64,000 nt of DNA, taken from positions 1-64,000 of the forward strand of contig JAAZAV010000014.1 in assembly GCA_012514145.1 (NCBI GenBank), read 5' to 3'. Below the pieces are notes generated by a model. That model was not told the DNA's origin. It saw nothing but the letters and a program-made list of their open reading frames with translations, and ran no database searches. The DNA is from Clostridiales bacterium (GTDB lineage Bacteria > Bacillota > Clostridia > Oscillospirales > CAG-272). The position numbers and the translations under genes are program-made. Position 1 is the first letter of the stretch; each line of letters begins with the position of its first letter. Shown one piece after another: positions 1 through 64,000 of this stretch.

Positions 1-1112
1 ACATAATGTGTATGTTCCATTCCTAGAGCAGCCGCTTTCTCGTTCATGAGTGCTGCGAATTTGGACTCGGTTGTTGCTACCGCACGCGCAAGTCCGATAG
101 AACATTCGGACCCTGAGGACAACAAACACCCGTAAAGAAGGTCAATTATTTTAACCTGTTCACCTGCTTTGAAACCGGCAGTCGATGCGTTCTGACGGTC
201 TATATACTCGAACATATCGCTGTCCAAAGTGACCAGCATCTCTGTATCACCGATATTTTCTATCGCAATAATAGCGGTCATTATTTTGGTTAACGATGCC
301 GGAAAGAGCTCTATATCGGGGTTCTTGTAAGCCATGATTGAGCCAGTTTCCATATCTATCATTAATATGGATTCCGCGCTGTATTCGTCCCCAAGCTGAA
401 AAGCATAATCGTTCGCATTAAGACTCTCGGGCGGCTCATCGTGCCCGGGTATACTGCTGATAGTGAAACTGCGCAGAACCGGAGGCGTGGTGTCATTTCC
501 GCACTGTGATACAAGCACTATTAGTGTAATAAATATAAGCAGCAAAGCCGCTATACGCGGTATCCACATACGAAAAGGATTGTATTTACCGGTTTTTGCT
601 CTGGTTTTGCGGTTGACATTATATCTTGCACCACTTCGCATTTGTGAAAAGCCTGCGCCGCCTGACGCTGCATTTGATACATTTGATAAGGAGTTATCTG
701 CTCCTACGGCGGATACGGATCTTCTCTCAGTACCCTGACGCGGCTTTTGCTGCACTCGTTTGGGCGGTATATAGCCTTCCGGCAGGCGATAAAGCGTGTC
801 GGAGGTTTTCTGTTTGTTCTGAAATGAGCGTGTTCTCGGGTTGTTTTGACTTACTGTGATGGGGCGATTTGCATTTCTATTGTGAGCCTTATATGGGTTA
901 TTGCCTTTTATGTTACTGTTCCTGTTGCCTGTACCGATGTTATTTGCCATATCACGCGGTAAACCGCGGCTCGCACCGTTATTAGTGTATCCATAACCGC
1001 TGTTATTCTGATCAGGATTCACCCGTCTCTGTGTACCGGAATCTCCAACAATCGAACTGTATCGGTTATTACGATTATCTCCGCGAGGGTACCGGTTGTT
1101 GTTTCGATTCAT
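1..1112 (-). CDS. D-alanyl-D-alanine carboxypeptidase (peptidase S11), N-terminally anchored; 3' end outside window
   Basis: A peptidoglycan DD-carboxypeptidase, which trims the terminal D-Ala from stem peptides outside the membrane. About 370 residues are visible and the C-terminus runs off the window. Residues 1-180 are an Asn/Arg/Ser-rich, low-complexity, probably disordered cytoplasmic tail. Residues 185-203 form one membrane segment. The catalytic domain starts near 235. The nucleophile motif SLTK is at 273-276, preceded by the usual run MIDMETGSIMAYKNPD. The second motif is at 333-335 but reads SGS where the family usually has SxN. LMNEKAAALGM follows at about 355, as expected for the family. 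The start ATG overlaps the recombinase stop as ATGA, so the two are probably cotranslated. Family PBP5/DacF enzymes normally have a cleaved signal and a C-terminal amphipathic anchor; here the anchor is N-terminal. Family assignment is firm; activity depends on the altered second motif and the unseen KTG motif. Confidence 0.88.
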   Translation of the reverse strand, partial: MNRNNNRYPRGDNRNNRYSSIVGDSGTQRRVNPDQNNSGYGYTNNGASRGLPRDMANNIGTGNRNSNIKGNNPYKAHNRNANRPITVSQNNPRTRSFQNKQKTSDTLYRLPEGYIPPKRVQQKPRQGTERRSVSAVGADNSLSNVSNAASGGAGFSQMRSGARYNVNRKTRAKTGKYNPFRMWIPRIAALLLIFITLIVLVSQCGNDTTPPVLRSFTISSIPGHDEPPESLNANDYAFQLGDEYSAESILMIDMETGSIMAYKNPDIELFPASLTKIMTAIIAIENIGDTEMLVTLDSDMFEYIDRQNASTAGFKAGEQVKIIDLLYGCLLSSGSECSIGLARAVATTESKFAALMNEKAAALGMEHTHY

Positions 1113-2149
1113 TGATTGTCCTCATCTGCCGGTTCATCCTTCGAATTCGATTTAAGATCTGCCGACGGGGCTTTTATCTCTGATAAAGGATTGGCTTTTA
1201 CCGCATCCTCCATCTGTTTATCGCTGAGATGTGTGTAAATCTGTGTTGTATTTAGCTGTTCATGTCCGAGTATATCTTTTAGTACACGGACATCAACCTG
1301 TCCCGTCTGATACATCAGCGTGGCCGCTGTGTGCCTTAGTTTGTGAACCGAACACTTTTTACTTCCCAAACCCGCCATGTCAAGATATTTATATACCATC
1401 CATTGAACGGTTTTTATACTGATACGGGTACGGCGGCTGCTTATGAACAGCGCATTTTTATGCGATGGGTTAATTTCCATTGTCTGCCGCACCAGAAGCC
1501 ATGCAGTGAGAGCGGAACGGCATGCATCATTAAGGTATATAACGCGTTCTTTACTTCCCTTCCCAATTACCATGAGCGACTGCATGTCCCGGTCCATACG
1601 TGTTATGTCAATCGAAACCAGTTCTGACAGTCGCATCCCGGTATTTAAAAACAATGTAAGTATGGCATAATCGCGTTCGCGGGTCTTGCTCTCTGAGTCT
1701 GTACGCACAGCGTCAAGTAAAGCTATGCTTTCTTCAAGCGTCAAGAACTTTGGGAGTTGTTTTGAGCTTTTTTTAGGAGCATCTACTGCCGCAGCCGGGT
1801 TATCTTCAATAAGATGTCTTGTGTTTGTAAGATAATTATAAAAACTCTTTATGGCAGACAGCTTGCGAGAACGCGTTCTGGCTTTGTTCTGTCTTTCATT
1901 TGCGGTATATGTGATAAACTCCAGAATTATTTCCGGTGTTACCGCTTCATACAGGCCTATGTCGGCGGCAGATAAATCGAGAGCAAGCGCCTCATCGCTG
2001 TCCTGAACCAGCGACCGCTCCCGTGCCATAAGAAAACGGGTGTACATGGTCAGATCAATAAGATACTGCTCCACAGTCCTCGGTGAACGGTTCTGCAGTG
2101 AACTCAGATAGTTTGAATACTGATTTAATATTTCGGGATTACTGTTCAT
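1109..2149 (-). CDS. Tyrosine recombinase, XerC/XerD type
   Basis: Site-specific tyrosine recombinase, 346 aa from this start. It has an N-terminal SAM-like core-binding domain (about 1-115) and a C-terminal catalytic domain. The catalytic set is visible: R173 (NTGMRLSEL), K198, H269 and R272 (HKLRH), H296 (ILGHE) and the nucleophile Y305 (IYTH). A TTG 69 nt upstream (2218) keeps the frame open, but the extra 23 residues do not resemble the family; ATG at 2149 gives the usual Xer N-terminus. Neither start has a clear ribosome site. It is followed by the DD-carboxypeptidase with an ATGA overlap. A xerD-like gene near a dacF-like gene is known in Bacillota, so a housekeeping chromosome-resolution role is more likely than a phage integrase. 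There are no phage genes or attachment-site repeats nearby. Confidence 0.85.
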   Translation of the reverse strand: MNSNPEILNQYSNYLSSLQNRSPRTVEQYLIDLTMYTRFLMARERSLVQDSDEALALDLSAADIGLYEAVTPEIILEFITYTANERQNKARTRSRKLSAIKSFYNYLTNTRHLIEDNPAAAVDAPKKSSKQLPKFLTLEESIALLDAVRTDSESKTRERDYAILTLFLNTGMRLSELVSIDITRMDRDMQSLMVIGKGSKERVIYLNDACRSALTAWLLVRQTMEINPSHKNALFISSRRTRISIKTVQWMVYKYLDMAGLGSKKCSVHKLRHTAATLMYQTGQVDVRVLKDILGHEQLNTTQIYTHLSDKQMEDAVKANPLSEIKAPSADLKSNSKDEPADEDNQ

Positions 2150-2263
2150 AATATTACTAATATGATATTTTGTTGGATATAATGTAAATTTTCGTGTTAT
2201 AGCTTGTATTGTTTTCAATATTAGGATAAAATAAGGATAATCAATTTCGTTTCAGAGGGCTGT

Positions 2264-2881
2264 ATGCAAGGCTTTATTGACTTTATCAAAGACAATTCTT
2301 ATAATATGGTGAAGATGTTCATATACCAGTTCGGTATGACCGTCTTCGGTCTTACGCTTTCACTGGCTACGGCATCCAACGATACTCTGCTGCTTATCGC
2401 TGGTTGCTTCTCCGTGCTTTTTTATATGTATCTGCTATACACCATGACCTGGGAGATTGGAGCTAAGGATCGTGTTCGCGTTGACAGCGGTCGAGCCACC
2501 GCAATGCCGCTTAAGGGGCTTTATATATCCATCGGCGCAAACACACTCAATATCATACTCGGTCTGCTCATCGTCATCGGTTATTTCTCTGTCAGAGAGT
2601 GGATACCTGTTGTAGATCCGGCATCCGGCGCTACAGTTATGACCGGCGAACCTCTTTGGGCGATCAACCTGTATGGTACAGCAAAAACCATAGATATGCT
2701 GCTTCACGGTATGTATACCGCCTTTATCCGTCTGTATATGTACGATAATCCCTTTGCTTATCTTATAATAATACTGCCGGCACTGATTATCTGCACAGTC
2801 GGATATCTGTTAGGCAGCCGAAATTTCAAGCTGATTAAAACCAATATTAACGCATCCAAACTAAAAAAGAATGACAAGTAA
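2264..2881 (+). CDS. Hypothetical four-helix membrane protein
   Basis: 205 aa, family not recognised. Four hydrophobic segments are visible at about 18-37, 45-65, 86-112 and 163-185, with a short charged C-terminus ending in Lys-rich residues. The loop before helix 4 carries GLWAIN-type polar residues with no recognisable motif. The start is supported by AGAGGG seven bases upstream of ATG. It is divergent from the recombinase and is followed by a hairpin terminator before radA, so it is probably a single-gene unit. No function is proposed. Confidence 0.7.
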   Translation: MQGFIDFIKDNSYNMVKMFIYQFGMTVFGLTLSLATASNDTLLLIAGCFSVLFYMYLLYTMTWEIGAKDRVRVDSGRATAMPLKGLYISIGANTLNIILGLLIVIGYFSVREWIPVVDPASGATVMTGEPLWAINLYGTAKTIDMLLHGMYTAFIRLYMYDNPFAYLIIILPALIICTVGYLLGSRNFKLIKTNINASKLKKNDK

Positions 2882-2905
2882 CACTCAACAGTATACGGAA
2901 ACGAT

Positions 2906-2931
2906 ATCCGCCGTACCGGCGGGTATTTTTT
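2906..2931 (+). terminator. Rho-independent terminator after the membrane protein
   Basis: An 8-bp stem (ATCCGCCG paired with CGGCGGGT, one G-U pair) has a 3-nt loop and is followed by ATTTTTT. It separates the 205-aa membrane protein from radA. Confidence 0.8.
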
Positions 2932-2982
2932 CACCATGGCGGTTCTTACCGCCGATAATAATAACGCAAGCAGGAGTATCCA

Positions 2983-4374
2983 ATGAAACAACCTAAAAGC
3001 ATGTATGTCTGCACTGAATGCGGGTACACATCCCCAAAATGGCTGGGGAGATGCTCCGAGTGCGGTGCATGGAATACCTTTGAAGAACATGCTGTGAGAC
3101 AGGTGCCATCTAAGACCGCCTCGTCATCAAGGGCAATATCGACTGTTTCCGGAGAGAAACAAACCGCGCTACCGCTGTCACAGCTGCAGCTGACCGAGTA
3201 TATCCGCAGAACAACCGGACTCGGCGAGCTCGACCGCGTTCTGGGAGGTGGGCTGGTAAGCGGATCTGTTGTTTTATTGGCAGGTGAACCCGGTGTCGGA
3301 AAGTCGACTCTTCTTACCCAGGTATGCGCAAATCTCTCCGAACGCAGCGATGGCAGAATACTATATGTTTCAGGCGAGGAATCCCTGCTGCAGATGAAGC
3401 TTCGCGCCGAGCGTCTGGGAGTTTCCGGAGACGGTCTACTGCTGCTAAACGAAACCTCGCTTGATATAATAATGTCTGAACTTGACCGTATCAAACCCGA
3501 TGTCACAATAATAGACTCGATACAAACAATTTACAATCCGGAAATAAATTCTGCCCCGGGCAGTATAACACAGGTTAGAGAAGCTGCATTCAATATAATC
3601 TCACGGGCTAAAACCGATGGCGTCTCGGTTATCATAGTCGGACATGTCAACAAAGAGGGCGGTATAGCAGGTCCAAAAGTGCTGGAACACATGGTTGATG
3701 CAGTGCTGTATTTCGAAGGTGAACGCCGCTATGCTTATCGAATAATCCGCGCAGTAAAAAACCGCTTCGGCTCAACCGATGAAATCGGAGTATTCGAGAT
3801 GGACGAACGAGGTCTTACCGAGGTTCCGAATCCTTCGGAAATGTTGTTAGCAGATCGCCCAAAGGGCGTATCCGGCAACTGTGCCGTCTGTATAATTGAG
3901 GGTACGCGCCCAATAATAGCAGAGGTTCAGGCACTTGTTACCCCGACAGTCTTCCCTTCCGGCAAACGCACGGCTAACGGCATAGACTACAACAGGGCGT
4001 ATCTTCTGCTTGCCGTTCTTGAGAAGCGGCTGGGACTGCGCTATTCGACAAGTGACGTATATCTCAACGTGATCGGAGGACTTCACATCGACGAGCCGAC
4101 TGCGGATCTGGCGCTTTGTTTGGCTCTTATCTCAAGCTATAAGGATATCCCCGTTCCCGACGGGCTCATAGCATTCGGAGAGGTTGGGCTGTCGGGTGAA
4201 TGCCGCACTGTATCCTGTATAGAACAGAGACTTCGCGAGGCATCACGTCTCGGATTCACCTGCGCCGTAATACCGAAACGTACCGCCGATAAGCTCATCG
4301 CTTCCGGTGATATACCGGCAGGTATGGAAATCATATCAGCACGCTCGGTCTTTGATCTGGCAAATCTCTTTTAA
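2983..4374 (+). CDS. radA: DNA repair protein RadA/Sms
   Basis: A RecA-like, DnaB-like ATPase that promotes branch migration during recombinational repair. 463 aa, the usual full length. It carries an N-terminal zinc finger (C10, C13, C24, C27), Walker A GEPGVGKST at 101-109, the RadA-specific KNRFG motif at 259-263, and a C-terminal Lon-protease-like domain from about 300 (GGLHIDEPTADLALCLAL region). ATG is preceded by AGGAG at good spacing. In Bacillus-type genomes radA usually follows clpC; here it stands alone, about 55 kb from the clpC operon. Confidence 0.97.
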   Translation: MKQPKSMYVCTECGYTSPKWLGRCSECGAWNTFEEHAVRQVPSKTASSSRAISTVSGEKQTALPLSQLQLTEYIRRTTGLGELDRVLGGGLVSGSVVLLAGEPGVGKSTLLTQVCANLSERSDGRILYVSGEESLLQMKLRAERLGVSGDGLLLLNETSLDIIMSELDRIKPDVTIIDSIQTIYNPEINSAPGSITQVREAAFNIISRAKTDGVSVIIVGHVNKEGGIAGPKVLEHMVDAVLYFEGERRYAYRIIRAVKNRFGSTDEIGVFEMDERGLTEVPNPSEMLLADRPKGVSGNCAVCIIEGTRPIIAEVQALVTPTVFPSGKRTANGIDYNRAYLLLAVLEKRLGLRYSTSDVYLNVIGGLHIDEPTADLALCLALISSYKDIPVPDGLIAFGEVGLSGECRTVSCIEQRLREASRLGFTCAVIPKRTADKLIASGDIPAGMEIISARSVFDLANLF

Positions 4375-4393
4375 CCCTATATGAGGACTTAAT

Positions 4394-5620
4394 TTACACG
4401 GCTCCGGAATCATCCGGGGCTGTTTCTTTGATGTCCGATTTTATGTCAGGCACCCCGGGCTGCAGGTAGCTGTCGGTATCTTCCGGAAGTCCGGCACCGG
4501 CTAACCTTTTCTCTGCAGCTTCCTTTATAAGAACATATATGACATTGAACAACGGCATTCCAATCAGCAGTCCGGTAACACCGAAAAGACCACCCATAAC
4601 TATAACGGATATAAGAACCCGCATAGCTTTCAAGTCTTTTACATCGCGCAGCAAACGAGGCTCAATTATGTTGCCGTCCACTAATTGAAGAGCAAGCACT
4701 ATAATAATATACCATATTAATTTGTCTGTAGACGACAGGAGTACAATAACCAAACCTGGAACCGAGCCGATGAATATGCCTATATACGGTATAAAACTTG
4801 CAATACCGATAATCAAGCCTATCATTGGTGCATAACGGATTTTGAAGAGCGTAAGCAATATGACACTGCAAATACAAATCAAAATCGCATCAAGCGTCAT
4901 GCCTGAATATACACATCCGAAGGTGCTGCCTGATACCGCTGCCACATGCTTCAGATAATCATACACACGAGTCGGAAGCACAGCGCGAAAGAATCTGGAG
5001 ACCACTCTCTTCAATTCGTTGTAGTTCAGCAGGAAATAAACAGAAAACAGAAAGCCCAAGAGCACATTCTTGGTTTCGTTAATCAATGTGCCTGCTGAAG
5101 ATATAGCCGCCGATGATATGACCTTGATGGTATTTATTAAATCATTTATCAATTCAGACAGCAAATCCGAAAAGTATCCGTACAAATCACCAAACAGACT
5201 GTTTGTAGCCGATAAGCTGTTGATCAGATTTTTTCCCTGTTCCAAGTATGCATCCCGCTGCGAATAGAAGTCCTTTGCGCTGTCAATAACCTGCGGAATA
5301 AATATCATAGCAGACAGGGCGACAAAAGAGAGTACAATAATGTATACCAATACTACGCCTAACCCACGCCTCAGCTTCGGATGAGGTTTCTTTCTTTCGA
5401 CAAAGGCAAACAGATTGCAGCAAATCCGCTCCAATGGTCTAAGCATAAAGGCGAATACGAATGCATAAATCAGAGATTTTATTGCCTTTACGAAGCTCAC
5501 AATTTCCGACGAAATCGACGGAAGATACAAACCCACAAAAACGCAGAGCACTGCAAACAATGCAACAATACATGCGTGTAAAGCTATCTTTCGGTAACGT
5601 TTATTATGCATGAACTTCAT
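4394..5620 (-). CDS. AI-2E family transporter / PerM-like membrane protein (copy 2)
   Basis: 408 aa, polytopic. Hydrophobic pairs lie at about 12-35 and 38-60, a third helix at about 75-100, a long polar loop at 100-180, then a cluster of helices with the family pattern PYIGIFIGSVPGLVIVLL and LQLVDGNIIEPRLL. The latter corresponds to the conserved D-G-x-x-[IL]-x-P element of AI-2E/UPF0118 proteins. Some members export AI-2 and others act as Na+/H+ antiporters, so the substrate is unknown. Its ATG overlaps the stop of the paralogous upstream gene by ATGA, so the two are cotranslated. The pair may form a heteromer. Confidence 0.85.
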   Translation of the reverse strand: MKFMHNKRYRKIALHACIVALFAVLCVFVGLYLPSISSEIVSFVKAIKSLIYAFVFAFMLRPLERICCNLFAFVERKKPHPKLRRGLGVVLVYIIVLSFVALSAMIFIPQVIDSAKDFYSQRDAYLEQGKNLINSLSATNSLFGDLYGYFSDLLSELINDLINTIKVISSAAISSAGTLINETKNVLLGFLFSVYFLLNYNELKRVVSRFFRAVLPTRVYDYLKHVAAVSGSTFGCVYSGMTLDAILICICSVILLTLFKIRYAPMIGLIIGIASFIPYIGIFIGSVPGLVIVLLSSTDKLIWYIIIVLALQLVDGNIIEPRLLRDVKDLKAMRVLISVIVMGGLFGVTGLLIGMPLFNVIYVLIKEAAEKRLAGAGLPEDTDSYLQPGVPDIKSDIKETAPDDSGAV

Positions 5621-6837
5621 ACTATGTCAGCCTCCTCTCCGGATTTAACAGAAGACAAAGCATTTTCAGGGGCGTCGAGCCCGCGGCGTTTGATAAGGTA
5701 TGAGGCGAGTTTTGAAACCAGATGATATATGATGACAAATAACGGCACTCCCATGAACATACCGACGAGTCCGAGCAAACCACTCATCACTGTAATGGCG
5801 ATAATAACCCAGAAAGAGCTGATTCCGGTTTTGCCGCCGGTTATGAACGGGTCAATCAGGTTGCCGTCTAACTGCTGTATTGCGAGGATTATTATAAGAA
5901 ACCACAACGCCTTAATCGGTTCTGCAATGAAGATTATAAAAGTACTGGGTATTGCAGCGATTATCGGACCGAAAAAGGGTATCATGTTCATAGCACCGAC
6001 AATTACCGCAATCAGCGGATAATATGGCATTTTGAAAAGCATAAGAACAAAGAAAGTGATTATACCTACGATTGTTGAGTCAACGATCTTTCCAACTATA
6101 AAACCGCCGAATGTTTTGTCAGCATATGCTGCTTCATTAAAAATCTGCTGTGTCGTGTCAGGCTTGAAGACCGCACATGTCAGCTTTTTAAACTGTGCGG
6201 CGATGTTTTCACGATCCGCAAGGAAATATATGGAGAGAATTATGCCCAAAACAAAATTCATAAGCTGCCCTACTATGAGAACAGCTTTTGAAATCAACAC
6301 AGGCGCATAGTCTTTGAATATTGCGTAGGACTGAGCGATAAAGTTGCTGATATAATCTGAGATGTTGTCAAGGTCTATGTAACCATCAATGAACGAGATG
6401 ATCCCGGTATTCTCGGTGTCCGGGTTTAGAATATCGTTTACATATTCGGTAGCAGAAGCGACATAACCTCCCATCTTGTCCATAAGGTCGTTGTAACTGT
6501 CACTCAGTGCCGGAATTACAGCAACCATAAACAGTGTGACGACGGTTGCGAACAGGATATATGTGACAATTATCGAAGCGGCGCGCTTTAATTTCGGGTA
6601 CTGTCTTTTGGTTTTTATAAGACCGAATAGCTGCTCTATACGCTTCAATACCGGATTAAGCAGATAGGCTATGCAAAATCCCCAGACTATAGGGGCGATA
6701 ACCTTTGAGAGCTTGTCGAAAATTTTACCTACTGAATCAATATTGAAAACAATAAATAACGCAGCAACAGCTACCATTGCGACAATACAGGCATATATTG
6801 TTGCAGTTCTGAGTTTCTTGTCTTCCTCAAGCTTCAT
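5617..6837 (-). CDS. AI-2E family transporter / PerM-like membrane protein (copy 1)
   Basis: 406 aa from the chosen start. The frame extends 20 codons further to a TTG at 6897, but ATG at 6837 has AGGGAGG nine bases upstream and gives a normal charged-then-hydrophobic N-terminus, so it is preferred. Topology matches its downstream paralogue: two N-terminal helices, a long polar loop, and helices around PFFGPIIAAIPSTFI and QQLDGNLIDPFITG, the conserved family element. The two are diverged tandem paralogues in one operon. Substrate unknown. Confidence 0.85.
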   Translation of the reverse strand: MKLEEDKKLRTATIYACIVAMVAVAALFIVFNIDSVGKIFDKLSKVIAPIVWGFCIAYLLNPVLKRIEQLFGLIKTKRQYPKLKRAASIIVTYILFATVVTLFMVAVIPALSDSYNDLMDKMGGYVASATEYVNDILNPDTENTGIISFIDGYIDLDNISDYISNFIAQSYAIFKDYAPVLISKAVLIVGQLMNFVLGIILSIYFLADRENIAAQFKKLTCAVFKPDTTQQIFNEAAYADKTFGGFIVGKIVDSTIVGIITFFVLMLFKMPYYPLIAVIVGAMNMIPFFGPIIAAIPSTFIIFIAEPIKALWFLIIILAIQQLDGNLIDPFITGGKTGISSFWVIIAITVMSGLLGLVGMFMGVPLFVIIYHLVSKLASYLIKRRGLDAPENALSSVKSGEEADIV

Positions 6838-6971
6838 AACTCTACCTCCCTGTTGTGCGATCAAGTGTATTTTATAACATCGCTGACATTTAGTCAATCG
6901 CGGCCAGGTGATTTTAGTATAATTTACAATTTCTTTATTTGTTTATTAACATGCAATCTCAATTGTAACAG

Positions 6972-7001
6972 TTGACAAATCAATGTATTCTAATGTATAA
7001 T
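6972..7001 (+). promoter_or_regulatory. Sigma-A type promoter of ispE
   Basis: TTGACA at 6972-6977, an 18-bp spacer, then TATAAT at 6996-7001; both hexamers match consensus. The transcript would have a leader of roughly 110 nt before ispE. Confidence 0.75.
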
Positions 7002-7057
7002 CACTGTTGTATTTCTCGATGAGTAACTCTGTTGCCGATATGGTTCAATTCTGACTT

Positions 7058-7081
7058 TGATATAAGATGACTCTTATATCA
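7058..7081 (+). promoter_or_regulatory. Perfect hairpin in the ispE leader
   Basis: A 10-bp perfect stem (TGATATAAGA paired with TCTTATATCA) with a 4-nt loop (TGAC) lies in the ispE 5' leader, ending 40 bases before the ATG. No T-run follows, so it is not a standard terminator. It could be a protein operator or an mRNA stability element. Confidence 0.5.
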
Positions 7082-7121
7082 CTAATTGTAATGATAAAAT
7101 ACTGATTTTTGTAACATAGCT

Positions 7122-7961
7122 ATGATATATTCAAATAAAACAGAGCGCGTCATACTGCATGCACCGGCAAAGCTTAACCTTTTTCTCGAAGTGGGCGATC
7201 ATCGTCCGGATGGCTACCATAACATTGATACGATAATGCATTCCGCGTTACTTTGCGATACAGTGTCGCTTGAGACGGCAGACATCACCTCGCTCAGCTG
7301 CTCTATACCGGAACTATCAGGGCGTGAAAATCTCGCCTATAGAGCAGCTGCAGAATTCACTGCCGCAGCAGGTCTTGATTGTCCTGTTAAAATTACAATT
7401 CAAAAAAATATACCCGTAGCCGGAGGGCTGGCGGGCGGCAGTGCAGACGCAGCAGCAGTACTTCGCGGACTCGATATGATTTACCCCGGTGCTGTGGAAC
7501 AAAGCAGACTTATGATAATTGCAGCTCGTCTCGGTGCGGATGTTCCCTTTTGTCTCATTGGCGGCACTATGCGCGCTGAAGGTATCGGAGAGATTTTGAC
7601 ACCTGTAAGTCCGCTGCCCGAATGTTCAGTTTTAATTTTATACGGGATTGGCACGAAAACCTCAACCGCATCGGCTTATGCGGCATTGGACGCCACCAAA
7701 CGGGTGCATATTGAAAACAACATGCCCGATGCGCTCGCTTCAGGTTCGATCGAGGTCGTATGTGCCGCGCTGTATAATGTCTTTGAACTGCTTTATCCTG
7801 AAATTGAAACACTTAAGCAACAGATAATAAGTACCGGAGCCATTGGTGCGTTAATGAGCGGCAGCGGACCTTCGCTTTTCGGTATTTACAGGCATATCGA
7901 TGAGCGTGATTACGCAATAAGGAAGCTGACAGAACTGGGCTATAATGTACTTCCTGCATAA
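7122..7961 (+). CDS. ispE: 4-diphosphocytidyl-2-C-methyl-D-erythritol kinase
   Basis: A GHMP kinase that phosphorylates CDP-methylerythritol in the non-mevalonate isoprenoid pathway. 279 aa, full length. The N-terminal APAKLNLFLEVGDHRPDGYH and the glycine-rich ATP loop PVAGGLAGGSADAAA (98-112) are diagnostic, and MSGSGPSLFG near 245 is the third GHMP motif. The ATG has no strong Shine-Dalgarno site. It stands alone behind its own promoter and shares a strong terminator with the convergent aminotransferase. Confidence 0.96.
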   Translation: MIYSNKTERVILHAPAKLNLFLEVGDHRPDGYHNIDTIMHSALLCDTVSLETADITSLSCSIPELSGRENLAYRAAAEFTAAAGLDCPVKITIQKNIPVAGGLAGGSADAAAVLRGLDMIYPGAVEQSRLMIIAARLGADVPFCLIGGTMRAEGIGEILTPVSPLPECSVLILYGIGTKTSTASAYAALDATKRVHIENNMPDALASGSIEVVCAALYNVFELLYPEIETLKQQIISTGAIGALMSGSGPSLFGIYRHIDERDYAIRKLTELGYNVLPA

Positions 7962-7975
7962 AACGGATTACTCAT

Positions 7976-8004
7976 ACGGCGGAACACGAATCGTGTTCCG
8001 CCGT
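7976..8004. terminator. Bidirectional terminator between ispE and the aminotransferase
   Basis: ACGGCGGAACACGA and its exact reverse complement are separated by one base, so the practical stem is about 12 bp with a 5-nt loop. T-rich sequence follows on the + side. It lies between convergent genes. Confidence 0.8.
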
Positions 8005-8017
8005 AGTCATTATATCT

Positions 8018-9187
8018 TTATTTTCTGAGTTTTTTTACGAACGCTTCCATGCGCTCCAATGCTTCGGTAATATGCCGCACCGAATATGCATACGATACGC
8101 GTGCAAAACCCTCCCCGCAGCTGCCAAAAGCTGTGCCCGGAACAATCGCAACTCTTTCCTCATAAAGCAGACGCTCACAGAATTCTTCACACGGCATACC
8201 GAATTTACCGATTTCCGGGAATACATAGAAAGCACCTTCCGGCTCGAAGCAGTCAATACCGATCGAACGAAAACCGCTGACTATAAGGCGACGGCGGCGG
8301 TTATACTCCTCAACCATATATACGATATCATCATCACCGTTCCTTAGTGCTTCCAAAGCAGCATACTGGCTGACTGTCGGAGCGCACATTATGGCGAATT
8401 GATGAATCTTTAACATTTGGTAGGTAACCTCTGGAGGAGCGGCAGTGTACCCCAGTCTCCAACCGGTCATGGCATATGCCTTGGAAAAACCGTTTACAAC
8501 CACCGTTCTTTCGCGCATACCATCGAGACCGGCTATTGACACATGGCGTCTGCCGTAGGTTAATTCAGCATAGATCTCATCAGAGAGCACCATTATATTT
8601 GTATCACGGAGCACCTCTGCAATACCATCCAGTTCCGCGGCCGTCATTATTGCGCCGGTAGGATTATTCGGAAAAGGCAGCACAAGAAGCTTTGTGCACG
8701 GCGTAATCGCCGCTCTCAACGCATCGGGAGTGAGTTTAAAATTGTCTTCTGCTTTAGTGGTGATGATAACCGGAGTGCCGCACGCTAAGCGCGTAATCGG
8801 CTCATAGCATACAAAGCACGGTTCGGGGATGATAACTTCGTCACCGGGATTGACAAGCGCGCGTATTGTAATATCAATTGCCTCAGAGCCACCGACGGTA
8901 ACAATTAACTCGGTTTTCGGGTTATAGTTAAGCGAGAAGCGGCGGTTAAGGTATTTAGCGATCTCCTCACGCATGGAAAGAAGTCCGCTGTTTGAGGTGT
9001 AGTATGTCTTGCCCTGTTCGAGACTTTCAATAGCCGATTCGCGTATATGCCAGGGTGTTACAAAATCAGGCTGCCCCACGGTAAGTGAGACAACATCGTC
9101 CATCTCATCGAGAATATCAAAGAATTTGCGGATACCCGAGGGCTTTAGAGATACGGCGCGTTCGGACAGTATATTGCTGTAATCCAT
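8018..9187 (-). CDS. Pyridoxal-phosphate aminotransferase, class I/II (aspartate/aromatic type)
   Basis: 389 aa, fold type I. Visible elements are the N-terminal GQPDF motif, PNNPTGAI (173-180), DEIYAELTYG around 203, the PLP Schiff-base lysine K236 in NGFSKAYAMTGWRLGY, and the C-terminal region with the substrate-carboxylate arginine. Its ATG shares one base with the stop of the Lrp-family gene (TGATG), so they are translationally coupled. Pairing with an Lrp/AsnC regulator fits an amino-acid aminotransferase whose expression follows amino-acid supply. Substrate cannot be set from sequence. Confidence 0.9.
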   Translation of the reverse strand: MDYSNILSERAVSLKPSGIRKFFDILDEMDDVVSLTVGQPDFVTPWHIRESAIESLEQGKTYYTSNSGLLSMREEIAKYLNRRFSLNYNPKTELIVTVGGSEAIDITIRALVNPGDEVIIPEPCFVCYEPITRLACGTPVIITTKAEDNFKLTPDALRAAITPCTKLLVLPFPNNPTGAIMTAAELDGIAEVLRDTNIMVLSDEIYAELTYGRRHVSIAGLDGMRERTVVVNGFSKAYAMTGWRLGYTAAPPEVTYQMLKIHQFAIMCAPTVSQYAALEALRNGDDDIVYMVEEYNRRRRLIVSGFRSIGIDCFEPEGAFYVFPEIGKFGMPCEEFCERLLYEERVAIVPGTAFGSCGEGFARVSYAYSVRHITEALERMEAFVKKLRK

Positions 9188-9663
9188 CAGAACTCATGAC
9201 CTCTCTCGTCAACCTCGACCGAACCGTAAACAACTCCCTTGTCCTTGTATTTACGAAGCACAAAATGGGTGGCAGTCGACACAACCGACTCCATCGGAGC
9301 CAGCTTCTCGGCGACAAAATACGCAACCTCATTCATTGTACGACCCTCTATAAGCACTGCGAGGTCAAAGCTGCCGCTCATAAGGTAACAGTTTTTAACC
9401 TCATCATAGTTACTGATCTTCTCTGCTATCTTCTCGAAACCGCGGTCACGCTGAGGAGTAACCTTGAGCTCGATGAGCGCACTGACATTGCCGCGTTCAG
9501 TTTTGTCCCAATCGATAATAGTCTTATAACCAAGTATAACCCCATCGCGCTCAAATGACCTGATAAGATCGCGGATATCTCCTACTTCTTTATCAAGCAT
9601 TACTGCCAGCTGTTCGGGTGTAAGTCTGCTGTCATCCTCAAGCAATTCAAGTATTGTCTTCAT
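9187..9663 (-). CDS. Lrp/AsnC family transcriptional regulator
   Basis: 158 aa. The N-terminal HTH reads LEDDSRLTPEQLAVMLDKEV, followed by the C-terminal RAM ligand domain (about 70-150). ATG at 9663 is chosen because AGGAG lies nine bases upstream; an earlier in-frame start at 9705 would add 14 non-homologous residues and overlap the preceding gene. It sits between a PHP phosphoesterase and an aminotransferase in one operon and probably senses an amino acid made or used by the aminotransferase (inference). Confidence 0.92.
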   Translation of the reverse strand: MKTILELLEDDSRLTPEQLAVMLDKEVGDIRDLIRSFERDGVILGYKTIIDWDKTERGNVSALIELKVTPQRDRGFEKIAEKISNYDEVKNCYLMSGSFDLAVLIEGRTMNEVAYFVAEKLAPMESVVSTATHFVLRKYKDKGVVYGSVEVDERGHEF

Positions 9664-9676
9664 AATCAATCTCCTG

Positions 9677-10465
9677 TCATATCGTATCCGGCTCGAATAT
9701 CTCAAGTCCGCCGATTCTTTGTGTCATCTCATAAGCGTATTCAAGCCCGGCGCCAACATCATGCGCGCGATGCGCATCTGAACCAAGTACCACCAGACGT
9801 CCTCCGCACTCTCGCCAAAAACGCACCAGTTCCTCCTCGGGCAGTGTCATACCGAGAGCGTTTCTCAGCCCCGAGGTGTTTATTTCAAGCGGAATTCCAC
9901 GCGCTATGAGAACATCGTATACTTCACTGATCTTGTCATAATACCGCGTTATATCAAGCTTGCGACCTGCAAGACGCATATAACGCAACGGATAGGTAAG
10001 ATGTGCGAGTGCTGATAAATATGGTTCGCCAGCAAGCAGTTTTGTCTCCTGAAGCGCGCGATCAAACAGCTCTCCGAGCAGTCCCTGCGGCATGCTTTCA
10101 TACTTCATAAATGAGAAGTCCGGTACATCCTGCAGATTGTGCAAGGCGCCGAGCACATATTCATAACCAAAGGTTTCAACCAACTCGCGTGATTTTATCG
10201 GCTCAAGGTGACACTGACCGAGTTCAACACCCATTATCACCCTGAGCCTGCCTGCATACCGCTTTTTTACCGCGGCAAGCTCCTCGGCATATTTCTCCGC
10301 TTCGTAGGGCGGGTATATACCCTTAACCACACAGTCAATATCGTTATGATCGGTTACGGCGATTCCCGCCAGCCCTTTTGCCAACGCTGCCTCGCAGAGC
10401 GATTCAATGCTTTCTCTGCCGTCAAACGACCAGTGACTGTGGGTGTGCATGTCAAAGAATTTCAA
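9677..10465 (-). CDS. PHP-domain phosphoesterase, histidinol-phosphatase-like
   Basis: 262 aa. Metal-binding residues of the PHP fold are visible: FDMHTHSHWSFDG at the N-terminus, VTDHND near 38, GVELG near 100, GALHN near 130, and GSDAH near 228. The reading start is TTG at 10465 with GGTG upstream; ATG six codons in would cut into the first metal motif. Members hydrolyse histidinol phosphate or other small phosphoesters. With no his genes nearby, the substrate stays open. It is first in the operon with the Lrp regulator and aminotransferase. Confidence 0.85.
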   Translation of the reverse strand: MKFFDMHTHSHWSFDGRESIESLCEAALAKGLAGIAVTDHNDIDCVVKGIYPPYEAEKYAEELAAVKKRYAGRLRVIMGVELGQCHLEPIKSRELVETFGYEYVLGALHNLQDVPDFSFMKYESMPQGLLGELFDRALQETKLLAGEPYLSALAHLTYPLRYMRLAGRKLDITRYYDKISEVYDVLIARGIPLEINTSGLRNALGMTLPEEELVRFWRECGGRLVVLGSDAHRAHDVGAGLEYAYEMTQRIGGLEIFEPDTI

Positions 10466-10501
10466 AGCTTCACCATTTCCTTAAATGCGTTCTGAATGTT
10501 T

Positions 10502-10530
10502 ATTATATCATCATCGTTTTGATTTGTACA
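10502..10530 (-). promoter_or_regulatory. Probable promoter of the PHP-lrp-aminotransferase operon
   Basis: On the minus strand, TGTACA (weak -35), a 17-bp spacer and a consensus TATAAT lie about 40 bases upstream of the TTG start. Confidence 0.5.
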
Positions 10531-10571
10531 CAAATTTTTTGTTAACATTATCAACCGCCTGAAAACAAATA

Positions 10572-10600
10572 CGCGTCCGGGCGTGTTTCACCCGGACGCG
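10572..10600 (-). terminator. Terminator after solute-binding protein 1
   Basis: A perfect 10-bp stem (CGCGTCCGGG paired with CCCGGACGCG) with a 9-nt loop. On the minus strand it is followed by TATTTGTTTT. It lies just downstream of the lipoprotein stop. Confidence 0.85.
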
Positions 10601-10618
10601 ATGTGCTTGTTGTTTTAG

Positions 10619-12100
10619 TCAGTCTGCATAGTTTTTGATAATATCATCATAAACCTTGTCAAGTATCGTCTGGGCAGCAGTTACGTTTGCGGCATAATAA
10701 GAGGCGAGATCCGTATTCTTATTGCCGGCGGTATTGCCGATCAGATACGCCATCTTATTGCCGTTACCGAAGTTCCAGTTAAAGTCATAAACAAGCGAAC
10801 TGCGCATCAGTTTGAACATATCGAAAGATTCCTCATCGCGCAGATATTTACTCTCAAATATTACATCAAAGAGTACTGGTGTTATCTGACAGTAGGACTC
10901 CGCCGACATGGCTTCAAGCATAACCCCGACAAATTCTTCGTCGGTGATATCCGCGGCAAGCAGCAACATCTGTGAACTGGCAAGCGTCTTATATCCATCC
11001 TGGTTTTCATCATACTTAGGCAGCGGAGTTATACCAAATTCCTGCTCCATGTCGCGAAGCTGTGTCAGCTTGGAGGTCTGGGTATGCATCGCCATTGCCT
11101 GTCCGGCAGCGAACATAACGCAGATTTCGTTGACTACTTTTGTCCTGTAAGAGCGATTGTCATCGTAGAGCAGCGAGTAGTATTTGTCGATAACGCTCTG
11201 CATCTTATCGCTCATAATACCTTCAAGCGTAGGTCTGCCATCGCTTCCGATTGTCGCCATGGTCATGCCGTTGGAGTGGATCAGCCGCGTCATTGATGAA
11301 AGGTTAGCGTCGATAACCATACCATAACGGTCAACCTCGGTATACTGCCCGTCACCATTCAGGTCTTCGGTAATATCTTTTGTTATCCGGGCAAGATAGT
11401 CCCATGTCCAGCTGCCGTCATGCACCTTTTCGTAGGGATATTCAATACTATGGTTGTCCATAATCTCTTTGTTGAAATATACAACATCGACATACACATA
11501 AACAATGTCGCTGACTGCGGTCAGCAATACGCCCTCGACTTCAAGATTCTCACGTATCGATTGATTCCACCATGGCTTTGTCAGATCGATAATCGGTATC
11601 TTGTTGAAATCATAAAGCACGCCGTCGGCTATTGCACCGTTGAAGCCTCCGTACATATGGTTTATACAGAGCTGATATGCACCGTCGCCTGCAAGCACCG
11701 AGCTCTTCATTGCCGCAATCGGTTTGTCGTAATCGCCGCCGGCACTGAAATATGTTATGTCGGTGTTAAAACGCTCATTTACCTTTGAGTCACGGTTAAA
11801 TACCGCATCGTTCAGCAGGTCTCCGTTAAGCTCGTCCACATGATATGGCCAGGTTGGTCCGAGCTGGTCATCAGACAGCACTATCGAAAACACCTTGCCG
11901 TTAAAGTCATATTCGCCTATGCCGTCCTTAATCTCTGTTTCTTCATCCACAGCTTCGGATGTGGTTTCAACTGAATCTGCCGGCGCGGTTGTCGAAACAG
12001 ACGCATCTGCATCGCTGCCGCCTCCGGCGCAGGACACGGCAGCAGCAAGAATGGATAACAGCAGCGGTATGACAATAATACGGATTTTTGATTTTCTCAT
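10619..12100 (-). CDS. Extracellular solute-binding lipoprotein 1
   Basis: A periplasmic-binding-protein-like (family-1 type) sugar-binding lipoprotein, 493 aa. The signal peptide ends in the lipobox AVSC with C24 lipidated, followed by a Ser/Thr/Asp/Glu-rich linker. It shares with six paralogues in this window the N-terminal block NGKVFSI...NDAVFNRDSKVNERF, a KPWWNQ motif, and a calcium-loop motif DLNGDGQYTEVDRYG near 250. ATG is preceded by GAGG. It is divergent from a glycoside-hydrolase-like gene and probably binds the oligosaccharide that enzyme degrades (inference). No permease gene is adjacent. Confidence 0.88.
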   Translation of the reverse strand: MRKSKIRIIVIPLLLSILAAAVSCAGGGSDADASVSTTAPADSVETTSEAVDEETEIKDGIGEYDFNGKVFSIVLSDDQLGPTWPYHVDELNGDLLNDAVFNRDSKVNERFNTDITYFSAGGDYDKPIAAMKSSVLAGDGAYQLCINHMYGGFNGAIADGVLYDFNKIPIIDLTKPWWNQSIRENLEVEGVLLTAVSDIVYVYVDVVYFNKEIMDNHSIEYPYEKVHDGSWTWDYLARITKDITEDLNGDGQYTEVDRYGMVIDANLSSMTRLIHSNGMTMATIGSDGRPTLEGIMSDKMQSVIDKYYSLLYDDNRSYRTKVVNEICVMFAAGQAMAMHTQTSKLTQLRDMEQEFGITPLPKYDENQDGYKTLASSQMLLLAADITDEEFVGVMLEAMSAESYCQITPVLFDVIFESKYLRDEESFDMFKLMRSSLVYDFNWNFGNGNKMAYLIGNTAGNKNTDLASYYAANVTAAQTILDKVYDDIIKNYAD

Positions 12101-12133
12101 TCTTTCAACCTCACATTAAACTAATATATGTGG

Positions 12134-12162
12134 ATTATATCACTGCGCAGTTGTTCTTACAA
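12134..12162 (-). promoter_or_regulatory. Promoter of solute-binding protein 1
   Basis: Minus strand TTGTAA, 17-bp spacer, TATAAT. It is back to back with the promoter of the divergent glycosidase gene; only 23 bp separate the two -35 boxes. Confidence 0.7.
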
Positions 12163-12185
12163 GACGTAATTCTTAATATTTCTTC

Positions 12186-12214
12186 TTGAAACACAGACTG
12201 CCCGGATGTATAAT
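12186..12214 (+). promoter_or_regulatory. Promoter of the DUF6259-like glycosidase
   Basis: TTGAAA at 12186-12191, 17-bp spacer, TATAAT at 12209-12214, 38 bases before the ATG at 12253. Confidence 0.75.
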
Positions 12215-12252
12215 ATTGCTGAAACATATTTAAGATATGGGGTGTATGCATT

Positions 12253-14388
12253 ATGATTGATATAGCATTTCGCAAGGACGGAGGCATTTTGCGCCTTAAC
12301 GGCGAATATCCCGACGGTACAAAGTTACGCTTCTCCTCAGGACATGATCCGCTTTTTCGTCTGAGACTCCTGCGCAACGGCGAGTTTACGATTGTCACAT
12401 CGTCAGAGGCAGGAAATTGCACAAAATCAAAATCCAGAGATATAATAATACTACGCTTCGCCGATTTTAAAACTGCTCCCGGATTATCTGTTACATGCAG
12501 CGTCAGACACACAGATGATGATTCACTTGAATGGGGACTTGAACTGTCAAACGACAGTGATTATACAATTGATCTTGCCGAGTATCCGTGCATATCAATC
12601 CCATCGCTGCCTGATCCGGAAAAATCCGATGGCTTCAGGGTATTCATTCCCAAAACCGAGGGAATCGAGACTTATCGGCTGGCAAAGATCGATCCTGTTG
12701 CCGCATTGAAGCAGTATTCATATCAATCTATCTATCCAGGCGTTGCGTCTATGCAGTACCTTGCGTGGTACAATAACGAGAAAGGCTTTTACTTTGCAGC
12801 GCACGACATTTCCGGTATGCCCAAAAACATCCGCGCCTATCGGGATGAAAATAACACATACCTGTCAATGGCATCCTTCCCCGGTGTGCTGCCTCATACA
12901 ACGTTGTCTCTTCCCTACCCGACCGTCACCGCTCTGACAGGCGGCGGATGGGAGTCGTCCGCCGAATTATACCGTCACTTTATTGAAACCTCCGGCTTCC
13001 CGCTGCCGAAGAAGCTTGCAGTTGACGACAGCCTTCCCGAATGGTACCGAAGTCAGCCAATTGTTGTAATCTACCCGCCGCGGAGTGTTCGGGGTACAGG
13101 TTACTATGGTCCCAACGAGTTTTATCCCTATGAGCGCGGCATGAAATATATAAACGAGCTGTCGGACGAACTGGGCGGAGTTAAAATCTTTGTATTTCTC
13201 ACCTACTGGGAAGGCTCCGCTCCCTGGGCGCCGCCGTTCAACTGGCCGCCATTCGGTGATGTTGAAAGCTTCCGAAATTATGTAAAAATGCTGCATAACG
13301 CCGGACATTATATCGGTCTTTATGGCAGCGGTCTGAACTGGACCGACAAGTCACTGCTTGTTGACTACGATATGACCGAATACCGTGAAAGCCATAACAT
13401 CGCCGACACTTTCTGTGTCAAGCCCGACGGTGAGTATTATCCGGGCGCCTGCGGCAGTATACGCACCGGGCATCATATGTGTCCGGGAGTTAAGGTAACA
13501 CGAGACATTGCCACGGAACAGACTGAGAAGATTTTTGCCGAGGGGGTAGACTTCTTCCAGCTGTTCGACCAGGATCTCGGCGGATTCGGATGTCCCTGCT
13601 ACTCACCCTACCACGGTCACCCTCCGGTATTCGGTGCCTGGCTCACTGGAACCACCAGCAAGCTTTATGCGAAACTGAGTGAGATGGGCGGCGGAAAAGC
13701 CTTTATCGGCACTGAAGATACCTGTGCCGACTGGCATATGCGGTACCTGCGCTTCAATGACAACCGCCGCGGTTTCTTCGACATGAACGCCCGGGCGGTT
13801 CCCGCCTTTCAGTATGTAAACCACGAATATGTCAATAACTTCTTAGGTAATCTCTGCGGCTTCAAAGCCAACATCGGACTTGAAGGCAACGATGACTGGT
13901 TTATATACTCAATGGCATACGCAACCGCAAACGGAGATCTTATGTCCTTCCCGATAAAGAGCGGCGGTGAAATCCACTGGGAATGGGGAATGGACTGGCT
14001 CACTCCCGGACCGAACCGCGCCGATGCTGTCGCATGCATCTCGAATTATCAGGCTTTTCGCACCGGTGTCGCCGAGAAATACCTTTTCGGCGGACGCATG
14101 GAGCGCGCATATCCAATAGCAGTATCTGGGGAACCCTACATAATACACTGTGTAAAAAATCCTGATCTCGACCAAACCCACTCCTATGTTCAGACTGCGA
14201 GATGGCGTTCGGCTGACGGATATGAGGCACAGGTACTGGTAAGTTTCTCACGCACCGAGCGTACCGTTAAGCTCAATGCGCATGCAAAGCGCATCCTTAC
14301 TGCTGACGGAAAACTGCCGTTCACGGTTGAGGATGGTATTACGACCGTTAAGCTGCCGCCGTTTACTGCGGCATTGGCTGAACTTTGA
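12253..14388 (+). CDS. DUF6259-like glycoside hydrolase-related protein
   Basis: 711 aa, no signal peptide, so probably cytoplasmic. It has an N-terminal beta-sandwich (about 1-260), a TIM-barrel-like centre (about 270-620) and a C-terminal beta domain. The barrel holds IFVFLTYWEGSAPWAPP near 315, an internal HNAGHYIGLYGSG strand, and FFQLFDQDLGG near 436, where the Asp pair is at the position of a clan GH-D type nucleophile. These resemble DUF6259 proteins, which are related to alpha-galactosidase-type barrels. The substrate is unknown and activity is inferred. Ribosome site GGGGTG precedes the ATG. It is divergent from solute-binding lipoprotein 1, which suggests co-regulated capture and cleavage of one glycan. 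Confidence 0.7.
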   Translation: MIDIAFRKDGGILRLNGEYPDGTKLRFSSGHDPLFRLRLLRNGEFTIVTSSEAGNCTKSKSRDIIILRFADFKTAPGLSVTCSVRHTDDDSLEWGLELSNDSDYTIDLAEYPCISIPSLPDPEKSDGFRVFIPKTEGIETYRLAKIDPVAALKQYSYQSIYPGVASMQYLAWYNNEKGFYFAAHDISGMPKNIRAYRDENNTYLSMASFPGVLPHTTLSLPYPTVTALTGGGWESSAELYRHFIETSGFPLPKKLAVDDSLPEWYRSQPIVVIYPPRSVRGTGYYGPNEFYPYERGMKYINELSDELGGVKIFVFLTYWEGSAPWAPPFNWPPFGDVESFRNYVKMLHNAGHYIGLYGSGLNWTDKSLLVDYDMTEYRESHNIADTFCVKPDGEYYPGACGSIRTGHHMCPGVKVTRDIATEQTEKIFAEGVDFFQLFDQDLGGFGCPCYSPYHGHPPVFGAWLTGTTSKLYAKLSEMGGGKAFIGTEDTCADWHMRYLRFNDNRRGFFDMNARAVPAFQYVNHEYVNNFLGNLCGFKANIGLEGNDDWFIYSMAYATANGDLMSFPIKSGGEIHWEWGMDWLTPGPNRADAVACISNYQAFRTGVAEKYLFGGRMERAYPIAVSGEPYIIHCVKNPDLDQTHSYVQTARWRSADGYEAQVLVSFSRTERTVKLNAHAKRILTADGKLPFTVEDGITTVKLPPFTAALAEL

Positions 14389-14630
14389 CAATATTATGAC
14401 ATGAACATCATGATTCTAAATTATCAGTAACCTCTGGAATAGCATCATAAGCGACACACATACCTGTAACACTAGTATAACCAGCATGGTTTAGACATAA
14501 AGAAATTCAATATTCGCCGAGACAGACTCTTTGCAGTCTGATTAATAATCAATTAAAATTAACACAGAACCAACGCCTTCAACACGCTGGTCCCAAATTA
14601 TAATTCTTGATTTTTATACCGACTCTGTAT

Positions 14631-15983
14631 TTAACTCTTTATCATTGGCTGGGCTTCTTCGACAATCTTACGGTATGGCGCTGTCATGCCCTCGTTCATT
14701 CGGTTGCCCATCTTCGCTCTGACCTTCGGATTTCGGACAAGCGCGCCTAATAAGCACATTTTTAACATCATAAAACGCTTCTTCTGCGGGAAATCGTATA
14801 TACCGTGAGCCTTATAATACTTGTGGTCTGCTTTCATAAGTCCACGCATAACCCAGATAAGATCGCGGAATATTTTCATGCCGCCGACACCATAGAATCT
14901 GCGGGGCTGCGTATAACGATTTTCTAACACATACTTAAGCATGGGCACCATCATACTCATGCTCTCATGATTGTATGCCACACCTGCAAGGAAGTTATGA
15001 CCCACATCGCAGCGTGCCTCGATGAGAGTGCGCAGGTTATGCTCCGCTTCGTAATCGCCGTTAACGATATAGCCGAAAGGTTTACCCGCTGTGACGGTAC
15101 GGTGTCCATTGCAGAACTGTCGGTCATCATAGGTTTTGAATGTTTCGCCCATGCTGTGATTGCGGATCGTAAAGGCAAGGACAATTGCGTCGGCATTCTG
15201 TATTTCTTCCCGAAGGAAGCTGTCAAAGCCATCCTTATACACGCATTTACCGTCAGCGGCACAGTTAAAGCATCCGAGACAACCACCGTCGAATTTGTAT
15301 TCTGCAATGTTTACAAGTCTTGTTTTATATACAAAACCATGCCTGAAATCTTCGATCATGGCTGCAAGACGTGTGTCGCCATCCCTCAGATCGGCTACGA
15401 TGACAGTATCGAATTTATCTGACTTATCGCTGCTGACACCATCTTCAAAGACAGAGACATACTCGGGTATCGTACGGGAAACTGCCTGAGGCGGGGACTC
15501 ATATATGCCATGTTCAGCGCAATGGGAAACATATGCAAAAAAATTATCCGCGTCACACTGCCCCCGCTTGGACAGCAGATCGTCCATATCAGCCGAGAGA
15601 CCATGTATCACCTTCATGCCCATGTCATGACAGTTATCCTCAATATAACGATGAGCTGTCATGTCGTAAAAGTGCTTGGATGTGGTCAGTTGTGTTGCGA
15701 ATTTGCCTGAGAAATCAATGCCCGATGCCTTCATAAGCACTATGAATCTATGCATCTGGGAAGGAGCCAGGAAGGTATATACAGGGTATGCAAATATTAT
15801 AAGTTCCGCCTTTATAAGTGCCGATGCAGGTTCGGAAAAATCCTTCTCCCATGCACGTATACGCGTACCTATGTTCAGATATATCATTTCGTTCCCGGGG
15901 AACCGTTTTTCAATATACTTCACTGTCTGCAGCGTGATGCTGTAATTCCCGGCAGGCGAGCCATTTAGTACGCATATTATCAT
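14631..15983 (-). CDS. Tandem flavodoxin-fold NAD(P)H:FMN oxidoreductase-like protein with Cys cluster
   Basis: 450 aa with two flavodoxin-like halves. The first starts at the N-terminus with the FMN phosphate loop LNGSPAGNYS and has IFAYPVYTF near 88, typical of NADPH-dependent FMN reductases. The second starts near 205 (TVIVADLRDGDTR) and holds CLGCFNCAADGKC near 250, the Cys arrangement of iron-sulfur flavoproteins, then ADAIVLAFTIRN. The C-terminal 110 residues are basic and partly hydrophobic. Ribosome site AAGGAGG is strong. It lies 41 nt downstream of the Eis-like acetyltransferase on the same strand, so probably one operon. A role in electron transfer or reduction of a small molecule is likely; the substrate is unknown. 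Confidence 0.75.
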   Translation of the reverse strand: MIICVLNGSPAGNYSITLQTVKYIEKRFPGNEMIYLNIGTRIRAWEKDFSEPASALIKAELIIFAYPVYTFLAPSQMHRFIVLMKASGIDFSGKFATQLTTSKHFYDMTAHRYIEDNCHDMGMKVIHGLSADMDDLLSKRGQCDADNFFAYVSHCAEHGIYESPPQAVSRTIPEYVSVFEDGVSSDKSDKFDTVIVADLRDGDTRLAAMIEDFRHGFVYKTRLVNIAEYKFDGGCLGCFNCAADGKCVYKDGFDSFLREEIQNADAIVLAFTIRNHSMGETFKTYDDRQFCNGHRTVTAGKPFGYIVNGDYEAEHNLRTLIEARCDVGHNFLAGVAYNHESMSMMVPMLKYVLENRYTQPRRFYGVGGMKIFRDLIWVMRGLMKADHKYYKAHGIYDFPQKKRFMMLKMCLLGALVRNPKVRAKMGNRMNEGMTAPYRKIVEEAQPMIKS

Positions 15984-16024
15984 ACATTCCTCCTTGAATT
16001 AAACGAAGATGTCAGACCATAAAA

Positions 16025-17188
16025 TCAGAAGCGGTCAAAGACATGCAACTTGCGCTTCGGGAAGGCTTCAAAGAAATCGGTTGTATCACAGGTCTGAGTA
16101 ATTCCAGGCAAATATGCAGCGGTATCGGGCGTATAAGCATCACTGCCCATCATAATCAGAGTAAGAGCCGGAATCTCAGCCTCGATATCAAAGTGCCCGT
16201 CTTTTCTGAGTGAAACCTCAGCCTTGCCGTAAGCATACTCAACATCGAAGATACCGCGATTCCATTCCAGTGTATCGTTTACCTTGAGGCTGAAATGTCC
16301 GGAACGATTTGGGTAGGAATTAGCTTCGAGAAGCGGCTTAACCTGAAGTACGCGGCCCATACCCCAGTTTCCTATTCCGTAATCGTAATTCGAATAGTGT
16401 CTGAATATATAATCCACCTCGGATATTTCGGGCAAATCCCTGAATCTTATTGCACCTACCTGCCCTTCGAAAATGCGCAGGAATCCGATTATACCGCGAA
16501 GCGCCTCGGGATCGGTGTATGCCAGCTCGCCTACCTTCAATTCTCCTTCATCAATATTGACTGTAGCATAGGCGCGTCCTTTCCAGATGTATGTGGATTT
16601 GCGGCTTTTGAAAGGATCCGGCGAATAAAGGTCTCTGTAATGGTCACTTGCAGTACGCCGGTACATAGCATTGAAGCGAGAGGCAAATTCATTGTAGATC
16701 TCGGTTATTGTCTGCAGTTGGCTGTCGCTGCCGGTGTAAAGTTCGCCGTCGGTATTCCGCTCGGCAACGCTCAGATCGTTTATCGGAACCTTCATAGTTC
16801 TGCGCATGGTCATTCGCTCGTAGCCAAACTGTCTGTAGTAGGTATGTGAAAAAGGATAGAGGTAACTTGTAACCCATCCACGTTCGGGCACCAGGCGGAA
16901 TATCTCGTCAAATATTGCTCTGATACAACCGCTCCGACGGTACTGAGGAAGAGTTGATACACCTCCGATACCAACCGCCGGAAAGACGCTTCCGCAGTAG
17001 TAGCTTTCGGCGGGCACCGGTGTTATTTTTGCTGCCAGGGTCTCGTTGTCATCGAGAAATGCACCGATTACCTCGTTATTGAGTTCTTCTCCTTTTTTAG
17101 CTTCGATATCAAGCGAAACATTGAAGGCAATGCTGCTTACCATAGCTGCTTTGTATGCTTCATCCGGTCGAATTCTTCTGATTATCAT
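16025..17188 (-). CDS. GNAT-family N-acetyltransferase, Eis type
   Basis: 387 aa, close to the length of mycobacterial Eis. The N-terminal GNAT domain has the acetyl-CoA segment VGGVSTLPQYRRSGCIRA-like around 75-92 (here GIGGVSTLPQYRRSGCIRA), then a second GNAT-like domain and a C-terminal SCP2-like domain. The protein ends in ...FDRF: in Eis proteins the terminal Phe carboxylate is the catalytic base, and that end is conserved here. Family members acetylate amines such as aminoglycosides or other cationic metabolites; the natural substrate here is unknown. GAGAGGTAG precedes the ATG. Confidence 0.85.
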   Translation of the reverse strand: MIIRRIRPDEAYKAAMVSSIAFNVSLDIEAKKGEELNNEVIGAFLDDNETLAAKITPVPAESYYCGSVFPAVGIGGVSTLPQYRRSGCIRAIFDEIFRLVPERGWVTSYLYPFSHTYYRQFGYERMTMRRTMKVPINDLSVAERNTDGELYTGSDSQLQTITEIYNEFASRFNAMYRRTASDHYRDLYSPDPFKSRKSTYIWKGRAYATVNIDEGELKVGELAYTDPEALRGIIGFLRIFEGQVGAIRFRDLPEISEVDYIFRHYSNYDYGIGNWGMGRVLQVKPLLEANSYPNRSGHFSLKVNDTLEWNRGIFDVEYAYGKAEVSLRKDGHFDIEAEIPALTLIMMGSDAYTPDTAAYLPGITQTCDTTDFFEAFPKRKLHVFDRF

Positions 17189-17232
17189 TATTATACTACC
17201 TCTCGTTACTTTGTTTTTCTGTGATCCTTCAC

Positions 17233-17261
17233 ATTATAATATATAAGTCTGCCGGTTGCAA
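17233..17261 (-). promoter_or_regulatory. Promoter of the Eis-like acetyltransferase operon
   Basis: Minus strand TTGCAA, 17-bp spacer, TATAAT, about 45 bases before the ATG. Confidence 0.7.
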
Positions 17262-17289
17262 GTATATTTTGATTTGCGCCCGTTGTTGC

Positions 17290-17318
17290 TTGACACTATG
17301 CCGAGGTTATGTTATCAT
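17290..17318 (+). promoter_or_regulatory. Promoter of the anSME gene
   Basis: TTGACA at 17290-17295, 17-bp spacer, TATCAT at 17313-17318, 30 bases before the ATG. Confidence 0.65.
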
Positions 17319-17347
17319 GCATGTGATTAGATCCTGAGTGTGGTTTT

Positions 17348-18502
17348 ATGAAATTTATACAATACCTTATCAAGCCGGTGTCTGGGTTATGCAATTTGCG
17401 CTGCCGATACTGCTTCTATACAGATGTATGCGCAAATCGCAGGCAGGCGAACATGGGTTTCATGTCAGACGAAACGGTTCATTCTTTGCTCACACATACC
17501 GCAGAGGCATGCGAAAGGGGCGGAAAGGTCTCATTCGCCTTTCAGGGCGGGGAGCCTACAATAATCGGAGTGGATTTTTATCGCCGTTTTATCGATAAGG
17601 CGCGGGAAATTCTGCCCCGTGATGTGTCGGTAAGCTGGTCAATTCAGACAAATGGTTTACTTATTGATAATGAATGGACTTCATTGCTGCACTCAAACTG
17701 TTTTCTTGTAGGGCTTTCTTTAGACGGCACCCCGGATATTCATGACTTCAACCGTGTTGATGTAAACGGCAAAGGTTCCTGGAAGTCAGCCGAACGCGCC
17801 GCGCGTCTCCTGATTTCAGCCGGCGTTGACGTAAACGCCCTCTGCGTTGTAACCAAACAATGTGCCTCACATCCGCGAGCGGTTTATAACCGGCTTAAGA
17901 AAACCGGTTTCAAGTATATTCAGTTTGTTCCATGCATGGATCCGATTGGCGAAGAGCATGGTGAGCGTGTATGGTCACTTAACGCCGCCGACTACGGTGA
18001 ATTTCTATGCTCGATTTTTGAGCTGTGGTATACAGACTGGGAAAAAGGCGACTATACAGGCATACGTACATTCGAGGATTATGTTTACCTTATGCTCGGT
18101 ATGCCTCCGGGGACATGTGCCGCATGCGGCGACTGCGGCGGATATCTTGTTATTGAGGCAGACGGCGGCGTTTATCCCTGCGACTACTATGCGCTTGACG
18201 AATGGCGCATTGGGAGCATTGTCGATTCGTCTCTTTCAGAGCTAATGTCAAGTGAGGTTTTTAACAGTTTCATCCTGCGGTCATGTAACAAGCTCGCAGA
18301 ATGTTCTTACTGCAGGTATTTAAGCATATGCCGAGGCGGATGTCCGCACGATTGGGTCATTATTAAGGACGGTTCGACTTTTAACCGCTTTTGTAAGTCG
18401 TATAAGACATTTTTTGAGAGAGAGGGGCAGCGGCTTGCAAATGTCGCCCGAATGGAGTCAGATGTTCGCCGCAGAGCAGCATACACAGACAATAGAAAAT
18501 AA
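17348..18502 (+). CDS. Anaerobic sulfatase-maturating enzyme (radical SAM/SPASM)
   Basis: 384 aa. The radical-SAM [4Fe-4S] motif CNLRCRYC (C15, C19, C22) sits in the anSME-type opening IKPVSGLCNLRCRYCFY. SFAFQGGEP is the SAM-binding GGE motif. The C-terminal SPASM/twitch Cys set is complete (TCAACGDC, GVYPCD, CSYCRYLSICRGGCP). These enzymes convert an active-site Cys or Ser of sulfatases to formylglycine without oxygen. No sulfatase is present in the window, so its target must be elsewhere. It precedes a GH13-like gene on the same strand with an 82-nt gap. The Shine-Dalgarno site is weak. Confidence 0.93.
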   Translation: MKFIQYLIKPVSGLCNLRCRYCFYTDVCANRRQANMGFMSDETVHSLLTHTAEACERGGKVSFAFQGGEPTIIGVDFYRRFIDKAREILPRDVSVSWSIQTNGLLIDNEWTSLLHSNCFLVGLSLDGTPDIHDFNRVDVNGKGSWKSAERAARLLISAGVDVNALCVVTKQCASHPRAVYNRLKKTGFKYIQFVPCMDPIGEEHGERVWSLNAADYGEFLCSIFELWYTDWEKGDYTGIRTFEDYVYLMLGMPPGTCAACGDCGGYLVIEADGGVYPCDYYALDEWRIGSIVDSSLSELMSSEVFNSFILRSCNKLAECSYCRYLSICRGGCPHDWVIIKDGSTFNRFCKSYKTFFEREGQRLANVARMESDVRRRAAYTDNRK

Positions 18503-18584
18503 CCGTATAAAAGCAAGGCATGACAAACATATCGTACCTTGTATTGACTGGTACGAATAACATGATATCAATTGGAGGCGTTGT

Positions 18585-20681
18585 ATGACAATTCAACCTG
18601 CAAGACTTTACCGTTCGATAACTCTCGAGCCGAACGGAGAGGGTGCCATATTTGCAAATAAATCCTCCGCGCTGCGTTTTGATTCAACCGGCAGACTCTG
18701 CTCAATGACACTAGGAAAGCAAGTCTTTACCCTTAAAGAAACTGAACTGACATTTGTTGTGGGCGGCAAGTACCGTTCTACTATCGACACTGAAGGCAAA
18801 AATAAAAACTGGGCATCACTGATGCTGTCCGGCGCTGAAACATACTCTCCCGAGTTCGAATATCTGAACCACAAGCTCAAGCGCACCCATAACCGCGCGG
18901 AGCTGCATATGACCGTGCTGTGTAAACTGTCTTCAGCTGAACTTGAAGTAACGAAAATATACTCCATGTCGGCTGATGATCCTGGTTTTAATCTGCGTTT
19001 CGAGCTTCACAGCCGCGGTACATTTGATGACGATGACACTATGCTGCATTACATGACAGCAGCCCTTCCATCAGCTGACGGCGAAGTTAAGGTCAAAAAT
19101 ATTGGCAATACATCACGGTTTCTTGAGTTCGGAGATAAAACACTGTCAGTATGGTGCGATCCTCGCTTCGAAAACAATTCGGTAGGTTCACCACTTAATT
19201 ATAAAGTTACCGTTGAACAGCCCTTAAATTGTAGCGAGGATATAATAGTCGGCAGTGTATCCTGCATGATGGTGAAGGGTTCTGCAATTGATGCCGCCAG
19301 ATACGTTCGCGAGCAGCTTGAGATTGCCGGACTTCGCGGACGCGGTGAATTCACTTCCATGCTTAGTTCGCTTCAGGTATACGAAGTGGAAATAGGCCCG
19401 CTCAGACTGTCTGAGACAAAGTGCCATCATCGTTATGACCATCCGGGGGAACTGGCTGATGACCTGATGCGCATTAGAGATTTAGGCTTCAACACTGTTG
19501 AAATGATGCCTTCCTTCCTGTTCCCATGTTATTCGGTATTCGACCTGCGTAATCCCGATATCCAGCACGGCGCCGGCGAGAGCATCCGCCCGGTAATTGA
19601 GGAAGCGCACCGGCTGGGGATGAAAGTGATACTCGATGTCCTGCTGCACGGTTGCATAGATCGGGAAATCGCTGCGTGGAATCTGGAGCGATACTCCTCA
19701 CGTCGATTCTATTGGCCTGAGTGGCTGAAACGCATACCCGAGTTCCACGACGGCGACATCTCGCCGCTGCGTGAGAAGCATCCCGACTGGTTCCTGTATG
19801 AAAATCCCGGGTTGATTTTTCGCGGCTATACCTGGACTTTTGATCACGCTTCCCGCGGCTTCCGTGACTACCTAATCGAATCGATGAATATAGCGGTTCG
19901 TGATTGGGGTATTGACGGCTTCCGTTACGATGCTCCCACCTGGCAGAGCGGCATAAATTCCGCTCCGGATCTGCCGTACAGCGGGGCTGATTCCCTCTGT
20001 TATGGTCACTGGATAATGTTCCGCGAACTTCGAGAATCGCTGTCCGACGTTGAGCGGGAGCTTGTCTGGATTGTTGAGGGACCTTATTACCCATATTCCG
20101 ACAGCTGCGATATGTCATATTCCTATGACCTGTCGTCGTTATCAACCGAGGTTTGTCTCGGCAAAAAAACGGCACGTGATATGCAGAAGTATTGCGAATT
20201 GCGTGAAGCCTTCTTCCCGCGGGGCTCGGTCTGGTTGAATTTCGCCGACAACCACGATACATGGAATAACGGCGTTACAGAGGACGGTCTTTACCGTCAC
20301 GAACGCCTGGGAACCGACAAGGCTAAAGCGATTTTCTCAGCCGCCTGCTTCCATAACGGCGGTATACAGGCTTTCGGCGGTTTTGAGGATCCGACAACCT
20401 CTGACGGAACATATGCCGATTACGCCCACGCGATTCTGAGACTTCGTTCATCTCTCGCCGGCTTCTTTGCCGACAGCGTTTTCAGCTATTCTGCATATAC
20501 CGACAATGAGAATGTCCTTTGCATGCTGCGAACGAATCGCAAGACAGGAGGGGTGCTCACATGTCTTGTAAACTACTCTGATTCTTCTCAGACAGCAAGC
20601 GCTGCGGGACTAAAAGGTATTGTCTTAGCCCCATGGCAGACAAAAGTATTTATGGATGCTCGTGAGCTTGTCATAGAGTGA
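18585..20681 (+). CDS. GH13-like (alpha-amylase clan) glycoside hydrolase
   Basis: 698 aa without a signal peptide, so probably cytoplasmic. An N-terminal beta domain (about 1-270) precedes an alpha-amylase barrel. The catalytic triad fits GH13: D449 in GIDGFRYDAP, E498 in WIVEGPYY, D558 in FADNHDTW. Region I is unusual: D351 is present but the segment reads DVLLHG where the family has DxxxNH. The C-terminal beta domain ends at about 698. GGAGG is well placed before ATG. The target is unknown; the N-terminal domain does not resemble starch-debranching modules I can name. It follows the sulfatase-maturase gene. Confidence 0.82.
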   Translation: MTIQPARLYRSITLEPNGEGAIFANKSSALRFDSTGRLCSMTLGKQVFTLKETELTFVVGGKYRSTIDTEGKNKNWASLMLSGAETYSPEFEYLNHKLKRTHNRAELHMTVLCKLSSAELEVTKIYSMSADDPGFNLRFELHSRGTFDDDDTMLHYMTAALPSADGEVKVKNIGNTSRFLEFGDKTLSVWCDPRFENNSVGSPLNYKVTVEQPLNCSEDIIVGSVSCMMVKGSAIDAARYVREQLEIAGLRGRGEFTSMLSSLQVYEVEIGPLRLSETKCHHRYDHPGELADDLMRIRDLGFNTVEMMPSFLFPCYSVFDLRNPDIQHGAGESIRPVIEEAHRLGMKVILDVLLHGCIDREIAAWNLERYSSRRFYWPEWLKRIPEFHDGDISPLREKHPDWFLYENPGLIFRGYTWTFDHASRGFRDYLIESMNIAVRDWGIDGFRYDAPTWQSGINSAPDLPYSGADSLCYGHWIMFRELRESLSDVERELVWIVEGPYYPYSDSCDMSYSYDLSSLSTEVCLGKKTARDMQKYCELREAFFPRGSVWLNFADNHDTWNNGVTEDGLYRHERLGTDKAKAIFSAACFHNGGIQAFGGFEDPTTSDGTYADYAHAILRLRSSLAGFFADSVFSYSAYTDNENVLCMLRTNRKTGGVLTCLVNYSDSSQTASAAGLKGIVLAPWQTKVFMDARELVIE

Positions 20682-20694
20682 TTACCAACAACAG

Positions 20695-20731
20695 AAAGCG
20701 TTCCCGAACGAAAAATGTACGGGAACGCTTT
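20695..20731. terminator. Bidirectional terminator between the GH13-like gene and the FAD oxidoreductase
   Basis: A 12-bp perfect stem (AAAGCGTTCCCG paired with CGGGAACGCTTT) with a 13-nt loop, followed by a T-run on the + strand. The genes are convergent. Confidence 0.85.
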
Positions 20732-20743
20732 TTCTCACGTTAA

Positions 20744-23236
20744 TCAAATACCAGCCATTTGTCTGAGAGTTGTTGTGCAGTCAAGTTTCAAAGACGGTGT
20801 AAAGAGCATTGAAACTTCCACACTGCGGTCTTTAAGATAAGCCCGGACGGCGCTAAGAATCTCATCACGACGGCTGCTGACCTGTGCAATTTCGCATAAC
20901 GCGCACACCAGCTGCAATGCGTATTGTGCGCGTACATCATCGCGATACATGAACATCTCGCAGCTCTTGAATTCCACCGAATCGATGTGATCGTCATTCA
21001 GAATTTCAAGCAGAACATCCACCGCTTCCTCACAGCGCAGACGTCCGAGTGCGTCTATCGCAGACAGGCTGTGCATAGTATTCAGCATGTAACTTGTGTC
21101 GGGGATGTAACCGTCGGTCGAGACTGCTGCTTTCATAAGTACCGGCACACCCGAATTGTTACCTATCAAAGCAAGTGTCAGCGCCGCGTTCACAGATAAT
21201 GGCGCCGGCTTGTCAAGCAAACCTGTAAGCAGTGGTACAGCTTCTTCACCCTTGAGTTTTGCCGCCCACATGTAACATCCCGACCGGTCGCTTCCGAGTC
21301 CCTCAACTATCTCTTCATCAGTTCGCTTGAACGTGTCCCAATCGATACCGCCCTGCTGACGATTGACCCTGAAACTCTCATTCGCACCAAGACAGCCAGA
21401 TGCTCTAAGTTCGTTTATGAGTTCCTCGGAATTAACCTCATGCGCTTCACAGCCGTCTCGAATAGAAAGCCAGGCTATCAACGCCGCCGCCTCGCCGGAT
21501 TTGTGTGCATCGTCCTTCATTCTAAGTCCTGTGGCAACATCATGGTCGCAGGAAACATTCCGTCCGGCAGAAAGAAGTCCTTTGACTCTGCGGGGAATAA
21601 GTGCACCCATAGGCACGGGTATGGTTATATTTAATCCCCATAATCCGCAGATGCCTACCCAGTCACGGTAAGTACGATTTTCAAGCGCGGTATCCTTTCC
21701 GTGGTTATCAAGATTATAATACCCGTTATATACTATATTCTTGGTGTGCGGATCGAGATTGGCTATACGCTCAAAACTGACGGTTTCCTTACCGATTATT
21801 CTCAGACCTTCACGCAAACCGATGAGCGGAGCAATGCCGAGGTATCGTCGATCCTTGTAGCTGTCACGGAGATGAACATATGACGCTGCCGACTCGATAA
21901 CCGCCCTGCCGTAGGCATCGGGGTCGTATTGGTTCACCGCGCCGTTGTCACAGTAGCCGTAGCCGAATGATTTGTCGTCTCCGCGTCGAAAATATACGCT
22001 TGAGAATGGCTGGAAGCGTCCGTCCGAGTCGCGCCCTCCCTGCATCTCGCAGCCAGCAGACACAGCCGCTATAGAATCGGCGCTGGAATCGACCACATAT
22101 ACAGAATTGGCTATATGCATGCAGCCATTATACATATAGCGTACTCCGCATACACGATCGCCATCAGTTATTGCAGAAGTCACAAAGGCGCCGTAACGCA
22201 GCTGAACATCGTAAGCCGCGGCAGTCTGTTCGAGCTTTATCAGCTTCTGGTATATACCAATACGACGGGTTTTCACGAAGTTTTCGTCTAACTCGGCAGA
22301 TGCTTCGTTATCGAGATTCCAATACCTGCCGCCGTGCAGACCATAATAATAACCCATGATACCGCCGAGAGTTCCGGAACCGCCCATAGCAGACAGGTTC
22401 TCAAGTCCCAGCACTCTCAGTCCCTTTTCAGCGGCGGTTATTGCCGCCATGGCTCCGGCTGTGCCAAGCCCTACGACGATTGCATCAAATTCACCGTCAT
22501 CAATATCGGCAGTTACCACGGTGGGCACGGTGCCACTGATATTAAGTTTCTGACCCGCGTCCCAAGCTTCAATCACGCTGTCATATGCGGTTGAAGGATG
22601 CCATATGCCTCCCGTCATTTCAAGGTTGGGTTTCATATCAAGTTCAAAGGCAAGCATTGTGAGCTTACGATCGCTGTATATATCCAGTATGAGTTTACGT
22701 GCCGCGGCGATATCAGAAGAATCGCAGGTCACGCTGACTGTATTCAGCTCTTCATCATAGGCATTGAATGTAATACTTATCTGTGCATCATCTTTAATAT
22801 CAATGCCGAAGAAACCGCATGAGGCAAATTCCGGTGTTGTATCAATCACTCGTCCGGCTTTGAAACTGTGCGTTATACCGAAGGAGGCGAAGCTCACATC
22901 GTATGACTCGCCGTCATAGACAAGTGAGGTTACCGCAGAGCTGAAATAAATGTCGGCGCCGCAGCTGCCAATCTTTGCGGCGATAATCGGAGATACGGCT
23001 GCCGGCCATATGCCATGTTCATCGACAGCATCGCGTCGGCAATACTCTTCATACAGCGCTTTTCCCGATTCAGTTGCAGCCTTATACACGTTATTATCAC
23101 GACGGAGAGTCAGCGAGAACTCGTGAGCCGGCACACAGCCCCGCTCAATTACAACGCAGTTCTCACCATACCGCTCAGCCAGCGAACAGCCGAGAACGGT
23201 TGCTCCGATTACCAGAATATCATAATATGTTTTCAT
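20744..23236 (-). CDS. FAD-dependent oxidoreductase with two Rossmann modules and C-terminal HEAT repeats
   Basis: 830 aa. A first, degenerate dinucleotide fold starts at residue 7 (DILVIGATVLG, missing the standard GxGxxG) and runs to about 235. A second, intact one starts near 250 (DAIVVGLGTAG, 256-261 GLGTAG) and continues as an FAD_oxidored-type domain with MGGSGTLGG, RRVKGLLSAGRN and ATGLRMKDDA, the usual C-terminal FAD-binding segment. From about 655 to 820 there are HEAT/PBS-type alpha repeats (AALTLALIGN, SAIDALGRLRCEEAVDVLLE). No signal peptide. Its ATG overlaps the stop of solute-binding protein 2 as ATGA. FAD_oxidored proteins are common in glycan loci of gut bacteria; substrate unknown. 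It is last gene of a long minus-strand run. Confidence 0.82.
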   Translation of the reverse strand: MKTYYDILVIGATVLGCSLAERYGENCVVIERGCVPAHEFSLTLRRDNNVYKAATESGKALYEEYCRRDAVDEHGIWPAAVSPIIAAKIGSCGADIYFSSAVTSLVYDGESYDVSFASFGITHSFKAGRVIDTTPEFASCGFFGIDIKDDAQISITFNAYDEELNTVSVTCDSSDIAAARKLILDIYSDRKLTMLAFELDMKPNLEMTGGIWHPSTAYDSVIEAWDAGQKLNISGTVPTVVTADIDDGEFDAIVVGLGTAGAMAAITAAEKGLRVLGLENLSAMGGSGTLGGIMGYYYGLHGGRYWNLDNEASAELDENFVKTRRIGIYQKLIKLEQTAAAYDVQLRYGAFVTSAITDGDRVCGVRYMYNGCMHIANSVYVVDSSADSIAAVSAGCEMQGGRDSDGRFQPFSSVYFRRGDDKSFGYGYCDNGAVNQYDPDAYGRAVIESAASYVHLRDSYKDRRYLGIAPLIGLREGLRIIGKETVSFERIANLDPHTKNIVYNGYYNLDNHGKDTALENRTYRDWVGICGLWGLNITIPVPMGALIPRRVKGLLSAGRNVSCDHDVATGLRMKDDAHKSGEAAALIAWLSIRDGCEAHEVNSEELINELRASGCLGANESFRVNRQQGGIDWDTFKRTDEEIVEGLGSDRSGCYMWAAKLKGEEAVPLLTGLLDKPAPLSVNAALTLALIGNNSGVPVLMKAAVSTDGYIPDTSYMLNTMHSLSAIDALGRLRCEEAVDVLLEILNDDHIDSVEFKSCEMFMYRDDVRAQYALQLVCALCEIAQVSSRRDEILSAVRAYLKDRSVEVSMLFTPSLKLDCTTTLRQMAGI

Positions 23237-24684
23237 TTTGTCAGATCCAGATCCTTTAATTCTACGTCGATAGCTGATTCAACGGCGGTGAGTGATGACA
23301 TGATTTCTGCTTGATTGTTCTTGATTCCCGTGCTGATTATGTCAAGCATTTTCGCCGGATTAAAAACCAGACCGATGTCATAGGTGCGGCTCTCGGTTGC
23401 AAGCAGGATCATTTCATAGGATTTTTCGTCGCGCGTATATTTGTTAGAAAAGCAGGTTTCAAAGTATACCGGAACCACGCTCTCGCTCGATTCGCGGCAA
23501 AGCGCCTCAATAATCAGACAGGAATTCTCAAGCCGTTCACCTGCCGTTGTTATAGGAAATGTCAGTACCGGTGCGCCGATGGCTACGAAGGAATAGTATC
23601 TGTCCTGCGCCTCGTCAAGCTTGGGGCATGGCAGGAAGCCGAAGTCCACGTTCTCGACATTGCGCATATACTGTGATGCCGCAGACATACCGTTCTCGAA
23701 GAAGAGCGCCTGTTTGGCATCGAACATCGTGGTTATCGCCTGACGCGCGGTGAGACCGGGGTATTTGTCGTTATTATAGTGGAAAACCTGACCGATTTCG
23801 AAAATCTTCACCAGGTTATCATAAACCTTGACAAACTTCTCGCTCAGAATGTTAACAGCCATGCCGTCACCGCTATTCTCAATAGTCCTGAACCCCTGTG
23901 AAGTCATGAACGCCGAATATGAGCTGTTGTTATATAACAGCCCGAATCGGTCGCGATAATCCATTATTCCGTCACCGTTAAGGTCGGCGGTTGCAATGCG
24001 TGTCATCGACAGCATTATATCGACTGTCCAGCCGCCGCTCTCAGCCATCGGGTAGAAGTCGCCCAGCTGCAGATCCTCAGCCAGGTGCTTGCTGTACATT
24101 ATGGTACGCAGATTATCGTATACGCTGAAAATGACATCACCGTTCATAAAATACTGTCCGCCGTAGATATTGAGATCGCGCAGCATATCCTGATCCCACC
24201 ATTTGCCTTCAAGTTCAAGCACAGGCAGCTCATGGAAGTTTAAGAATATTCCTTCCCTTGAGGATGCCGCAGCCTTGGACAGCTCGATAAGGTAGATATC
24301 ATAGGTCGTGTCGCCGGCTGCAGTCTCGCTTGTCACGGTAGACTGGGCATTGGATAGCTCGGTTTCGGCGATCGAACAGTTATAGAGTTCACAGATCTTC
24401 TGGTTGCGGCGGTATATCTCATCATTCAGAACTTCGCCGTTTTCCTCCGCAACGGCAAATGAGATATTTGACCACAGCATATTAGCCTGCGTCGGCTTGC
24501 CGAGTTTCAGCTCAAAACCGCCGGTGTCACGCACCTCAAGAGCTGCAGTTATGACCGCCTCGGTCTGCGCTTCTGTGGAAACCGCTGTAGTTTCGGCAGT
24601 AATATTGTCTGTCGTACCGCTCGAACAGGCGTTAAGGCTAAGCATAAGCAACGATATAATCAGAATTGACGTAAGAGTTTTCAT
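23233..24684 (-). CDS. Extracellular solute-binding lipoprotein 2
   Basis: 483 aa. Lipobox LNAC with C20 lipidated and a Thr/Ala/Glu-rich linker. The calcium-loop motif DLNGDGIMDYRDRFG lies near 240, with GKWWDQ before it. ATG at 24684 has GGAG nine bases upstream; an in-frame start 12 codons earlier would spoil the signal peptide. It is the third of three tandem paralogues and is coupled to the FAD oxidoreductase. It is strongly diverged from its neighbours, so the three probably bind different ligands. Confidence 0.87.
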   Translation of the reverse strand: MKTLTSILIISLLMLSLNACSSGTTDNITAETTAVSTEAQTEAVITAALEVRDTGGFELKLGKPTQANMLWSNISFAVAEENGEVLNDEIYRRNQKICELYNCSIAETELSNAQSTVTSETAAGDTTYDIYLIELSKAAASSREGIFLNFHELPVLELEGKWWDQDMLRDLNIYGGQYFMNGDVIFSVYDNLRTIMYSKHLAEDLQLGDFYPMAESGGWTVDIMLSMTRIATADLNGDGIMDYRDRFGLLYNNSSYSAFMTSQGFRTIENSGDGMAVNILSEKFVKVYDNLVKIFEIGQVFHYNNDKYPGLTARQAITTMFDAKQALFFENGMSAASQYMRNVENVDFGFLPCPKLDEAQDRYYSFVAIGAPVLTFPITTAGERLENSCLIIEALCRESSESVVPVYFETCFSNKYTRDEKSYEMILLATESRTYDIGLVFNPAKMLDIISTGIKNNQAEIMSSLTAVESAIDVELKDLDLTK

Positions 24685-24722
24685 ATCACTACTCCATTTG
24701 AAATGAGAATGTATGAACACAG

Positions 24723-26210
24723 TTATTTCTTGAGTGACTTGTAACCGTCGAGCAGAACCGCCATCTTGCTGTCAAACTGGCTTTTTTGAGCCTCAAAGGC
24801 AGACGCAAGACTGCCGCCGGAGTACATCTGATTATTGAAGAGATGATTTATGGAACCAAGGGATACCGAATTAAGATATGCGAAATCGAACCAGGCGGAG
24901 TCGCGGATAAGCTCAAGCATTTCGGCTGACTCATTGTCCCGACTATATTTGCCCTGTAGCGCGATATCAAAATACGCGGGAGTTACCTCCTTATAACCTT
25001 CGGCAGCCAGCGCTTCGGTTAATATTCCGGAAAGTTCGGGGTTCTCGGCTGATGTCGGTATACCCAATACTGTCAGATTCTCCATTACACAGGTATAGTA
25101 GCGATCCTGAGTATCGTCATACTTGGGCATCGGAATAATGCCGAAGTCGGTCTCCATATCGCGCATCACTGACGCGGAGGACAGTACCTGGCTCATAATC
25201 AGTTTGTTGCCTTCGCTGAATATATTCTGCATGGATGCGGCAAGACTCAGTGTATCGCCGGCATTCTTATAAACCAGCATGTCGTCGCTGTTATAGAATT
25301 CGGTCATCTTATCAAATGCCGAAGCCATGCGGTCGGTCATGTAAGTGATACAGGGATAACCGTCGTCGCCGCGTTTGCTGAAATCCAGGTTAAAGCTCTG
25401 CGTCAGGGCAATAAGCATGTTACCGTAAGTGAAGTGACCGATACGGTCTTCAACCTTGATTTCACCGTCGCCGTTGATGTCACCCGTGACCGCGCTCGAC
25501 ATTTCCATAAGACGGTCAAATGTCCAATTGCCGTTATTCACCAGGTCATAGGGATTATCGAGGTCATAGGATTCGACCATGCTTTTGTTAAAGAACATGA
25601 CACACATGTTGTCAAGGAAGTTTATGGACGCCAAACCGGTAGCAAGGTACAGCGAGCCGTCGATAGTCATGTTTTCGACATAGCCCTGAGACCACCATGG
25701 CTTCTCCAGGTCTATATGGGGTATGGCATAGAGATCCATGAAGTAGCCGTTAGAAATTGTCGGCAGCATATAATTTGCCGCACTGGCTACAAGACTGAAA
25801 GCGCCGTCCGCAGCCATGACACTTGAAGAAAGGGTGTCCAAAAACTGTGTCTGTGTTGACCATGAACCGGTCACGTCAACAATGTTTATCCTGATATCGA
25901 ACCGCTCCTCAATGTCACGGTTGCGCGTATATACACTGTCGCTGACGATGTCGCCGGTGAGACCTTCAACATCGAACTCATAGAGAAATTCGCTTCTGAT
26001 AAGCATTGTAAGCTCTTCACCGTTGAACTTAGTGTCAGGAAGATTGTCGCTTAGCTCTGTTTCAGCCGGCAATGTCTCGCTCACTGCTGTATCAACCGTT
26101 GTATCTGTGCTTGTGGCTGTATTATCTGCACCTCCCGAACATGAAACAAGAGTGAGCATAATTGAAACAAGCAGAAGCAGAGACATCGTTATTATATATC
26201 GTTTGTTCAT
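24723..26210 (-). CDS. Extracellular solute-binding lipoprotein 3
   Basis: 495 aa. Signal peptide MNKRYIITMSLLLL... ends in lipobox LVSC (C24). It carries KPWWSQGYVENM, the calcium-loop motif DINGDGEIKVEDRIG, and the block TDFGIIPMPKYDDTQDRYY shared with the paralogues. ATG at 26210 is preferred for its signal peptide; a GTG at 26237 overlaps the upstream stop and would add nine residues. It sits between two paralogues, 26-38 nt from each. Confidence 0.86.
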   Translation of the reverse strand: MNKRYIITMSLLLLVSIMLTLVSCSGGADNTATSTDTTVDTAVSETLPAETELSDNLPDTKFNGEELTMLIRSEFLYEFDVEGLTGDIVSDSVYTRNRDIEERFDIRINIVDVTGSWSTQTQFLDTLSSSVMAADGAFSLVASAANYMLPTISNGYFMDLYAIPHIDLEKPWWSQGYVENMTIDGSLYLATGLASINFLDNMCVMFFNKSMVESYDLDNPYDLVNNGNWTFDRLMEMSSAVTGDINGDGEIKVEDRIGHFTYGNMLIALTQSFNLDFSKRGDDGYPCITYMTDRMASAFDKMTEFYNSDDMLVYKNAGDTLSLAASMQNIFSEGNKLIMSQVLSSASVMRDMETDFGIIPMPKYDDTQDRYYTCVMENLTVLGIPTSAENPELSGILTEALAAEGYKEVTPAYFDIALQGKYSRDNESAEMLELIRDSAWFDFAYLNSVSLGSINHLFNNQMYSGGSLASAFEAQKSQFDSKMAVLLDGYKSLKK

Positions 26211-26236
26211 TTTTGCAATCCCATTTCGGTATCGCA

Positions 26237-27700
26237 CTACAGCGTGGTATATAGCTCTATCAGTTCGTCAAAGAGCTTGAGCGCACTTCCGGACAGCTGG
26301 GCATACTTTGACGCAAAATCCGCAGACTTGCTGCCCATAAGCTGTCTCATTATAAGTCCTATGCCGTTAAGCGTGTAGTTGTATATGTATACGAAGTCGG
26401 TGGTGGCGCCGTCGTGAATCATGTCAACAATTTTCAGCGCATCATCATCGCTGTCACGTACGTACTTTATCTTCAGCGCAACATCATAGTATGCAGGAAG
26501 CGTTAAACGGTAACCCTCAAAGGCAAGCGCTTCCATGACTGCACAGGATGGCTCGAATTTATTACCTATGGTTATCGGACAGCAGTAGACAAGGGTGGTA
26601 TCGTGCATAAGCGAGAGGTACTTTTCTTCCTTCTCGTCATATTTCGGGAAGGGGATTACACCATAGTCGCTTTCCATGTCGCGCAGTCTGTCTGCTGTAT
26701 AGAACCAACCGGGATTATAAAGCATCTCACCCGCCGCGAACTTGGCTGGCATTACCTTATCTACTGAGTCACCGGTGGGCTCAAAGACATATACCCCGTC
26801 GTTATTATAGTAGATATCGTAAAGTTTCTCGGTAAAGTTTATGGTTTTCTCGTTGTTGATAGTCAGCTCGGGAATACCACTACTGTCGCGTGTCGAGGCA
26901 CGTATGCCTGCATCATATGTAAAATGGTCTGTGAGATTGGCGGTAATAACCCCGTAGCCGTATTGGTCGTCTTTATTCTTGACTCCATCTCCGTTAAGGT
27001 CGGAATAGCACCCACTTCCCAATTCGCCAAATTTGTCAAGAGTCCAGTCGCCATCAAGTACTATACCGTACATGTCGTTCGGATCACCGTAAATATTTTC
27101 GTAAAAGCTCTTGTTGAAATACATGCAGCTCATCCGCTTTAGTGCGCATAGTGTAATGTCGCCGGTGATAAAAAAACGCACATCATCGCCGATAGCAGCC
27201 TCGCGGTTGTATGCCACAGCCCACCAAGGTTGTTCCAAATCCAAATAACTGCCCACCGCAAGGTTCATAAGGGTGTTCTCAAGCACCAGAGGTGCCACGA
27301 TCCATTGTGAACCGGAGACAATCTGGAAATCGTCGGAACCCGCCAGAACCGAGGCTCGAACCTCGGGAGCGCAGTCGTAGTCGTCGTTCTCCATGTATAC
27401 CAAGCTGACATTAAGCTGCTCCATGACGGTGGAGTTGCGTTTAAAAATGGCGTCGTTCACAACATCACCACTGAGCTCCAATGATTCCTCGGCGAACATA
27501 TCGTCACTTGTGTGGAAAATGATAAGCTCCATGCCATTTAAGTCAAGATCGTTTGGAAGATTGCTCTTAAGTTCCTCCTCTGTCTCGGCTGTTGTTGTTT
27601 CTGCTGCGGCGGTTGTCTCAGCAACAGTCTGTGTGTTTGAGCAGGAACAGGCGATGAGAAGCAATACTAGCAGCAGTATGATTGATATGATACGTTTCAT
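26237..27700 (-). CDS. Extracellular solute-binding lipoprotein 4
   Basis: 487 aa. Lipobox LIAC (C18) and an Ala/Thr/Glu-rich linker. EQPWWAVAYNRE replaces the KPWW block, and the calcium-loop motif is DLNGDGVKNKDDQYG. ATG at 27700 is chosen because GGGAGG lies ten bases upstream. It is first of the three tandem binding proteins, 101 nt downstream of the DUF4832-like gene. No terminator or strong promoter was seen in that gap. Confidence 0.86.
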   Translation of the reverse strand: MKRIISIILLLVLLLIACSCSNTQTVAETTAAAETTTAETEEELKSNLPNDLDLNGMELIIFHTSDDMFAEESLELSGDVVNDAIFKRNSTVMEQLNVSLVYMENDDYDCAPEVRASVLAGSDDFQIVSGSQWIVAPLVLENTLMNLAVGSYLDLEQPWWAVAYNREAAIGDDVRFFITGDITLCALKRMSCMYFNKSFYENIYGDPNDMYGIVLDGDWTLDKFGELGSGCYSDLNGDGVKNKDDQYGYGVITANLTDHFTYDAGIRASTRDSSGIPELTINNEKTINFTEKLYDIYYNNDGVYVFEPTGDSVDKVMPAKFAAGEMLYNPGWFYTADRLRDMESDYGVIPFPKYDEKEEKYLSLMHDTTLVYCCPITIGNKFEPSCAVMEALAFEGYRLTLPAYYDVALKIKYVRDSDDDALKIVDMIHDGATTDFVYIYNYTLNGIGLIMRQLMGSKSADFASKYAQLSGSALKLFDELIELYTTL

Positions 27701-27801
27701 TCTGAATTTACCTCCCAAAAAGTTCATATTGTTTGCGTACCGGCTTCTTTTGCGATTTTCCGTATTCGATGGCGTACTATAAAGGATTGTTAAGTAAAGC
27801 G

Positions 27802-29247
27802 TCAGATTATGTTTAATTCTCCTATTGTATAATCTCCTGTTTCAAGTCTGCAATCCGAGTTTAATCCCAGCTTTATCGCATGCTCACCCGAAAAGATACC
27901 GAGGCAAAGCTTGTAAGTTCCCTTTTTGAGGTGTCGTGTTTCAAGACATATTCTTTCCTCGGAAGTCTCGCCGCACATCCATCTGCGGCAGTCGGGACGG
28001 TCAAGGTTGATTTTGAATCTTTTCCCTTCCTTATCAATAACAGATATTGTAGTCTCGTAATCGTGATACGCCGGAGCAAATCCCCTGTTGCTTATCCAAA
28101 GGCACAGATGGGTATTGCAGCCCCGGGTAATGTCACAAAGTTCATATCCCTCCGGGAAATACCAGTAGCCCAGCCGGTTCGCGATATGATCATGCAGCGA
28201 TTTGTTGCTGCCATACCATTCGTAAGGATCACCGTGGAATCCCGCATAGGTTGCGTGTGTACGTCTGAGCGCTTCAACATAGCGCATGCCGTAGTCAGAG
28301 GTAATTTCGTCCTTCATGAATACATAATGAGCACATTCCAGATCAACCGGACAATGCTTCCAGAACATGTCGAAGGCGGTGGGGATCGCAAGCATATCGT
28401 CTCCGTGATGATCCCGATAATATGTTACATAAAGCGAATCGTCGCGTATACCGATGCCGCTTGCAGCACAGTAATCGGCGAAAGCCTGTCTGTCCCCCGG
28501 ATTGTACCGTCCCACGGTCTTGAGCATGTCGTCGTTTATGAGGATATATGTATCCGGAAAGTTTTTAAGATGCAGGTCGACATGGCGGCGAATCGTCTCT
28601 GTGGAGTAGCCTTTTCCTCCCTCAGGCATTGCCGTGAAATTCCCCTCACCGAACTGACCGAATGTACCGATATCGATGAAGTCGATAAGCGGATTGCCGT
28701 TGAAATGTCTGCCGTATTCCTCCATGAAACGCTCGAGACAGTCTATGTAAATCGGGTCGGAATAATCCGGCTCAAAACTGACATATTCCTCGTCATCCCG
28801 TCCGGACAGCGACATATAACTGCGTACAAGTCCGCGGTATTCGTAAAACACCGCTCCCTTATCAAAAACCCATTTCGGAGTTGAATAAGGTATCATGGGG
28901 CGGTTCAGCTCGAATGTGCAGAGCCGCAGCGAGAAAGTATATCCCAATCGGCTCCATTTATCGATTATTTCGTCAACCTTGTCCCAGCGGTATACTCCCT
29001 CTTCCTCCTCTATATCGCTCCAGTCGAGGCGAAGATACATATGATTCAGCCCCGGCATCCACTTTAGATCATCACCTTCACGCAGAGTGTTGCGATAGCG
29101 CGGAAAGCGCATTCCGTTGTCCACATAGTGCAGATACCAGCCTTTATGCGGATTGTCTAAAACCGTTTTATCGTCATGAAGCGGTCTCAGGTCGTGATAA
29201 TAAACCGATGATGACATACCGGGCGTGTAGTAAAACAGGTCTCTCAT
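27802..29247 (-). CDS. DUF4832/DUF4874-like glycosidase-related protein
   Basis: 481 aa without a signal peptide. The N-terminus reads NPHKGWYLHYV, the hallmark opening of DUF4874/DUF4832 proteins. A TIM-barrel-like part (about 60-360) contains YLRLDWSDIEEEEGVYRW, typical of clan GH-A beta-strand 2, and FIDIGTFGQFGEG near 200, where the Glu is a candidate acid/base. A C-terminal beta-sandwich (about 380-481) matches the DUF4832 position. Glycosidase activity is inferred from the barrel. It starts 3 nt after the UroD-like stop, with GGGAGG inside that gene, so it is in the same operon. Confidence 0.75.
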   Translation of the reverse strand: MRDLFYYTPGMSSSVYYHDLRPLHDDKTVLDNPHKGWYLHYVDNGMRFPRYRNTLREGDDLKWMPGLNHMYLRLDWSDIEEEEGVYRWDKVDEIIDKWSRLGYTFSLRLCTFELNRPMIPYSTPKWVFDKGAVFYEYRGLVRSYMSLSGRDDEEYVSFEPDYSDPIYIDCLERFMEEYGRHFNGNPLIDFIDIGTFGQFGEGNFTAMPEGGKGYSTETIRRHVDLHLKNFPDTYILINDDMLKTVGRYNPGDRQAFADYCAASGIGIRDDSLYVTYYRDHHGDDMLAIPTAFDMFWKHCPVDLECAHYVFMKDEITSDYGMRYVEALRRTHATYAGFHGDPYEWYGSNKSLHDHIANRLGYWYFPEGYELCDITRGCNTHLCLWISNRGFAPAYHDYETTISVIDKEGKRFKINLDRPDCRRWMCGETSEERICLETRHLKKGTYKLCLGIFSGEHAIKLGLNSDCRLETGDYTIGELNII

Positions 29248-29250
29248 AAT

Positions 29251-30309
29251 TTACCTCCCTGTGTCAGCAAATACAGGACATGGCTCAATGCAGCTGTCCT
29301 TATGTGTCAGTTTGCCGCAGTATTCCTTGAGTAGGCGAACATAAACCTTGTAAAGCTCAATCGACACATCCGGCGGAGTCTGGTGGTCAACCGAGGGTAT
29401 AACCTTTCCCCTCAGTGCACTGGGCAAAATCCGTTCGAATTCGGTACGCATGGCTTTCTCGCCATGCCTCATACACATTTTATCGAAGTGCCCCAGGAAT
29501 GCCATCTGCGGCTGCTTTTCAATGTAGACAGCCACATCAACTCCCGCCTGACGTTCAAGCGGGAACATCCCGTCCGCTCCTACCGAGGCGTACCAGTCGA
29601 CCGCCTGAGTTATGTCGCCGTCCGAATCGATGAACACCGGGATGCCATTGCTGTGAATCAACGGTATCAGCCTATTGTAGAAAGGTGCAAGGAACTCGTT
29701 GAAATGCTCCACCGAAATCATAGGTCCGCCATTATAGCTCATGTCCTCAGCGAAGCTCATGAAGTCAAAGCGGAACCGGCTGAAGGCGTAATCAAACAGT
29801 CCGCACAGCCAGTCTGCATATTCATCACATATGCGTTTATAAAGTTCAGGTTCGTCGTAGAAGCTGTAAAGATGCGCTTCAATGCCGAACAGCGTCCGTG
29901 GGTACCAGAATGAACCGTCCACTGTAAAGAACTGCAGGGTGTCGCCGCGTCGGCGGGTCATCTCAAGCCATTCGAAATGCGAATCGGGCAATATCTTACT
30001 GTATTCCGGGAACAGTGTGGGACGTATTATCCGCTCATAGTCGGCTTCGTCCTTCATAATCGCCGCTCCGAAAGATTCGGGATGCGGCGTCTTTCCGGTT
30101 CTGCAGCCTGCCCATGTTTGCAGACATTTATCGAGTCCGAAATATCCCTGCAGAGCCTCGCAACCAGCATATTCGGGTGACAGTCCTTCTGACAGCCAGC
30201 GCTCTACCGTCAGATTCCACCAGGGCGCCCATTCAATTGCGGGCGCTCTGTCAACTTCCAGACCTGAAAGATAAGCGGCGAACCGTTCATTTGCCGTCAT
30301 TTCCATCAT
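29251..30309 (-). CDS. Uroporphyrinogen decarboxylase (UroD) superfamily protein
   Basis: 352 aa, UroD-like barrel. Visible features are the N-terminal MTANERFAAYLSGLEVDRAP, the mid-protein FDFMSFAEDMSYNGGPMIS, and HSNGIPVFIDSDGDI near 230. This layout belongs to the UroD/MtaA-type branch, found in corrinoid methyltransferases and in many uncharacterised clostridial proteins, rather than to haem-pathway HemE. There are no haem genes here. Its first ATG overlaps the stop of the VWA gene (ATGA) and it is immediately followed by the DUF4832-like gene. Function unknown. Confidence 0.8.
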   Translation of the reverse strand: MMEMTANERFAAYLSGLEVDRAPAIEWAPWWNLTVERWLSEGLSPEYAGCEALQGYFGLDKCLQTWAGCRTGKTPHPESFGAAIMKDEADYERIIRPTLFPEYSKILPDSHFEWLEMTRRRGDTLQFFTVDGSFWYPRTLFGIEAHLYSFYDEPELYKRICDEYADWLCGLFDYAFSRFRFDFMSFAEDMSYNGGPMISVEHFNEFLAPFYNRLIPLIHSNGIPVFIDSDGDITQAVDWYASVGADGMFPLERQAGVDVAVYIEKQPQMAFLGHFDKMCMRHGEKAMRTEFERILPSALRGKVIPSVDHQTPPDVSIELYKVYVRLLKEYCGKLTHKDSCIEPCPVFADTGR

Positions 30310-32921
30310 ATTCCAGCCCTTCCAGATTTCAGCTTTTCCATTATCCGATGGTACTGCGCTGCAATATCCTTCCAGCGCAGCTTGCGAACCGCGATATCGA
30401 CAAGCAGCAGAACCAACAGCAGAAGCATTATAGGCAGCAGCGGGTCAATTGTTCGGCTGAACGGCTCCATTCTGACGCCCATAAGGTCTTTTATGTTCTC
30501 GGCAGCCACTCCTCGCCCAGATGCCGCAACAGCGGTGAGCAAGTCGGCACCGTCTGTACGGAATTCATTGTATTCCTGTGAATAGCCCGCTGCTGCAACC
30601 GTTTCAAGCCGGTCGGCAGGTACACCACCGGCATCATACTGAATGATGCTCAGCATGTAAATGCCCTCGTTAGCGGTGGCGATACGCCCCGCAAACTCGC
30701 CGGGAAGTCCCTCATACAGCGTATATTCTGCAGTTTTGCCGTTGGGGGATACTGATGTTACGACAACAGTCTGGTTTTCATCGGTTCCGGCAGTGTTTAC
30801 TGTCAGTTTAATCTCTGATCCGTTGGGGGTATACTTTGCAGACATTGAGGATTCGCCGCGGGTATCTGATATAGTATACGCAACAATAGCCTTTATGAGC
30901 GCTCGCCCTGTGTCACTGTCGAACCAAGCACGGCTCCACTCGCCGCTTAGGTCGCTGGCGAACATGGCGCTTTTACCGAAACCTACCTGTCTCACCGCGT
31001 ATATGGGGCGCCCATCGTCTGTGACGAGTATGCAGTCGGCATCCTCACGCATCGTGCAACCGAGATATCCGCCCAGCAGAGGGATTGTATACTCCTCACC
31101 AAGTTCGGCAGTTACCGGAGTCTTCTTAGCGACTAAAGTAACTGTTTCCTGTTCAATGAGCGATGCAATACGAATCTCCTCTGTCTCACCTTCCATTATA
31201 TTAGGCAGGTCTGTGGCAAGCTGTACACAGTAGTAGCGTCCGCCGCCGGTTTTTGCAAGTGAATCGAGTGTCGGGGATGAATAGCCAAGTGCTATGGTAG
31301 ATGTTGTGATACCGTTTCTGCTCATCTCGGCGACGACTTCGTCATAACCGCTGTCACTGGGATTGCCATCCGACAGGAACATCACATGCTTGATGTCGGC
31401 ATCAAAATCCTTAAGCTGCTCATACGCCAGTTTTACAGCGTTTGTGTAATAGGTACCCCTCGCGGTGGCAAGTCCGGAAATCGTTCGCGTCAGAGCTGCC
31501 TTGTTCAGGTCGGTAGTGCGCGTCAGCGGAGCATCAAGGTAGTGCCCGCTATTGAAGGAGACAACTCCCACATAGTCGGCTGAGGACATTGCTTCAACAC
31601 ACTTTATAGCGCCCTGCTTTGCAAGTCCGATATAATTGGAAGCATTGGACATACTGCTCGAGCAGTCGAGTACCAGCACCATGGCAGTAGACATACCGCT
31701 TGTATCTGCCAGCAGCTCATAGGTGACAGGAGCCATATCCTCAATAACAGTTCCCTGCATACCGCCATACATATAAGTAGCGTCTCCGCCGGCAGTCAGC
31801 AGGCTTCGTCCGAACTTCTCAACATAGAGATTCAATGAATCGGACAACCTTTTCGGCAGTTTGTCGTAGTCAACGTTGAGCATCACAATCTGATCATACC
31901 CGCAAAGCTCGCCGATGGTATAAGGAGCCTTATCCGGTGTGGTCAGAGTAATCTCATAATCCTCGCCGATCAAATCATTGAGCAGCGACGCATCGCCCGC
32001 CTCCGGTGCAATTATCAACAGCGCGGGATCGCCGTATACCTTTGCGTATGCATACATGCTGTTGTTGACAGTGCTTATATCAAGGTCGGATGAGAGCGCT
32101 ACATTGTAGCTGTGTATACCGGCTGTCTCGGGAGTTACACTGAAAACCACACTGTTTTGACCCGGGATTATCACGACATTTCGGGAGTTCAGGCGTTTAC
32201 CGCCGTCAGTAAGGGTCAGTGACACCTGTGCCTCTGCAGAGCTGTCAAGAGCAACTGTAATGTCAAACGGAATGTCAACATACATCTCGTCGGGAAGCAA
32301 AATATCGCTTACCTGCACTTCGCCGGGTGACGGTTCGGAAGTATCAAAGCAGACCGTGTCAACCCTTACACCCTGATTTGCCAGATAGGCAGCCATGGTC
32401 TCGGCGCTGTTGTCGGTCTCCTCGCCATCAGTCAGCAATATCAAACGCCGGTTCGAACCGGAACTCATAAGCCCTGCCGCGTTCTCCATTGCCGATGCGA
32501 TATCGGTGACGGTGGAGTCAACCTCACCGAGTTCAACCGAACGATTGAAGTCTCCGGGGCGCACTGTGTATTGTGTTTCCCTGCCAAACACTACAAGTCC
32601 AATATTTGCGTTTGAATCCGCACCCTCCAAAAGCTCTCCGGCGAACGCAACCATTTCATCCCGGCGGCGCTCAGTGCTGTCGGACAGGTCGAGCAGCACC
32701 ATTACACTCTGACGGTCTTCAAATGCTGTGATACTCATACCGGCGATCAGAGTGCATAAAAGTATTGCCGTTACCATATGTACGATAAGGGGCAGGATGC
32801 GGCGCACACCCTTGCGGCGATTGCGCGGAAGCATCAGATACGGTATGACTATTATCAGCAGAGCGGGGATAATAAGCAGCAGTAAAAGCGGCTGCTCAAA
32901 TGTCAGCTTAAATCCTGTCAT
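30306..32921 (-). CDS. Membrane protein with two VWA domains (glutamine-amidotransferase-like middle)
   Basis: 871 aa. Two N-terminal membrane helices (about 9-30 and 43-65) precede a first VWA domain with MIDAS DLSDS at about 77-81. A Class-I-GATase-like alpha/beta section (TAGGDATYMYGGMQGTVIE) follows. A second VWA domain has MIDAS DCSSS near 417. A last helix lies near 838-855, before a basic tail. Such proteins accompany MoxR and DUF58 genes and probably bind metal-dependent protein partners at the membrane. It overlaps the preceding VWA gene by 14 nt and the following UroD-like gene by ATGA. Confidence 0.85.
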   Translation of the reverse strand: MTGFKLTFEQPLLLLLIIPALLIIVIPYLMLPRNRRKGVRRILPLIVHMVTAILLCTLIAGMSITAFEDRQSVMVLLDLSDSTERRRDEMVAFAGELLEGADSNANIGLVVFGRETQYTVRPGDFNRSVELGEVDSTVTDIASAMENAAGLMSSGSNRRLILLTDGEETDNSAETMAAYLANQGVRVDTVCFDTSEPSPGEVQVSDILLPDEMYVDIPFDITVALDSSAEAQVSLTLTDGGKRLNSRNVVIIPGQNSVVFSVTPETAGIHSYNVALSSDLDISTVNNSMYAYAKVYGDPALLIIAPEAGDASLLNDLIGEDYEITLTTPDKAPYTIGELCGYDQIVMLNVDYDKLPKRLSDSLNLYVEKFGRSLLTAGGDATYMYGGMQGTVIEDMAPVTYELLADTSGMSTAMVLVLDCSSSMSNASNYIGLAKQGAIKCVEAMSSADYVGVVSFNSGHYLDAPLTRTTDLNKAALTRTISGLATARGTYYTNAVKLAYEQLKDFDADIKHVMFLSDGNPSDSGYDEVVAEMSRNGITTSTIALGYSSPTLDSLAKTGGGRYYCVQLATDLPNIMEGETEEIRIASLIEQETVTLVAKKTPVTAELGEEYTIPLLGGYLGCTMREDADCILVTDDGRPIYAVRQVGFGKSAMFASDLSGEWSRAWFDSDTGRALIKAIVAYTISDTRGESSMSAKYTPNGSEIKLTVNTAGTDENQTVVVTSVSPNGKTAEYTLYEGLPGEFAGRIATANEGIYMLSIIQYDAGGVPADRLETVAAAGYSQEYNEFRTDGADLLTAVAASGRGVAAENIKDLMGVRMEPFSRTIDPLLPIMLLLLVLLLVDIAVRKLRWKDIAAQYHRIMEKLKSGRAGI

Positions 32922-34770
32922 AATAATATACCCCCCATTCCGCCAGCAGCAGTATCAGAAGCGCGGCGGCGAACCAGCGTTTCAGCTCCTCAGCACCTTC
33001 AGACGCTTCGGAAGTCATGGCTTCATGCTGTGCTGCAGTCATGGCAACACCGATAAAACCTCCGGTCTGGGGCAGGCTCTCGGATACCGGCATGTGTACA
33101 AAAAAGTCAACATAGCGCGCAACACCGGTATACATGGTCTGCATTGCTGAATAGATTCCCGGCTTCTCAGGCTTCAGCTGAACCCTTATGCCGTCCGTCG
33201 GAAAGGTTATAATCTCCTCATCAGGAGTCACCACATAAAAGCTCTCGCAGAACGGCAGCACCGACATCGGCACCGATGAGCCAAGCTCGAAATCGGTTTC
33301 GTATAAAATCTTCGGCATTGAGTTCTCAAGCAGATTCTGAGTCATGCCTATAAAGTCGGATAACATCGGAATATTCGATGCATGCAAATCAAAGGCGAGC
33401 ATCGAAATGCGCAGTCCGTTGGGCATCCGCTTGGTTATATATGCGGGATCCTCTCCGCAGGTCAGTATCGTCTCCCATGTGCTGTCGATAATCAGCCGCT
33501 TGTGTATATTCAAAGCCGCGTCGGTAAGGGTAATACCGTCAGTTAAGACTTTGAAGGCTTCACCGGACGCATCCGTCGGCATTACAATCGCAAGCTCATC
33601 TTCAATCGTATCTCCGAGGATTATGCCAAGCGATGACAGATCAAGGTTAACCGATTCAACCGGGTCTATGAACCAGACGGCGCCGTCCTCCGGCATAGAC
33701 ACCGGCAGACAACCATCGAAAATGTAAAAATCAAAACCCGCCATCAAATCAGCATCGGGGTACTCGGCAACCGTAACCGTGCATCGCTCGTCTGCCTCAA
33801 ATACACTTTGAATGTAATATGGTGTAAGACCGCAGATAAGTATATTAGCCGGCAGTTTCTGCATACGGCACACACAGTAGAAGTTGTCCTCTGCAAGTCC
33901 GTCCTTTGCCGACAGCGTGACCGTAGCTCTTTCAAAGGTGGCAAGTCCAGGCTGTTCAAATACAAACGGCGTGTATTCTCCATCGGCAAACTCAATTCTT
34001 TTTGCATCTATGACCTTGCCGTCGAGCGTCAGCGACGCGGTCAGAACAGTGTCGAGACCCATCGACAGTGCTTCGCCGAAAAAGTTGAAACCGCCTTCGG
34101 CGACCTCATAATCAAGGGAGGTTATCGCAACGTTCCAGTCGCTCTCATCACGCATATCAATAATCTCTATATTGCGCACTGTCTCATAGTCGGTATCGGT
34201 ATAAAGAACAATCGACACCGCACCGGTTTCCTCATAGAGCCCCTGTGCCAGGGAAAGCGCCGCGGGAATATCCGAATGTCCCATGGAGCATTTTGCGCTG
34301 TTAAGCGCTTTATCAATATCGTTCTTGGAATTTGCACGACGAATCAGGTATGATGGAGAATCGGCAGCAAGGATAACCGACAGATCACTGCCGTAGTTGA
34401 GCGTCTCGGCGAACTCCGATATCTTGACCAGCGCCCGCTCAAAACGGGTTATGCCCATACCGTCGGCAATATTCATACTGGCGGATGAGTCGATAATCAG
34501 GGCATAAGAGACGTTTGCACCGTATAAAATCTTGGCTGGATGCGCTGCAGTTATGGCAATTCCCGCGATCAGGAGCAGCTGCAGCAAAAAAAGAAGGAAT
34601 TGGCGCAAACGCTGCAGCGGCAGCCGGTTCTTCTGGAAGCGTTCGCTGAGCCGCCATATATATGTGCTCGATAATATATAATCGTCGTGACGGGAACGTA
34701 TTATATATATAATAATCAGAACCGCTACACCGAGCAAAGCCCAGAGAGCGGCAGGCATTAAAAACTTCAT
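32908..34770 (-). CDS. BatA-like VWA membrane protein
   Basis: 620 aa from the ATG that overlaps the DUF58 stop (ATGA); a longer frame to 34866 would overlap the DUF58 gene by 100 nt and lacks homology. Two N-terminal helices (about 6-26 and 54-76) fit the BatA N-terminal domain. The VWA domain has MIDAS DSSAS near 89-93 and covers about 85-230. A GATase-like part and a C-terminal helix near 600 follow. It belongs to the MoxR cassette, with membrane anchoring on both ends and the VWA between. Confidence 0.83.
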   Translation of the reverse strand: MKFLMPAALWALLGVAVLIIIYIIRSRHDDYILSSTYIWRLSERFQKNRLPLQRLRQFLLFLLQLLLIAGIAITAAHPAKILYGANVSYALIIDSSASMNIADGMGITRFERALVKISEFAETLNYGSDLSVILAADSPSYLIRRANSKNDIDKALNSAKCSMGHSDIPAALSLAQGLYEETGAVSIVLYTDTDYETVRNIEIIDMRDESDWNVAITSLDYEVAEGGFNFFGEALSMGLDTVLTASLTLDGKVIDAKRIEFADGEYTPFVFEQPGLATFERATVTLSAKDGLAEDNFYCVCRMQKLPANILICGLTPYYIQSVFEADERCTVTVAEYPDADLMAGFDFYIFDGCLPVSMPEDGAVWFIDPVESVNLDLSSLGIILGDTIEDELAIVMPTDASGEAFKVLTDGITLTDAALNIHKRLIIDSTWETILTCGEDPAYITKRMPNGLRISMLAFDLHASNIPMLSDFIGMTQNLLENSMPKILYETDFELGSSVPMSVLPFCESFYVVTPDEEIITFPTDGIRVQLKPEKPGIYSAMQTMYTGVARYVDFFVHMPVSESLPQTGGFIGVAMTAAQHEAMTSEASEGAEELKRWFAAALLILLLAEWGVYYYDRI

Positions 34771-35672
34771 TTGATAATTCCGGCAGTTGCCGCCTCGCGA
34801 TAAAGCAGCTTTTCGATAGGTATATCTGTCACGGTGGTGATGAAAGATATCTGACGGGAAGCACAAAATTCATGGATATCATTTTGGTGCCATTCCAATG
34901 CCGCTGCGTAGGCTTTGAATGCAGAACGGGTCATTTCTTTTCTCATGTTGCGCTCGTCTTCCTCTTCCTCCGTCTCCGAGTCTAGAAGCATCAGCTTACC
35001 GCTGAGTTCCGGGGTCAGCTCATCACGTGCCAGCACCTGAATCAATACCGTCTCGCGACGGTTGGAGCGAAGCTGCTCGGCAGCTGCCTTCCAATCGCTG
35101 TCTGTCATAAAGTCGGAGATGATGTAGGAAATTCCGCCGCCCCTCGCCTTATCCGGATTGGATGTAACTGCCTCTCCGATATCCGCATCCCCCGAAAACT
35201 GTACGCGGTTCATCGCTTCAGCTGCGCGATAAAAGGCGTCACGTCCTACAATAGTACGCTCCTCCTTCATAAGCGGCAGGCATTCCCCGCCTCGCAAAAG
35301 GAAAACAGAAACACGATCCATTGCCGACACGCCGAGATATGAAAGCGCAACTGCCATTCTCAGCGCATACCACGACTTTTCTGGAGTTCCCCAATCCATC
35401 GACGCAGAACAATCTATATATATATGATGATGCAGCTGACGCTCATCTTCATACAGGCGAAGATAGAGTTTTTCGAAACGTCCGTACAGGTTCCAGTCGA
35501 TACGCCGCAGGTCGTCACCCGGCTGATACTCTCTGAAATCGGCAAAGTTAGGAGAACTTCCGTATGCTTTAGAACGTCGGGTACCGCCGAATCGACCGTC
35601 CATCAGCTCGCGAACATTCAGATCCAACCGGTCCAGCAAATCTATGAATCCTCCGTCAACTACGTTCTTCAT
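34767..35672 (-). CDS. DUF58 domain protein
   Basis: 301 aa. The DUF58 signature PNFADFREYQPGDDLRRIDW-type segment is at about 41-60, followed by a VWA-like fold with the MIDAS-like DCSASMDWG near 108. No membrane helix. DUF58 proteins nearly always lie next to a MoxR ATPase, as here, with the start overlapping the moxR stop (ATGA). They are thought to work with MoxR in maturing or assembling partner proteins. Confidence 0.9.
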   Translation of the reverse strand: MKNVVDGGFIDLLDRLDLNVRELMDGRFGGTRRSKAYGSSPNFADFREYQPGDDLRRIDWNLYGRFEKLYLRLYEDERQLHHHIYIDCSASMDWGTPEKSWYALRMAVALSYLGVSAMDRVSVFLLRGGECLPLMKEERTIVGRDAFYRAAEAMNRVQFSGDADIGEAVTSNPDKARGGGISYIISDFMTDSDWKAAAEQLRSNRRETVLIQVLARDELTPELSGKLMLLDSETEEEEDERNMRKEMTRSAFKAYAAALEWHQNDIHEFCASRQISFITTVTDIPIEKLLYREAATAGIIK

Positions 35673-36718
35673 TTGCCAACACGCGCCTTCTTTTTAAAAG
35701 CGGGCTCATTTGCATCTATAGGTTTAATATCTGCCGGCTTGCCGTTGAGCTCGTTAAGCAAACCTGCAATAACAGTGTCGTTGTCAAGTCCGGCGGTTAT
35801 AGACTCATAACTGAGCTTGATACGATGTCGAAGAACCGGGAACGCCAGGGCGTTGATGTCATCGTATGCAACATTAAATCGGCCTGCCATCAGCGCACGA
35901 ACCTTTGCGGCGGTAATGAGAGCCTGAGCCGCTCGGGGGCTAGCGCCGAATCGTATGTATTTCTTTGTATAAGCCGGAGAACTGTCAAGCTCCGGATGTG
36001 TTGCCGTCACAAGCTTTGCGGTATATTGCAGTACCTCGTCAATAACCGGAATCTCCTTAGCTGTTGCGCGCATTGCAAGGAGTCCGTCACCGTCAATAAC
36101 AGGAGATGCCACCTCGTCATCGGTCTCCTGTGTCATGTTTACTATATTTATCAGCTCCTCGTGAGACGGGAAACCCATGAGCAGTTTGAAGAAGAAACGG
36201 TCGCTCTGTGCCTCGGGCAGCGGGTATGTACCGTCCTGCTCAATGGGGTTCTGTGTAGCAAGCACAAAGAAGGGCTCGTTGAGCTTATATGTGTTTCCAC
36301 CGGCGGTAACCGTATGCTCCTGCATTGCCTCAAGCAAAGCAGACTGTGTCTTTGGTGTTGCACGGTTAATCTCGTCCGCAAGAATAATACTGGAAAAGAT
36401 GGGGCCATGCTGGAACTTTAGCTGATTGCGTCCGCTTTCATCTTTTTCGATTATATTCGTGCCGGTTACATCGGCTGGCATCATGTCGGGAGTGAACTGA
36501 ATACGCGAAAACGGGAGCGAGAATACTCTTCCCATTGAGCGCACAAGTCTTGTTTTACCCACACCCGGGACGCCTTCCAGCAGCACATTGCCGCCCGCAA
36601 TCATCGCAATCACCGAGCACTCTAAAACATCGCGCTGACCTACTATATCCTTTGACAATTCATTGAAAATCTCATTACATTTGCCTGAGAAGAACTGCAG
36701 ATCATGTTCGTTTACCAT
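35669..36718 (-). CDS. MoxR family AAA+ ATPase
   Basis: 349 aa. Walker A GVPGVGKT near 53, Walker B ILADEINR near 115 and sensor-1 ATQNP near 155 are complete, followed by the AAA lid. ATG at 36718 is chosen because AAAGGA lies eight bases upstream; an ATG three codons earlier overlaps that site. MoxR proteins act as chaperone-like ATPases for metal-cofactor or membrane complexes. It is the second gene of the cassette, 19 nt after the acidic membrane protein gene. Confidence 0.93.
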   Translation of the reverse strand: MVNEHDLQFFSGKCNEIFNELSKDIVGQRDVLECSVIAMIAGGNVLLEGVPGVGKTRLVRSMGRVFSLPFSRIQFTPDMMPADVTGTNIIEKDESGRNQLKFQHGPIFSSIILADEINRATPKTQSALLEAMQEHTVTAGGNTYKLNEPFFVLATQNPIEQDGTYPLPEAQSDRFFFKLLMGFPSHEELINIVNMTQETDDEVASPVIDGDGLLAMRATAKEIPVIDEVLQYTAKLVTATHPELDSSPAYTKKYIRFGASPRAAQALITAAKVRALMAGRFNVAYDDINALAFPVLRHRIKLSYESITAGLDNDTVIAGLLNELNGKPADIKPIDANEPAFKKKARVGK

Positions 36719-36737
36719 AATTATCATCCTTTATCGT

Positions 36738-38255
36738 TTACTTATCAAGTTCACCGTAGTAGCCGTCAAATACTTCGGTAAGCCCATCGTCAAGCTTGCC
36801 TTTATCGATTGCTTCAAGATATTCCGCGTAGTAGAACGCAAAAACTTCACCATAAGGCACACTGCCTGCAAAGGGGTCATATATCGGCTCGGTCATAAGC
36901 ATCTCTATCTCTTCGCCCGGCTCGATAGCCTCTTCTTCGCCGCCCTCCGGAGGTGGTGGTTCTTCCTCCCCTTCTTCCCCCTCAGCCGGCACTTCTTCTA
37001 CCGGAACTTCCTCCGGCGGAACCTCCTCCTCAACCTCTTCCTCATTGCCCAGAATCTCCTGCTTTGCCTGTCTCAAAATTTCCAGCAGAGCAAGAATTAT
37101 CCCTTCATCCTGAAGCTGAAGGTCGAGAGCCGGGGCAACCGCTTCATTAAGCGAGGCGAATGCTTCGTCCAGCATTTCGTTTATATCGGTTTCTTCTTCA
37201 GAAATGGCAGCCTCAGCGGCTTCATCAAGATCGATGGTATATTGTTCAAGGGCATCGCGAAGGGCATCTCCCTCTTCAGTCTCCGAGGCTTCCAGCGCAG
37301 CGCGCAGCGCCTGTGACAGCTCAGCGAGACGTTCCTCTATCGGGCGCTCATCCTCGGGGTTATTTAACATTTCGCGCAGGACATCAAGTGCAGCTGTGAC
37401 TGCATCGGCATCACCTGCAATAAGTGCATCTCCCAGTTCCCTGGTTATATTCTGCCCCTGTTCCTGTTCCTGCGCATTCTCCTGTTCCTGCGGCTGATCC
37501 GGAGTTTGCCCCTGCTTTTCATCCGCCAGTGCCTCTCCCAACTCGTCACGTGTCAGCCGATCAAGCCTGCGCTGAAGCCGATCCTCAAGCATGGAAATCT
37601 CGGCTGCCATGTCAAGCGGGTCTTCAAGCCCCTGAACATTTGCCTCAAACTCGTCTATCATGGCGTGCATATCACGCTCTATATATTCATCCAGCTCATG
37701 GGCGTTTACCTCATCACGCAGCTGTTGAATCAGTTCAAGCAAACGTTGATAAGCTTCATTGACAGGCGGTTCATCTTCAGCAAATACTTCCATTATGTTA
37801 TACGGAACCGCCGAGAGCAGTGCGAAAGAGAGTATAACAGCTATGCAGGCAATAACCGATTTTCGGCTGACAGACCATTTGACCTTTGCCGGGTCGACTG
37901 TTGTAAGATGATTAGCAGCATCCTTTCGCTGCATCTGCGCGATGTAGGTATTCTCGTTCCGCAGCGCGTACATGGTTGACGCCCGTTCGTATAACCCTGC
38001 GTCGTCAACCCGTGCGCACAATGTCTTTGTTCTCGGATAATATTTAAAAACAAACAGCAATACTGCCAGCACCATTACCGCAGACAATGAGGCAATCAGC
38101 AGCCACCATCCGGGATCCGTTGAAAGCAGGTGCAGAATTATCAGAACCACGACATCTAACGCACCGATGATTATCGCGCCGGCTATAAGCGATTTTAGTA
38201 TCGCTTCGGGAAGCAAGCGCCGTCGGAATGGACGCAAAAGTTTAAGTTGTTCCAT
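36738..38255 (-). CDS. Membrane protein with acidic, coiled-coil domain (first gene of the MoxR cassette)
   Basis: 505 aa. Three membrane segments lie at about 21-44, 50-70 and 133-153. An Ala/Glu/Gln-rich helical region follows (about 170-400). Then comes a very acidic Pro/Glu stretch (about 405-450, runs such as EEVPPEEVPVEEVPAEGEE) and a C-terminal Tyr/Asp-rich helix that recalls the tail of CBP/DUF4175-type proteins. Exact family not recognised. AGGG precedes the ATG. It opens the cassette. Its position matches the large membrane protein found upstream of moxR in other Bacillota, but the function is unknown. Confidence 0.7.
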   Translation of the reverse strand: MEQLKLLRPFRRRLLPEAILKSLIAGAIIIGALDVVVLIILHLLSTDPGWWLLIASLSAVMVLAVLLFVFKYYPRTKTLCARVDDAGLYERASTMYALRNENTYIAQMQRKDAANHLTTVDPAKVKWSVSRKSVIACIAVILSFALLSAVPYNIMEVFAEDEPPVNEAYQRLLELIQQLRDEVNAHELDEYIERDMHAMIDEFEANVQGLEDPLDMAAEISMLEDRLQRRLDRLTRDELGEALADEKQGQTPDQPQEQENAQEQEQGQNITRELGDALIAGDADAVTAALDVLREMLNNPEDERPIEERLAELSQALRAALEASETEEGDALRDALEQYTIDLDEAAEAAISEEETDINEMLDEAFASLNEAVAPALDLQLQDEGIILALLEILRQAKQEILGNEEEVEEEVPPEEVPVEEVPAEGEEGEEEPPPPEGGEEEAIEPGEEIEMLMTEPIYDPFAGSVPYGEVFAFYYAEYLEAIDKGKLDDGLTEVFDGYYGELDK

Positions 38256-38658
38256 ATATCAAACCCTATTTACATCATTGCCGGTGACAATCCTGCAGAC
38301 AACCGCAGTATCGTCAAATATCAACTTGTCATTGCCGACAAATGTATTATGCCGGCTCGCAGATTCTTTATGCTTATCACCGGCGCCGTAATATTCGCTT
38401 CAACATCGCTCGAAGGCTAGATCGGTTCTCGTCATCTCACAGTCGATGATATGCAACGACCGCCTTTCAAACAGAACTCGATCGACATTCGTTTTGATGA
38501 CTCTGAATTATTATTTATTCCTAAATAACCTTTCTCACGGACGGCAGACTTTTTACGAAAATATCCACAAAACCATCCTTGAAGCAATGAGATATTCGTG
38601 TTACAATTATATCACCACGGTCACTTCATGTCAATAACAACCGAAAGGAACGCAGAAA
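38256..38658. other. Divergent intergenic region
   Basis: 403 bp between the MoxR cassette and the beta-helix gene. It contains one clear + strand promoter (38579-38607). No convincing promoter for the minus-strand cassette was found, although its transcript must start here. Imperfect inverted GC-rich segments occur at 38345-38395, but no terminator, tRNA or small gene was recognised. Confidence 0.5.
38579..38607 (+). promoter_or_regulatory. Promoter of the beta-helix gene
   Basis: TTGAAG at 38579-38584, 17-bp spacer, TACAAT at 38602-38607; AAAGGA ribosome site before the ATG at 38659. Confidence 0.7.
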
Positions 38659-40644
38659 ATGTCCAATAAACGAATTTATGTCGGTTCTGGCGCCGATAAG
38701 GACTTCAATGATTTGATTTCCGCACGGGATGCCGCACGGGTATATGGCCCAGGTACCACTGTGCATGTTGCTCCGGGCATTTACCGTGAAACACTGGAAC
38801 TTGACATCCATGACAGAGGTATATCATATATTGCCGAAGAAGGTGCGGTTCTCACCGGCGGATATGAGATACCATACAACAGCACTTCACCGGTTTCTGA
38901 CGATATTTCTAAAAGGTTCGATGTCGACGCCCTATCCCACATACGCGTAATTGATCTGCGCACTCACGGGTTAACTTATGACGACTGGGGACCATTATGT
39001 GCAATCGGCGCTTATCAGACTTCGTCACGTTACGACAATGCGCCACAGGGTGAAAACATTGAAGTTTTCTCAGGCGATAAGCGAATGATTTTGGCAAGAT
39101 ATCCGAACGACGGTTATCTTAAGCTTGACGCAGTGCTGGACTGCGGCGAATGCAACGAATTTCCGCCACAAAACTACTGGACACAGAACCGGACTAAACG
39201 AAACCCGCGCGGCGGCTGTTATATCATCGACCGTGAAACCAACGAACGTGCAAAACGATGGTGTGAGCCGGAAACAGCGTGGGCATTCGGTTACTTCTTC
39301 TGGGATTGGGCAGATTCCTCTACCCCGGTACGCCTTGACACAGTGAACAGGGCTTTTTTCCCAAAGTATGTAAGTAATTTCGCCGCTCGCGCCGGTGCTC
39401 TGTATTATTTCTACAACATCCTGGAGGAACTCGATTCACCGGGTGAGTGGTATCTCGACCGCGAAAATGGACTGCTCTATGTCTATCCTTATGAGTACGG
39501 CGATACAATAACCGTTTCTGTCTCTCGAAAACCGCTGATTAAAGCGGAAGGACTCAGTGATTCCGTTATTTCAGGCTTCACTCTAACCAACACCTGTACC
39601 AACGGAGCAGAATTGACCGGCACAAACATCACTATTGAAAGGCTTAAAGTCAGTAATGTAGCAGGACATGGAATTGTCGCATCGGGCAGCCGAATTACCG
39701 TCAGCCGCTGTCATATATCTCACACCGGTCGAGGTGGAATTTACATCAGTGGCGGCGACCGTGAAACCCTAACACCCGGCAACTGTATCGTAACTAACTG
39801 CCTTATTCACGACTTCTCCGAGGTTTATCAGACCTATCAGGCAGGGGTTTGTATCAGCGGTGTGGGCAATACCTGCAGCCACTGCGAAATATACAACTCA
39901 CCACATGAAGCCATCACCTACGGCGGCAATGACATCATAATCGAGTATAACAATATTCACGATGTAGTCATCCATTCCAGCGATGCGGGCGCTATATACG
40001 CCGGGTATGACTGGACTGCACACGGATGTGTTATTCGCTATAATATACTTCGGGATATCGGCGGTGACGGCTTCCATCCCGACGGTATCTACTGGGACGA
40101 CGGATTGTCAGGGCAGTCGGCGTACGGCAATATTATTATCAATGTGGGTAAAAATTCCTTCCTTGTCGGCGGAGGTCGCGACTGTGTGGTACGCGACAAC
40201 ATAATAATAAGCGATGCTACACCTATCTCATATGACGACCGCAACCGTGACGGATTTGTTCATGGCGGATGGGCGCGTCAGTCCTGCAACACGCCTGAAT
40301 CCAAACACTGGGAGAATCTTCGTATCATGCCTACAAAGTCACGGGTTTGGGCTGAAAAGTATCCTGCTCTTTCCCGTTATCTCACCGACTTCAGTATGGT
40401 CGACCATCCGGACTTTCCGGTCAATCCGGCAAATTCGGTTGTTGAGAACAATATAATCATTCATCCGGAAGGAAAGTCGCTGTCACTGGGGCGCTCCGTC
40501 GGCGATTACAGCAAAATCGGTGAAAATCCGGTCTACCGCACACCTGAGGAAGCAGGTTTTGATCTTGACACATTGACCTTTGTAACAAAGCGTGACGGGT
40601 TCCCGGAGATTCCGGTATCAAAAATCGGCATAATTGCCGAGTAA
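38659..40644 (+). CDS. Right-handed parallel beta-helix protein, candidate glycan-active enzyme
   Basis: 661 aa without a signal peptide. It opens with YVGSGADKDFNDLISARDAARVYGPGTTVHVAPGIYRE, the usual N-cap of pectate-lyase-like helices (about residues 5-45), has a beta-sandwich insert (about 70-290), and then repeats of PbH1 type from about 290 to 520 (for example NITIERLKVSNVAGHGIVA, RITVSRCHISHTGRGGIYI, DIIIEYNNIHDV). This layout resembles GH141-like and other PbH1 glycosidases or lyases. Catalytic residues cannot be assigned. It is followed by a CE15-like esterase on the same strand with 115 nt between, so the two may act on the same plant-type polysaccharide (inference). Confidence 0.72.
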   Translation: MSNKRIYVGSGADKDFNDLISARDAARVYGPGTTVHVAPGIYRETLELDIHDRGISYIAEEGAVLTGGYEIPYNSTSPVSDDISKRFDVDALSHIRVIDLRTHGLTYDDWGPLCAIGAYQTSSRYDNAPQGENIEVFSGDKRMILARYPNDGYLKLDAVLDCGECNEFPPQNYWTQNRTKRNPRGGCYIIDRETNERAKRWCEPETAWAFGYFFWDWADSSTPVRLDTVNRAFFPKYVSNFAARAGALYYFYNILEELDSPGEWYLDRENGLLYVYPYEYGDTITVSVSRKPLIKAEGLSDSVISGFTLTNTCTNGAELTGTNITIERLKVSNVAGHGIVASGSRITVSRCHISHTGRGGIYISGGDRETLTPGNCIVTNCLIHDFSEVYQTYQAGVCISGVGNTCSHCEIYNSPHEAITYGGNDIIIEYNNIHDVVIHSSDAGAIYAGYDWTAHGCVIRYNILRDIGGDGFHPDGIYWDDGLSGQSAYGNIIINVGKNSFLVGGGRDCVVRDNIIISDATPISYDDRNRDGFVHGGWARQSCNTPESKHWENLRIMPTKSRVWAEKYPALSRYLTDFSMVDHPDFPVNPANSVVENNIIIHPEGKSLSLGRSVGDYSKIGENPVYRTPEEAGFDLDTLTFVTKRDGFPEIPVSKIGIIAE

Positions 40645-40705
40645 TCGGTTTTCAATCAAAATCGGTACATACGCATAATATTAATTTTGGTGCCCATTTA
40701 TATAG

Positions 40706-40735
40706 TATAAACAACACAAATATAAACAACACAAA
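40706..40735 (+). repeat. Exact 15-bp tandem repeat (two copies)
   Basis: TATAAACAACACAAA occurs twice head to tail (40706-40720, 40721-40735), just upstream of the ribosome site of the CE15-like gene. It could be an operator pair or a slippage product. Confidence 0.8.
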
Positions 40736-40759
40736 ACTTTGAAAGGACGGTTTACATTT

Positions 40760-41830
40760 ATGTATCTTAAAGAAGAACTTGAACGCAGAGGTGTTCCAGC
40801 ACTGCTGAAATTCGAGGACGGACGCGAAGTAACAGCCGAGAACTGGGAGGAACGCCGCCTTGAACTTGTGGATATACTCTCACGGGAGGAGTACGGCTAT
40901 ATGCCTGATGAGAAGTTCAAGGTTAGTGCGGCGGAAGCCGCAAAGCCGGCTCGCGACTGCGCCGGTAAGGCTGTAACCGAGCGTCTCACTCTAACCGTCA
41001 GCGGTTCTAAGGGCGATTTCAGTTTTCCACTTTTAATCTGCACCCCCGCCAAGAAACCGGGCGGCAAATGTCCATTGGTTCTTTTAATAAACTTCCGCCC
41101 CGACTTTCCGGACAAATATCTCCCCGCCGAAGAGATAATCGACCGCGGTGTCGGCGTAGCAATGATTTACTACAATGATATCGCTCTTGATAAGAACGAG
41201 TGGGAGAGCGGTATCGCCGGCATGTACCCCCGTCCCGAATACAGCTGGTCGAAGATAACCATGTGGGCATGGGCAGCCAGCCGATGTATGGATTACTTTG
41301 AGACACGCAACGATATCGATTTTGAACGCGTCGGTGTCGCCGGGCATTCGAGACTGGGTAAAACCGCGCTTTGGTGCGGTGCAAACGACACGCGTTTCAA
41401 GTATGTCTTCGCGAATAACTCCGGCTGTTCGGGCGATGCAATCACGCGCTGCAAACGCGGTGAGACTGTTGAAATAATCTACAGGGCATTCCCTTTCTGG
41501 TTCGTACCGAAGTATAATGAATATGCCGGACGCGAACAGGATATGCCCTTTGACCAGCACTTTGTGGTTGCTGCAAGTGCTCCGAGAGTTGTTGTCTGCG
41601 GTGCTGCGGAAGAGGACATATGGGCGGATCCCGAATCCCAATATCTCTCCTGCTGTGCAGCGTCTCAGGCTTGGGAACTGCTGGGTGAGAAAGGTCTGAT
41701 CGGAGTTGACCGCTATCCTGAACCCGGAGACATTTTTACCAAAGGCAAGCTCGGATTCTTTATGCGTCCTCACGCACATTACTTCAGCCGGTATGACTGG
41801 AACCGATACCTCGATTGTTTTCTCATCTGA
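40760..41830 (+). CDS. CE15-like glucuronoyl/carbohydrate esterase
   Basis: 356 aa, alpha/beta hydrolase without a signal peptide. The nucleophile elbow is GHSRLGK with S197, matching the CE15 motif G-x-S-R-x-G-K. NNSGCSGDAITRCKRGET near 225 aligns with the CE15 acid-residue segment SGxGGAxxxRxxxGE. The catalytic His is in MRPHAHYFS near 335. CE15 enzymes cut ester links between glucuronoxylan and lignin, but intracellular homologues may act on other uronic esters. ATG at 40760 is chosen for AAAGGACGG upstream; an in-frame TTG at 40739 precedes that site. Confidence 0.82.
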   Translation: MYLKEELERRGVPALLKFEDGREVTAENWEERRLELVDILSREEYGYMPDEKFKVSAAEAAKPARDCAGKAVTERLTLTVSGSKGDFSFPLLICTPAKKPGGKCPLVLLINFRPDFPDKYLPAEEIIDRGVGVAMIYYNDIALDKNEWESGIAGMYPRPEYSWSKITMWAWAASRCMDYFETRNDIDFERVGVAGHSRLGKTALWCGANDTRFKYVFANNSGCSGDAITRCKRGETVEIIYRAFPFWFVPKYNEYAGREQDMPFDQHFVVAASAPRVVVCGAAEEDIWADPESQYLSCCAASQAWELLGEKGLIGVDRYPEPGDIFTKGKLGFFMRPHAHYFSRYDWNRYLDCFLI

Positions 41831-41867
41831 CACTGACACGGAGAAATTATATGTATGTACGAAATTT

Positions 41868-41890
41868 GGGCTGTCCTTTTCGGACAGCCC
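41868..41890. terminator. Bidirectional terminator between the esterase and solute-binding protein 5
   Basis: A perfect 9-bp stem (GGGCTGTCC paired with GGACAGCCC) with loop TTTTC, between convergent genes. Confidence 0.8.
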
Positions 41891-41981
41891 GATTCTATCT
41901 GTTTAATTACTTTGCTTCCCGTTTGTTCGCTGCATAACATTGACAGCCCCAATGATAACCTATAATTTGCGAACAATCGAT

Positions 41982-43457
41982 TTATGCGATGCCTTCGAAG
42001 AGATCGACGGTCTTCTGCATAGCTGCGATATATGATGCGGAACTGCTTGCGATTTTTGAGGCAAAGGTTTCGGCGCCTGAATTGAGCATACTGGTGTAAA
42101 GACCCGAACTGCCCCAGTTGAAGATTAATCCGAGATCAAACGCGCGTGAAGCAAATATCAGATCGAGCATTTCCGCGGACTCCTCGTCACGGGCATACTT
42201 TGTCTTAACCGAGGTCTCGATATACGCTGGGAGCGTGGTCAGACTTGACTCGAATGAGAGGGACTCAAGCATGATGCCGGTGCGTTCCATGTCGGTGTTG
42301 ATAATCGGCACCGATATTGAGTTTGTATTGCCATAGCTGCAAACACAGCTGTATCCATCTTGATTTTCTTCATACTTAGGCTGTGGAATTATTCCGAAAC
42401 TGGTGTCAAGACCACGCAGCAGAATAACACGGTTCATACCCGTTATGTAGAACAGAGCCCTGTCATCCGCCATCATGCCTCCGAAGCAGTCAGTCCAAGC
42501 GTCGTTATATGTACCTTTCACTCGGTCGATAAAAAATGTAAGGGTTTTGTCGCTGAGTATTTTACTTGCAACATCAAAGCAGTTGATGACACGCTCACCG
42601 TCAAGATTGAGTTCCGGAAGGTCATCAGCGTTCTTTTTGAACATCAATGTGCCTGTCCCGACCATAAGAGCATTGATATTCCAGCCCTCACCAACCGTAC
42701 CATACGAGTCGGCTTCTGTCAGAACCCCATCGCCGTCAACCTCAAACGACACCGTCTTGCACATTTCGAGCATCTCTGCCAACGTCCAGGTACCGTCTCT
42801 GACAAGTTCATAAGGATTCTTCAAGCTGAATTTATCAATCATGTTCTTGGTAAAGAAGGTAACCCAAGTACCATGCTTATCCATAAGAGTGAAGTCGGAA
42901 ACGGTTGTATACAGATTATCACCTATTGAAAGCTGATTACAGGCTCGCTGATCCCACCATGATTCTTCAAGTCCGAGGTAAGGAATTGATTTAAGATCGA
43001 CCATTAATCCTTCCGCCGCAAGTGCGGATGATGAGGATATACTGTCACCGTATACATCGAAATCCTGCGAGCCGGCAAGTATGCTTGTGCGCGCCACCGA
43101 CTGGTGGCTTGTTGTCTCGACCATGCCGAGTTTGACATTGTACGTGTCCTCGATAAGCTGATTTCGCATCGCCACCGCCTCGTTTACGACGTCACCAGCC
43201 TTTTCCTCGATATACAGCGTATCGAAAATATACCAGTGGGTATTGCCTGTGTTTCTGCCTCGCGAAATAAAACGGAACTCATAACCATCAAAGTCAGATT
43301 CCGGAAGCACCGGACGTCTTATAGTTGTTTCGGTCACTTCCTCTGTGACAGACGCAGTGGTAGCCTCCGCATTGTCGGATGACCCCCCTGAGCCTCCGCA
43401 GGCGATCAGTGACAGCAGCATAAGGATTACAAGAACAGCAGACAGTACTCTTTTCAT
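41982..43457 (-). CDS. Extracellular solute-binding lipoprotein 5 (duplicate of 6)
   Basis: 491 aa. Lipobox LIAC (C20). The first about 110 residues are nearly identical to those of solute-binding protein 6; divergence grows in the middle part that forms the ligand cleft (about 110-200). ESWWDQ and the calcium-loop motif EVDGDGVLTEADSYG are present, with Glu in place of the first Asp. ATG at 43457 has GGGGG eight bases upstream. It has its own promoter, nearly identical to that of the copy behind it. Confidence 0.88.
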   Translation of the reverse strand: MKRVLSAVLVILMLLSLIACGGSGGSSDNAEATTASVTEEVTETTIRRPVLPESDFDGYEFRFISRGRNTGNTHWYIFDTLYIEEKAGDVVNEAVAMRNQLIEDTYNVKLGMVETTSHQSVARTSILAGSQDFDVYGDSISSSSALAAEGLMVDLKSIPYLGLEESWWDQRACNQLSIGDNLYTTVSDFTLMDKHGTWVTFFTKNMIDKFSLKNPYELVRDGTWTLAEMLEMCKTVSFEVDGDGVLTEADSYGTVGEGWNINALMVGTGTLMFKKNADDLPELNLDGERVINCFDVASKILSDKTLTFFIDRVKGTYNDAWTDCFGGMMADDRALFYITGMNRVILLRGLDTSFGIIPQPKYEENQDGYSCVCSYGNTNSISVPIINTDMERTGIMLESLSFESSLTTLPAYIETSVKTKYARDEESAEMLDLIFASRAFDLGLIFNWGSSGLYTSMLNSGAETFASKIASSSASYIAAMQKTVDLFEGIA

Positions 43458-43493
43458 AAAAAATGCCCCCATTATTGTGATATTCGCACAATT

Positions 43494-43503
43494 GTCTTAA
43501 GAC
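43494..43503. promoter_or_regulatory. Palindromic candidate operator, copy 1
   Basis: GTCTTAAGAC, a perfect 10-bp palindrome between the promoter and start of solute-binding protein 5. It is conserved at the same place in front of solute-binding protein 6 (45114-45123), within TTGTCTTAAGAC. Confidence 0.45.
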
Positions 43504-43519
43504 TAATGTACTGCTATAC

Positions 43520-43548
43520 ATTATACATCTAATGCCGTAGAAAATCAA
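43520..43548 (-). promoter_or_regulatory. Promoter of solute-binding protein 5
   Basis: Minus strand TTGATT, 17-bp spacer, TATAAT. The spacer and both boxes are identical to those of the duplicate at 45140-45168. Confidence 0.8.
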
Positions 43549-43601
43549 GTGCTTTTTAGTATCTATGCACAATTTTCCGGTGTTTTATGTACCTAAAATG
43601 A

Positions 43602-45077
43602 TTAACCAAGGTTCGTGAATTGATCCATGGTTTTCTTAATAACAGCCTTATATGATTCTGCATTGGATGCGACGGTTGAAACGAAGCCTTCCCTTCCGGA
43701 TGTCATAACCCTGGTGAACATTGAATCGATACCCCAGTTGAAGACGATGCCCAGATCGAAGCAGCGCGAATCTAGTATTAGATCAAGCATATCCGCCGAT
43801 TCGGAATCGCGGGAGTATTTAGTTTTAACCGAAATTTCGATATATGCTGGCAGTGTGGTCTGGCTGGACTCAAAGGTTAGCGCCTCAAGTATAATGCCGG
43901 TACGCTCAAGCTCTATATTTGTTATTGGTATTGATATGGCATTTGTATTGTTATGTGAGCAGACACAACTGTACCCTTCCTGATGCTCATCATACTTTGG
44001 ATTTGGTATGATGCCGAATTCCATGTCTATACCGCGGAGCAGAATAACACGGTTCATACCTGTGATATAGAAAAGTGCCCGATCGTCAGACATCATACCT
44101 CCGAAGCAATCAATCCACTTATCGTTGTAACTTCCCTTTATTCTGTCTGTAAATAGAGATATACTCTTATCGCCTATAATGCTGCTTGCCATCTCAAATG
44201 CATCTATTACACGCTCGCTTTCAAGATTAAGCTGCGGTATATCCTTATTATCCTTGACACAGGTGGGACAATCTGCACCCAGCATAAGAGCTGTTATATT
44301 CCATGACTCTCCAACGGTACCATATGAGTCAGCCTCGGTCAGTACACCGTCACCATCAACCTCAAACGACACCGTCTTGCACATTTTAATCATAACGGGC
44401 AGCGTCCACCCACCAGTTCGAACCAGTTCGTAGGGATTATCAAGATTGAACTTCTCAATCATGCTCTTCGTGAAGAAGGTAACCCAAGTGCCGTGCTTGT
44501 CAAGCAGTGTAAAATCGCTACAGGTGGTATACAATCTGCCTCCTATGCTCATCTGCTCACGGGCGCGTTGATCCCACCATTCCTCCTCAAGCCCGAGATA
44601 TGGCACACCGAAAAGGTCCACCATCAACCCCTCTGCAGCCAGCGCCGATGCTGAAATAAAGTTTTCACCGTAGACATCGAAATCGTCCGAGCCGGCAAGT
44701 ATACTCGACCGTGCAACCACCTGATGATCTTTTGTCTCAACCATACCGAGTTTGAAGTTGTAGGTATCCTCGATGAGTTGATTGCGCATTGCTACCGCCT
44801 CGTTTACAACATCGCCTGCCTTTTCCTCGATATATAACGTATCAAAAATATACCAGTGGGTATTGCCTGTGTTTCTGCCTCGCGAAATAATACGGAACTC
44901 ATAACCATCAAAGTCAGATTCCGGAAGAACTGGGCGTCTTATTGTTGTTTCAGTCACTTCCTCCGTGACAGACGCAGTGGTAGCTTCCGCATTGTCGGAT
45001 GACCCACCTGAGCCTCCGCAGGCGGTCAGTGACAGCAGCATAAGGATTGCAAGAACTGCAGACAGTACTCTTTTCAT
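43602..45077 (-). CDS. Extracellular solute-binding lipoprotein 6 (duplicate of 5)
   Basis: 491 aa. Lipobox LTAC (C20) and the same linker and N-terminal domain as solute-binding protein 5. EEWWDQ and EVDGDGVLTEADSYG are present. ATG at 45077 has GGGGAG upstream. This tandem copy has changed mainly in the cleft-forming middle region, which suggests split ligand specificity after duplication. Confidence 0.88.
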   Translation of the reverse strand: MKRVLSAVLAILMLLSLTACGGSGGSSDNAEATTASVTEEVTETTIRRPVLPESDFDGYEFRIISRGRNTGNTHWYIFDTLYIEEKAGDVVNEAVAMRNQLIEDTYNFKLGMVETKDHQVVARSSILAGSDDFDVYGENFISASALAAEGLMVDLFGVPYLGLEEEWWDQRAREQMSIGGRLYTTCSDFTLLDKHGTWVTFFTKSMIEKFNLDNPYELVRTGGWTLPVMIKMCKTVSFEVDGDGVLTEADSYGTVGESWNITALMLGADCPTCVKDNKDIPQLNLESERVIDAFEMASSIIGDKSISLFTDRIKGSYNDKWIDCFGGMMSDDRALFYITGMNRVILLRGIDMEFGIIPNPKYDEHQEGYSCVCSHNNTNAISIPITNIELERTGIILEALTFESSQTTLPAYIEISVKTKYSRDSESADMLDLILDSRCFDLGIVFNWGIDSMFTRVMTSGREGFVSTVASNAESYKAVIKKTMDQFTNLG

Positions 45078-45113
45078 CAAAATGCTCCCCAATAATGTGA
45101 TGTTAGCACAATT

Positions 45114-45123
45114 GTCTTAAGAC
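45114..45123. promoter_or_regulatory. Palindromic candidate operator, copy 2
   Basis: GTCTTAAGAC in the leader of solute-binding protein 6, the same palindrome as at 43494-43503. Confidence 0.45.
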
Positions 45124-45139
45124 CAATTTGATTTTGTAA

Positions 45140-45168
45140 ATTATACATCTAATGCCGTAGAAAATCAA
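45140..45168 (-). promoter_or_regulatory. Promoter of solute-binding protein 6
   Basis: Minus strand TTGATT, 17-bp spacer, TATAAT, identical over the core to the promoter of its duplicate. Confidence 0.8.
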
Positions 45169-45311
45169 GTGTTTTTTAGTCTCTATGCACAATATTTTTG
45201 TGTATACCGTACCATTGACAATATTAACGGAAACATGCTGATTGAGTCGCGTTTTTTGATAACGACCTTGAAGGGTTCTGCATTAAATACAAATAATACC
45301 GCAGTTTTCGG

Positions 45312-45974
45312 CTATTTTTTCGCTTTCACAAGCATATATCTGGCGTTGCCTGCCGGCTCAGACGTAATATCGGTAAAACCCGCGGCTTTGAGCGCGCGAA
45401 TCTCGTTTTCAATAGTCAGCGGCGTATCACCGTGGGGACGCATCTCGGGATTCTCCAGATACCACTCAAGTGATGCATCCTGAGATGCCTGATCTGCCGC
45501 ATAGTAATCCGAGTTTACAAATATTCCGCCGGGCTTCAGACACTCATATACCTTTCTAAACAGCCTGACTTTATCTTCCTCGAGAAAGTGATGCAGCGCA
45601 GATGTGGAAATAACCGCATCATAACCTATCCCCTCCGGCAGTCCGAAGTCTGTTTCGAAGAAGTCGCCGATGATTATATCAACGCGGTCTGCAAAGGGAC
45701 GCTTTGAAAGCTGCGCAAGCATGTTAGGCGAAATGTCCAGCGCCGTTACCCGCGCATCCGGGAAGCGCTCGAAGAAGCGAAAGAGTTCAAGTCCAGTTCC
45801 AGTTCCGAGGTCAAGTACATTTCTCACGTCGTCGGGCAGCGCATCTGTAAGCATTACCTTGCTTGGCGCGAAAGCTGCATGCACATCGTCATAACTTTCG
45901 GCGGCTTTTGCATCGAAGAACCATTTCATCTCGAGACCGCGCTTTTTTAGATCCATTGTATTCGTATTGCTCAT
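45312..45974 (-). CDS. Class I SAM-dependent methyltransferase
   Basis: 220 aa. The SAM-binding motif I reads VLDLGTGTGLELFRFF near 48-62, with the acidic residue of motif II in VTALDISPNML near 82 and GYDAVISTSALHHF near 120. AAGGGA precedes the ATG. It lies upstream of, and on the same strand as, solute-binding protein 6, but that gene has its own promoter. Substrate unknown. Confidence 0.88.
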   Translation of the reverse strand: MSNTNTMDLKKRGLEMKWFFDAKAAESYDDVHAAFAPSKVMLTDALPDDVRNVLDLGTGTGLELFRFFERFPDARVTALDISPNMLAQLSKRPFADRVDIIIGDFFETDFGLPEGIGYDAVISTSALHHFLEEDKVRLFRKVYECLKPGGIFVNSDYYAADQASQDASLEWYLENPEMRPHGDTPLTIENEIRALKAAGFTDITSEPAGNARYMLVKAKK

Positions 45975-46014
45975 AATCTATCCCTTCCCGGCGGCATTTA
46001 ATCTACCCTCCGAC

Positions 46015-46043
46015 TTGACAGGCATGGTACCGGATGTTATACT
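46015..46043 (+). promoter_or_regulatory. Promoter of the BD-FAE-like esterase
   Basis: TTGACA at 46015-46020, 17-bp spacer, TATACT at 46038-46043. Confidence 0.75.
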
Positions 46044-46072
46044 CATTACATTAAGAACCGAGGTGTAAACAC

Positions 46073-46876
46073 ATGAAAAATGAAGTTATTCGTCTGCGCA
46101 AAGATGATCCCGACATAACACTCACAACTTATGTACAGGATGAGGACTGGCGCATGCGCGACGCAATACTGGTTATCCCGGGTGGCGGCTATGGCATGGT
46201 ATGCTCCGACCGTGAGGGAGAGCCGATTGCACTTGCATTTGCAGCGCGCGGGGTCAATGCCTTTGTGTTAAATTATTCAGTAGGCGATAAAGCGGTATTC
46301 CCCCGCCCTCTCGCCGATGCATCGCTTGCAATGGCGCATATCAAGGCTCACGCCGTTGAATATCACATCAACCCCGACCGTGTATTCTGCGTCGGATTCT
46401 CTGCCGGCGGACATCTCGCCGCCAGCTTAGGTACACTCTGGCATATGCAGAGCGCAGTTGACATGGCAGGCATTGAGTACGGCAAGAATAAACCGGCAGG
46501 TATGGTCCTCTGCTATGCGGTGCTTTCCGCCGGTGAGATGGCTCACAAGGGTTCGTTTCACAGAATTTTAGGTACTGATAAGCCCACAAAAGATCAACTT
46601 GATCTCTACTCGATAGAGAAGCATATAGACGACCGCACCGTACCCGCCTTCTTCATGCACACCGCCGACGATGCCGTGGTACCGGTACAGAACGCGCTAC
46701 TGACCGCCTCCGCAATGGCCGACAAACATATCCCGTTTGAACTGCACATATACCCGCATTGCCCTCATGGTGTGGCTCTTGGTGATGACCAGACCTCACG
46801 CGGAAATCCCGGCTGGGACAATGAAGCTATTTCCGATTGGGTAGGCGATGCCGTCCGCTGGATGAAAACCGTCTGA
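46073..46876 (+). CDS. Alpha/beta hydrolase, BD-FAE / acetyl-xylan-esterase-like
   Basis: 267 aa, no signal peptide. The oxyanion segment VIPGGGYG (34-41) precedes the elbow GFSAGG with nucleophile S110. The catalytic Asp is in HTADDAVVP near 200 and the His in PHCPHGVALG near 232. This matches the BD-FAE-like branch, which removes acetyl or feruloyl groups from xylan and pectin fragments. GAGG precedes the ATG. It has its own promoter and terminator. Confidence 0.87.
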   Translation: MKNEVIRLRKDDPDITLTTYVQDEDWRMRDAILVIPGGGYGMVCSDREGEPIALAFAARGVNAFVLNYSVGDKAVFPRPLADASLAMAHIKAHAVEYHINPDRVFCVGFSAGGHLAASLGTLWHMQSAVDMAGIEYGKNKPAGMVLCYAVLSAGEMAHKGSFHRILGTDKPTKDQLDLYSIEKHIDDRTVPAFFMHTADDAVVPVQNALLTASAMADKHIPFELHIYPHCPHGVALGDDQTSRGNPGWDNEAISDWVGDAVRWMKTV

Positions 46877-46889
46877 TCCGACTATGACC

Positions 46890-46930
46890 ATACAGTGCAC
46901 ATCCAACACAAAGTCAGATGTGCACTGTAT
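46890..46930. terminator. Bidirectional terminator between the esterase and solute-binding protein 7
   Basis: A perfect 14-bp stem (ATACAGTGCACATC paired with GATGTGCACTGTAT) with a 13-nt loop, between convergent genes. Confidence 0.8.
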
Positions 46931-46940
46931 TACTTTCCTG

Positions 46941-48428
46941 TCAGTATTCCAGCTTTGCATAGGCTTCGTTGATTTCCGCAAGCTTTGCAGTCATCGAAGT
47001 CTCGCTTGAAGCTACCGTGGAGGCAAGAGTGTTCTGACCGTTTTTAAGCTGTGTGCGAAGTGTACTGACACTTATAGGGAATATACCGATATAGAGTATC
47101 GCAGGATCAAGGTACATATTGCCGGTTATGAGATCGAGCATCTCCACCGATTCAGCGTCGTTTGCATACTTTATGGTCAGTGCCGTCTCATAGTATGCCG
47201 GCTTGACAAGCAGATAACTCTCGGAAGCGTAAGCTTCAAGGAACAGACCGATGTCATCCCACTTCGACACATCCGCAGATACCGGTATGCCGTATACCAG
47301 GAATTGATCCTGAGCCATGGTATAGTAGCTCTGCTGAGCCTCGCTGCTCTTGGGAATGGGCACGATTCCGTATTCGTCGCTCATGTTGCGAAGCAGATCC
47401 TTCTCAACAATATATAGACGCGCATTTGAAACACCTACCCTGCCCTCTGCGAAGCTACCATAGATGTTGTCATCTTTGTCGGCGTTCTTATAGGTTCCCG
47501 TACCGTTTACCAATGCAAGGAGTTTATCCATAGATGTGCTGAAGTGATCGAGATCAATGTCAAGGACATAGTTGTCATCTTCATCCTTGACTGCGGTCCG
47601 CAAGTTCAGCGCTCCCCAGAAGCCATCGTTGATAGATGTGTCGGTGTTGGCGCGGGTGTAGAAGCCGTACTGATCTCCCGCGTCTGCGCTGCCGTCGCCA
47701 TTTATGTCATTATAAAGCTTCTGAGCAATTTCATTCAGCTTATCGAGTGTCCATACACCATTGCTTACAGCCTCGTATGGGTAATCGATTTTATATTCGG
47801 TGAACAGGTTCTTGTTGAAGAGCTGCACCATCAGATAGCGGTAGAAACCCAGCGCCATCGGTCCGGTGGCGATGTATTGTTTGCCGCCAACCGAAACCGA
47901 ATCATTGAAGTATCTCGCCCAATATGGCTTGCTCAGATCAAGATGCTCAAGCGTTTTGAGGTTAATAAGGCTGCCTTTCATTGAAGTTCGCGCCGCGTGA
48001 TAAGAGTTGTTGCAAAACAGATCATATACAGAATCCCCCGCAGCAACTGCCGCTTCAAGCTTCTCTACACCCGCCATATCAGACACGCCGACCACATCCA
48101 CTACATTGATTTCACAGTTAAGACGTGTCATGACCGCCGCATTTCGTTCGAATACGGCATCGTTGATAACTTCGCCGTTCATAGCCTCAACACGAATCTC
48201 GGTCTTTGCCTGTTCCTCGTAACGAGCGAGGATAGTCATAACCGCACCGTTTAAATCCACGCTGTCCGGCAGATCGTCAAGGTGCGGGTCTGCGGCGGTG
48301 GTCTCGAAAGGCTGTGTCTCTGTTCCCGGCTGTGTTTCGGTCGATGATAAACCTGAACTGCCGCATGATGAAAGCATACCTGTAATAAGAACTGTGCACA
48401 GGATTGCCGATACGATTTTTTTAATCAT
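46941..48428 (-). CDS. Extracellular solute-binding lipoprotein 7
   Basis: 495 aa. Lipobox LSSC (C22) and a Thr/Gln-rich linker. SKPYWARYF replaces KPWW, and the calcium-loop motif is DINGDGSADAGDQYG. GGGAGG precedes ATG. It lies 49 nt downstream of the Gfo/Idh/MocA dehydrogenase gene on the same strand, so the two are probably one operon. The dehydrogenase would act on the sugar after uptake (inference). Confidence 0.88.
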   Translation of the reverse strand: MIKKIVSAILCTVLITGMLSSCGSSGLSSTETQPGTETQPFETTAADPHLDDLPDSVDLNGAVMTILARYEEQAKTEIRVEAMNGEVINDAVFERNAAVMTRLNCEINVVDVVGVSDMAGVEKLEAAVAAGDSVYDLFCNNSYHAARTSMKGSLINLKTLEHLDLSKPYWARYFNDSVSVGGKQYIATGPMALGFYRYLMVQLFNKNLFTEYKIDYPYEAVSNGVWTLDKLNEIAQKLYNDINGDGSADAGDQYGFYTRANTDTSINDGFWGALNLRTAVKDEDDNYVLDIDLDHFSTSMDKLLALVNGTGTYKNADKDDNIYGSFAEGRVGVSNARLYIVEKDLLRNMSDEYGIVPIPKSSEAQQSYYTMAQDQFLVYGIPVSADVSKWDDIGLFLEAYASESYLLVKPAYYETALTIKYANDAESVEMLDLITGNMYLDPAILYIGIFPISVSTLRTQLKNGQNTLASTVASSETSMTAKLAEINEAYAKLEY

Positions 48429-48477
48429 TTCTGTTCCTCCCGTTGCTGCGATATACGCCGCTTGTCGCTATAAATAA

Positions 48478-49584
48478 TCAGTAGTCCAATACCCCGAACT
48501 CAAGTCCGGTTGCCATGGGTGCGCGGCGTTCATACTTCGACTCGATATGAACCTCACGACGCTCTCGTCCGCTGCGTGCGAAGCCCTCCATAAGTTCAAG
48601 CACATGGAAGGTCTGTGTGTAATCACAGCGGAACTCCCTTCCGGTTACCATGGCTTTAGCCATATCTGCAAGACCCAGAGCGCGGCTGTTGTCCTCATAC
48701 GGGAACCGGAGCGGCATATCCTGTGTCCCCTCACCCGGTTTGAATAGTCTTACAGGCCCGCCGAAGCCGTTGGGATCGGGACAGAAGAGCGTACCCTTTG
48801 AACCGTATACTTCGAGCCGCGCCTGTCCGGGGTAATGAACGTCAAATGTAGTGTAAAGCGTTCCCACCGCTCCCGACTCAAAACGCATATTGCCGGCATA
48901 AAGGGTGGGCACATCGACATCGATAATCTCACCGTTATGAGGCTGGCTGGTTATAAGACGCTGAGGAAAGCTGATTTTTGTCATGGCGGATACATCGGTA
49001 ATACCGCCACACATATTGATAAGCCCCGTCAGATAATAGGGACCCATGTCAAACATCGGACCGCCGCCGTATTTGTAGTAGAATTCGGGGTCGGGATGCC
49101 AGGTCTCGTGACCGTGGCAGATCATAAACCCTGCACAGCCTATCACATCGCCTATGGCTCCCTCATCAATGAGTTTGCGGCAGGTCTGGATACCGGCGCC
49201 CAGGAAGGTATCGGGGGCGCCGCCAAGCATCAGCCCTTTCTCCTGTGCAAGCGCCACCAACTCGCGTCCCTCCTGGAGAGATGCGCCCAGAGGCTTTTCA
49301 CAGTAAACATGCTTGCCGGCGTTCAGTGCCGCTTTGCTGACCTCATAATGTTCGTAGGGACGTGTGATATTCAATACGATATCCACATCCGGGTCGGCAA
49401 ACAGCTCATGCATATCGTCATAAAGCTTAGGTATATTGTATTTCTGAACAGCCCTCTGAGCTCTTTCGGGTATGAGTTCGCATACCCCTGCGATTTCGAT
49501 TTCTTTGTAGCGCTTTGTGATATTCTCAAGGTAAATACCGCTGATCGCTCCGCACCCGACAAATCCGATTTTAACAGTTTTCAT
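48478..49584 (-). CDS. Gfo/Idh/MocA family oxidoreductase
   Basis: 368 aa. NAD(P)-binding GFVGCGAISG at 8-17 and the catalytic-region motif CEKPLGAS near 94 identify the family. The C-terminal domain contains GGPMFDMGPYYLTGL, typical of the family's substrate-binding sheet. Members oxidise sugars, inositols or sugar derivatives using NAD(P). GAGGATGAAAG and a good promoter precede it. It is followed by solute-binding protein 7. Confidence 0.93.
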   Translation of the reverse strand: MKTVKIGFVGCGAISGIYLENITKRYKEIEIAGVCELIPERAQRAVQKYNIPKLYDDMHELFADPDVDIVLNITRPYEHYEVSKAALNAGKHVYCEKPLGASLQEGRELVALAQEKGLMLGGAPDTFLGAGIQTCRKLIDEGAIGDVIGCAGFMICHGHETWHPDPEFYYKYGGGPMFDMGPYYLTGLINMCGGITDVSAMTKISFPQRLITSQPHNGEIIDVDVPTLYAGNMRFESGAVGTLYTTFDVHYPGQARLEVYGSKGTLFCPDPNGFGGPVRLFKPGEGTQDMPLRFPYEDNSRALGLADMAKAMVTGREFRCDYTQTFHVLELMEGFARSGRERREVHIESKYERRAPMATGLEFGVLDY

Positions 49585-49674
49585 ACCGTAAGCCCCTCTT
49601 TCATCCTCATAATATTATGTTCTGTTAACATTCAAGTCCTCATCAACTTCATTTATGAATATTGTCTTACACAT

Positions 49675-49703
49675 ATTATATCATTGCTGTAAATTGATGT
49701 CAA
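49675..49703 (-). promoter_or_regulatory. Promoter of the Gfo/Idh/MocA - solute-binding protein 7 operon
   Basis: Minus strand TTGACA, 17-bp spacer, TATAAT: both boxes are consensus. The leader is about 80 nt. Confidence 0.8.
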
Positions 49704-49761
49704 TGAAGGATAAATCAATTTTGAATCGGACAACGCGCCATGAAATTGTCATGAAAATAAC

Positions 49762-49783
49762 GCCGAACATCAGCCGAACATCA
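49762..49783 (+). repeat. Exact 11-bp tandem repeat
   Basis: GCCGAACATCA occurs twice head to tail, ending 13 bp upstream of the -35 box of the serine-hydrolase promoter. The place fits an activator site. Confidence 0.7.
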
Positions 49784-49796
49784 TAATTTCATCGTA

Positions 49797-49825
49797 TTGA
49801 CTTCACCGATTCAGCATGATATACT
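49797..49825 (+). promoter_or_regulatory. Promoter of the serine hydrolase
   Basis: TTGACT at 49797-49802, 17-bp spacer, TATACT at 49820-49825. Confidence 0.7.
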
Positions 49826-49855
49826 GTAATCAGATCAAAATACCGGAGGTACAAT

Positions 49856-51328
49856 ATGGATATCCTGAAATACAACGGCATACCGGAAGCTCACGGAATA
49901 TCATCGTCCGATATAACTGATTTCATCTCGGATCTTGCACGCAGGGAGCTTTTCATGCACAGCTTCATTCTGCTGCAGGACGGCACGGTTATCGCAGAGG
50001 GCTACTGGCCGCATTTCAACAAGGATCGCAACCACCGCATGTATTCGGTCAGCAAGACCTTTGTCGCTACTGCTATCGGAGCTCTGATTGATGAGGGCAA
50101 GATTTCGATTGACGACAGCATAATGAAGTTCTTTCCCGAATATGCCGATGCGGACGAACTGCTGCATCTTACAACCATACGCGACCTGCTGATTATGGCA
50201 ACACCCCACCGTTCCACAACATACAGCGTCAACGCAAAGAACTGGACAGAGACCTTCTTCAAAACTCAGCCGCATCATCCATCCGGCACGTTGTTTAATT
50301 ATGATACATCGGGCAGCTATATTCTCGATGTTATCGTGCAGCGCGTATCCGGCAAACCCTTCTTGGAGTACCTCAAAGACAGGATGCTGCGCGAAATCGG
50401 CTTCACCGAGAACACCGATGTCGTAAAGGCACCCGAGGGCATCTCCTGGGGCGGCTCGGGTGTTCTCTGCACCACCCGCGATCTGGCTCGTCTGGCACAG
50501 CTCTACATGGATAAGGGGCGTTTTAACGGGAAACAGCTGCTATCGGAGGAATTTATAAACGCCGCCACCTCAAAGCAGATTGACAATTGCTACAACGGCT
50601 GGAAAACGAACACCGACGGTCACGGTTACGGATATCAGATCTGGCGCACCCGTGACAACAGCTATTCATTCCTTGGTATGGGCGGTCAGCTGGCTATCTC
50701 GATACCGGATAAAAGGCTGATTCTCTGTACAAATGCCGACGTTCAGGGTCTGCCCACAAACTACGAGGGCGTTTTTGAAGCGTTGTGGAACTTCATTGTC
50801 ACACGCATGTCAAATTCACCGCTGCCCGAATGTCCTGCCGATTACAATAAGCTTATGGAAACACTTGCTGACCTAAAGTTTCCGATTCCCGCCGGCGAGA
50901 ATTTCTCTTCCTGCGAGCAGGAGGTATTCAACCGCAAGTATATAGTTAAAGATACCGGAATATCCGAGTTCAGTTTCAGACGCGATGGAAACAAGGGAAT
51001 ATTCAGCTACACAAACCGCACCGGCAGTCATAGCTATGAGTTCGGCTTCGGCGAGTATCTGAATATTACATTCCCTGAGACACATTATTTCGGTGATACA
51101 ATTGGTACCCCGCTCGGACGCGGTTATGATGCGCTTGCCGCCGCTGTCTGGGTAGAACCGCGGAAGCTGATGCTACGCACTTTCCTCACAGACGACTACT
51201 TCGGAAACTGGTGCGGAGTCTTCGCCTTTAAGGGCGACCGTGTAACCGTCGGACTCTCCAAAACAGCAGAATGGTTCCTTGACGAGTATACCGGATTCGG
51301 TTCGGGCATTGCCGCTGACGCAATGTAA
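49856..51328 (+). CDS. Serine hydrolase of the beta-lactamase class C family
   Basis: 490 aa, no signal peptide. The nucleophile motif SVSK is at 64-67. The second motif, normally YxN, appears as YDT in LFNYDTSGSYILD near 148. SFLGMGGQLAI near 276 takes the place of the third motif. A C-terminal beta domain (about 335-490) follows. The family includes esterases, D-amino peptidases and beta-lactamases. A cytoplasmic position among carbohydrate genes favours an esterase role (inference). GGAGG precedes the ATG. Confidence 0.83.
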   Translation: MDILKYNGIPEAHGISSSDITDFISDLARRELFMHSFILLQDGTVIAEGYWPHFNKDRNHRMYSVSKTFVATAIGALIDEGKISIDDSIMKFFPEYADADELLHLTTIRDLLIMATPHRSTTYSVNAKNWTETFFKTQPHHPSGTLFNYDTSGSYILDVIVQRVSGKPFLEYLKDRMLREIGFTENTDVVKAPEGISWGGSGVLCTTRDLARLAQLYMDKGRFNGKQLLSEEFINAATSKQIDNCYNGWKTNTDGHGYGYQIWRTRDNSYSFLGMGGQLAISIPDKRLILCTNADVQGLPTNYEGVFEALWNFIVTRMSNSPLPECPADYNKLMETLADLKFPIPAGENFSSCEQEVFNRKYIVKDTGISEFSFRRDGNKGIFSYTNRTGSHSYEFGFGEYLNITFPETHYFGDTIGTPLGRGYDALAAAVWVEPRKLMLRTFLTDDYFGNWCGVFAFKGDRVTVGLSKTAEWFLDEYTGFGSGIAADAM

Positions 51329-51391
51329 CTGATTCAAATACAAAATATCCGCATCACCTTCTATTACTCGATTTCTTATGATTAAATAACA

Positions 51392-51438
51392 AGAACCCCT
51401 CCCTTGCAGGATATGTCCCGCTGCAAGGGAGGGGTTCT
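51392..51438. terminator. Bidirectional terminator between the serine hydrolase and the MMPL gene
   Basis: A perfect 18-bp stem (AGAACCCCTCCCTTGCAG and its reverse complement) with an 11-nt loop, between convergent genes. Confidence 0.85.
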
Positions 51439-51474
51439 GTCTTTCAGGCTTATAAACCAGCGTATATAGCTATT

Positions 51475-53856
51475 TTATTGTTTGGAGCCCTTTTTAACAA
51501 TGAATCTGTCAAATATCAACAGTGCACATGGCAGAATAAAGAGAACCAAAAGGAGCGAACAAGCAGTTCCGTATGCAATCATCATACATGTCTGCGCAAT
51601 GACCTTTTGCGTCATAACTATACTTACGGTTACGCAGGATGCTATGAGAATAAGCGAAGATGACAGAATAGTTCTTATTGAGTTGTTCATAGATTCTCCG
51701 CACGCCTTAAGTTTATCACTTTGCTCCATCCGTGACTCACGGTAATTATCAAGCAGCAGTATTCCGTAATCTATCGTTGCTCCCATCAGAATGCACTGCA
51801 CCAGAATCAATGAAATGTAATTTATGGAGTAGCCCTGTATACCGACGATGGCAGTTGCTATAAATACTGCGGACTGAATCAGGATGACAAGTATAGCGGC
51901 ACTTCCGAAGGAACGAAAGGTAATCCACACTACGACTAAAATTGAAACAACAGTAAGAATCGTAATGAGATTCATTTCCTTTTCGAAACCATTGTTCATT
52001 TCATAAGCCATTATTGAACTGCCTATAAGATGTGGGGCTTTTGTGAAGCTGCTTTCCGATTTTTCTGACAATTCCGTTATAAATGAGAAAGTCTGAGGTT
52101 CTTCAGTCGGCAGATCGGCGGACACAATCATTCGGTTATATTGCTTGCCAACCAGCATATCTCTGCTTTCGTTGATTTGCTTTTCGCCGTCCTTAACCTG
52201 AGTGCGCATATCTTCATCGATAACCGCTGAGTAAGTTTCATCGGATAATACATCAGCATTTATGAAACGAATTAGCTCTTCGAGTGTAATTGAAAGATCA
52301 TCAACATCGAGCGTGGACATTCTTCGGATTTTCTGCATCTCCTCAATGTCGCTCTTGTCCTGATCAAGTTCCTCTGACAGCTCCTCAGCAGTCATTTTAA
52401 CGCTGTATATCCTGCGGCCGTCTTCTATTTTTTGTTTTGCATCCTCCAGTTCTGTCTTGTTCTTCTGAATTTCCAGTTTTCCATCTTCAATCTGACTGCG
52501 TCCCGAAGCAATCTCCGAGCGTCCTGCTTCTATCTGCTTTTTACCGTCTTCAATCAGTATTCTTGCCTCTGCCAATTGCTTCTTCTGAGCGGCTATCTGC
52601 CGTTTGCCCGCTTCAAGCTGTGCTCTTGCCGATGTCAATTGTTTCTTCTGAGTGGTTAATTCCTGTTTACCCGCTTCGAGCTGTGCTCTTGCCGACGTCA
52701 ATTGCTCCTTTTGAGCGGCTATCTCCTGTTTGCCCGCTTCAAGCTGGGCTCTTCCTGCCGCCAATTGTTCTTTTTGAGCGGTCAATTCCTGTTTGCCCGC
52801 TTCAAGCTGTGCTCTTCCTGCCGCCAATTGTTCTTTTTGAGCGACTATCTCCTGTTTGCCGGCTTCAAGCTGTGCTCTTCCTGCCGCCAATTGTTCTTTT
52901 TGAGCAGCTATCTCCTGTTTGCCGGCTTCAAGTGCCGCACGGCTTTCCTTGAGCTTTTGTTCCTGCTCACCTATCTGCTCTTGAATCATCTCATCAGTCA
53001 TGCCGGCAAGACGCATTTGCTCTTTATTGCTGTTTAATTCTGCTTCGCCTGCGCTTAACTGCTGTTCCTGCGCTAACAGTTCCGTTTCCGCGGCATTTAA
53101 CTGGGCCTCTCCCGAGCTCAACTGCTGTTCCTGCGCTGACAGCTCCGTTTCCGCGGCGCTTAACTGAGCCTCTCCCGCGCTCAACTGCTGTTCCTGCGCC
53201 GGCAGTTCCTTTTCTGCGGCACTTAACTGAGCTTCTCCTGCGCTCAACTGCTGTTCCTGCGCTGACAGCTCCGATTCCGCGGCGCTTAACTGAGCTTCGC
53301 CTGCGCTTAACTGCTGTTCCTGCGCTGTAAGTTCCTTTTCTGCGGCGCTTAACTGAGCTTCTCCTGCGCTTAGCGGCTTTTCCTGTTTCTTTATCTCAGC
53401 CTCAGCCTCCACTATCTTAGCCTCACCATCGATTATCTGCTGTTCCTGCGATAAAAGCTCTTTTTCAGACGCAATCAACTCGTCTTCGCTTTCATTGATC
53501 AGGGCTTCGTTATCGGCAATCTGTTTTTCAGCATCTATGAGCTGTTTTTCACCGTCCGATATTTCGATCTCGGCATCAGCAATTGTCTTTTTGCCGTCTT
53601 CCAGTTCGGCTCTGGCTTTTTTAATATCCGCTTTCTGTTCATCGCTCATAAAATCGGAATATGTGGGATTTTGGGCGATTTTCTCATCGATGTAGCAGAT
53701 AAGATCATAAGCCGTGATTTTCTCGTATGGCTCATTGTTTGAAGTTTCTTTGTAGAGCTGATACAGTATTTTTGCCTGATCTTCGGATATATCCATGTCT
53801 TCGGCAAACAAAGAATAATTATAGGATTTGCCTATGGTGTTCGAATAATCCTGCAC
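51475..53856 (-). CDS. MMPL/RND-family transporter, C-terminal half with long coiled coil (probably 5'-truncated)
   Basis: 793 aa from a GTG start with AGGAAG about 12 bases upstream. Residues 80-480 are a long coiled coil with two sets of 21-residue repeats. Residues 628-780 form five membrane helices with the MMPL signature GATIDYGILLLDNYRES near 692-708. Full MMPL proteins of Bacillota have two such membrane halves in about 1000 residues or more; the first half is missing. The same frame continues 12 codons upstream of the GTG with plausible protein sequence and then meets TGA TGA, so a 5' deletion is likely. A TetR gene starts 97 bp away in the other direction. Function as a half transporter is doubtful. 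Confidence 0.7.
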   Translation of the reverse strand: MQDYSNTIGKSYNYSLFAEDMDISEDQAKILYQLYKETSNNEPYEKITAYDLICYIDEKIAQNPTYSDFMSDEQKADIKKARAELEDGKKTIADAEIEISDGEKQLIDAEKQIADNEALINESEDELIASEKELLSQEQQIIDGEAKIVEAEAEIKKQEKPLSAGEAQLSAAEKELTAQEQQLSAGEAQLSAAESELSAQEQQLSAGEAQLSAAEKELPAQEQQLSAGEAQLSAAETELSAQEQQLSSGEAQLNAAETELLAQEQQLSAGEAELNSNKEQMRLAGMTDEMIQEQIGEQEQKLKESRAALEAGKQEIAAQKEQLAAGRAQLEAGKQEIVAQKEQLAAGRAQLEAGKQELTAQKEQLAAGRAQLEAGKQEIAAQKEQLTSARAQLEAGKQELTTQKKQLTSARAQLEAGKRQIAAQKKQLAEARILIEDGKKQIEAGRSEIASGRSQIEDGKLEIQKNKTELEDAKQKIEDGRRIYSVKMTAEELSEELDQDKSDIEEMQKIRRMSTLDVDDLSITLEELIRFINADVLSDETYSAVIDEDMRTQVKDGEKQINESRDMLVGKQYNRMIVSADLPTEEPQTFSFITELSEKSESSFTKAPHLIGSSIMAYEMNNGFEKEMNLITILTVVSILVVVWITFRSFGSAAILVILIQSAVFIATAIVGIQGYSINYISLILVQCILMGATIDYGILLLDNYRESRMEQSDKLKACGESMNNSIRTILSSSLILIASCVTVSIVMTQKVIAQTCMMIAYGTACSLLLVLFILPCALLIFDRFIVKKGSKQ
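52561..52938 (-). repeat. Six tandem 63-bp coding repeats (set 2)
   Basis: Encodes six 21-residue units of the form AQLEAGKQEIAAQKEQLAAGR, three heptads each, residues 307-432 of the MMPL protein. The units are near identical in DNA, and the end units have drifted more. Confidence 0.9.
53059..53373 (-). repeat. Five tandem 63-bp coding repeats (set 1)
   Basis: Encodes five 21-residue units of the form LSAGEAQLSAAEKELTAQEQQ, residues 162-266 of the MMPL protein. The period matches that of set 2, but the sequence differs. Confidence 0.9.
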
Positions 53857-53953
53857 ATAATTTACATCTTCCTGTATATCGATGTGAAATCATCATATGT
53901 GTAGTATTCTGTTGCGAAAGAGAAAACACACCTAAAACTTGTTGGAGGAACAA

Positions 53954-54532
53954 ATGGAAAAAAAGGAAAATCAGCGCACTCGTCTTACAAAACAGCTTCT
54001 CAGGAAGAGTCTTGTATCACTGCTTCAAAAAAAACCGTTATATCAGATTACCGTAAGTGAATTATGCAGCGAGGCTCAAATAAACCGTTCGACCTTTTAT
54101 AAGCATTACGGCAATGTTGTGGATGTAATGACCGAACTCGAAAATGAGGTCAGACAAAAAATAAAAAGCTGTACGCAGGAAATCAAGACGGAAGGTATTG
54201 ATTATGCGTTGCAGCCTTTGTATAATCTTCTTTGTTATATGAAAGAAAACCAAGACACGATTTGCCTGATATTAAAACACAGTTACGACGACAGCTTTCT
54301 GAAAACGCTGGTAAAAGATGTGCTTGTGTTCATGACCGACGTTATTAGTAATCCGCAAATCAAGGAGGTTGCCCTCTCTGATTATATTTTCAAATTTATA
54401 ATAGCAGGTAATATCAATATCATAGAAAACTGGATAACCGGTTCAATGAATGAAACGCCAATGGAGATAGCGCAGATCATCTGTGATATCTCCATTGCAA
54501 TACTTCAGATGGAGCGTTCAACACAAAAGTGA
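53954..54532 (+). CDS. TetR/AcrR family transcriptional regulator
   Basis: 192 aa. The HTH is ITVSELCSEAQINRSTFYKHY near 35-55, followed by a helical ligand domain of the clostridial TetR type. ATG at 53954 has TTGGAGGAA five bases upstream, while the frame's earlier TTG lies before that site. It is divergent from the MMPL gene and convergent with the ABC exporter gene. By analogy it would repress the MMPL gene, but that gene has lost its 5' part. Confidence 0.9.
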   Translation: MEKKENQRTRLTKQLLRKSLVSLLQKKPLYQITVSELCSEAQINRSTFYKHYGNVVDVMTELENEVRQKIKSCTQEIKTEGIDYALQPLYNLLCYMKENQDTICLILKHSYDDSFLKTLVKDVLVFMTDVISNPQIKEVALSDYIFKFIIAGNINIIENWITGSMNETPMEIAQIICDISIAILQMERSTQK

Positions 54533-54554
54533 TGCATCGCTAAATGATTCATTT

Positions 54555-56420
54555 TTATTCCGTATCTTTCTGTTCGCGGTATTTCTCCGCCTGCGCTTCA
54601 AACATCTCGTAGTACATACCCTTTTTCCGAATAAGCTCTGAATGAGTTCCCTGTTCCGCAATCTCTCCGTCTTTCATCAGGTATATCATATCGGCGTCGA
54701 CGATGTTGGACAGCCGATGGGAAATGACGACCGTCGTGGCTTTGACATTTTTGTCCCGGATAACTTTGTTAAGTTTCGCTTCCGCCAGTGGGTCAAGCGC
54801 ACTCGACGGTTCATCCAGAAGCAGCAGACCGAAATCCCCGGTATATACACGGGCAAGACCGAGTTTCTGTTCTTCGCCGCCGGATAATTCTATCCCGTCT
54901 TCCGAGAATTCTTTCGTTATATATGAATCGATGTCGGCGCCCGACTTCTCGAGCACCTTTATAAGATCCAGCATGTCGAGAATTTCGAGTACCTTATCAT
55001 CCGACACTTCGCGGTAGAGCTTCACATTGTCTTTGAGGGAAAACGAATAGATGACAGGCTGCTGGAATGCAACTCCGATCTCGGTGCGTGTTTTATGTAT
55101 GTCATATTTTTTGATATCGGTTCCGTCAATCTCGTAACTGCCGTCGTCGAAGTCATAAAGCCTTAGCAGCAGCTTCACCAAAGTGGACTTCCCCGAACCG
55201 TTTTCGCCGACGATAGCGGCTTTTGCTCCGGCGGGAATGTGCATATCGATGCCTTTAAGTCCGAAATTGGAGTGTTCGTATTTGAACGACGCGCCGGAAA
55301 GATCGATCCTGAACGGAGAGTGCGTCTGCGGGTCAATCAAATCCTTTGCATCGTCCGGAGACTCGATCTTTGATTTCGCATCCATGAAAACGCGCATCTT
55401 CTGAACATAAAAGCTGATGCTGTTTGCTGAGACAACAATATTAGTCAGAGACGAAATGTATGAGCGCAAAGACCAGCTCGCGCTGAACAGCGCGGCAAAG
55501 CTGCCTATACTCAGATTGTTATGAATTATTTCATATGAGAGATACAGCATTATCAGGAAACTCGTGATAATTGTATTCAAGTTGTCAAATGTCGAGAAGA
55601 GTATCCTCTTCGGAACAAATCTTTTCAAAATCGAGACTTTTTCATCGGCGGCATCATCATAAACCGAGAACATAAATTCGCCGGCGCGGGTACACTTCAG
55701 ATCGGCGGCATTCTCCCGCAGATAAAATATCCTGTTTACAAACCCGAGCCTTCTGTCGGTATATACCAGTTTTTCATCTGCCTGATGCGAAAGCTTATTC
55801 TTCGGGAAAGAGATCAGCGTTGATATTATTATGTTGATTATTACAAACAACATCAGAAAGAAGCTGACGCTTGACATCATCGTTATTATAACAAAAATAC
55901 CGGAAAACAAAGAAATAAAAGAAACTATAGATGACTTAGCTGTATTCACGTAATCGGTAAAGTCATTTATGGTCCAGGTATAATTGTTAAAGTACTCCGG
56001 GTTGTTGATAAAATTATAATCCGTTGCCAACGCCTTCTTATATACTGATTTTCTTATTTTATCGAATATTTTAGCCTCAATGGGGGAGCTGTAGCGACTA
56101 TATATGTCATTAATCAGTTTCAGACAAAAAAGCAATGCCAGATATATCCCTATCAGCGCGAGAACATTCAAGAATGCCTTTCCCTCTGCAATAGCGTCCA
56201 CAACTGCGCGCGTTATATTCAGATTTAAAAATGTAGATAAGGGTATGAAAATCATCTCAACCAGCAGCGTGACAAAAAAGAACTTTTTGCCATACTTCCA
56301 ATAGAAAGAGAAAAGATAGAACATGTCTTTAAATGCTTTGAGATGTTTCATACGATTTACCTCGCTCGGACTTTCATTGATTTTGTTTGTATAAGCCATT
56401 GCTTCTTCGTCATAAGCCAT
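54555..56420 (-). CDS. ABC exporter, fused permease and ATPase
   Basis: 621 aa half-transporter. Six membrane helices (about 45-330) precede a nucleotide-binding domain with Walker A GENGSGKST near 415, signature LSGGEEQKLGLAR near 520 and Walker B LLLLDEPSSALDP. It is an exporter-type ABC, not an importer. The start is uncertain: ATG at 56420 lacks a ribosome site, whereas ATG at 56351 has GAGG eight bases upstream and gives a 598-aa protein starting MKHLKAF. Substrate unknown. It lies directly downstream of the feo operon. Confidence 0.88.
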   Translation of the reverse strand: MAYDEEAMAYTNKINESPSEVNRMKHLKAFKDMFYLFSFYWKYGKKFFFVTLLVEMIFIPLSTFLNLNITRAVVDAIAEGKAFLNVLALIGIYLALLFCLKLINDIYSRYSSPIEAKIFDKIRKSVYKKALATDYNFINNPEYFNNYTWTINDFTDYVNTAKSSIVSFISLFSGIFVIITMMSSVSFFLMLFVIINIIISTLISFPKNKLSHQADEKLVYTDRRLGFVNRIFYLRENAADLKCTRAGEFMFSVYDDAADEKVSILKRFVPKRILFSTFDNLNTIITSFLIMLYLSYEIIHNNLSIGSFAALFSASWSLRSYISSLTNIVVSANSISFYVQKMRVFMDAKSKIESPDDAKDLIDPQTHSPFRIDLSGASFKYEHSNFGLKGIDMHIPAGAKAAIVGENGSGKSTLVKLLLRLYDFDDGSYEIDGTDIKKYDIHKTRTEIGVAFQQPVIYSFSLKDNVKLYREVSDDKVLEILDMLDLIKVLEKSGADIDSYITKEFSEDGIELSGGEEQKLGLARVYTGDFGLLLLDEPSSALDPLAEAKLNKVIRDKNVKATTVVISHRLSNIVDADMIYLMKDGEIAEQGTHSELIRKKGMYYEMFEAQAEKYREQKDTE

Positions 56421-56488
56421 TAGTTATATACGTTTTGTTTCACCACACAATACGTATATGCAGCGGCTTTTGTTCCCGAATAATATAA

Positions 56489-56510
56489 GGGGCTGTATCA
56501 AAACAGCCCC
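56489..56510 (-). terminator. Terminator of the feo operon
   Basis: A perfect 8-bp stem (GGGGCTGT paired with ACAGCCCC) with a 6-nt loop; the minus strand continues TTATATTATT. It lies just after the small Cys-rich gene. Confidence 0.7.
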
Positions 56511-56515
56511 AATAA

Positions 56516-56674
56516 CTATCTTTTTGATCTTTTTAAATTTGACGCATTGCAGCCGTTGCACGCAGCGCAGCATCCGCTGCACCCGCTTTTTCTGCGTTGT
56601 TTTATTATATGCAATACAGCGAGTCCGGCGGCTGCGGCAACAGATGCGATAAGCAAATAATCTATAATACTCAT
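56516..56674 (-). CDS. FeoB-associated Cys-rich membrane protein
   Basis: 52 aa. One membrane helix (about 6-25) is followed by a basic stretch and a Cys-rich cluster CSGCCAACNGC (residues 32-42), then a Lys/Arg-rich end. This matches the small Cys-rich membrane protein often encoded just after feoB. Its ATG overlaps the feoB stop as ATGA and GGAGG lies about nine bases upstream, inside feoB. It probably binds iron or supports FeoB (family knowledge). Confidence 0.88.
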   Translation of the reverse strand: MSIIDYLLIASVAAAAGLAVLHIIKQRRKSGCSGCCAACNGCNASNLKRSKR

Positions 56675-58680
56675 ATAAACAGACCTCCGATCTGATAGAC
56701 CGCAAAGGCTGCCAGCCAGGCTATACCGGTCTGCATGACTACCACCCCAAAGGTTACGAGCTTCGAACCCATTTCGCGTTTAACTGTGGCTATGGCTGCG
56801 ATACAGGGTGTATACAGCAGTGTGAAAACTAAGAAACTGACTGCGGTAAGTGGCGTGAAAAATGATGTGAGGGATGTGCTCAGGTTATCAATACTGGTAT
56901 GAAGCAGCACCGACAAGGTGGAAATCACTGCCTCCTTTGCGGTAAATCCGGAAATCAGCGCCGTTGCGATTCTCCAGTCGCCAAAGCCGAGGGGGCTGAG
57001 TAAAGGAGCGATACACTGTCCCAACGTTGCCAGCATCGAATCGGCGCTGTCAGCCACTACATTTAAGCGTATATCAAAGGTCTGAAGAAACCAAACGATT
57101 ACCGTCGCAACAAATATGATTGTAAAAGCACGCTGCAGGAAATCCTTTGCTTTATCCCATAAAAGGAGCGCTACACTCTTTGGCGATGGTATACGATAAT
57201 TCGGCAGTTCCATGACAAATGGAACCGGATTGCCTTTAAATATTGTGCTTTTGAATGCATAAGCAGTTAGCAGACCTATTATAATGCCAGTACCATATAG
57301 TGCTATCATCACAAGCGCTCCCTTTCCCGGGAAGAAAGCCGCTATAAATACCGAGTATATAGGCACTTTTGCCGAACAGCTCATAAAGGGTGTTATTAAA
57401 ATAGCCAGCTTGCGGTCACGGTCGGATGACACGGTTCTGGTAGCCATTATTGCCGGCACAGTGCAACCGAATCCCAGCAACATAGGCACAAATGCGCGTC
57501 CGGAGAGACCGATCTTTCGCAGTGGGCGATCCATGACAAAGGCAATTCGCGCCATGTAGCCGGTATCCTCAAGTATCGAAAGGAAAAAAAAGAGTACCAC
57601 AATAACCGGCAAAAAGGAAAGCACTGCACCGACACCCGAAAAAATGCCGTCAATTATCAGCGAATGAACAACCGGATTAATACCGAAGTTTGTCAGCGCT
57701 CCGTCAACCGCCGCGGACAAAGCTTCTATAACTTTGCTCATCAAATCCGATAAAAAGGAACCGATTACATTGAATGTCAACCAGAAGATAACACACATGA
57801 CAACGATAAATACCGGAATTGCTGTATACTTTCCTGTAAGAATCCTGTCATACTTCAGCGAACGCAGATGCTCACGACTTTCCTGAGGCTTTACCACACA
57901 GCGCGCCACCGCTTGCTCAATGAAAGTATATCGCATGTCAGCAAGGGCTGCATTGCGGTCCAGACCCGTTTCGATCTCCATCTCGACGATAATATGCTCC
58001 AGCATCTCGCGCTCGTTAGTTAAAAGCTCGAGACGATCAACCATGTCGCTGTCACCTTCGATAAGCTTTATAGTACAGAATCGGCTCGGCAGTTCAAGAC
58101 GGTCTGCGTGGTCCTGGATAAGATGCATAACAGCATGAATACAGCGATGAACCGGCGAACTGTTATCGCAGAAGTCGTGAACCGAGGGAAGTACTCTGTT
58201 CTTTGCCACTTCCACTGCCCGGTCAATGAGCTCGGAAACACCGTCGCCCTTAAGCGCGGATATTGGTACAATCGGAATGCCGAGAGCTGCGCTCAAGCAT
58301 ATTATATCGATGGTGCCACCGTTTGCGTGAACCTCATCCATCATATTCAGCGCCAGCACCATTGGCACGCGCAGTTCTATAAGCTGCAGTGTCAGATACA
58401 GGTTACGCTCAATATTTGTAGCATCCACAATATTAATAATACCCGCCGGTTTTTCGTTTAGTATGAAATCCCGGGCGATTATTTCCTCCTGAGTGTAGGG
58501 ACGCAGCGAGTAGATACCCGGCAGATCCACCACTTCGCAGTCCTTTGTACTGCGAACCGAGCCCACCATATGATCCACAGTAATACCGGGAAAATTACCG
58601 ACATGCCGGTTTGAGCCGGTGAGTGAGTTGAAGAGTGTGGTTTTGCCGCAATTCTGGTTTCCGACAAGCGCTAAAATCAT
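56671..58680 (-). CDS. feoB: Ferrous iron transport protein B
   Basis: 669 aa, Fe(II) transporter. The N-terminal G domain has G1 GNQNCGKTT near 8-16, FPGIT (G2) and DLPGIY (G3). A GDI helical region follows, then the membrane core with two gate-type repeats (VLFFFLSILEDTGYMARIAF and a second one). The start is chosen as the ATG that overlaps the feoA stop by ATGA; an ATG four codons earlier sits too close to its GGAGG. It is part of feoA-feoB-small Cys-rich gene. Confidence 0.95.
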   Translation of the reverse strand: MILALVGNQNCGKTTLFNSLTGSNRHVGNFPGITVDHMVGSVRSTKDCEVVDLPGIYSLRPYTQEEIIARDFILNEKPAGIINIVDATNIERNLYLTLQLIELRVPMVLALNMMDEVHANGGTIDIICLSAALGIPIVPISALKGDGVSELIDRAVEVAKNRVLPSVHDFCDNSSPVHRCIHAVMHLIQDHADRLELPSRFCTIKLIEGDSDMVDRLELLTNEREMLEHIIVEMEIETGLDRNAALADMRYTFIEQAVARCVVKPQESREHLRSLKYDRILTGKYTAIPVFIVVMCVIFWLTFNVIGSFLSDLMSKVIEALSAAVDGALTNFGINPVVHSLIIDGIFSGVGAVLSFLPVIVVLFFFLSILEDTGYMARIAFVMDRPLRKIGLSGRAFVPMLLGFGCTVPAIMATRTVSSDRDRKLAILITPFMSCSAKVPIYSVFIAAFFPGKGALVMIALYGTGIIIGLLTAYAFKSTIFKGNPVPFVMELPNYRIPSPKSVALLLWDKAKDFLQRAFTIIFVATVIVWFLQTFDIRLNVVADSADSMLATLGQCIAPLLSPLGFGDWRIATALISGFTAKEAVISTLSVLLHTSIDNLSTSLTSFFTPLTAVSFLVFTLLYTPCIAAIATVKREMGSKLVTFGVVVMQTGIAWLAAFAVYQIGGLFI

Positions 58681-58913
58681 ACGCTTTCGCATTCCTCCCT
58701 AACCACAATATTCTTTGAATCTTCAATGCGCAGTGTAAGTTCATAACCGCGAAGTTGTATCTGTATTGGATCACCCATGGGAGCAACCTTTCTGAGAGTT
58801 ACTCTGGTCTTGGGGATGAGTCCCATATCAAGAAGACGAAGCCGCAGTGCGCCCTCGCCTCCAACGCTTGTGATTATGCCCGAACAGCCGGGCTTCAGCT
58901 CATCTAATGTCAC
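58677..58913 (-). CDS. feoA: Ferrous iron transport protein A
   Basis: 78 aa, SH3-like FeoA, with LRLLDMGLIPKTRVTLRKVAPMG in the family core (about 26-48; given here as positions rather than a full motif) and the last strand LRGYELTLR. It starts with GTG at 58913, preceded by GAGG nine bases upstream. FeoA interacts with FeoB and tunes its activity. Confidence 0.94.
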   Translation of the reverse strand: MTLDELKPGCSGIITSVGGEGALRLRLLDMGLIPKTRVTLRKVAPMGDPIQIQLRGYELTLRIEDSKNIVVREECESV

Positions 58914-58985
58914 AAAGAGTTACCTCGATGCCGTCTCCGGCACCCTTTCGTTCAGAAGTACATCATCTCTACATTAATCATAAAT

Positions 58986-59014
58986 ATGTTAGCACATGCT
59001 AACTCCATTGTCAA
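58986..59014 (-). promoter_or_regulatory. Promoter of the feo operon
   Basis: Minus strand TTGACA, 17-bp spacer, TAACAT. The spacer and -10 box overlap the palindromic operator at 58988-59003. Confidence 0.75.
58988..59003. promoter_or_regulatory. Candidate DtxR/MntR-type metal-repressor operator
   Basis: GTTAGCACATGCTAAC has two perfect 7-bp arms (GTTAGCA/TGCTAAC on the minus strand) with a 2-bp centre. It covers the -10 region of the feo promoter. The arm sequence resembles DtxR-family sites and not the Fur box. The repressor is not in this window. Confidence 0.65.
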
Positions 59015-59057
59015 TAGTTTGTTTGTTTATTCCGAATTTTTGTTGATAATAACAATA

Positions 59058-59093
59058 GAAGCGTGTGCAGCCAACGAAGGCTGCACACGCTTC
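59058..59093 (-). terminator. Terminator of the ctsR-mcsA-mcsB-clpC operon
   Basis: A perfect 15-bp stem (GAAGCGTGTGCAGCC and its reverse complement) with a 6-nt loop; the minus strand continues TATTGTTATTAT. It lies 26 bp beyond the clpC stop. Confidence 0.85.
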
Positions 59094-59119
59094 CAACAAT
59101 AATGTTTATTCGTTAATGT

Positions 59120-61651
59120 TTATTCGTTCTCTTTCTTTACCGTTTCTTCGGCATCTGTCTTTCGGTAGACCACCTTGCCGTCTTCCATAACGGCGGTGAC
59201 AGTATCTCCGGCAGATACCAGACCTTCCAACATAGCGGTTGAGAAGCTGTCCTCGATGCGACGCTGAATCTCGCGGCGGAGCGGACGGGCACCGTATACA
59301 GGGTCGGTACCCTTCTCTGCCATGAATGCGACAACATCATCGCCGAATGTGATCGAGATTCCGAGAGCTTCGATTCTCTTGCCAACTTGGGCAAGCATGT
59401 TTGCGGCGATTACCCTTATATTCTCCGAGGTCAGCTTGTTGAATACTATTATCTCATCGAGACGATTGAGAAATTCCGGACGGAAGGTACTCTTCAGGCT
59501 TTCCATAACCCGTTCGGTTATCTCGGCATGATCCTGCTCTGCATTGGGGCTTTCGGCGGCAAAACCGAGACTGCGAGCCTTATCAGAAATCAACTGAGCC
59601 CCTACATTAGAGGTCATGATAATAACAGTGTTTTTAAAGTCAACCTTTCGTCCCTGTGAGTCGGTGAGTATACCGTCCTCAAGAATCTGAAGCAGGATGT
59701 TGAAAACATCGGGATGCGCTTTTTCGATCTCATCGAAGAGCAAAACCGAGTACGGACGGCGGCGAATCTTTTCGGTGAGCTGGCCGCCTTCCTCGTAACC
59801 AACATAACCGGGAGGAGAGCCGATCAGCTTGGATACACTGTGCTTCTCCATATACTCGGACATGTCGATTCGTATCATTGAGTTCTCGTCTCCGAAGAGC
59901 AATTCTGACAATGCTTTGCTCAGTTCGGTTTTACCGGTACCTGTGGGACCGAGGAAGATGAATGAACCCATAGGCCGCTTGGGGTCTTTGAGTCCCAGAC
60001 GTCCTCGGCGAATGGCTCTTGCAACAGCGCTGACAGCGTCATCCTGACCAATGACCCGCTTTTTCAGCATTTCTTCAAGGTTAAGAAGTCTCTCGCTCTC
60101 CTCTTCGGCTAACTTCTGTACAGGTATACCTGTCCATGCTGTAACAATGTCGGCAATATCGTCAGCTCCAAGTACCAAATCTCCGCCGTTCTTTGCGCCG
60201 CGCCACTCCTCTTTTGCCTTATCAAGCTCTGCCCGGACGGCGTTTTCGTCATCGCGAAGCTTTGCCGCTTTCTCAAAATCCTGAGCCGCGGCAGCAGCCT
60301 CCTTTTCGGCAGCTATGGTACGGCAGCGCTCTTCAAGTTCTTTTACACCCTTCGGCGCGGTCATGTTGGCAATACGCAGACGCGATGCCGCTTCATCAAT
60401 GAGGTCGATAGCCTTATCGGGCAGATAACGGTCGCCGATATAGCGCACCGACAGTTTAACTGCCGCTTCAATCGCTTCATCGGTTATAGTTACTTTGTGA
60501 TGCTCCTCGTATTTGCCGCGGAGACCGTGAAGAATTTCGATTGCCTCATCAGGTGTAGGCTCACCTACCATTACCGACTGGAAACGGCGTTCAAGTGCCG
60601 CATCCTTCTCGATATGCTTGCGGTATTCTGTTATTGTGGTGGCGCCGATTACCTGAATCTCTCCCCGCGACAAAGCAGGCTTGAGTATGTTCGCGGCGTC
60701 AACCGCACCCTCAGCGCCGCCCGCGCCGATAATGACATGAATTTCGTCAATGAAGAGAATTACATTGGGATTATTAAGCACTTCTCCCATGACGCCCTTC
60801 ATGCGTTCCTCGAATTCACCGCGGTACTTGGCGCCGGCTATCATACCGGATACATCAAGAGTAACAATCAACTTGCCTTCAAGGGTTTCGGGTACATCTC
60901 CGGCGACTACCTTCTGTGCAAGACCTTCAACCACGGCAGTTTTACCCACTCCAGGCTCGCCTATCAGGCAGGGGTTGTTTTTTGTACGGCGGGAGAGTAT
61001 CTGGATCACACGCTCCATCTCGGGTTCACGTCCAACTATCGGGTCAAGTTTACCCTCCCTTGCATATGCCGTTAGATCTCTACCGTACTTTTGAAGCGTC
61101 GGCATGGAACTGAGCGATTTCTGACCGACGCCACCACTCTCGCCGCGATTAGCGCCGATATCACTGCCGTCTCCTCCGTCAATCCCCGCTCCGTCAGCAG
61201 TTCTTTCAGTCTGCTGTGCAATCTGAATTCTCTGTGCCAGATCTTTGCGGAGAACTTCCCGCTCTTTGCCCAGTTTTTCAATTACCCGCACCGCAACACA
61301 ATCAGCCTCCGATAGAATGACATAGAGCATATGCTCCGAGCCGATGCTGCGTGTACCGGTTGATATGGCAAATCTCGCGGAATTCTCAAACAGCTGCTTG
61401 GTTCTGGGTGTCAGATCAGCAGCTGAAACCCGGGTCGCTTTAACCTCACCCGTCTCGGATGAAATCAGACGTCGGCAGTCCTCTGCGGTAATTCCATACT
61501 CGGCGCACAGCTTTCCTGCCATGGTTTCGGTATCTGATACAATTCCGATAAGAATATGTTCGGTACCGATATAGCTGTGACCAAGCTCGCTTGCCGTACG
61601 AATTGCTATATTAAGTGCATTCTGCGCACTCTGTGAAAATTTTGCAGTCAT
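59120..61651 (-). CDS. clpC: ATP-dependent Clp protease ATPase subunit ClpC
   Basis: 843 aa, AAA+ unfoldase that feeds substrates to ClpP. Two N-terminal repeat units ([30 protein letters not shown]) form the adaptor-binding domain. The first AAA domain has Walker A GEPGVGKT near 229, a middle UVR/M-domain segment lies near 445-475, and the second AAA domain has GPTGTGKT near 570 and Walker [12 protein letters not shown]. It is last gene of the stress operon; AAGGGA precedes the ATG. radA, its usual follower, is absent here. Confidence 0.97.
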
Positions 61652-61683
61652 ATTACTTTTCCCTTCGTTTGTTAGTTATCCGC

Positions 61684-62694
61684 TCAGGCAGTTGCGCTGA
61701 GGGTTTCACGGATGTATTCTGCTCGTCTGCGGTCACGCTCGTGTTCTCCGATTTCACAACCGGCATTCACCGACAGCGTTGCCGGCTGAATATCTGTCAT
61801 AAGTCCGCCCAGAGCCTCAAGAGTCAGCTCGGGAATAAGTCCGAGTGATATACCGAGACGTATATCTGCGTATAGTTTCATAAACTCTCCGGAGGACATA
61901 AGTGATGCATATCTCAGTGTCCCGTATGCTCTGCGGCATCGATCGGTCATTGCATCGGGATTGTCGGAATATAGAGCGTTTCGTGCGGCACGCTCACTTT
62001 CAATTATTTTACGCACGACCTCGTTCAGCTTTCGGATTGAATCTTCTTCTGAAATGCCGAGAGTAACCTGATTTGAGAGCTGATACAGACACCCGTCAAA
62101 ATCACTGCCCTCGCCGTACAAACCACGTATGGTAAGTCCTATTTTTGAGAGCTGCGGGAACAGTGAGTTCAGACGACGGGTTCTGGTCAGTGCCGGCAGG
62201 AAAAGCATTACCGATGCACGCATGGCTATTCCGAGATTTGTAGGACAGGAGGTAAGGAAACCCAGTTCGGCGTCATACGCTATGTCAAGCGCATTGTTGG
62301 CAGCATCGTCGGCACCGCAGAGCCGTTCATAAGCTTCGTTAAGAGCCATGCCGGGCAGGATGCACTGCATGCGAAGGTGATCTTCTTCACACACCATTAT
62401 GTATATTCCCCTAACCTCGCTGTATATCAGCCTTCTCGGCAGACTGCCGCTGACGAAATCCGGGGAGATAAAATGCTTTTCGGCAAGCGAGGCTGCTTCA
62501 AAACGGCTGAGATTTGTCATATCGACAACCGTCCAACCTTCTCCGAAAACACCGCTTACACGCTCGATAAGCGCCCTTGCTCCCGGCTCATCAAGTTTGG
62601 AAGGAAACGGAAATCCGCTGAGATTCCGCGCAAAACGTATTCTGGTGCTGATGACAACATCATCATCACGACCTTTTGTGTTGTACCATGACAT
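61684..62694 (-). CDS. mcsB: Protein arginine kinase McsB
   Basis: 336 aa. A phosphagen-kinase-fold enzyme that phosphorylates arginine residues to mark proteins for ClpCP. VISTRIRFARNL near 14-25 forms the nucleotide-binding Arg segment, and FLTSCPTNLGIAMRASV near 155-171 is the McsB catalytic-Cys motif. ATG at 62694 is chosen because AAAGGAGAG lies eight bases upstream within the mcsA end; 14 more codons upstream are open but unrelated. It follows mcsA directly. Confidence 0.95.
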   Translation of the reverse strand: MSWYNTKGRDDDVVISTRIRFARNLSGFPFPSKLDEPGARALIERVSGVFGEGWTVVDMTNLSRFEAASLAEKHFISPDFVSGSLPRRLIYSEVRGIYIMVCEEDHLRMQCILPGMALNEAYERLCGADDAANNALDIAYDAELGFLTSCPTNLGIAMRASVMLFLPALTRTRRLNSLFPQLSKIGLTIRGLYGEGSDFDGCLYQLSNQVTLGISEEDSIRKLNEVVRKIIESERAARNALYSDNPDAMTDRCRRAYGTLRYASLMSSGEFMKLYADIRLGISLGLIPELTLEALGGLMTDIQPATLSVNAGCEIGEHERDRRRAEYIRETLSATA

Positions 62695-62695
62695 G

Positions 62696-63271
62696 TCAGT
62701 TACTCTCCTTTCCGCCTTCGAGCCTGCGAATCTCATCGCGAAGCTCGGCGGCTCTTTCGTAGTTCTGAACCTCTACCGCTTTTTTTTGCTCGTTATTAAG
62801 AGCGGTAATACGCTCTTTTAGTATCTGTTCTTCTGTTTTTACAGGTGATCCCAAAATCTTTTCGTTATCATTTACATAATCATTTACATATCCGGAGGGA
62901 ATCCGTCCCACATGACGGGATCGCCCGTGAATCTTTGCTACCGTGGGAGCAAGCTCCTCCTTGAAGACCTCGTAGCATTTCGCGCAGCCTACTTTACCGC
63001 CCGATACAAGCTCTCGATAACTTGAGCCGCACAGAGGACAGACTTTCTCGGTGGATGCACCTCGAACCTGAACGGGAGTACCTAAAAGCGAACTGAACAG
63101 GTCAATACCGAAGGGATCGCCGAAGAATCCGCCGCTCTGAGTTGCCGCTGTTCGGCTTGCGCCTGCTGATGCAGCGCACTCAGAACATAGCGCCAGTTCG
63201 GTTACCTTACCGTTATTATTCTGTTTATAAAACACATTCGCGGTATTTATTCCGCATTTTTGACACAGCAT
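62696..63271 (-). CDS. mcsA: McsA, zinc-finger activator of McsB
   Basis: 191 aa. Four Cys pairs (CQKC at 3-6, CSEC near 28, CPLC near 78, CAKC near 95) form zinc sites, and a C-terminal UVR motif (EVQNYERAAELRDEIRRLE, about 165-183) binds partners. It activates McsB and, with it, controls CtsR. It lies between ctsR and mcsB, with AGAGAGGG before the ATG. Confidence 0.95.
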   Translation of the reverse strand: MLCQKCGINTANVFYKQNNNGKVTELALCSECAASAGASRTAATQSGGFFGDPFGIDLFSSLLGTPVQVRGASTEKVCPLCGSSYRELVSGGKVGCAKCYEVFKEELAPTVAKIHGRSRHVGRIPSGYVNDYVNDNEKILGSPVKTEEQILKERITALNNEQKKAVEVQNYERAAELRDEIRRLEGGKESN

Positions 63272-63373
63272 TTTAATATCCCTCTCTTCATATACTGGTA
63301 ATATCGCACATGGGGTCTTTACGTAAAGTTACACTGCTATAAATAAATCTAAAACTGCACCGGAGTAACAATA

Positions 63374-63805
63374 CTAATTGCCAACCAAAGCGTAAACAAT
63401 GCGTTTGAGCATCTCTGCCCGAAGTCCGTCATCATCGACGGTCAACAGCGCTGTCCTTATTATTGCACTTTCGCGACTGTTAATAACCTCAGCAGAATGC
63501 AGATTTGACACATAAACCTCGGCTGTTCGTTTATCAAGCTCATCTCCTACCGCGTGGAAATAATGCATAAGATACTCGTCGGACGACAGCTCCTGGCGTA
63601 TGATCCGAACATAACCACCGCTGCCCCGTCTGCTTTCTATGACATATCCCTTATCAGGTGTAAAACGGGTAGTGATTACATAATTGATCTGACTTGGCAC
63701 CGAGCCAAGCCTGCGTGCCAGGTCATTCCTTTTGATTTCAATGACTCCCCCGGCATCATCCAGCATTCTCTCTAATATTTCGGCAATTTCATCTGCGATA
63801 CCCAT
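63374..63805 (-). CDS. ctsR: CtsR, repressor of class III stress genes
   Basis: 143 aa. N-terminal winged HTH (DLARRLGSVPSQINYVI) with the wing RRGSGGYVRI near 55-64 that enters the DNA minor groove, followed by the helical C-terminal dimer domain. ATG at 63805 has AAAGGAGG eight bases upstream. It represses its own operon at the boxes upstream; heat releases it, and McsB acts on it. Confidence 0.96.
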   Translation of the reverse strand: MGIADEIAEILERMLDDAGGVIEIKRNDLARRLGSVPSQINYVITTRFTPDKGYVIESRRGSGGYVRIIRQELSSDEYLMHYFHAVGDELDKRTAEVYVSNLHSAEVINSRESAIIRTALLTVDDDGLRAEMLKRIVYALVGN

Positions 63806-63839
63806 TCGGTCGCCTCCTTTCATTTAAGTGCTGTAAAGC

Positions 63840-63873
63840 TTTGATCGTGTTTGACCTTAATTGACCTTTGACT
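63840..63873 (-). promoter_or_regulatory. CtsR operator array downstream of the promoter
   Basis: On the minus strand there are four CtsR heptads: GGTCAAT-TAA-GGTCAAA-CAC-GATCAAA with 3-bp gaps, plus AGTCAAA joined directly in front. They lie between the -10 box and the ctsR start. Confidence 0.85.
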
Positions 63874-63883
63874 TTGTGACGTT

Positions 63884-63912
63884 ATTATACATCAATGGTC
63901 AGTATTAGTCAA
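63884..63912 (-). promoter_or_regulatory. Promoter of the ctsR operon
   Basis: Minus strand TTGACT, 17-bp spacer, TATAAT. The -35 box touches the upstream CtsR heptads. Confidence 0.85.
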
Positions 63913-63929
63913 AGTCAAATAAAGTCAAT
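63913..63929 (+). promoter_or_regulatory. CtsR operator upstream of the promoter, opposite orientation
   Basis: AGTCAAA-TAA-AGTCAAT, two CtsR heptads with the standard 3-bp gap, directly behind the -35 box. Confidence 0.75.
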
Positions 63930-64000
63930 TTTGGCGGTTTGTGCCGACTATTAGTCATTTTCATTGATTTATATCTTTGTAATGAGGTTTTTTAAACTAT

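Follow-up and report, generated by a model that had tools for sequence, protein, structure and literature searches.

The window, that is, the whole 64,000-nucleotide stretch of DNA analysed here, is the 64 kb at the start of contig C6, in an assembly of 2.82 Mb (69 contigs, 85% complete). It opens with a dac gene encoding an S11 peptidase, an open reading frame of 370 codons on the minus strand that runs off the contig end; the 3' end of the gene is missing because the window starts at the contig edge. A search for this 3' portion across the rest of the assembly returned nothing beyond the truncated copy itself and, on contig C56, a distant S11 gene. The features of the locus are as follows:

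3..1112, minus strand: dac, gene for an N-anchored Peptidase_S11 protein, ATG start, 3' end lost (open reading frame; PF00768 match, E 1.4e-24; contig start).
570..1112, minus strand: Asn/Arg-rich N-terminal tail, predicted to be cytosolic, residues 1-181, net charge +25 (composition; ranking on the contig).
501..566, minus strand: single predicted transmembrane helix, residues 183-204 (hydropathy; low-confidence AlphaFold helix).
387..500, minus strand: predicted extracellular linker, residues 205-242 (sequence; lipobox pattern without a match here).
3..386, minus strand: Peptidase_S11 domain, first half only, covering profile positions 9-140 of 239 (profile match).
285..296, minus strand: SxxK motif, S273-L-T-K276 (alignment with relatives).
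108..116, minus strand: second motif SGS, residues 333-335, replacing S-x-N (alignment with relatives).
1119..1123, minus strand: Shine-Dalgarno-like GAGGA, 6 nt upstream of the dac ATG (sequence).
1109..1112, minus strand: ATGA, where the xer stop overlaps the dac start by 4 nt (sequence).
1109..2218, minus strand: xer, tyrosine recombinase gene (PF00589 match, E 1.3e-35).
2264..2881, plus strand: gene for a membrane protein, divergent from xer and kept next to xer-dac in relatives (no NCBIfam match).

The preliminary description had the peptidase gene translationally coupled to a Xer recombinase, and the ATGA shared by the two genes agrees with this. For xer itself, the first ATG at 2149 is a more likely start than the TTG at 2218. 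The protein resembles XerC and XerD in having both recombinase domains, but it scores below the NCBIfam equivalog cut-offs for either (223.6 vs 335.15 bits for XerC, 199.1 vs 329.6 bits for XerD). It also contains stretches with the usual catalytic residues. The membrane protein encoded on the plus strand has a Pfam Bac_rhodopsin score of 24.2 bits, under the cut-off of 24.6.

The layout of an N-anchored S11 protein with a tail ahead of its anchor is well supported, as far as sequence can tell. The sole helix directly follows the tail, in line with the N-terminal anchor proposed initially, and other S11 proteins with the same layout were found, forming the clade described below. The cleaved N-terminal signal of PBP5/DacF enzymes appears to be lacking, with 181 polar residues before the helix. 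The AlphaFold model of the protein is poor (mean pLDDT 40.4, from 3 sequences); it places a helix at residues 183-204 and gives residues 1-182 no secondary structure. A lipoprotein anchor was considered and rejected: the candidate sequence LVSQC has Gln before the Cys and fails the lipobox pattern, which ends in [AGS]-C.

The catalytic domain, described earlier as a normal S11 domain, deserves that name in part. Residues 243-370 match PF00768 with 87.3 bits over the available half, against a gathering score of 27.6, and the SxxK motif is present within PASLTK. The domain is, on the other hand, truncated at the contig end and carries SGS instead of the S-x-N of the PBP5/DacF class. The KTG region lies beyond the contig end; KTG or KSG is found in all 13 of the other xer-linked N-anchored relatives. 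Catalysis by the window enzyme may be inferred from these motifs.

Is the tail genuine coding sequence? Its first 180 residues include 31 Asn, 23 Arg, 18 Gly, 17 Ser and 11 Pro, with a net charge of +24. The preliminary description spoke of about 180 low-complexity residues of Asn, Arg, Ser and Tyr followed by one helix; some 181 Asn/Arg-rich residues and a single helix are indeed found, while Tyr is a minor component (9 of 180). Compared with the 158 open reading frames of at least 180 amino acids on 224 kb of contig C6, the tail ranks first in Asn content (0.172, next 0.111), in Asn plus Arg (0.306 vs 0.194) and in net charge (+25 vs +17). The 180 codons stayed open in 0 of 20000 mononucleotide shuffles, and the later in-frame starts (codons 31, 55, 120, 158 and 182) have no comparable Shine-Dalgarno sequence. 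No further copies of the tail were found elsewhere in the genome at E values up to 10.

The closest relatives, three species of genus g26, provide an evolutionary view of a comparable tail. Their tails align in frame, without indels and at equal length, and a conserved block, QKPAINAFLP, precedes the helix in all three. Amino acid identity for the three species pairs is 64, 62 and 79% in the tail vs 79, 79 and 90% in the remaining protein, and the nonsynonymous to synonymous codon changes number 21:12, 22:10 and 12:12 in the tail vs 68:124, 68:127 and 32:92 in the rest. The g26 tail, aligned in frame and free of indels yet less conserved than the rest, therefore behaves on this measure like coding sequence, and it is fast-evolving.

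By these sequence indications, the tail of the window protein is almost certainly real. It is very unlikely that the tail is left untranslated and that translation begins instead at an internal ATG (position 641 or 569 of the window) shortly ahead of the helix. In-frame ATGs do occur at codons 158 and 182, and several homologues start near the helix, but the Shine-Dalgarno-like sequence and the overlap arrangement are found only at the ATG at 1112, the 180 codons are open with a strongly biased composition, and the tails of the sister genus are in frame with their length kept across three species. The chance that an assembly or contig-edge artefact fused a truncated S11 gene with sequence that does not belong to it is next to negligible: the gene sits at the extreme end of a contig in an assembly that is 85% complete, yet tail, helix and domain share one frame, and the order xer, tail, helix, S11 domain recurs in g26 and other genera.

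The protein belongs to a distinct branch of S11 enzymes. Of 59 relatives searched for S11, 58 gave matches, and a tree was built from 45 aligned proteins from the best loci, read by frame, together with two solved enzymes. In this tree the N-anchored S11 proteins form a clade of 29 members (support 0.92), where the window protein is sister to genus g26 (support 0.943). A scan for PBP5_C found it in none of 6 N-anchored members but in all 4 of the other proteins scanned; the C-terminus of the window protein is missing. The Asn of S-x-N is kept by 0 of 29 proteins inside the branch vs 15 of 16 outside; most branch members have Gly, Ala or Ser in its place.

The same division is seen in a wider sampling of the phylum (299 genomes), in which 27 of the best 30 S11 loci were classified, leaving out L226 (the window itself), L225 (pattern unmatched) and L238. 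Sixteen loci end 50-58 residues past KTG, and none of them has the S-x-N Asn; the other 11 extend 175-220 residues past KTG, and all 11 have it (one of these, L223, had already entered the 45-protein set as L016). The short-C-terminus, N-anchored loci without the Asn are L209-L222, L224 and L229. The layout had been contrasted with known PBP5/DacF enzymes as though it were exceptional, a contrast that finds no support here: S11 proteins that are N-anchored and lack PBP5_C are a common type in this phylum.

Several known systems help to place the branch. S11 DD-carboxypeptidases of the PBP5/DacF type share the PF00768 domain family and SxxK with the window protein. They differ in having PBP5_C, in a longer C-terminus (175-220 residues past KTG, vs 50-58 in N-anchored proteins), in keeping the S-x-N Asn, and in a signal-like helix at the N-terminus without a tail. 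By sequence, the best PDB match of a close relative, L071, is 1es3 (E 1.9e-26), a DD-transpeptidase chain with SGA at the second motif, followed by 1skf (E 6.2e-26). We take 1skf, 1es5 and 1es3 to be structures of the Streptomyces K15 DD-transpeptidase, an S11 enzyme. The likeness lies in the catalytic domain only, where the second motif SGC of 1skf aligns with SGA of L071; the solved chain, in contrast, has 262 residues and no tail, and the window domain is truncated. K15 falls among other S11 enzymes, outside the N-anchored branch, although tree support is low there. In the structure set of PMC12073871, 1ES5, with SGC, is the sole member of its SCG subgroup.

For a tailless xer-linked member, L093, the best NCBIfam match is VanY-D (NF000471, "transpeptidase-like"), which covers nearly the whole protein (E 2.9e-25). 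L093 nevertheless scores 89 bits vs the curated cut-off of 625 and is not a member of that family. Other N-anchored S11 proteins of the phylum (for example L033 and L034 of Cohnella; L209-L222) have the N-terminal helix, the short C-terminus and SG[AGC]; they differ in that their tails measure 0-47 residues and that a search of their neighbourhood turned up no xer. In the open-access literature, as far as its text could be searched, no tailed or N-anchored S11 protein and no xer-dac operon came to light; as evidence of novelty this silence is weak, since the search did not extend to most subscription journals.

Across the 29 branch members, the tail ahead of the helix ranges from 0 to 181 residues (median 28) and reaches at least 40 in 11; start codons of the relatives were picked by rule or by eye, and tail lengths may be off by some residues. 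The window tail is the longest of the 29, its length of 181 resting on one assembly of the genus. The g26 tails have 52-78 residues before the helix, with a net charge of +9 to +10. Sixteen tails have 25 residues or more; their net charge is above +3 in 11 cases and negative in four (down to -11), so that a cationic charge is not a rule; some tails in the branch are acidic or His-rich. The window tail is the longest version of a trait that varies across a common S11 branch, and no new kind of system.

The anchor also varies. The lipobox pattern is matched in L081, L093 and L094, tailless branch members that resemble lipoproteins, and the mode of anchoring therefore seems to switch often within the branch, judging from sequence patterns. 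Two N-anchored relatives, L008 and L017, have a tail of 45-63 residues and a lipobox-like pattern past the helix. Lipoprotein processing, if it takes place in these two, would remove the tail along with the helix, as a very long signal peptide.

What might the tail do? It is possible that it represents a neutral expansion that has no further function and is simply tolerated where the N-terminal anchor faces the cytosol, although we hold this reading to be on the doubtful side. It would account for tail lengths from 0 to 181 within one branch, for acidic or His-rich tails, and for the excess of nonsynonymous over synonymous changes in two of the three g26 pairs. Against it stand the exact tail length and the QKPAINAFLP block kept by three g26 species, the highest net charge on its contig in the window tail, and the richness in basic polar residues of otherwise dissimilar tails in several genera.

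A second possibility links the tail to its upstream partner, and it depends on how xer and dac are associated in relatives. The Xer protein was matched in 144 of the 146 genomes of the family. The survey of its surroundings covers 130 distinct loci: it leaves out genomes in which Xer matched only weakly or as a fragment (G099, G105 and G167 belong here), L055 and L078 (the same place in G025) were counted once, and about 1.1 kb or less lies downstream at L064, L132, L138, L141, L169, L180 and L190; G169 was left out of the xer-linked count. An S11 domain is encoded downstream of xer at 16 of the 130 loci, in 14 cases N-anchored (nine genera) and in two PBP5-type, the latter 306-350 nt from xer. 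The 14 N-anchored cases are tightly spaced, with gaps of -14 to +9 nt in 12 and exceptions at L080 (+62) and L096 (+47), and the xer-dac order, which the preliminary description suggested testing in relatives, is conserved there. At two further loci, L077 and L095 of genus g83, an S11-like gene without SxxK occupies the position that an active-type S11 gene has in other genera. No S11-like gene was detected downstream at 112 of the 130 loci, a few of which are cut by contig ends. S11-like genes are the commonest downstream neighbours of xer, and 63 downstream genes are singletons. Looking from the other side, an examination of 42 other S11 loci turned up no neighbouring xer.

In several relatives the other side of xer is flanked by the gene for the divergent membrane protein and by a gene that, from its sequence, we take to be RadA-like. 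A xerD-dacF cluster of B. subtilis was considered as the origin of the pairing but is not proposed here, the conserved neighbours being the RadA-like gene and the membrane protein; nor did the literature search, within the sources it reached, show such a cluster.

Conceivably, the ligands of the tail are DNA, RNA or septal proteins, and wall trimming would in this way be linked to chromosome resolution by Xer at the septum, an idea that goes back to the preliminary description. The net charge of +25, the translational overlap with xer, and the 14 xer-dac pairs among 130 Xer loci, with S11-like genes as the commonest downstream partner, would fit such a role. Tails of at least 40 residues, however, occur in 5 of the 14 xer-linked members and in 6 of the 15 unlinked members of the branch, and the fact that long tails are no commoner in the xer-linked group argues against a partnership between tail and Xer. 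Moreover, some xer-linked members are nearly tailless (2-9 residues in L093, L130, L081 and L096). Homologues of this kind, which begin almost at the helix, are among the outcomes that the preliminary description named as refuting, and they speak against a conserved tail function. Together with the 112 Xer loci lacking a detected downstream S11-like gene and the 42 S11 loci lacking a xer neighbour, this makes a tail acting with Xer unlikely; tail and xer linkage look independent in these genomes. A division-linked role for the enzyme, also proposed earlier, would be an inference.

The explanation that we favour, and regard as reasonably probable, is a membrane-anchored S11 DD-peptidase whose fast-evolving, mostly cationic and probably disordered cytosolic tail aids anchoring or surface binding, with the overlap with xer meaning co-expression only. 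The window protein would be a type II (N-in, C-out) membrane-anchored serine DD-peptidase from a branch that apparently dispenses with both the PBP5 C-terminal domain and the C-terminal amphipathic anchor. Outside the cell, going by its motifs, the enzyme would trim or transfer the terminal D-Ala of peptidoglycan stems. The tail would be a disordered cytosolic extension under loose selection for positive charge and polarity, not for sequence, and might favour stable N-in insertion or interact with polyanions, anionic lipids among them. The overlap with xer would lead to co-expression from one transcript and to nothing more specific.

The only other S11 protein in the assembly, on contig C56 (L002:1393-2727), keeps PBP5_C, but all three of its catalytic motifs are altered: the catalytic Ser is an Ala, S-x-N reads NAN and KTG reads NAG. 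It is likely, from these changes, to be a pseudoenzyme. A VanY-type peptidase is present, and no S13 peptidase was found in the assembly, which is 85% complete. Given that completeness and the fact that the gene itself is cut, dac may be the only S11 gene of the genome with an intact Ser/Lys pair. Elsewhere in the window, 51475-53856 on the minus strand encodes a 793-residue protein with long LSAGEAQLSAAE-type repeats ahead of membrane segments; the repeats probably form a coiled coil.

A bolder proposal would start from dac as the sole S11 gene with an intact, readable Ser/Lys pair. As the septum closes, the long polycationic tail would bind the nucleoid or the DNA of the terminus beneath it, translational coupling to xer would let the peptidase sense or await chromosome clearance, and tail length would be tuned by lineage. 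We regard this as a most unlikely reading.

In the xer-dac pair, the gene for a wall enzyme lies with that for the recombinase of chromosome resolution, a small case that can be put to the test. We judge the division of the S11 peptidases of this phylum by anchor and motif to be a more useful result than the tail, an elaboration specific to its lineage. If confirmed, the end at which the enzyme is anchored would predict the chemistry of its active site in poorly studied bacteria.
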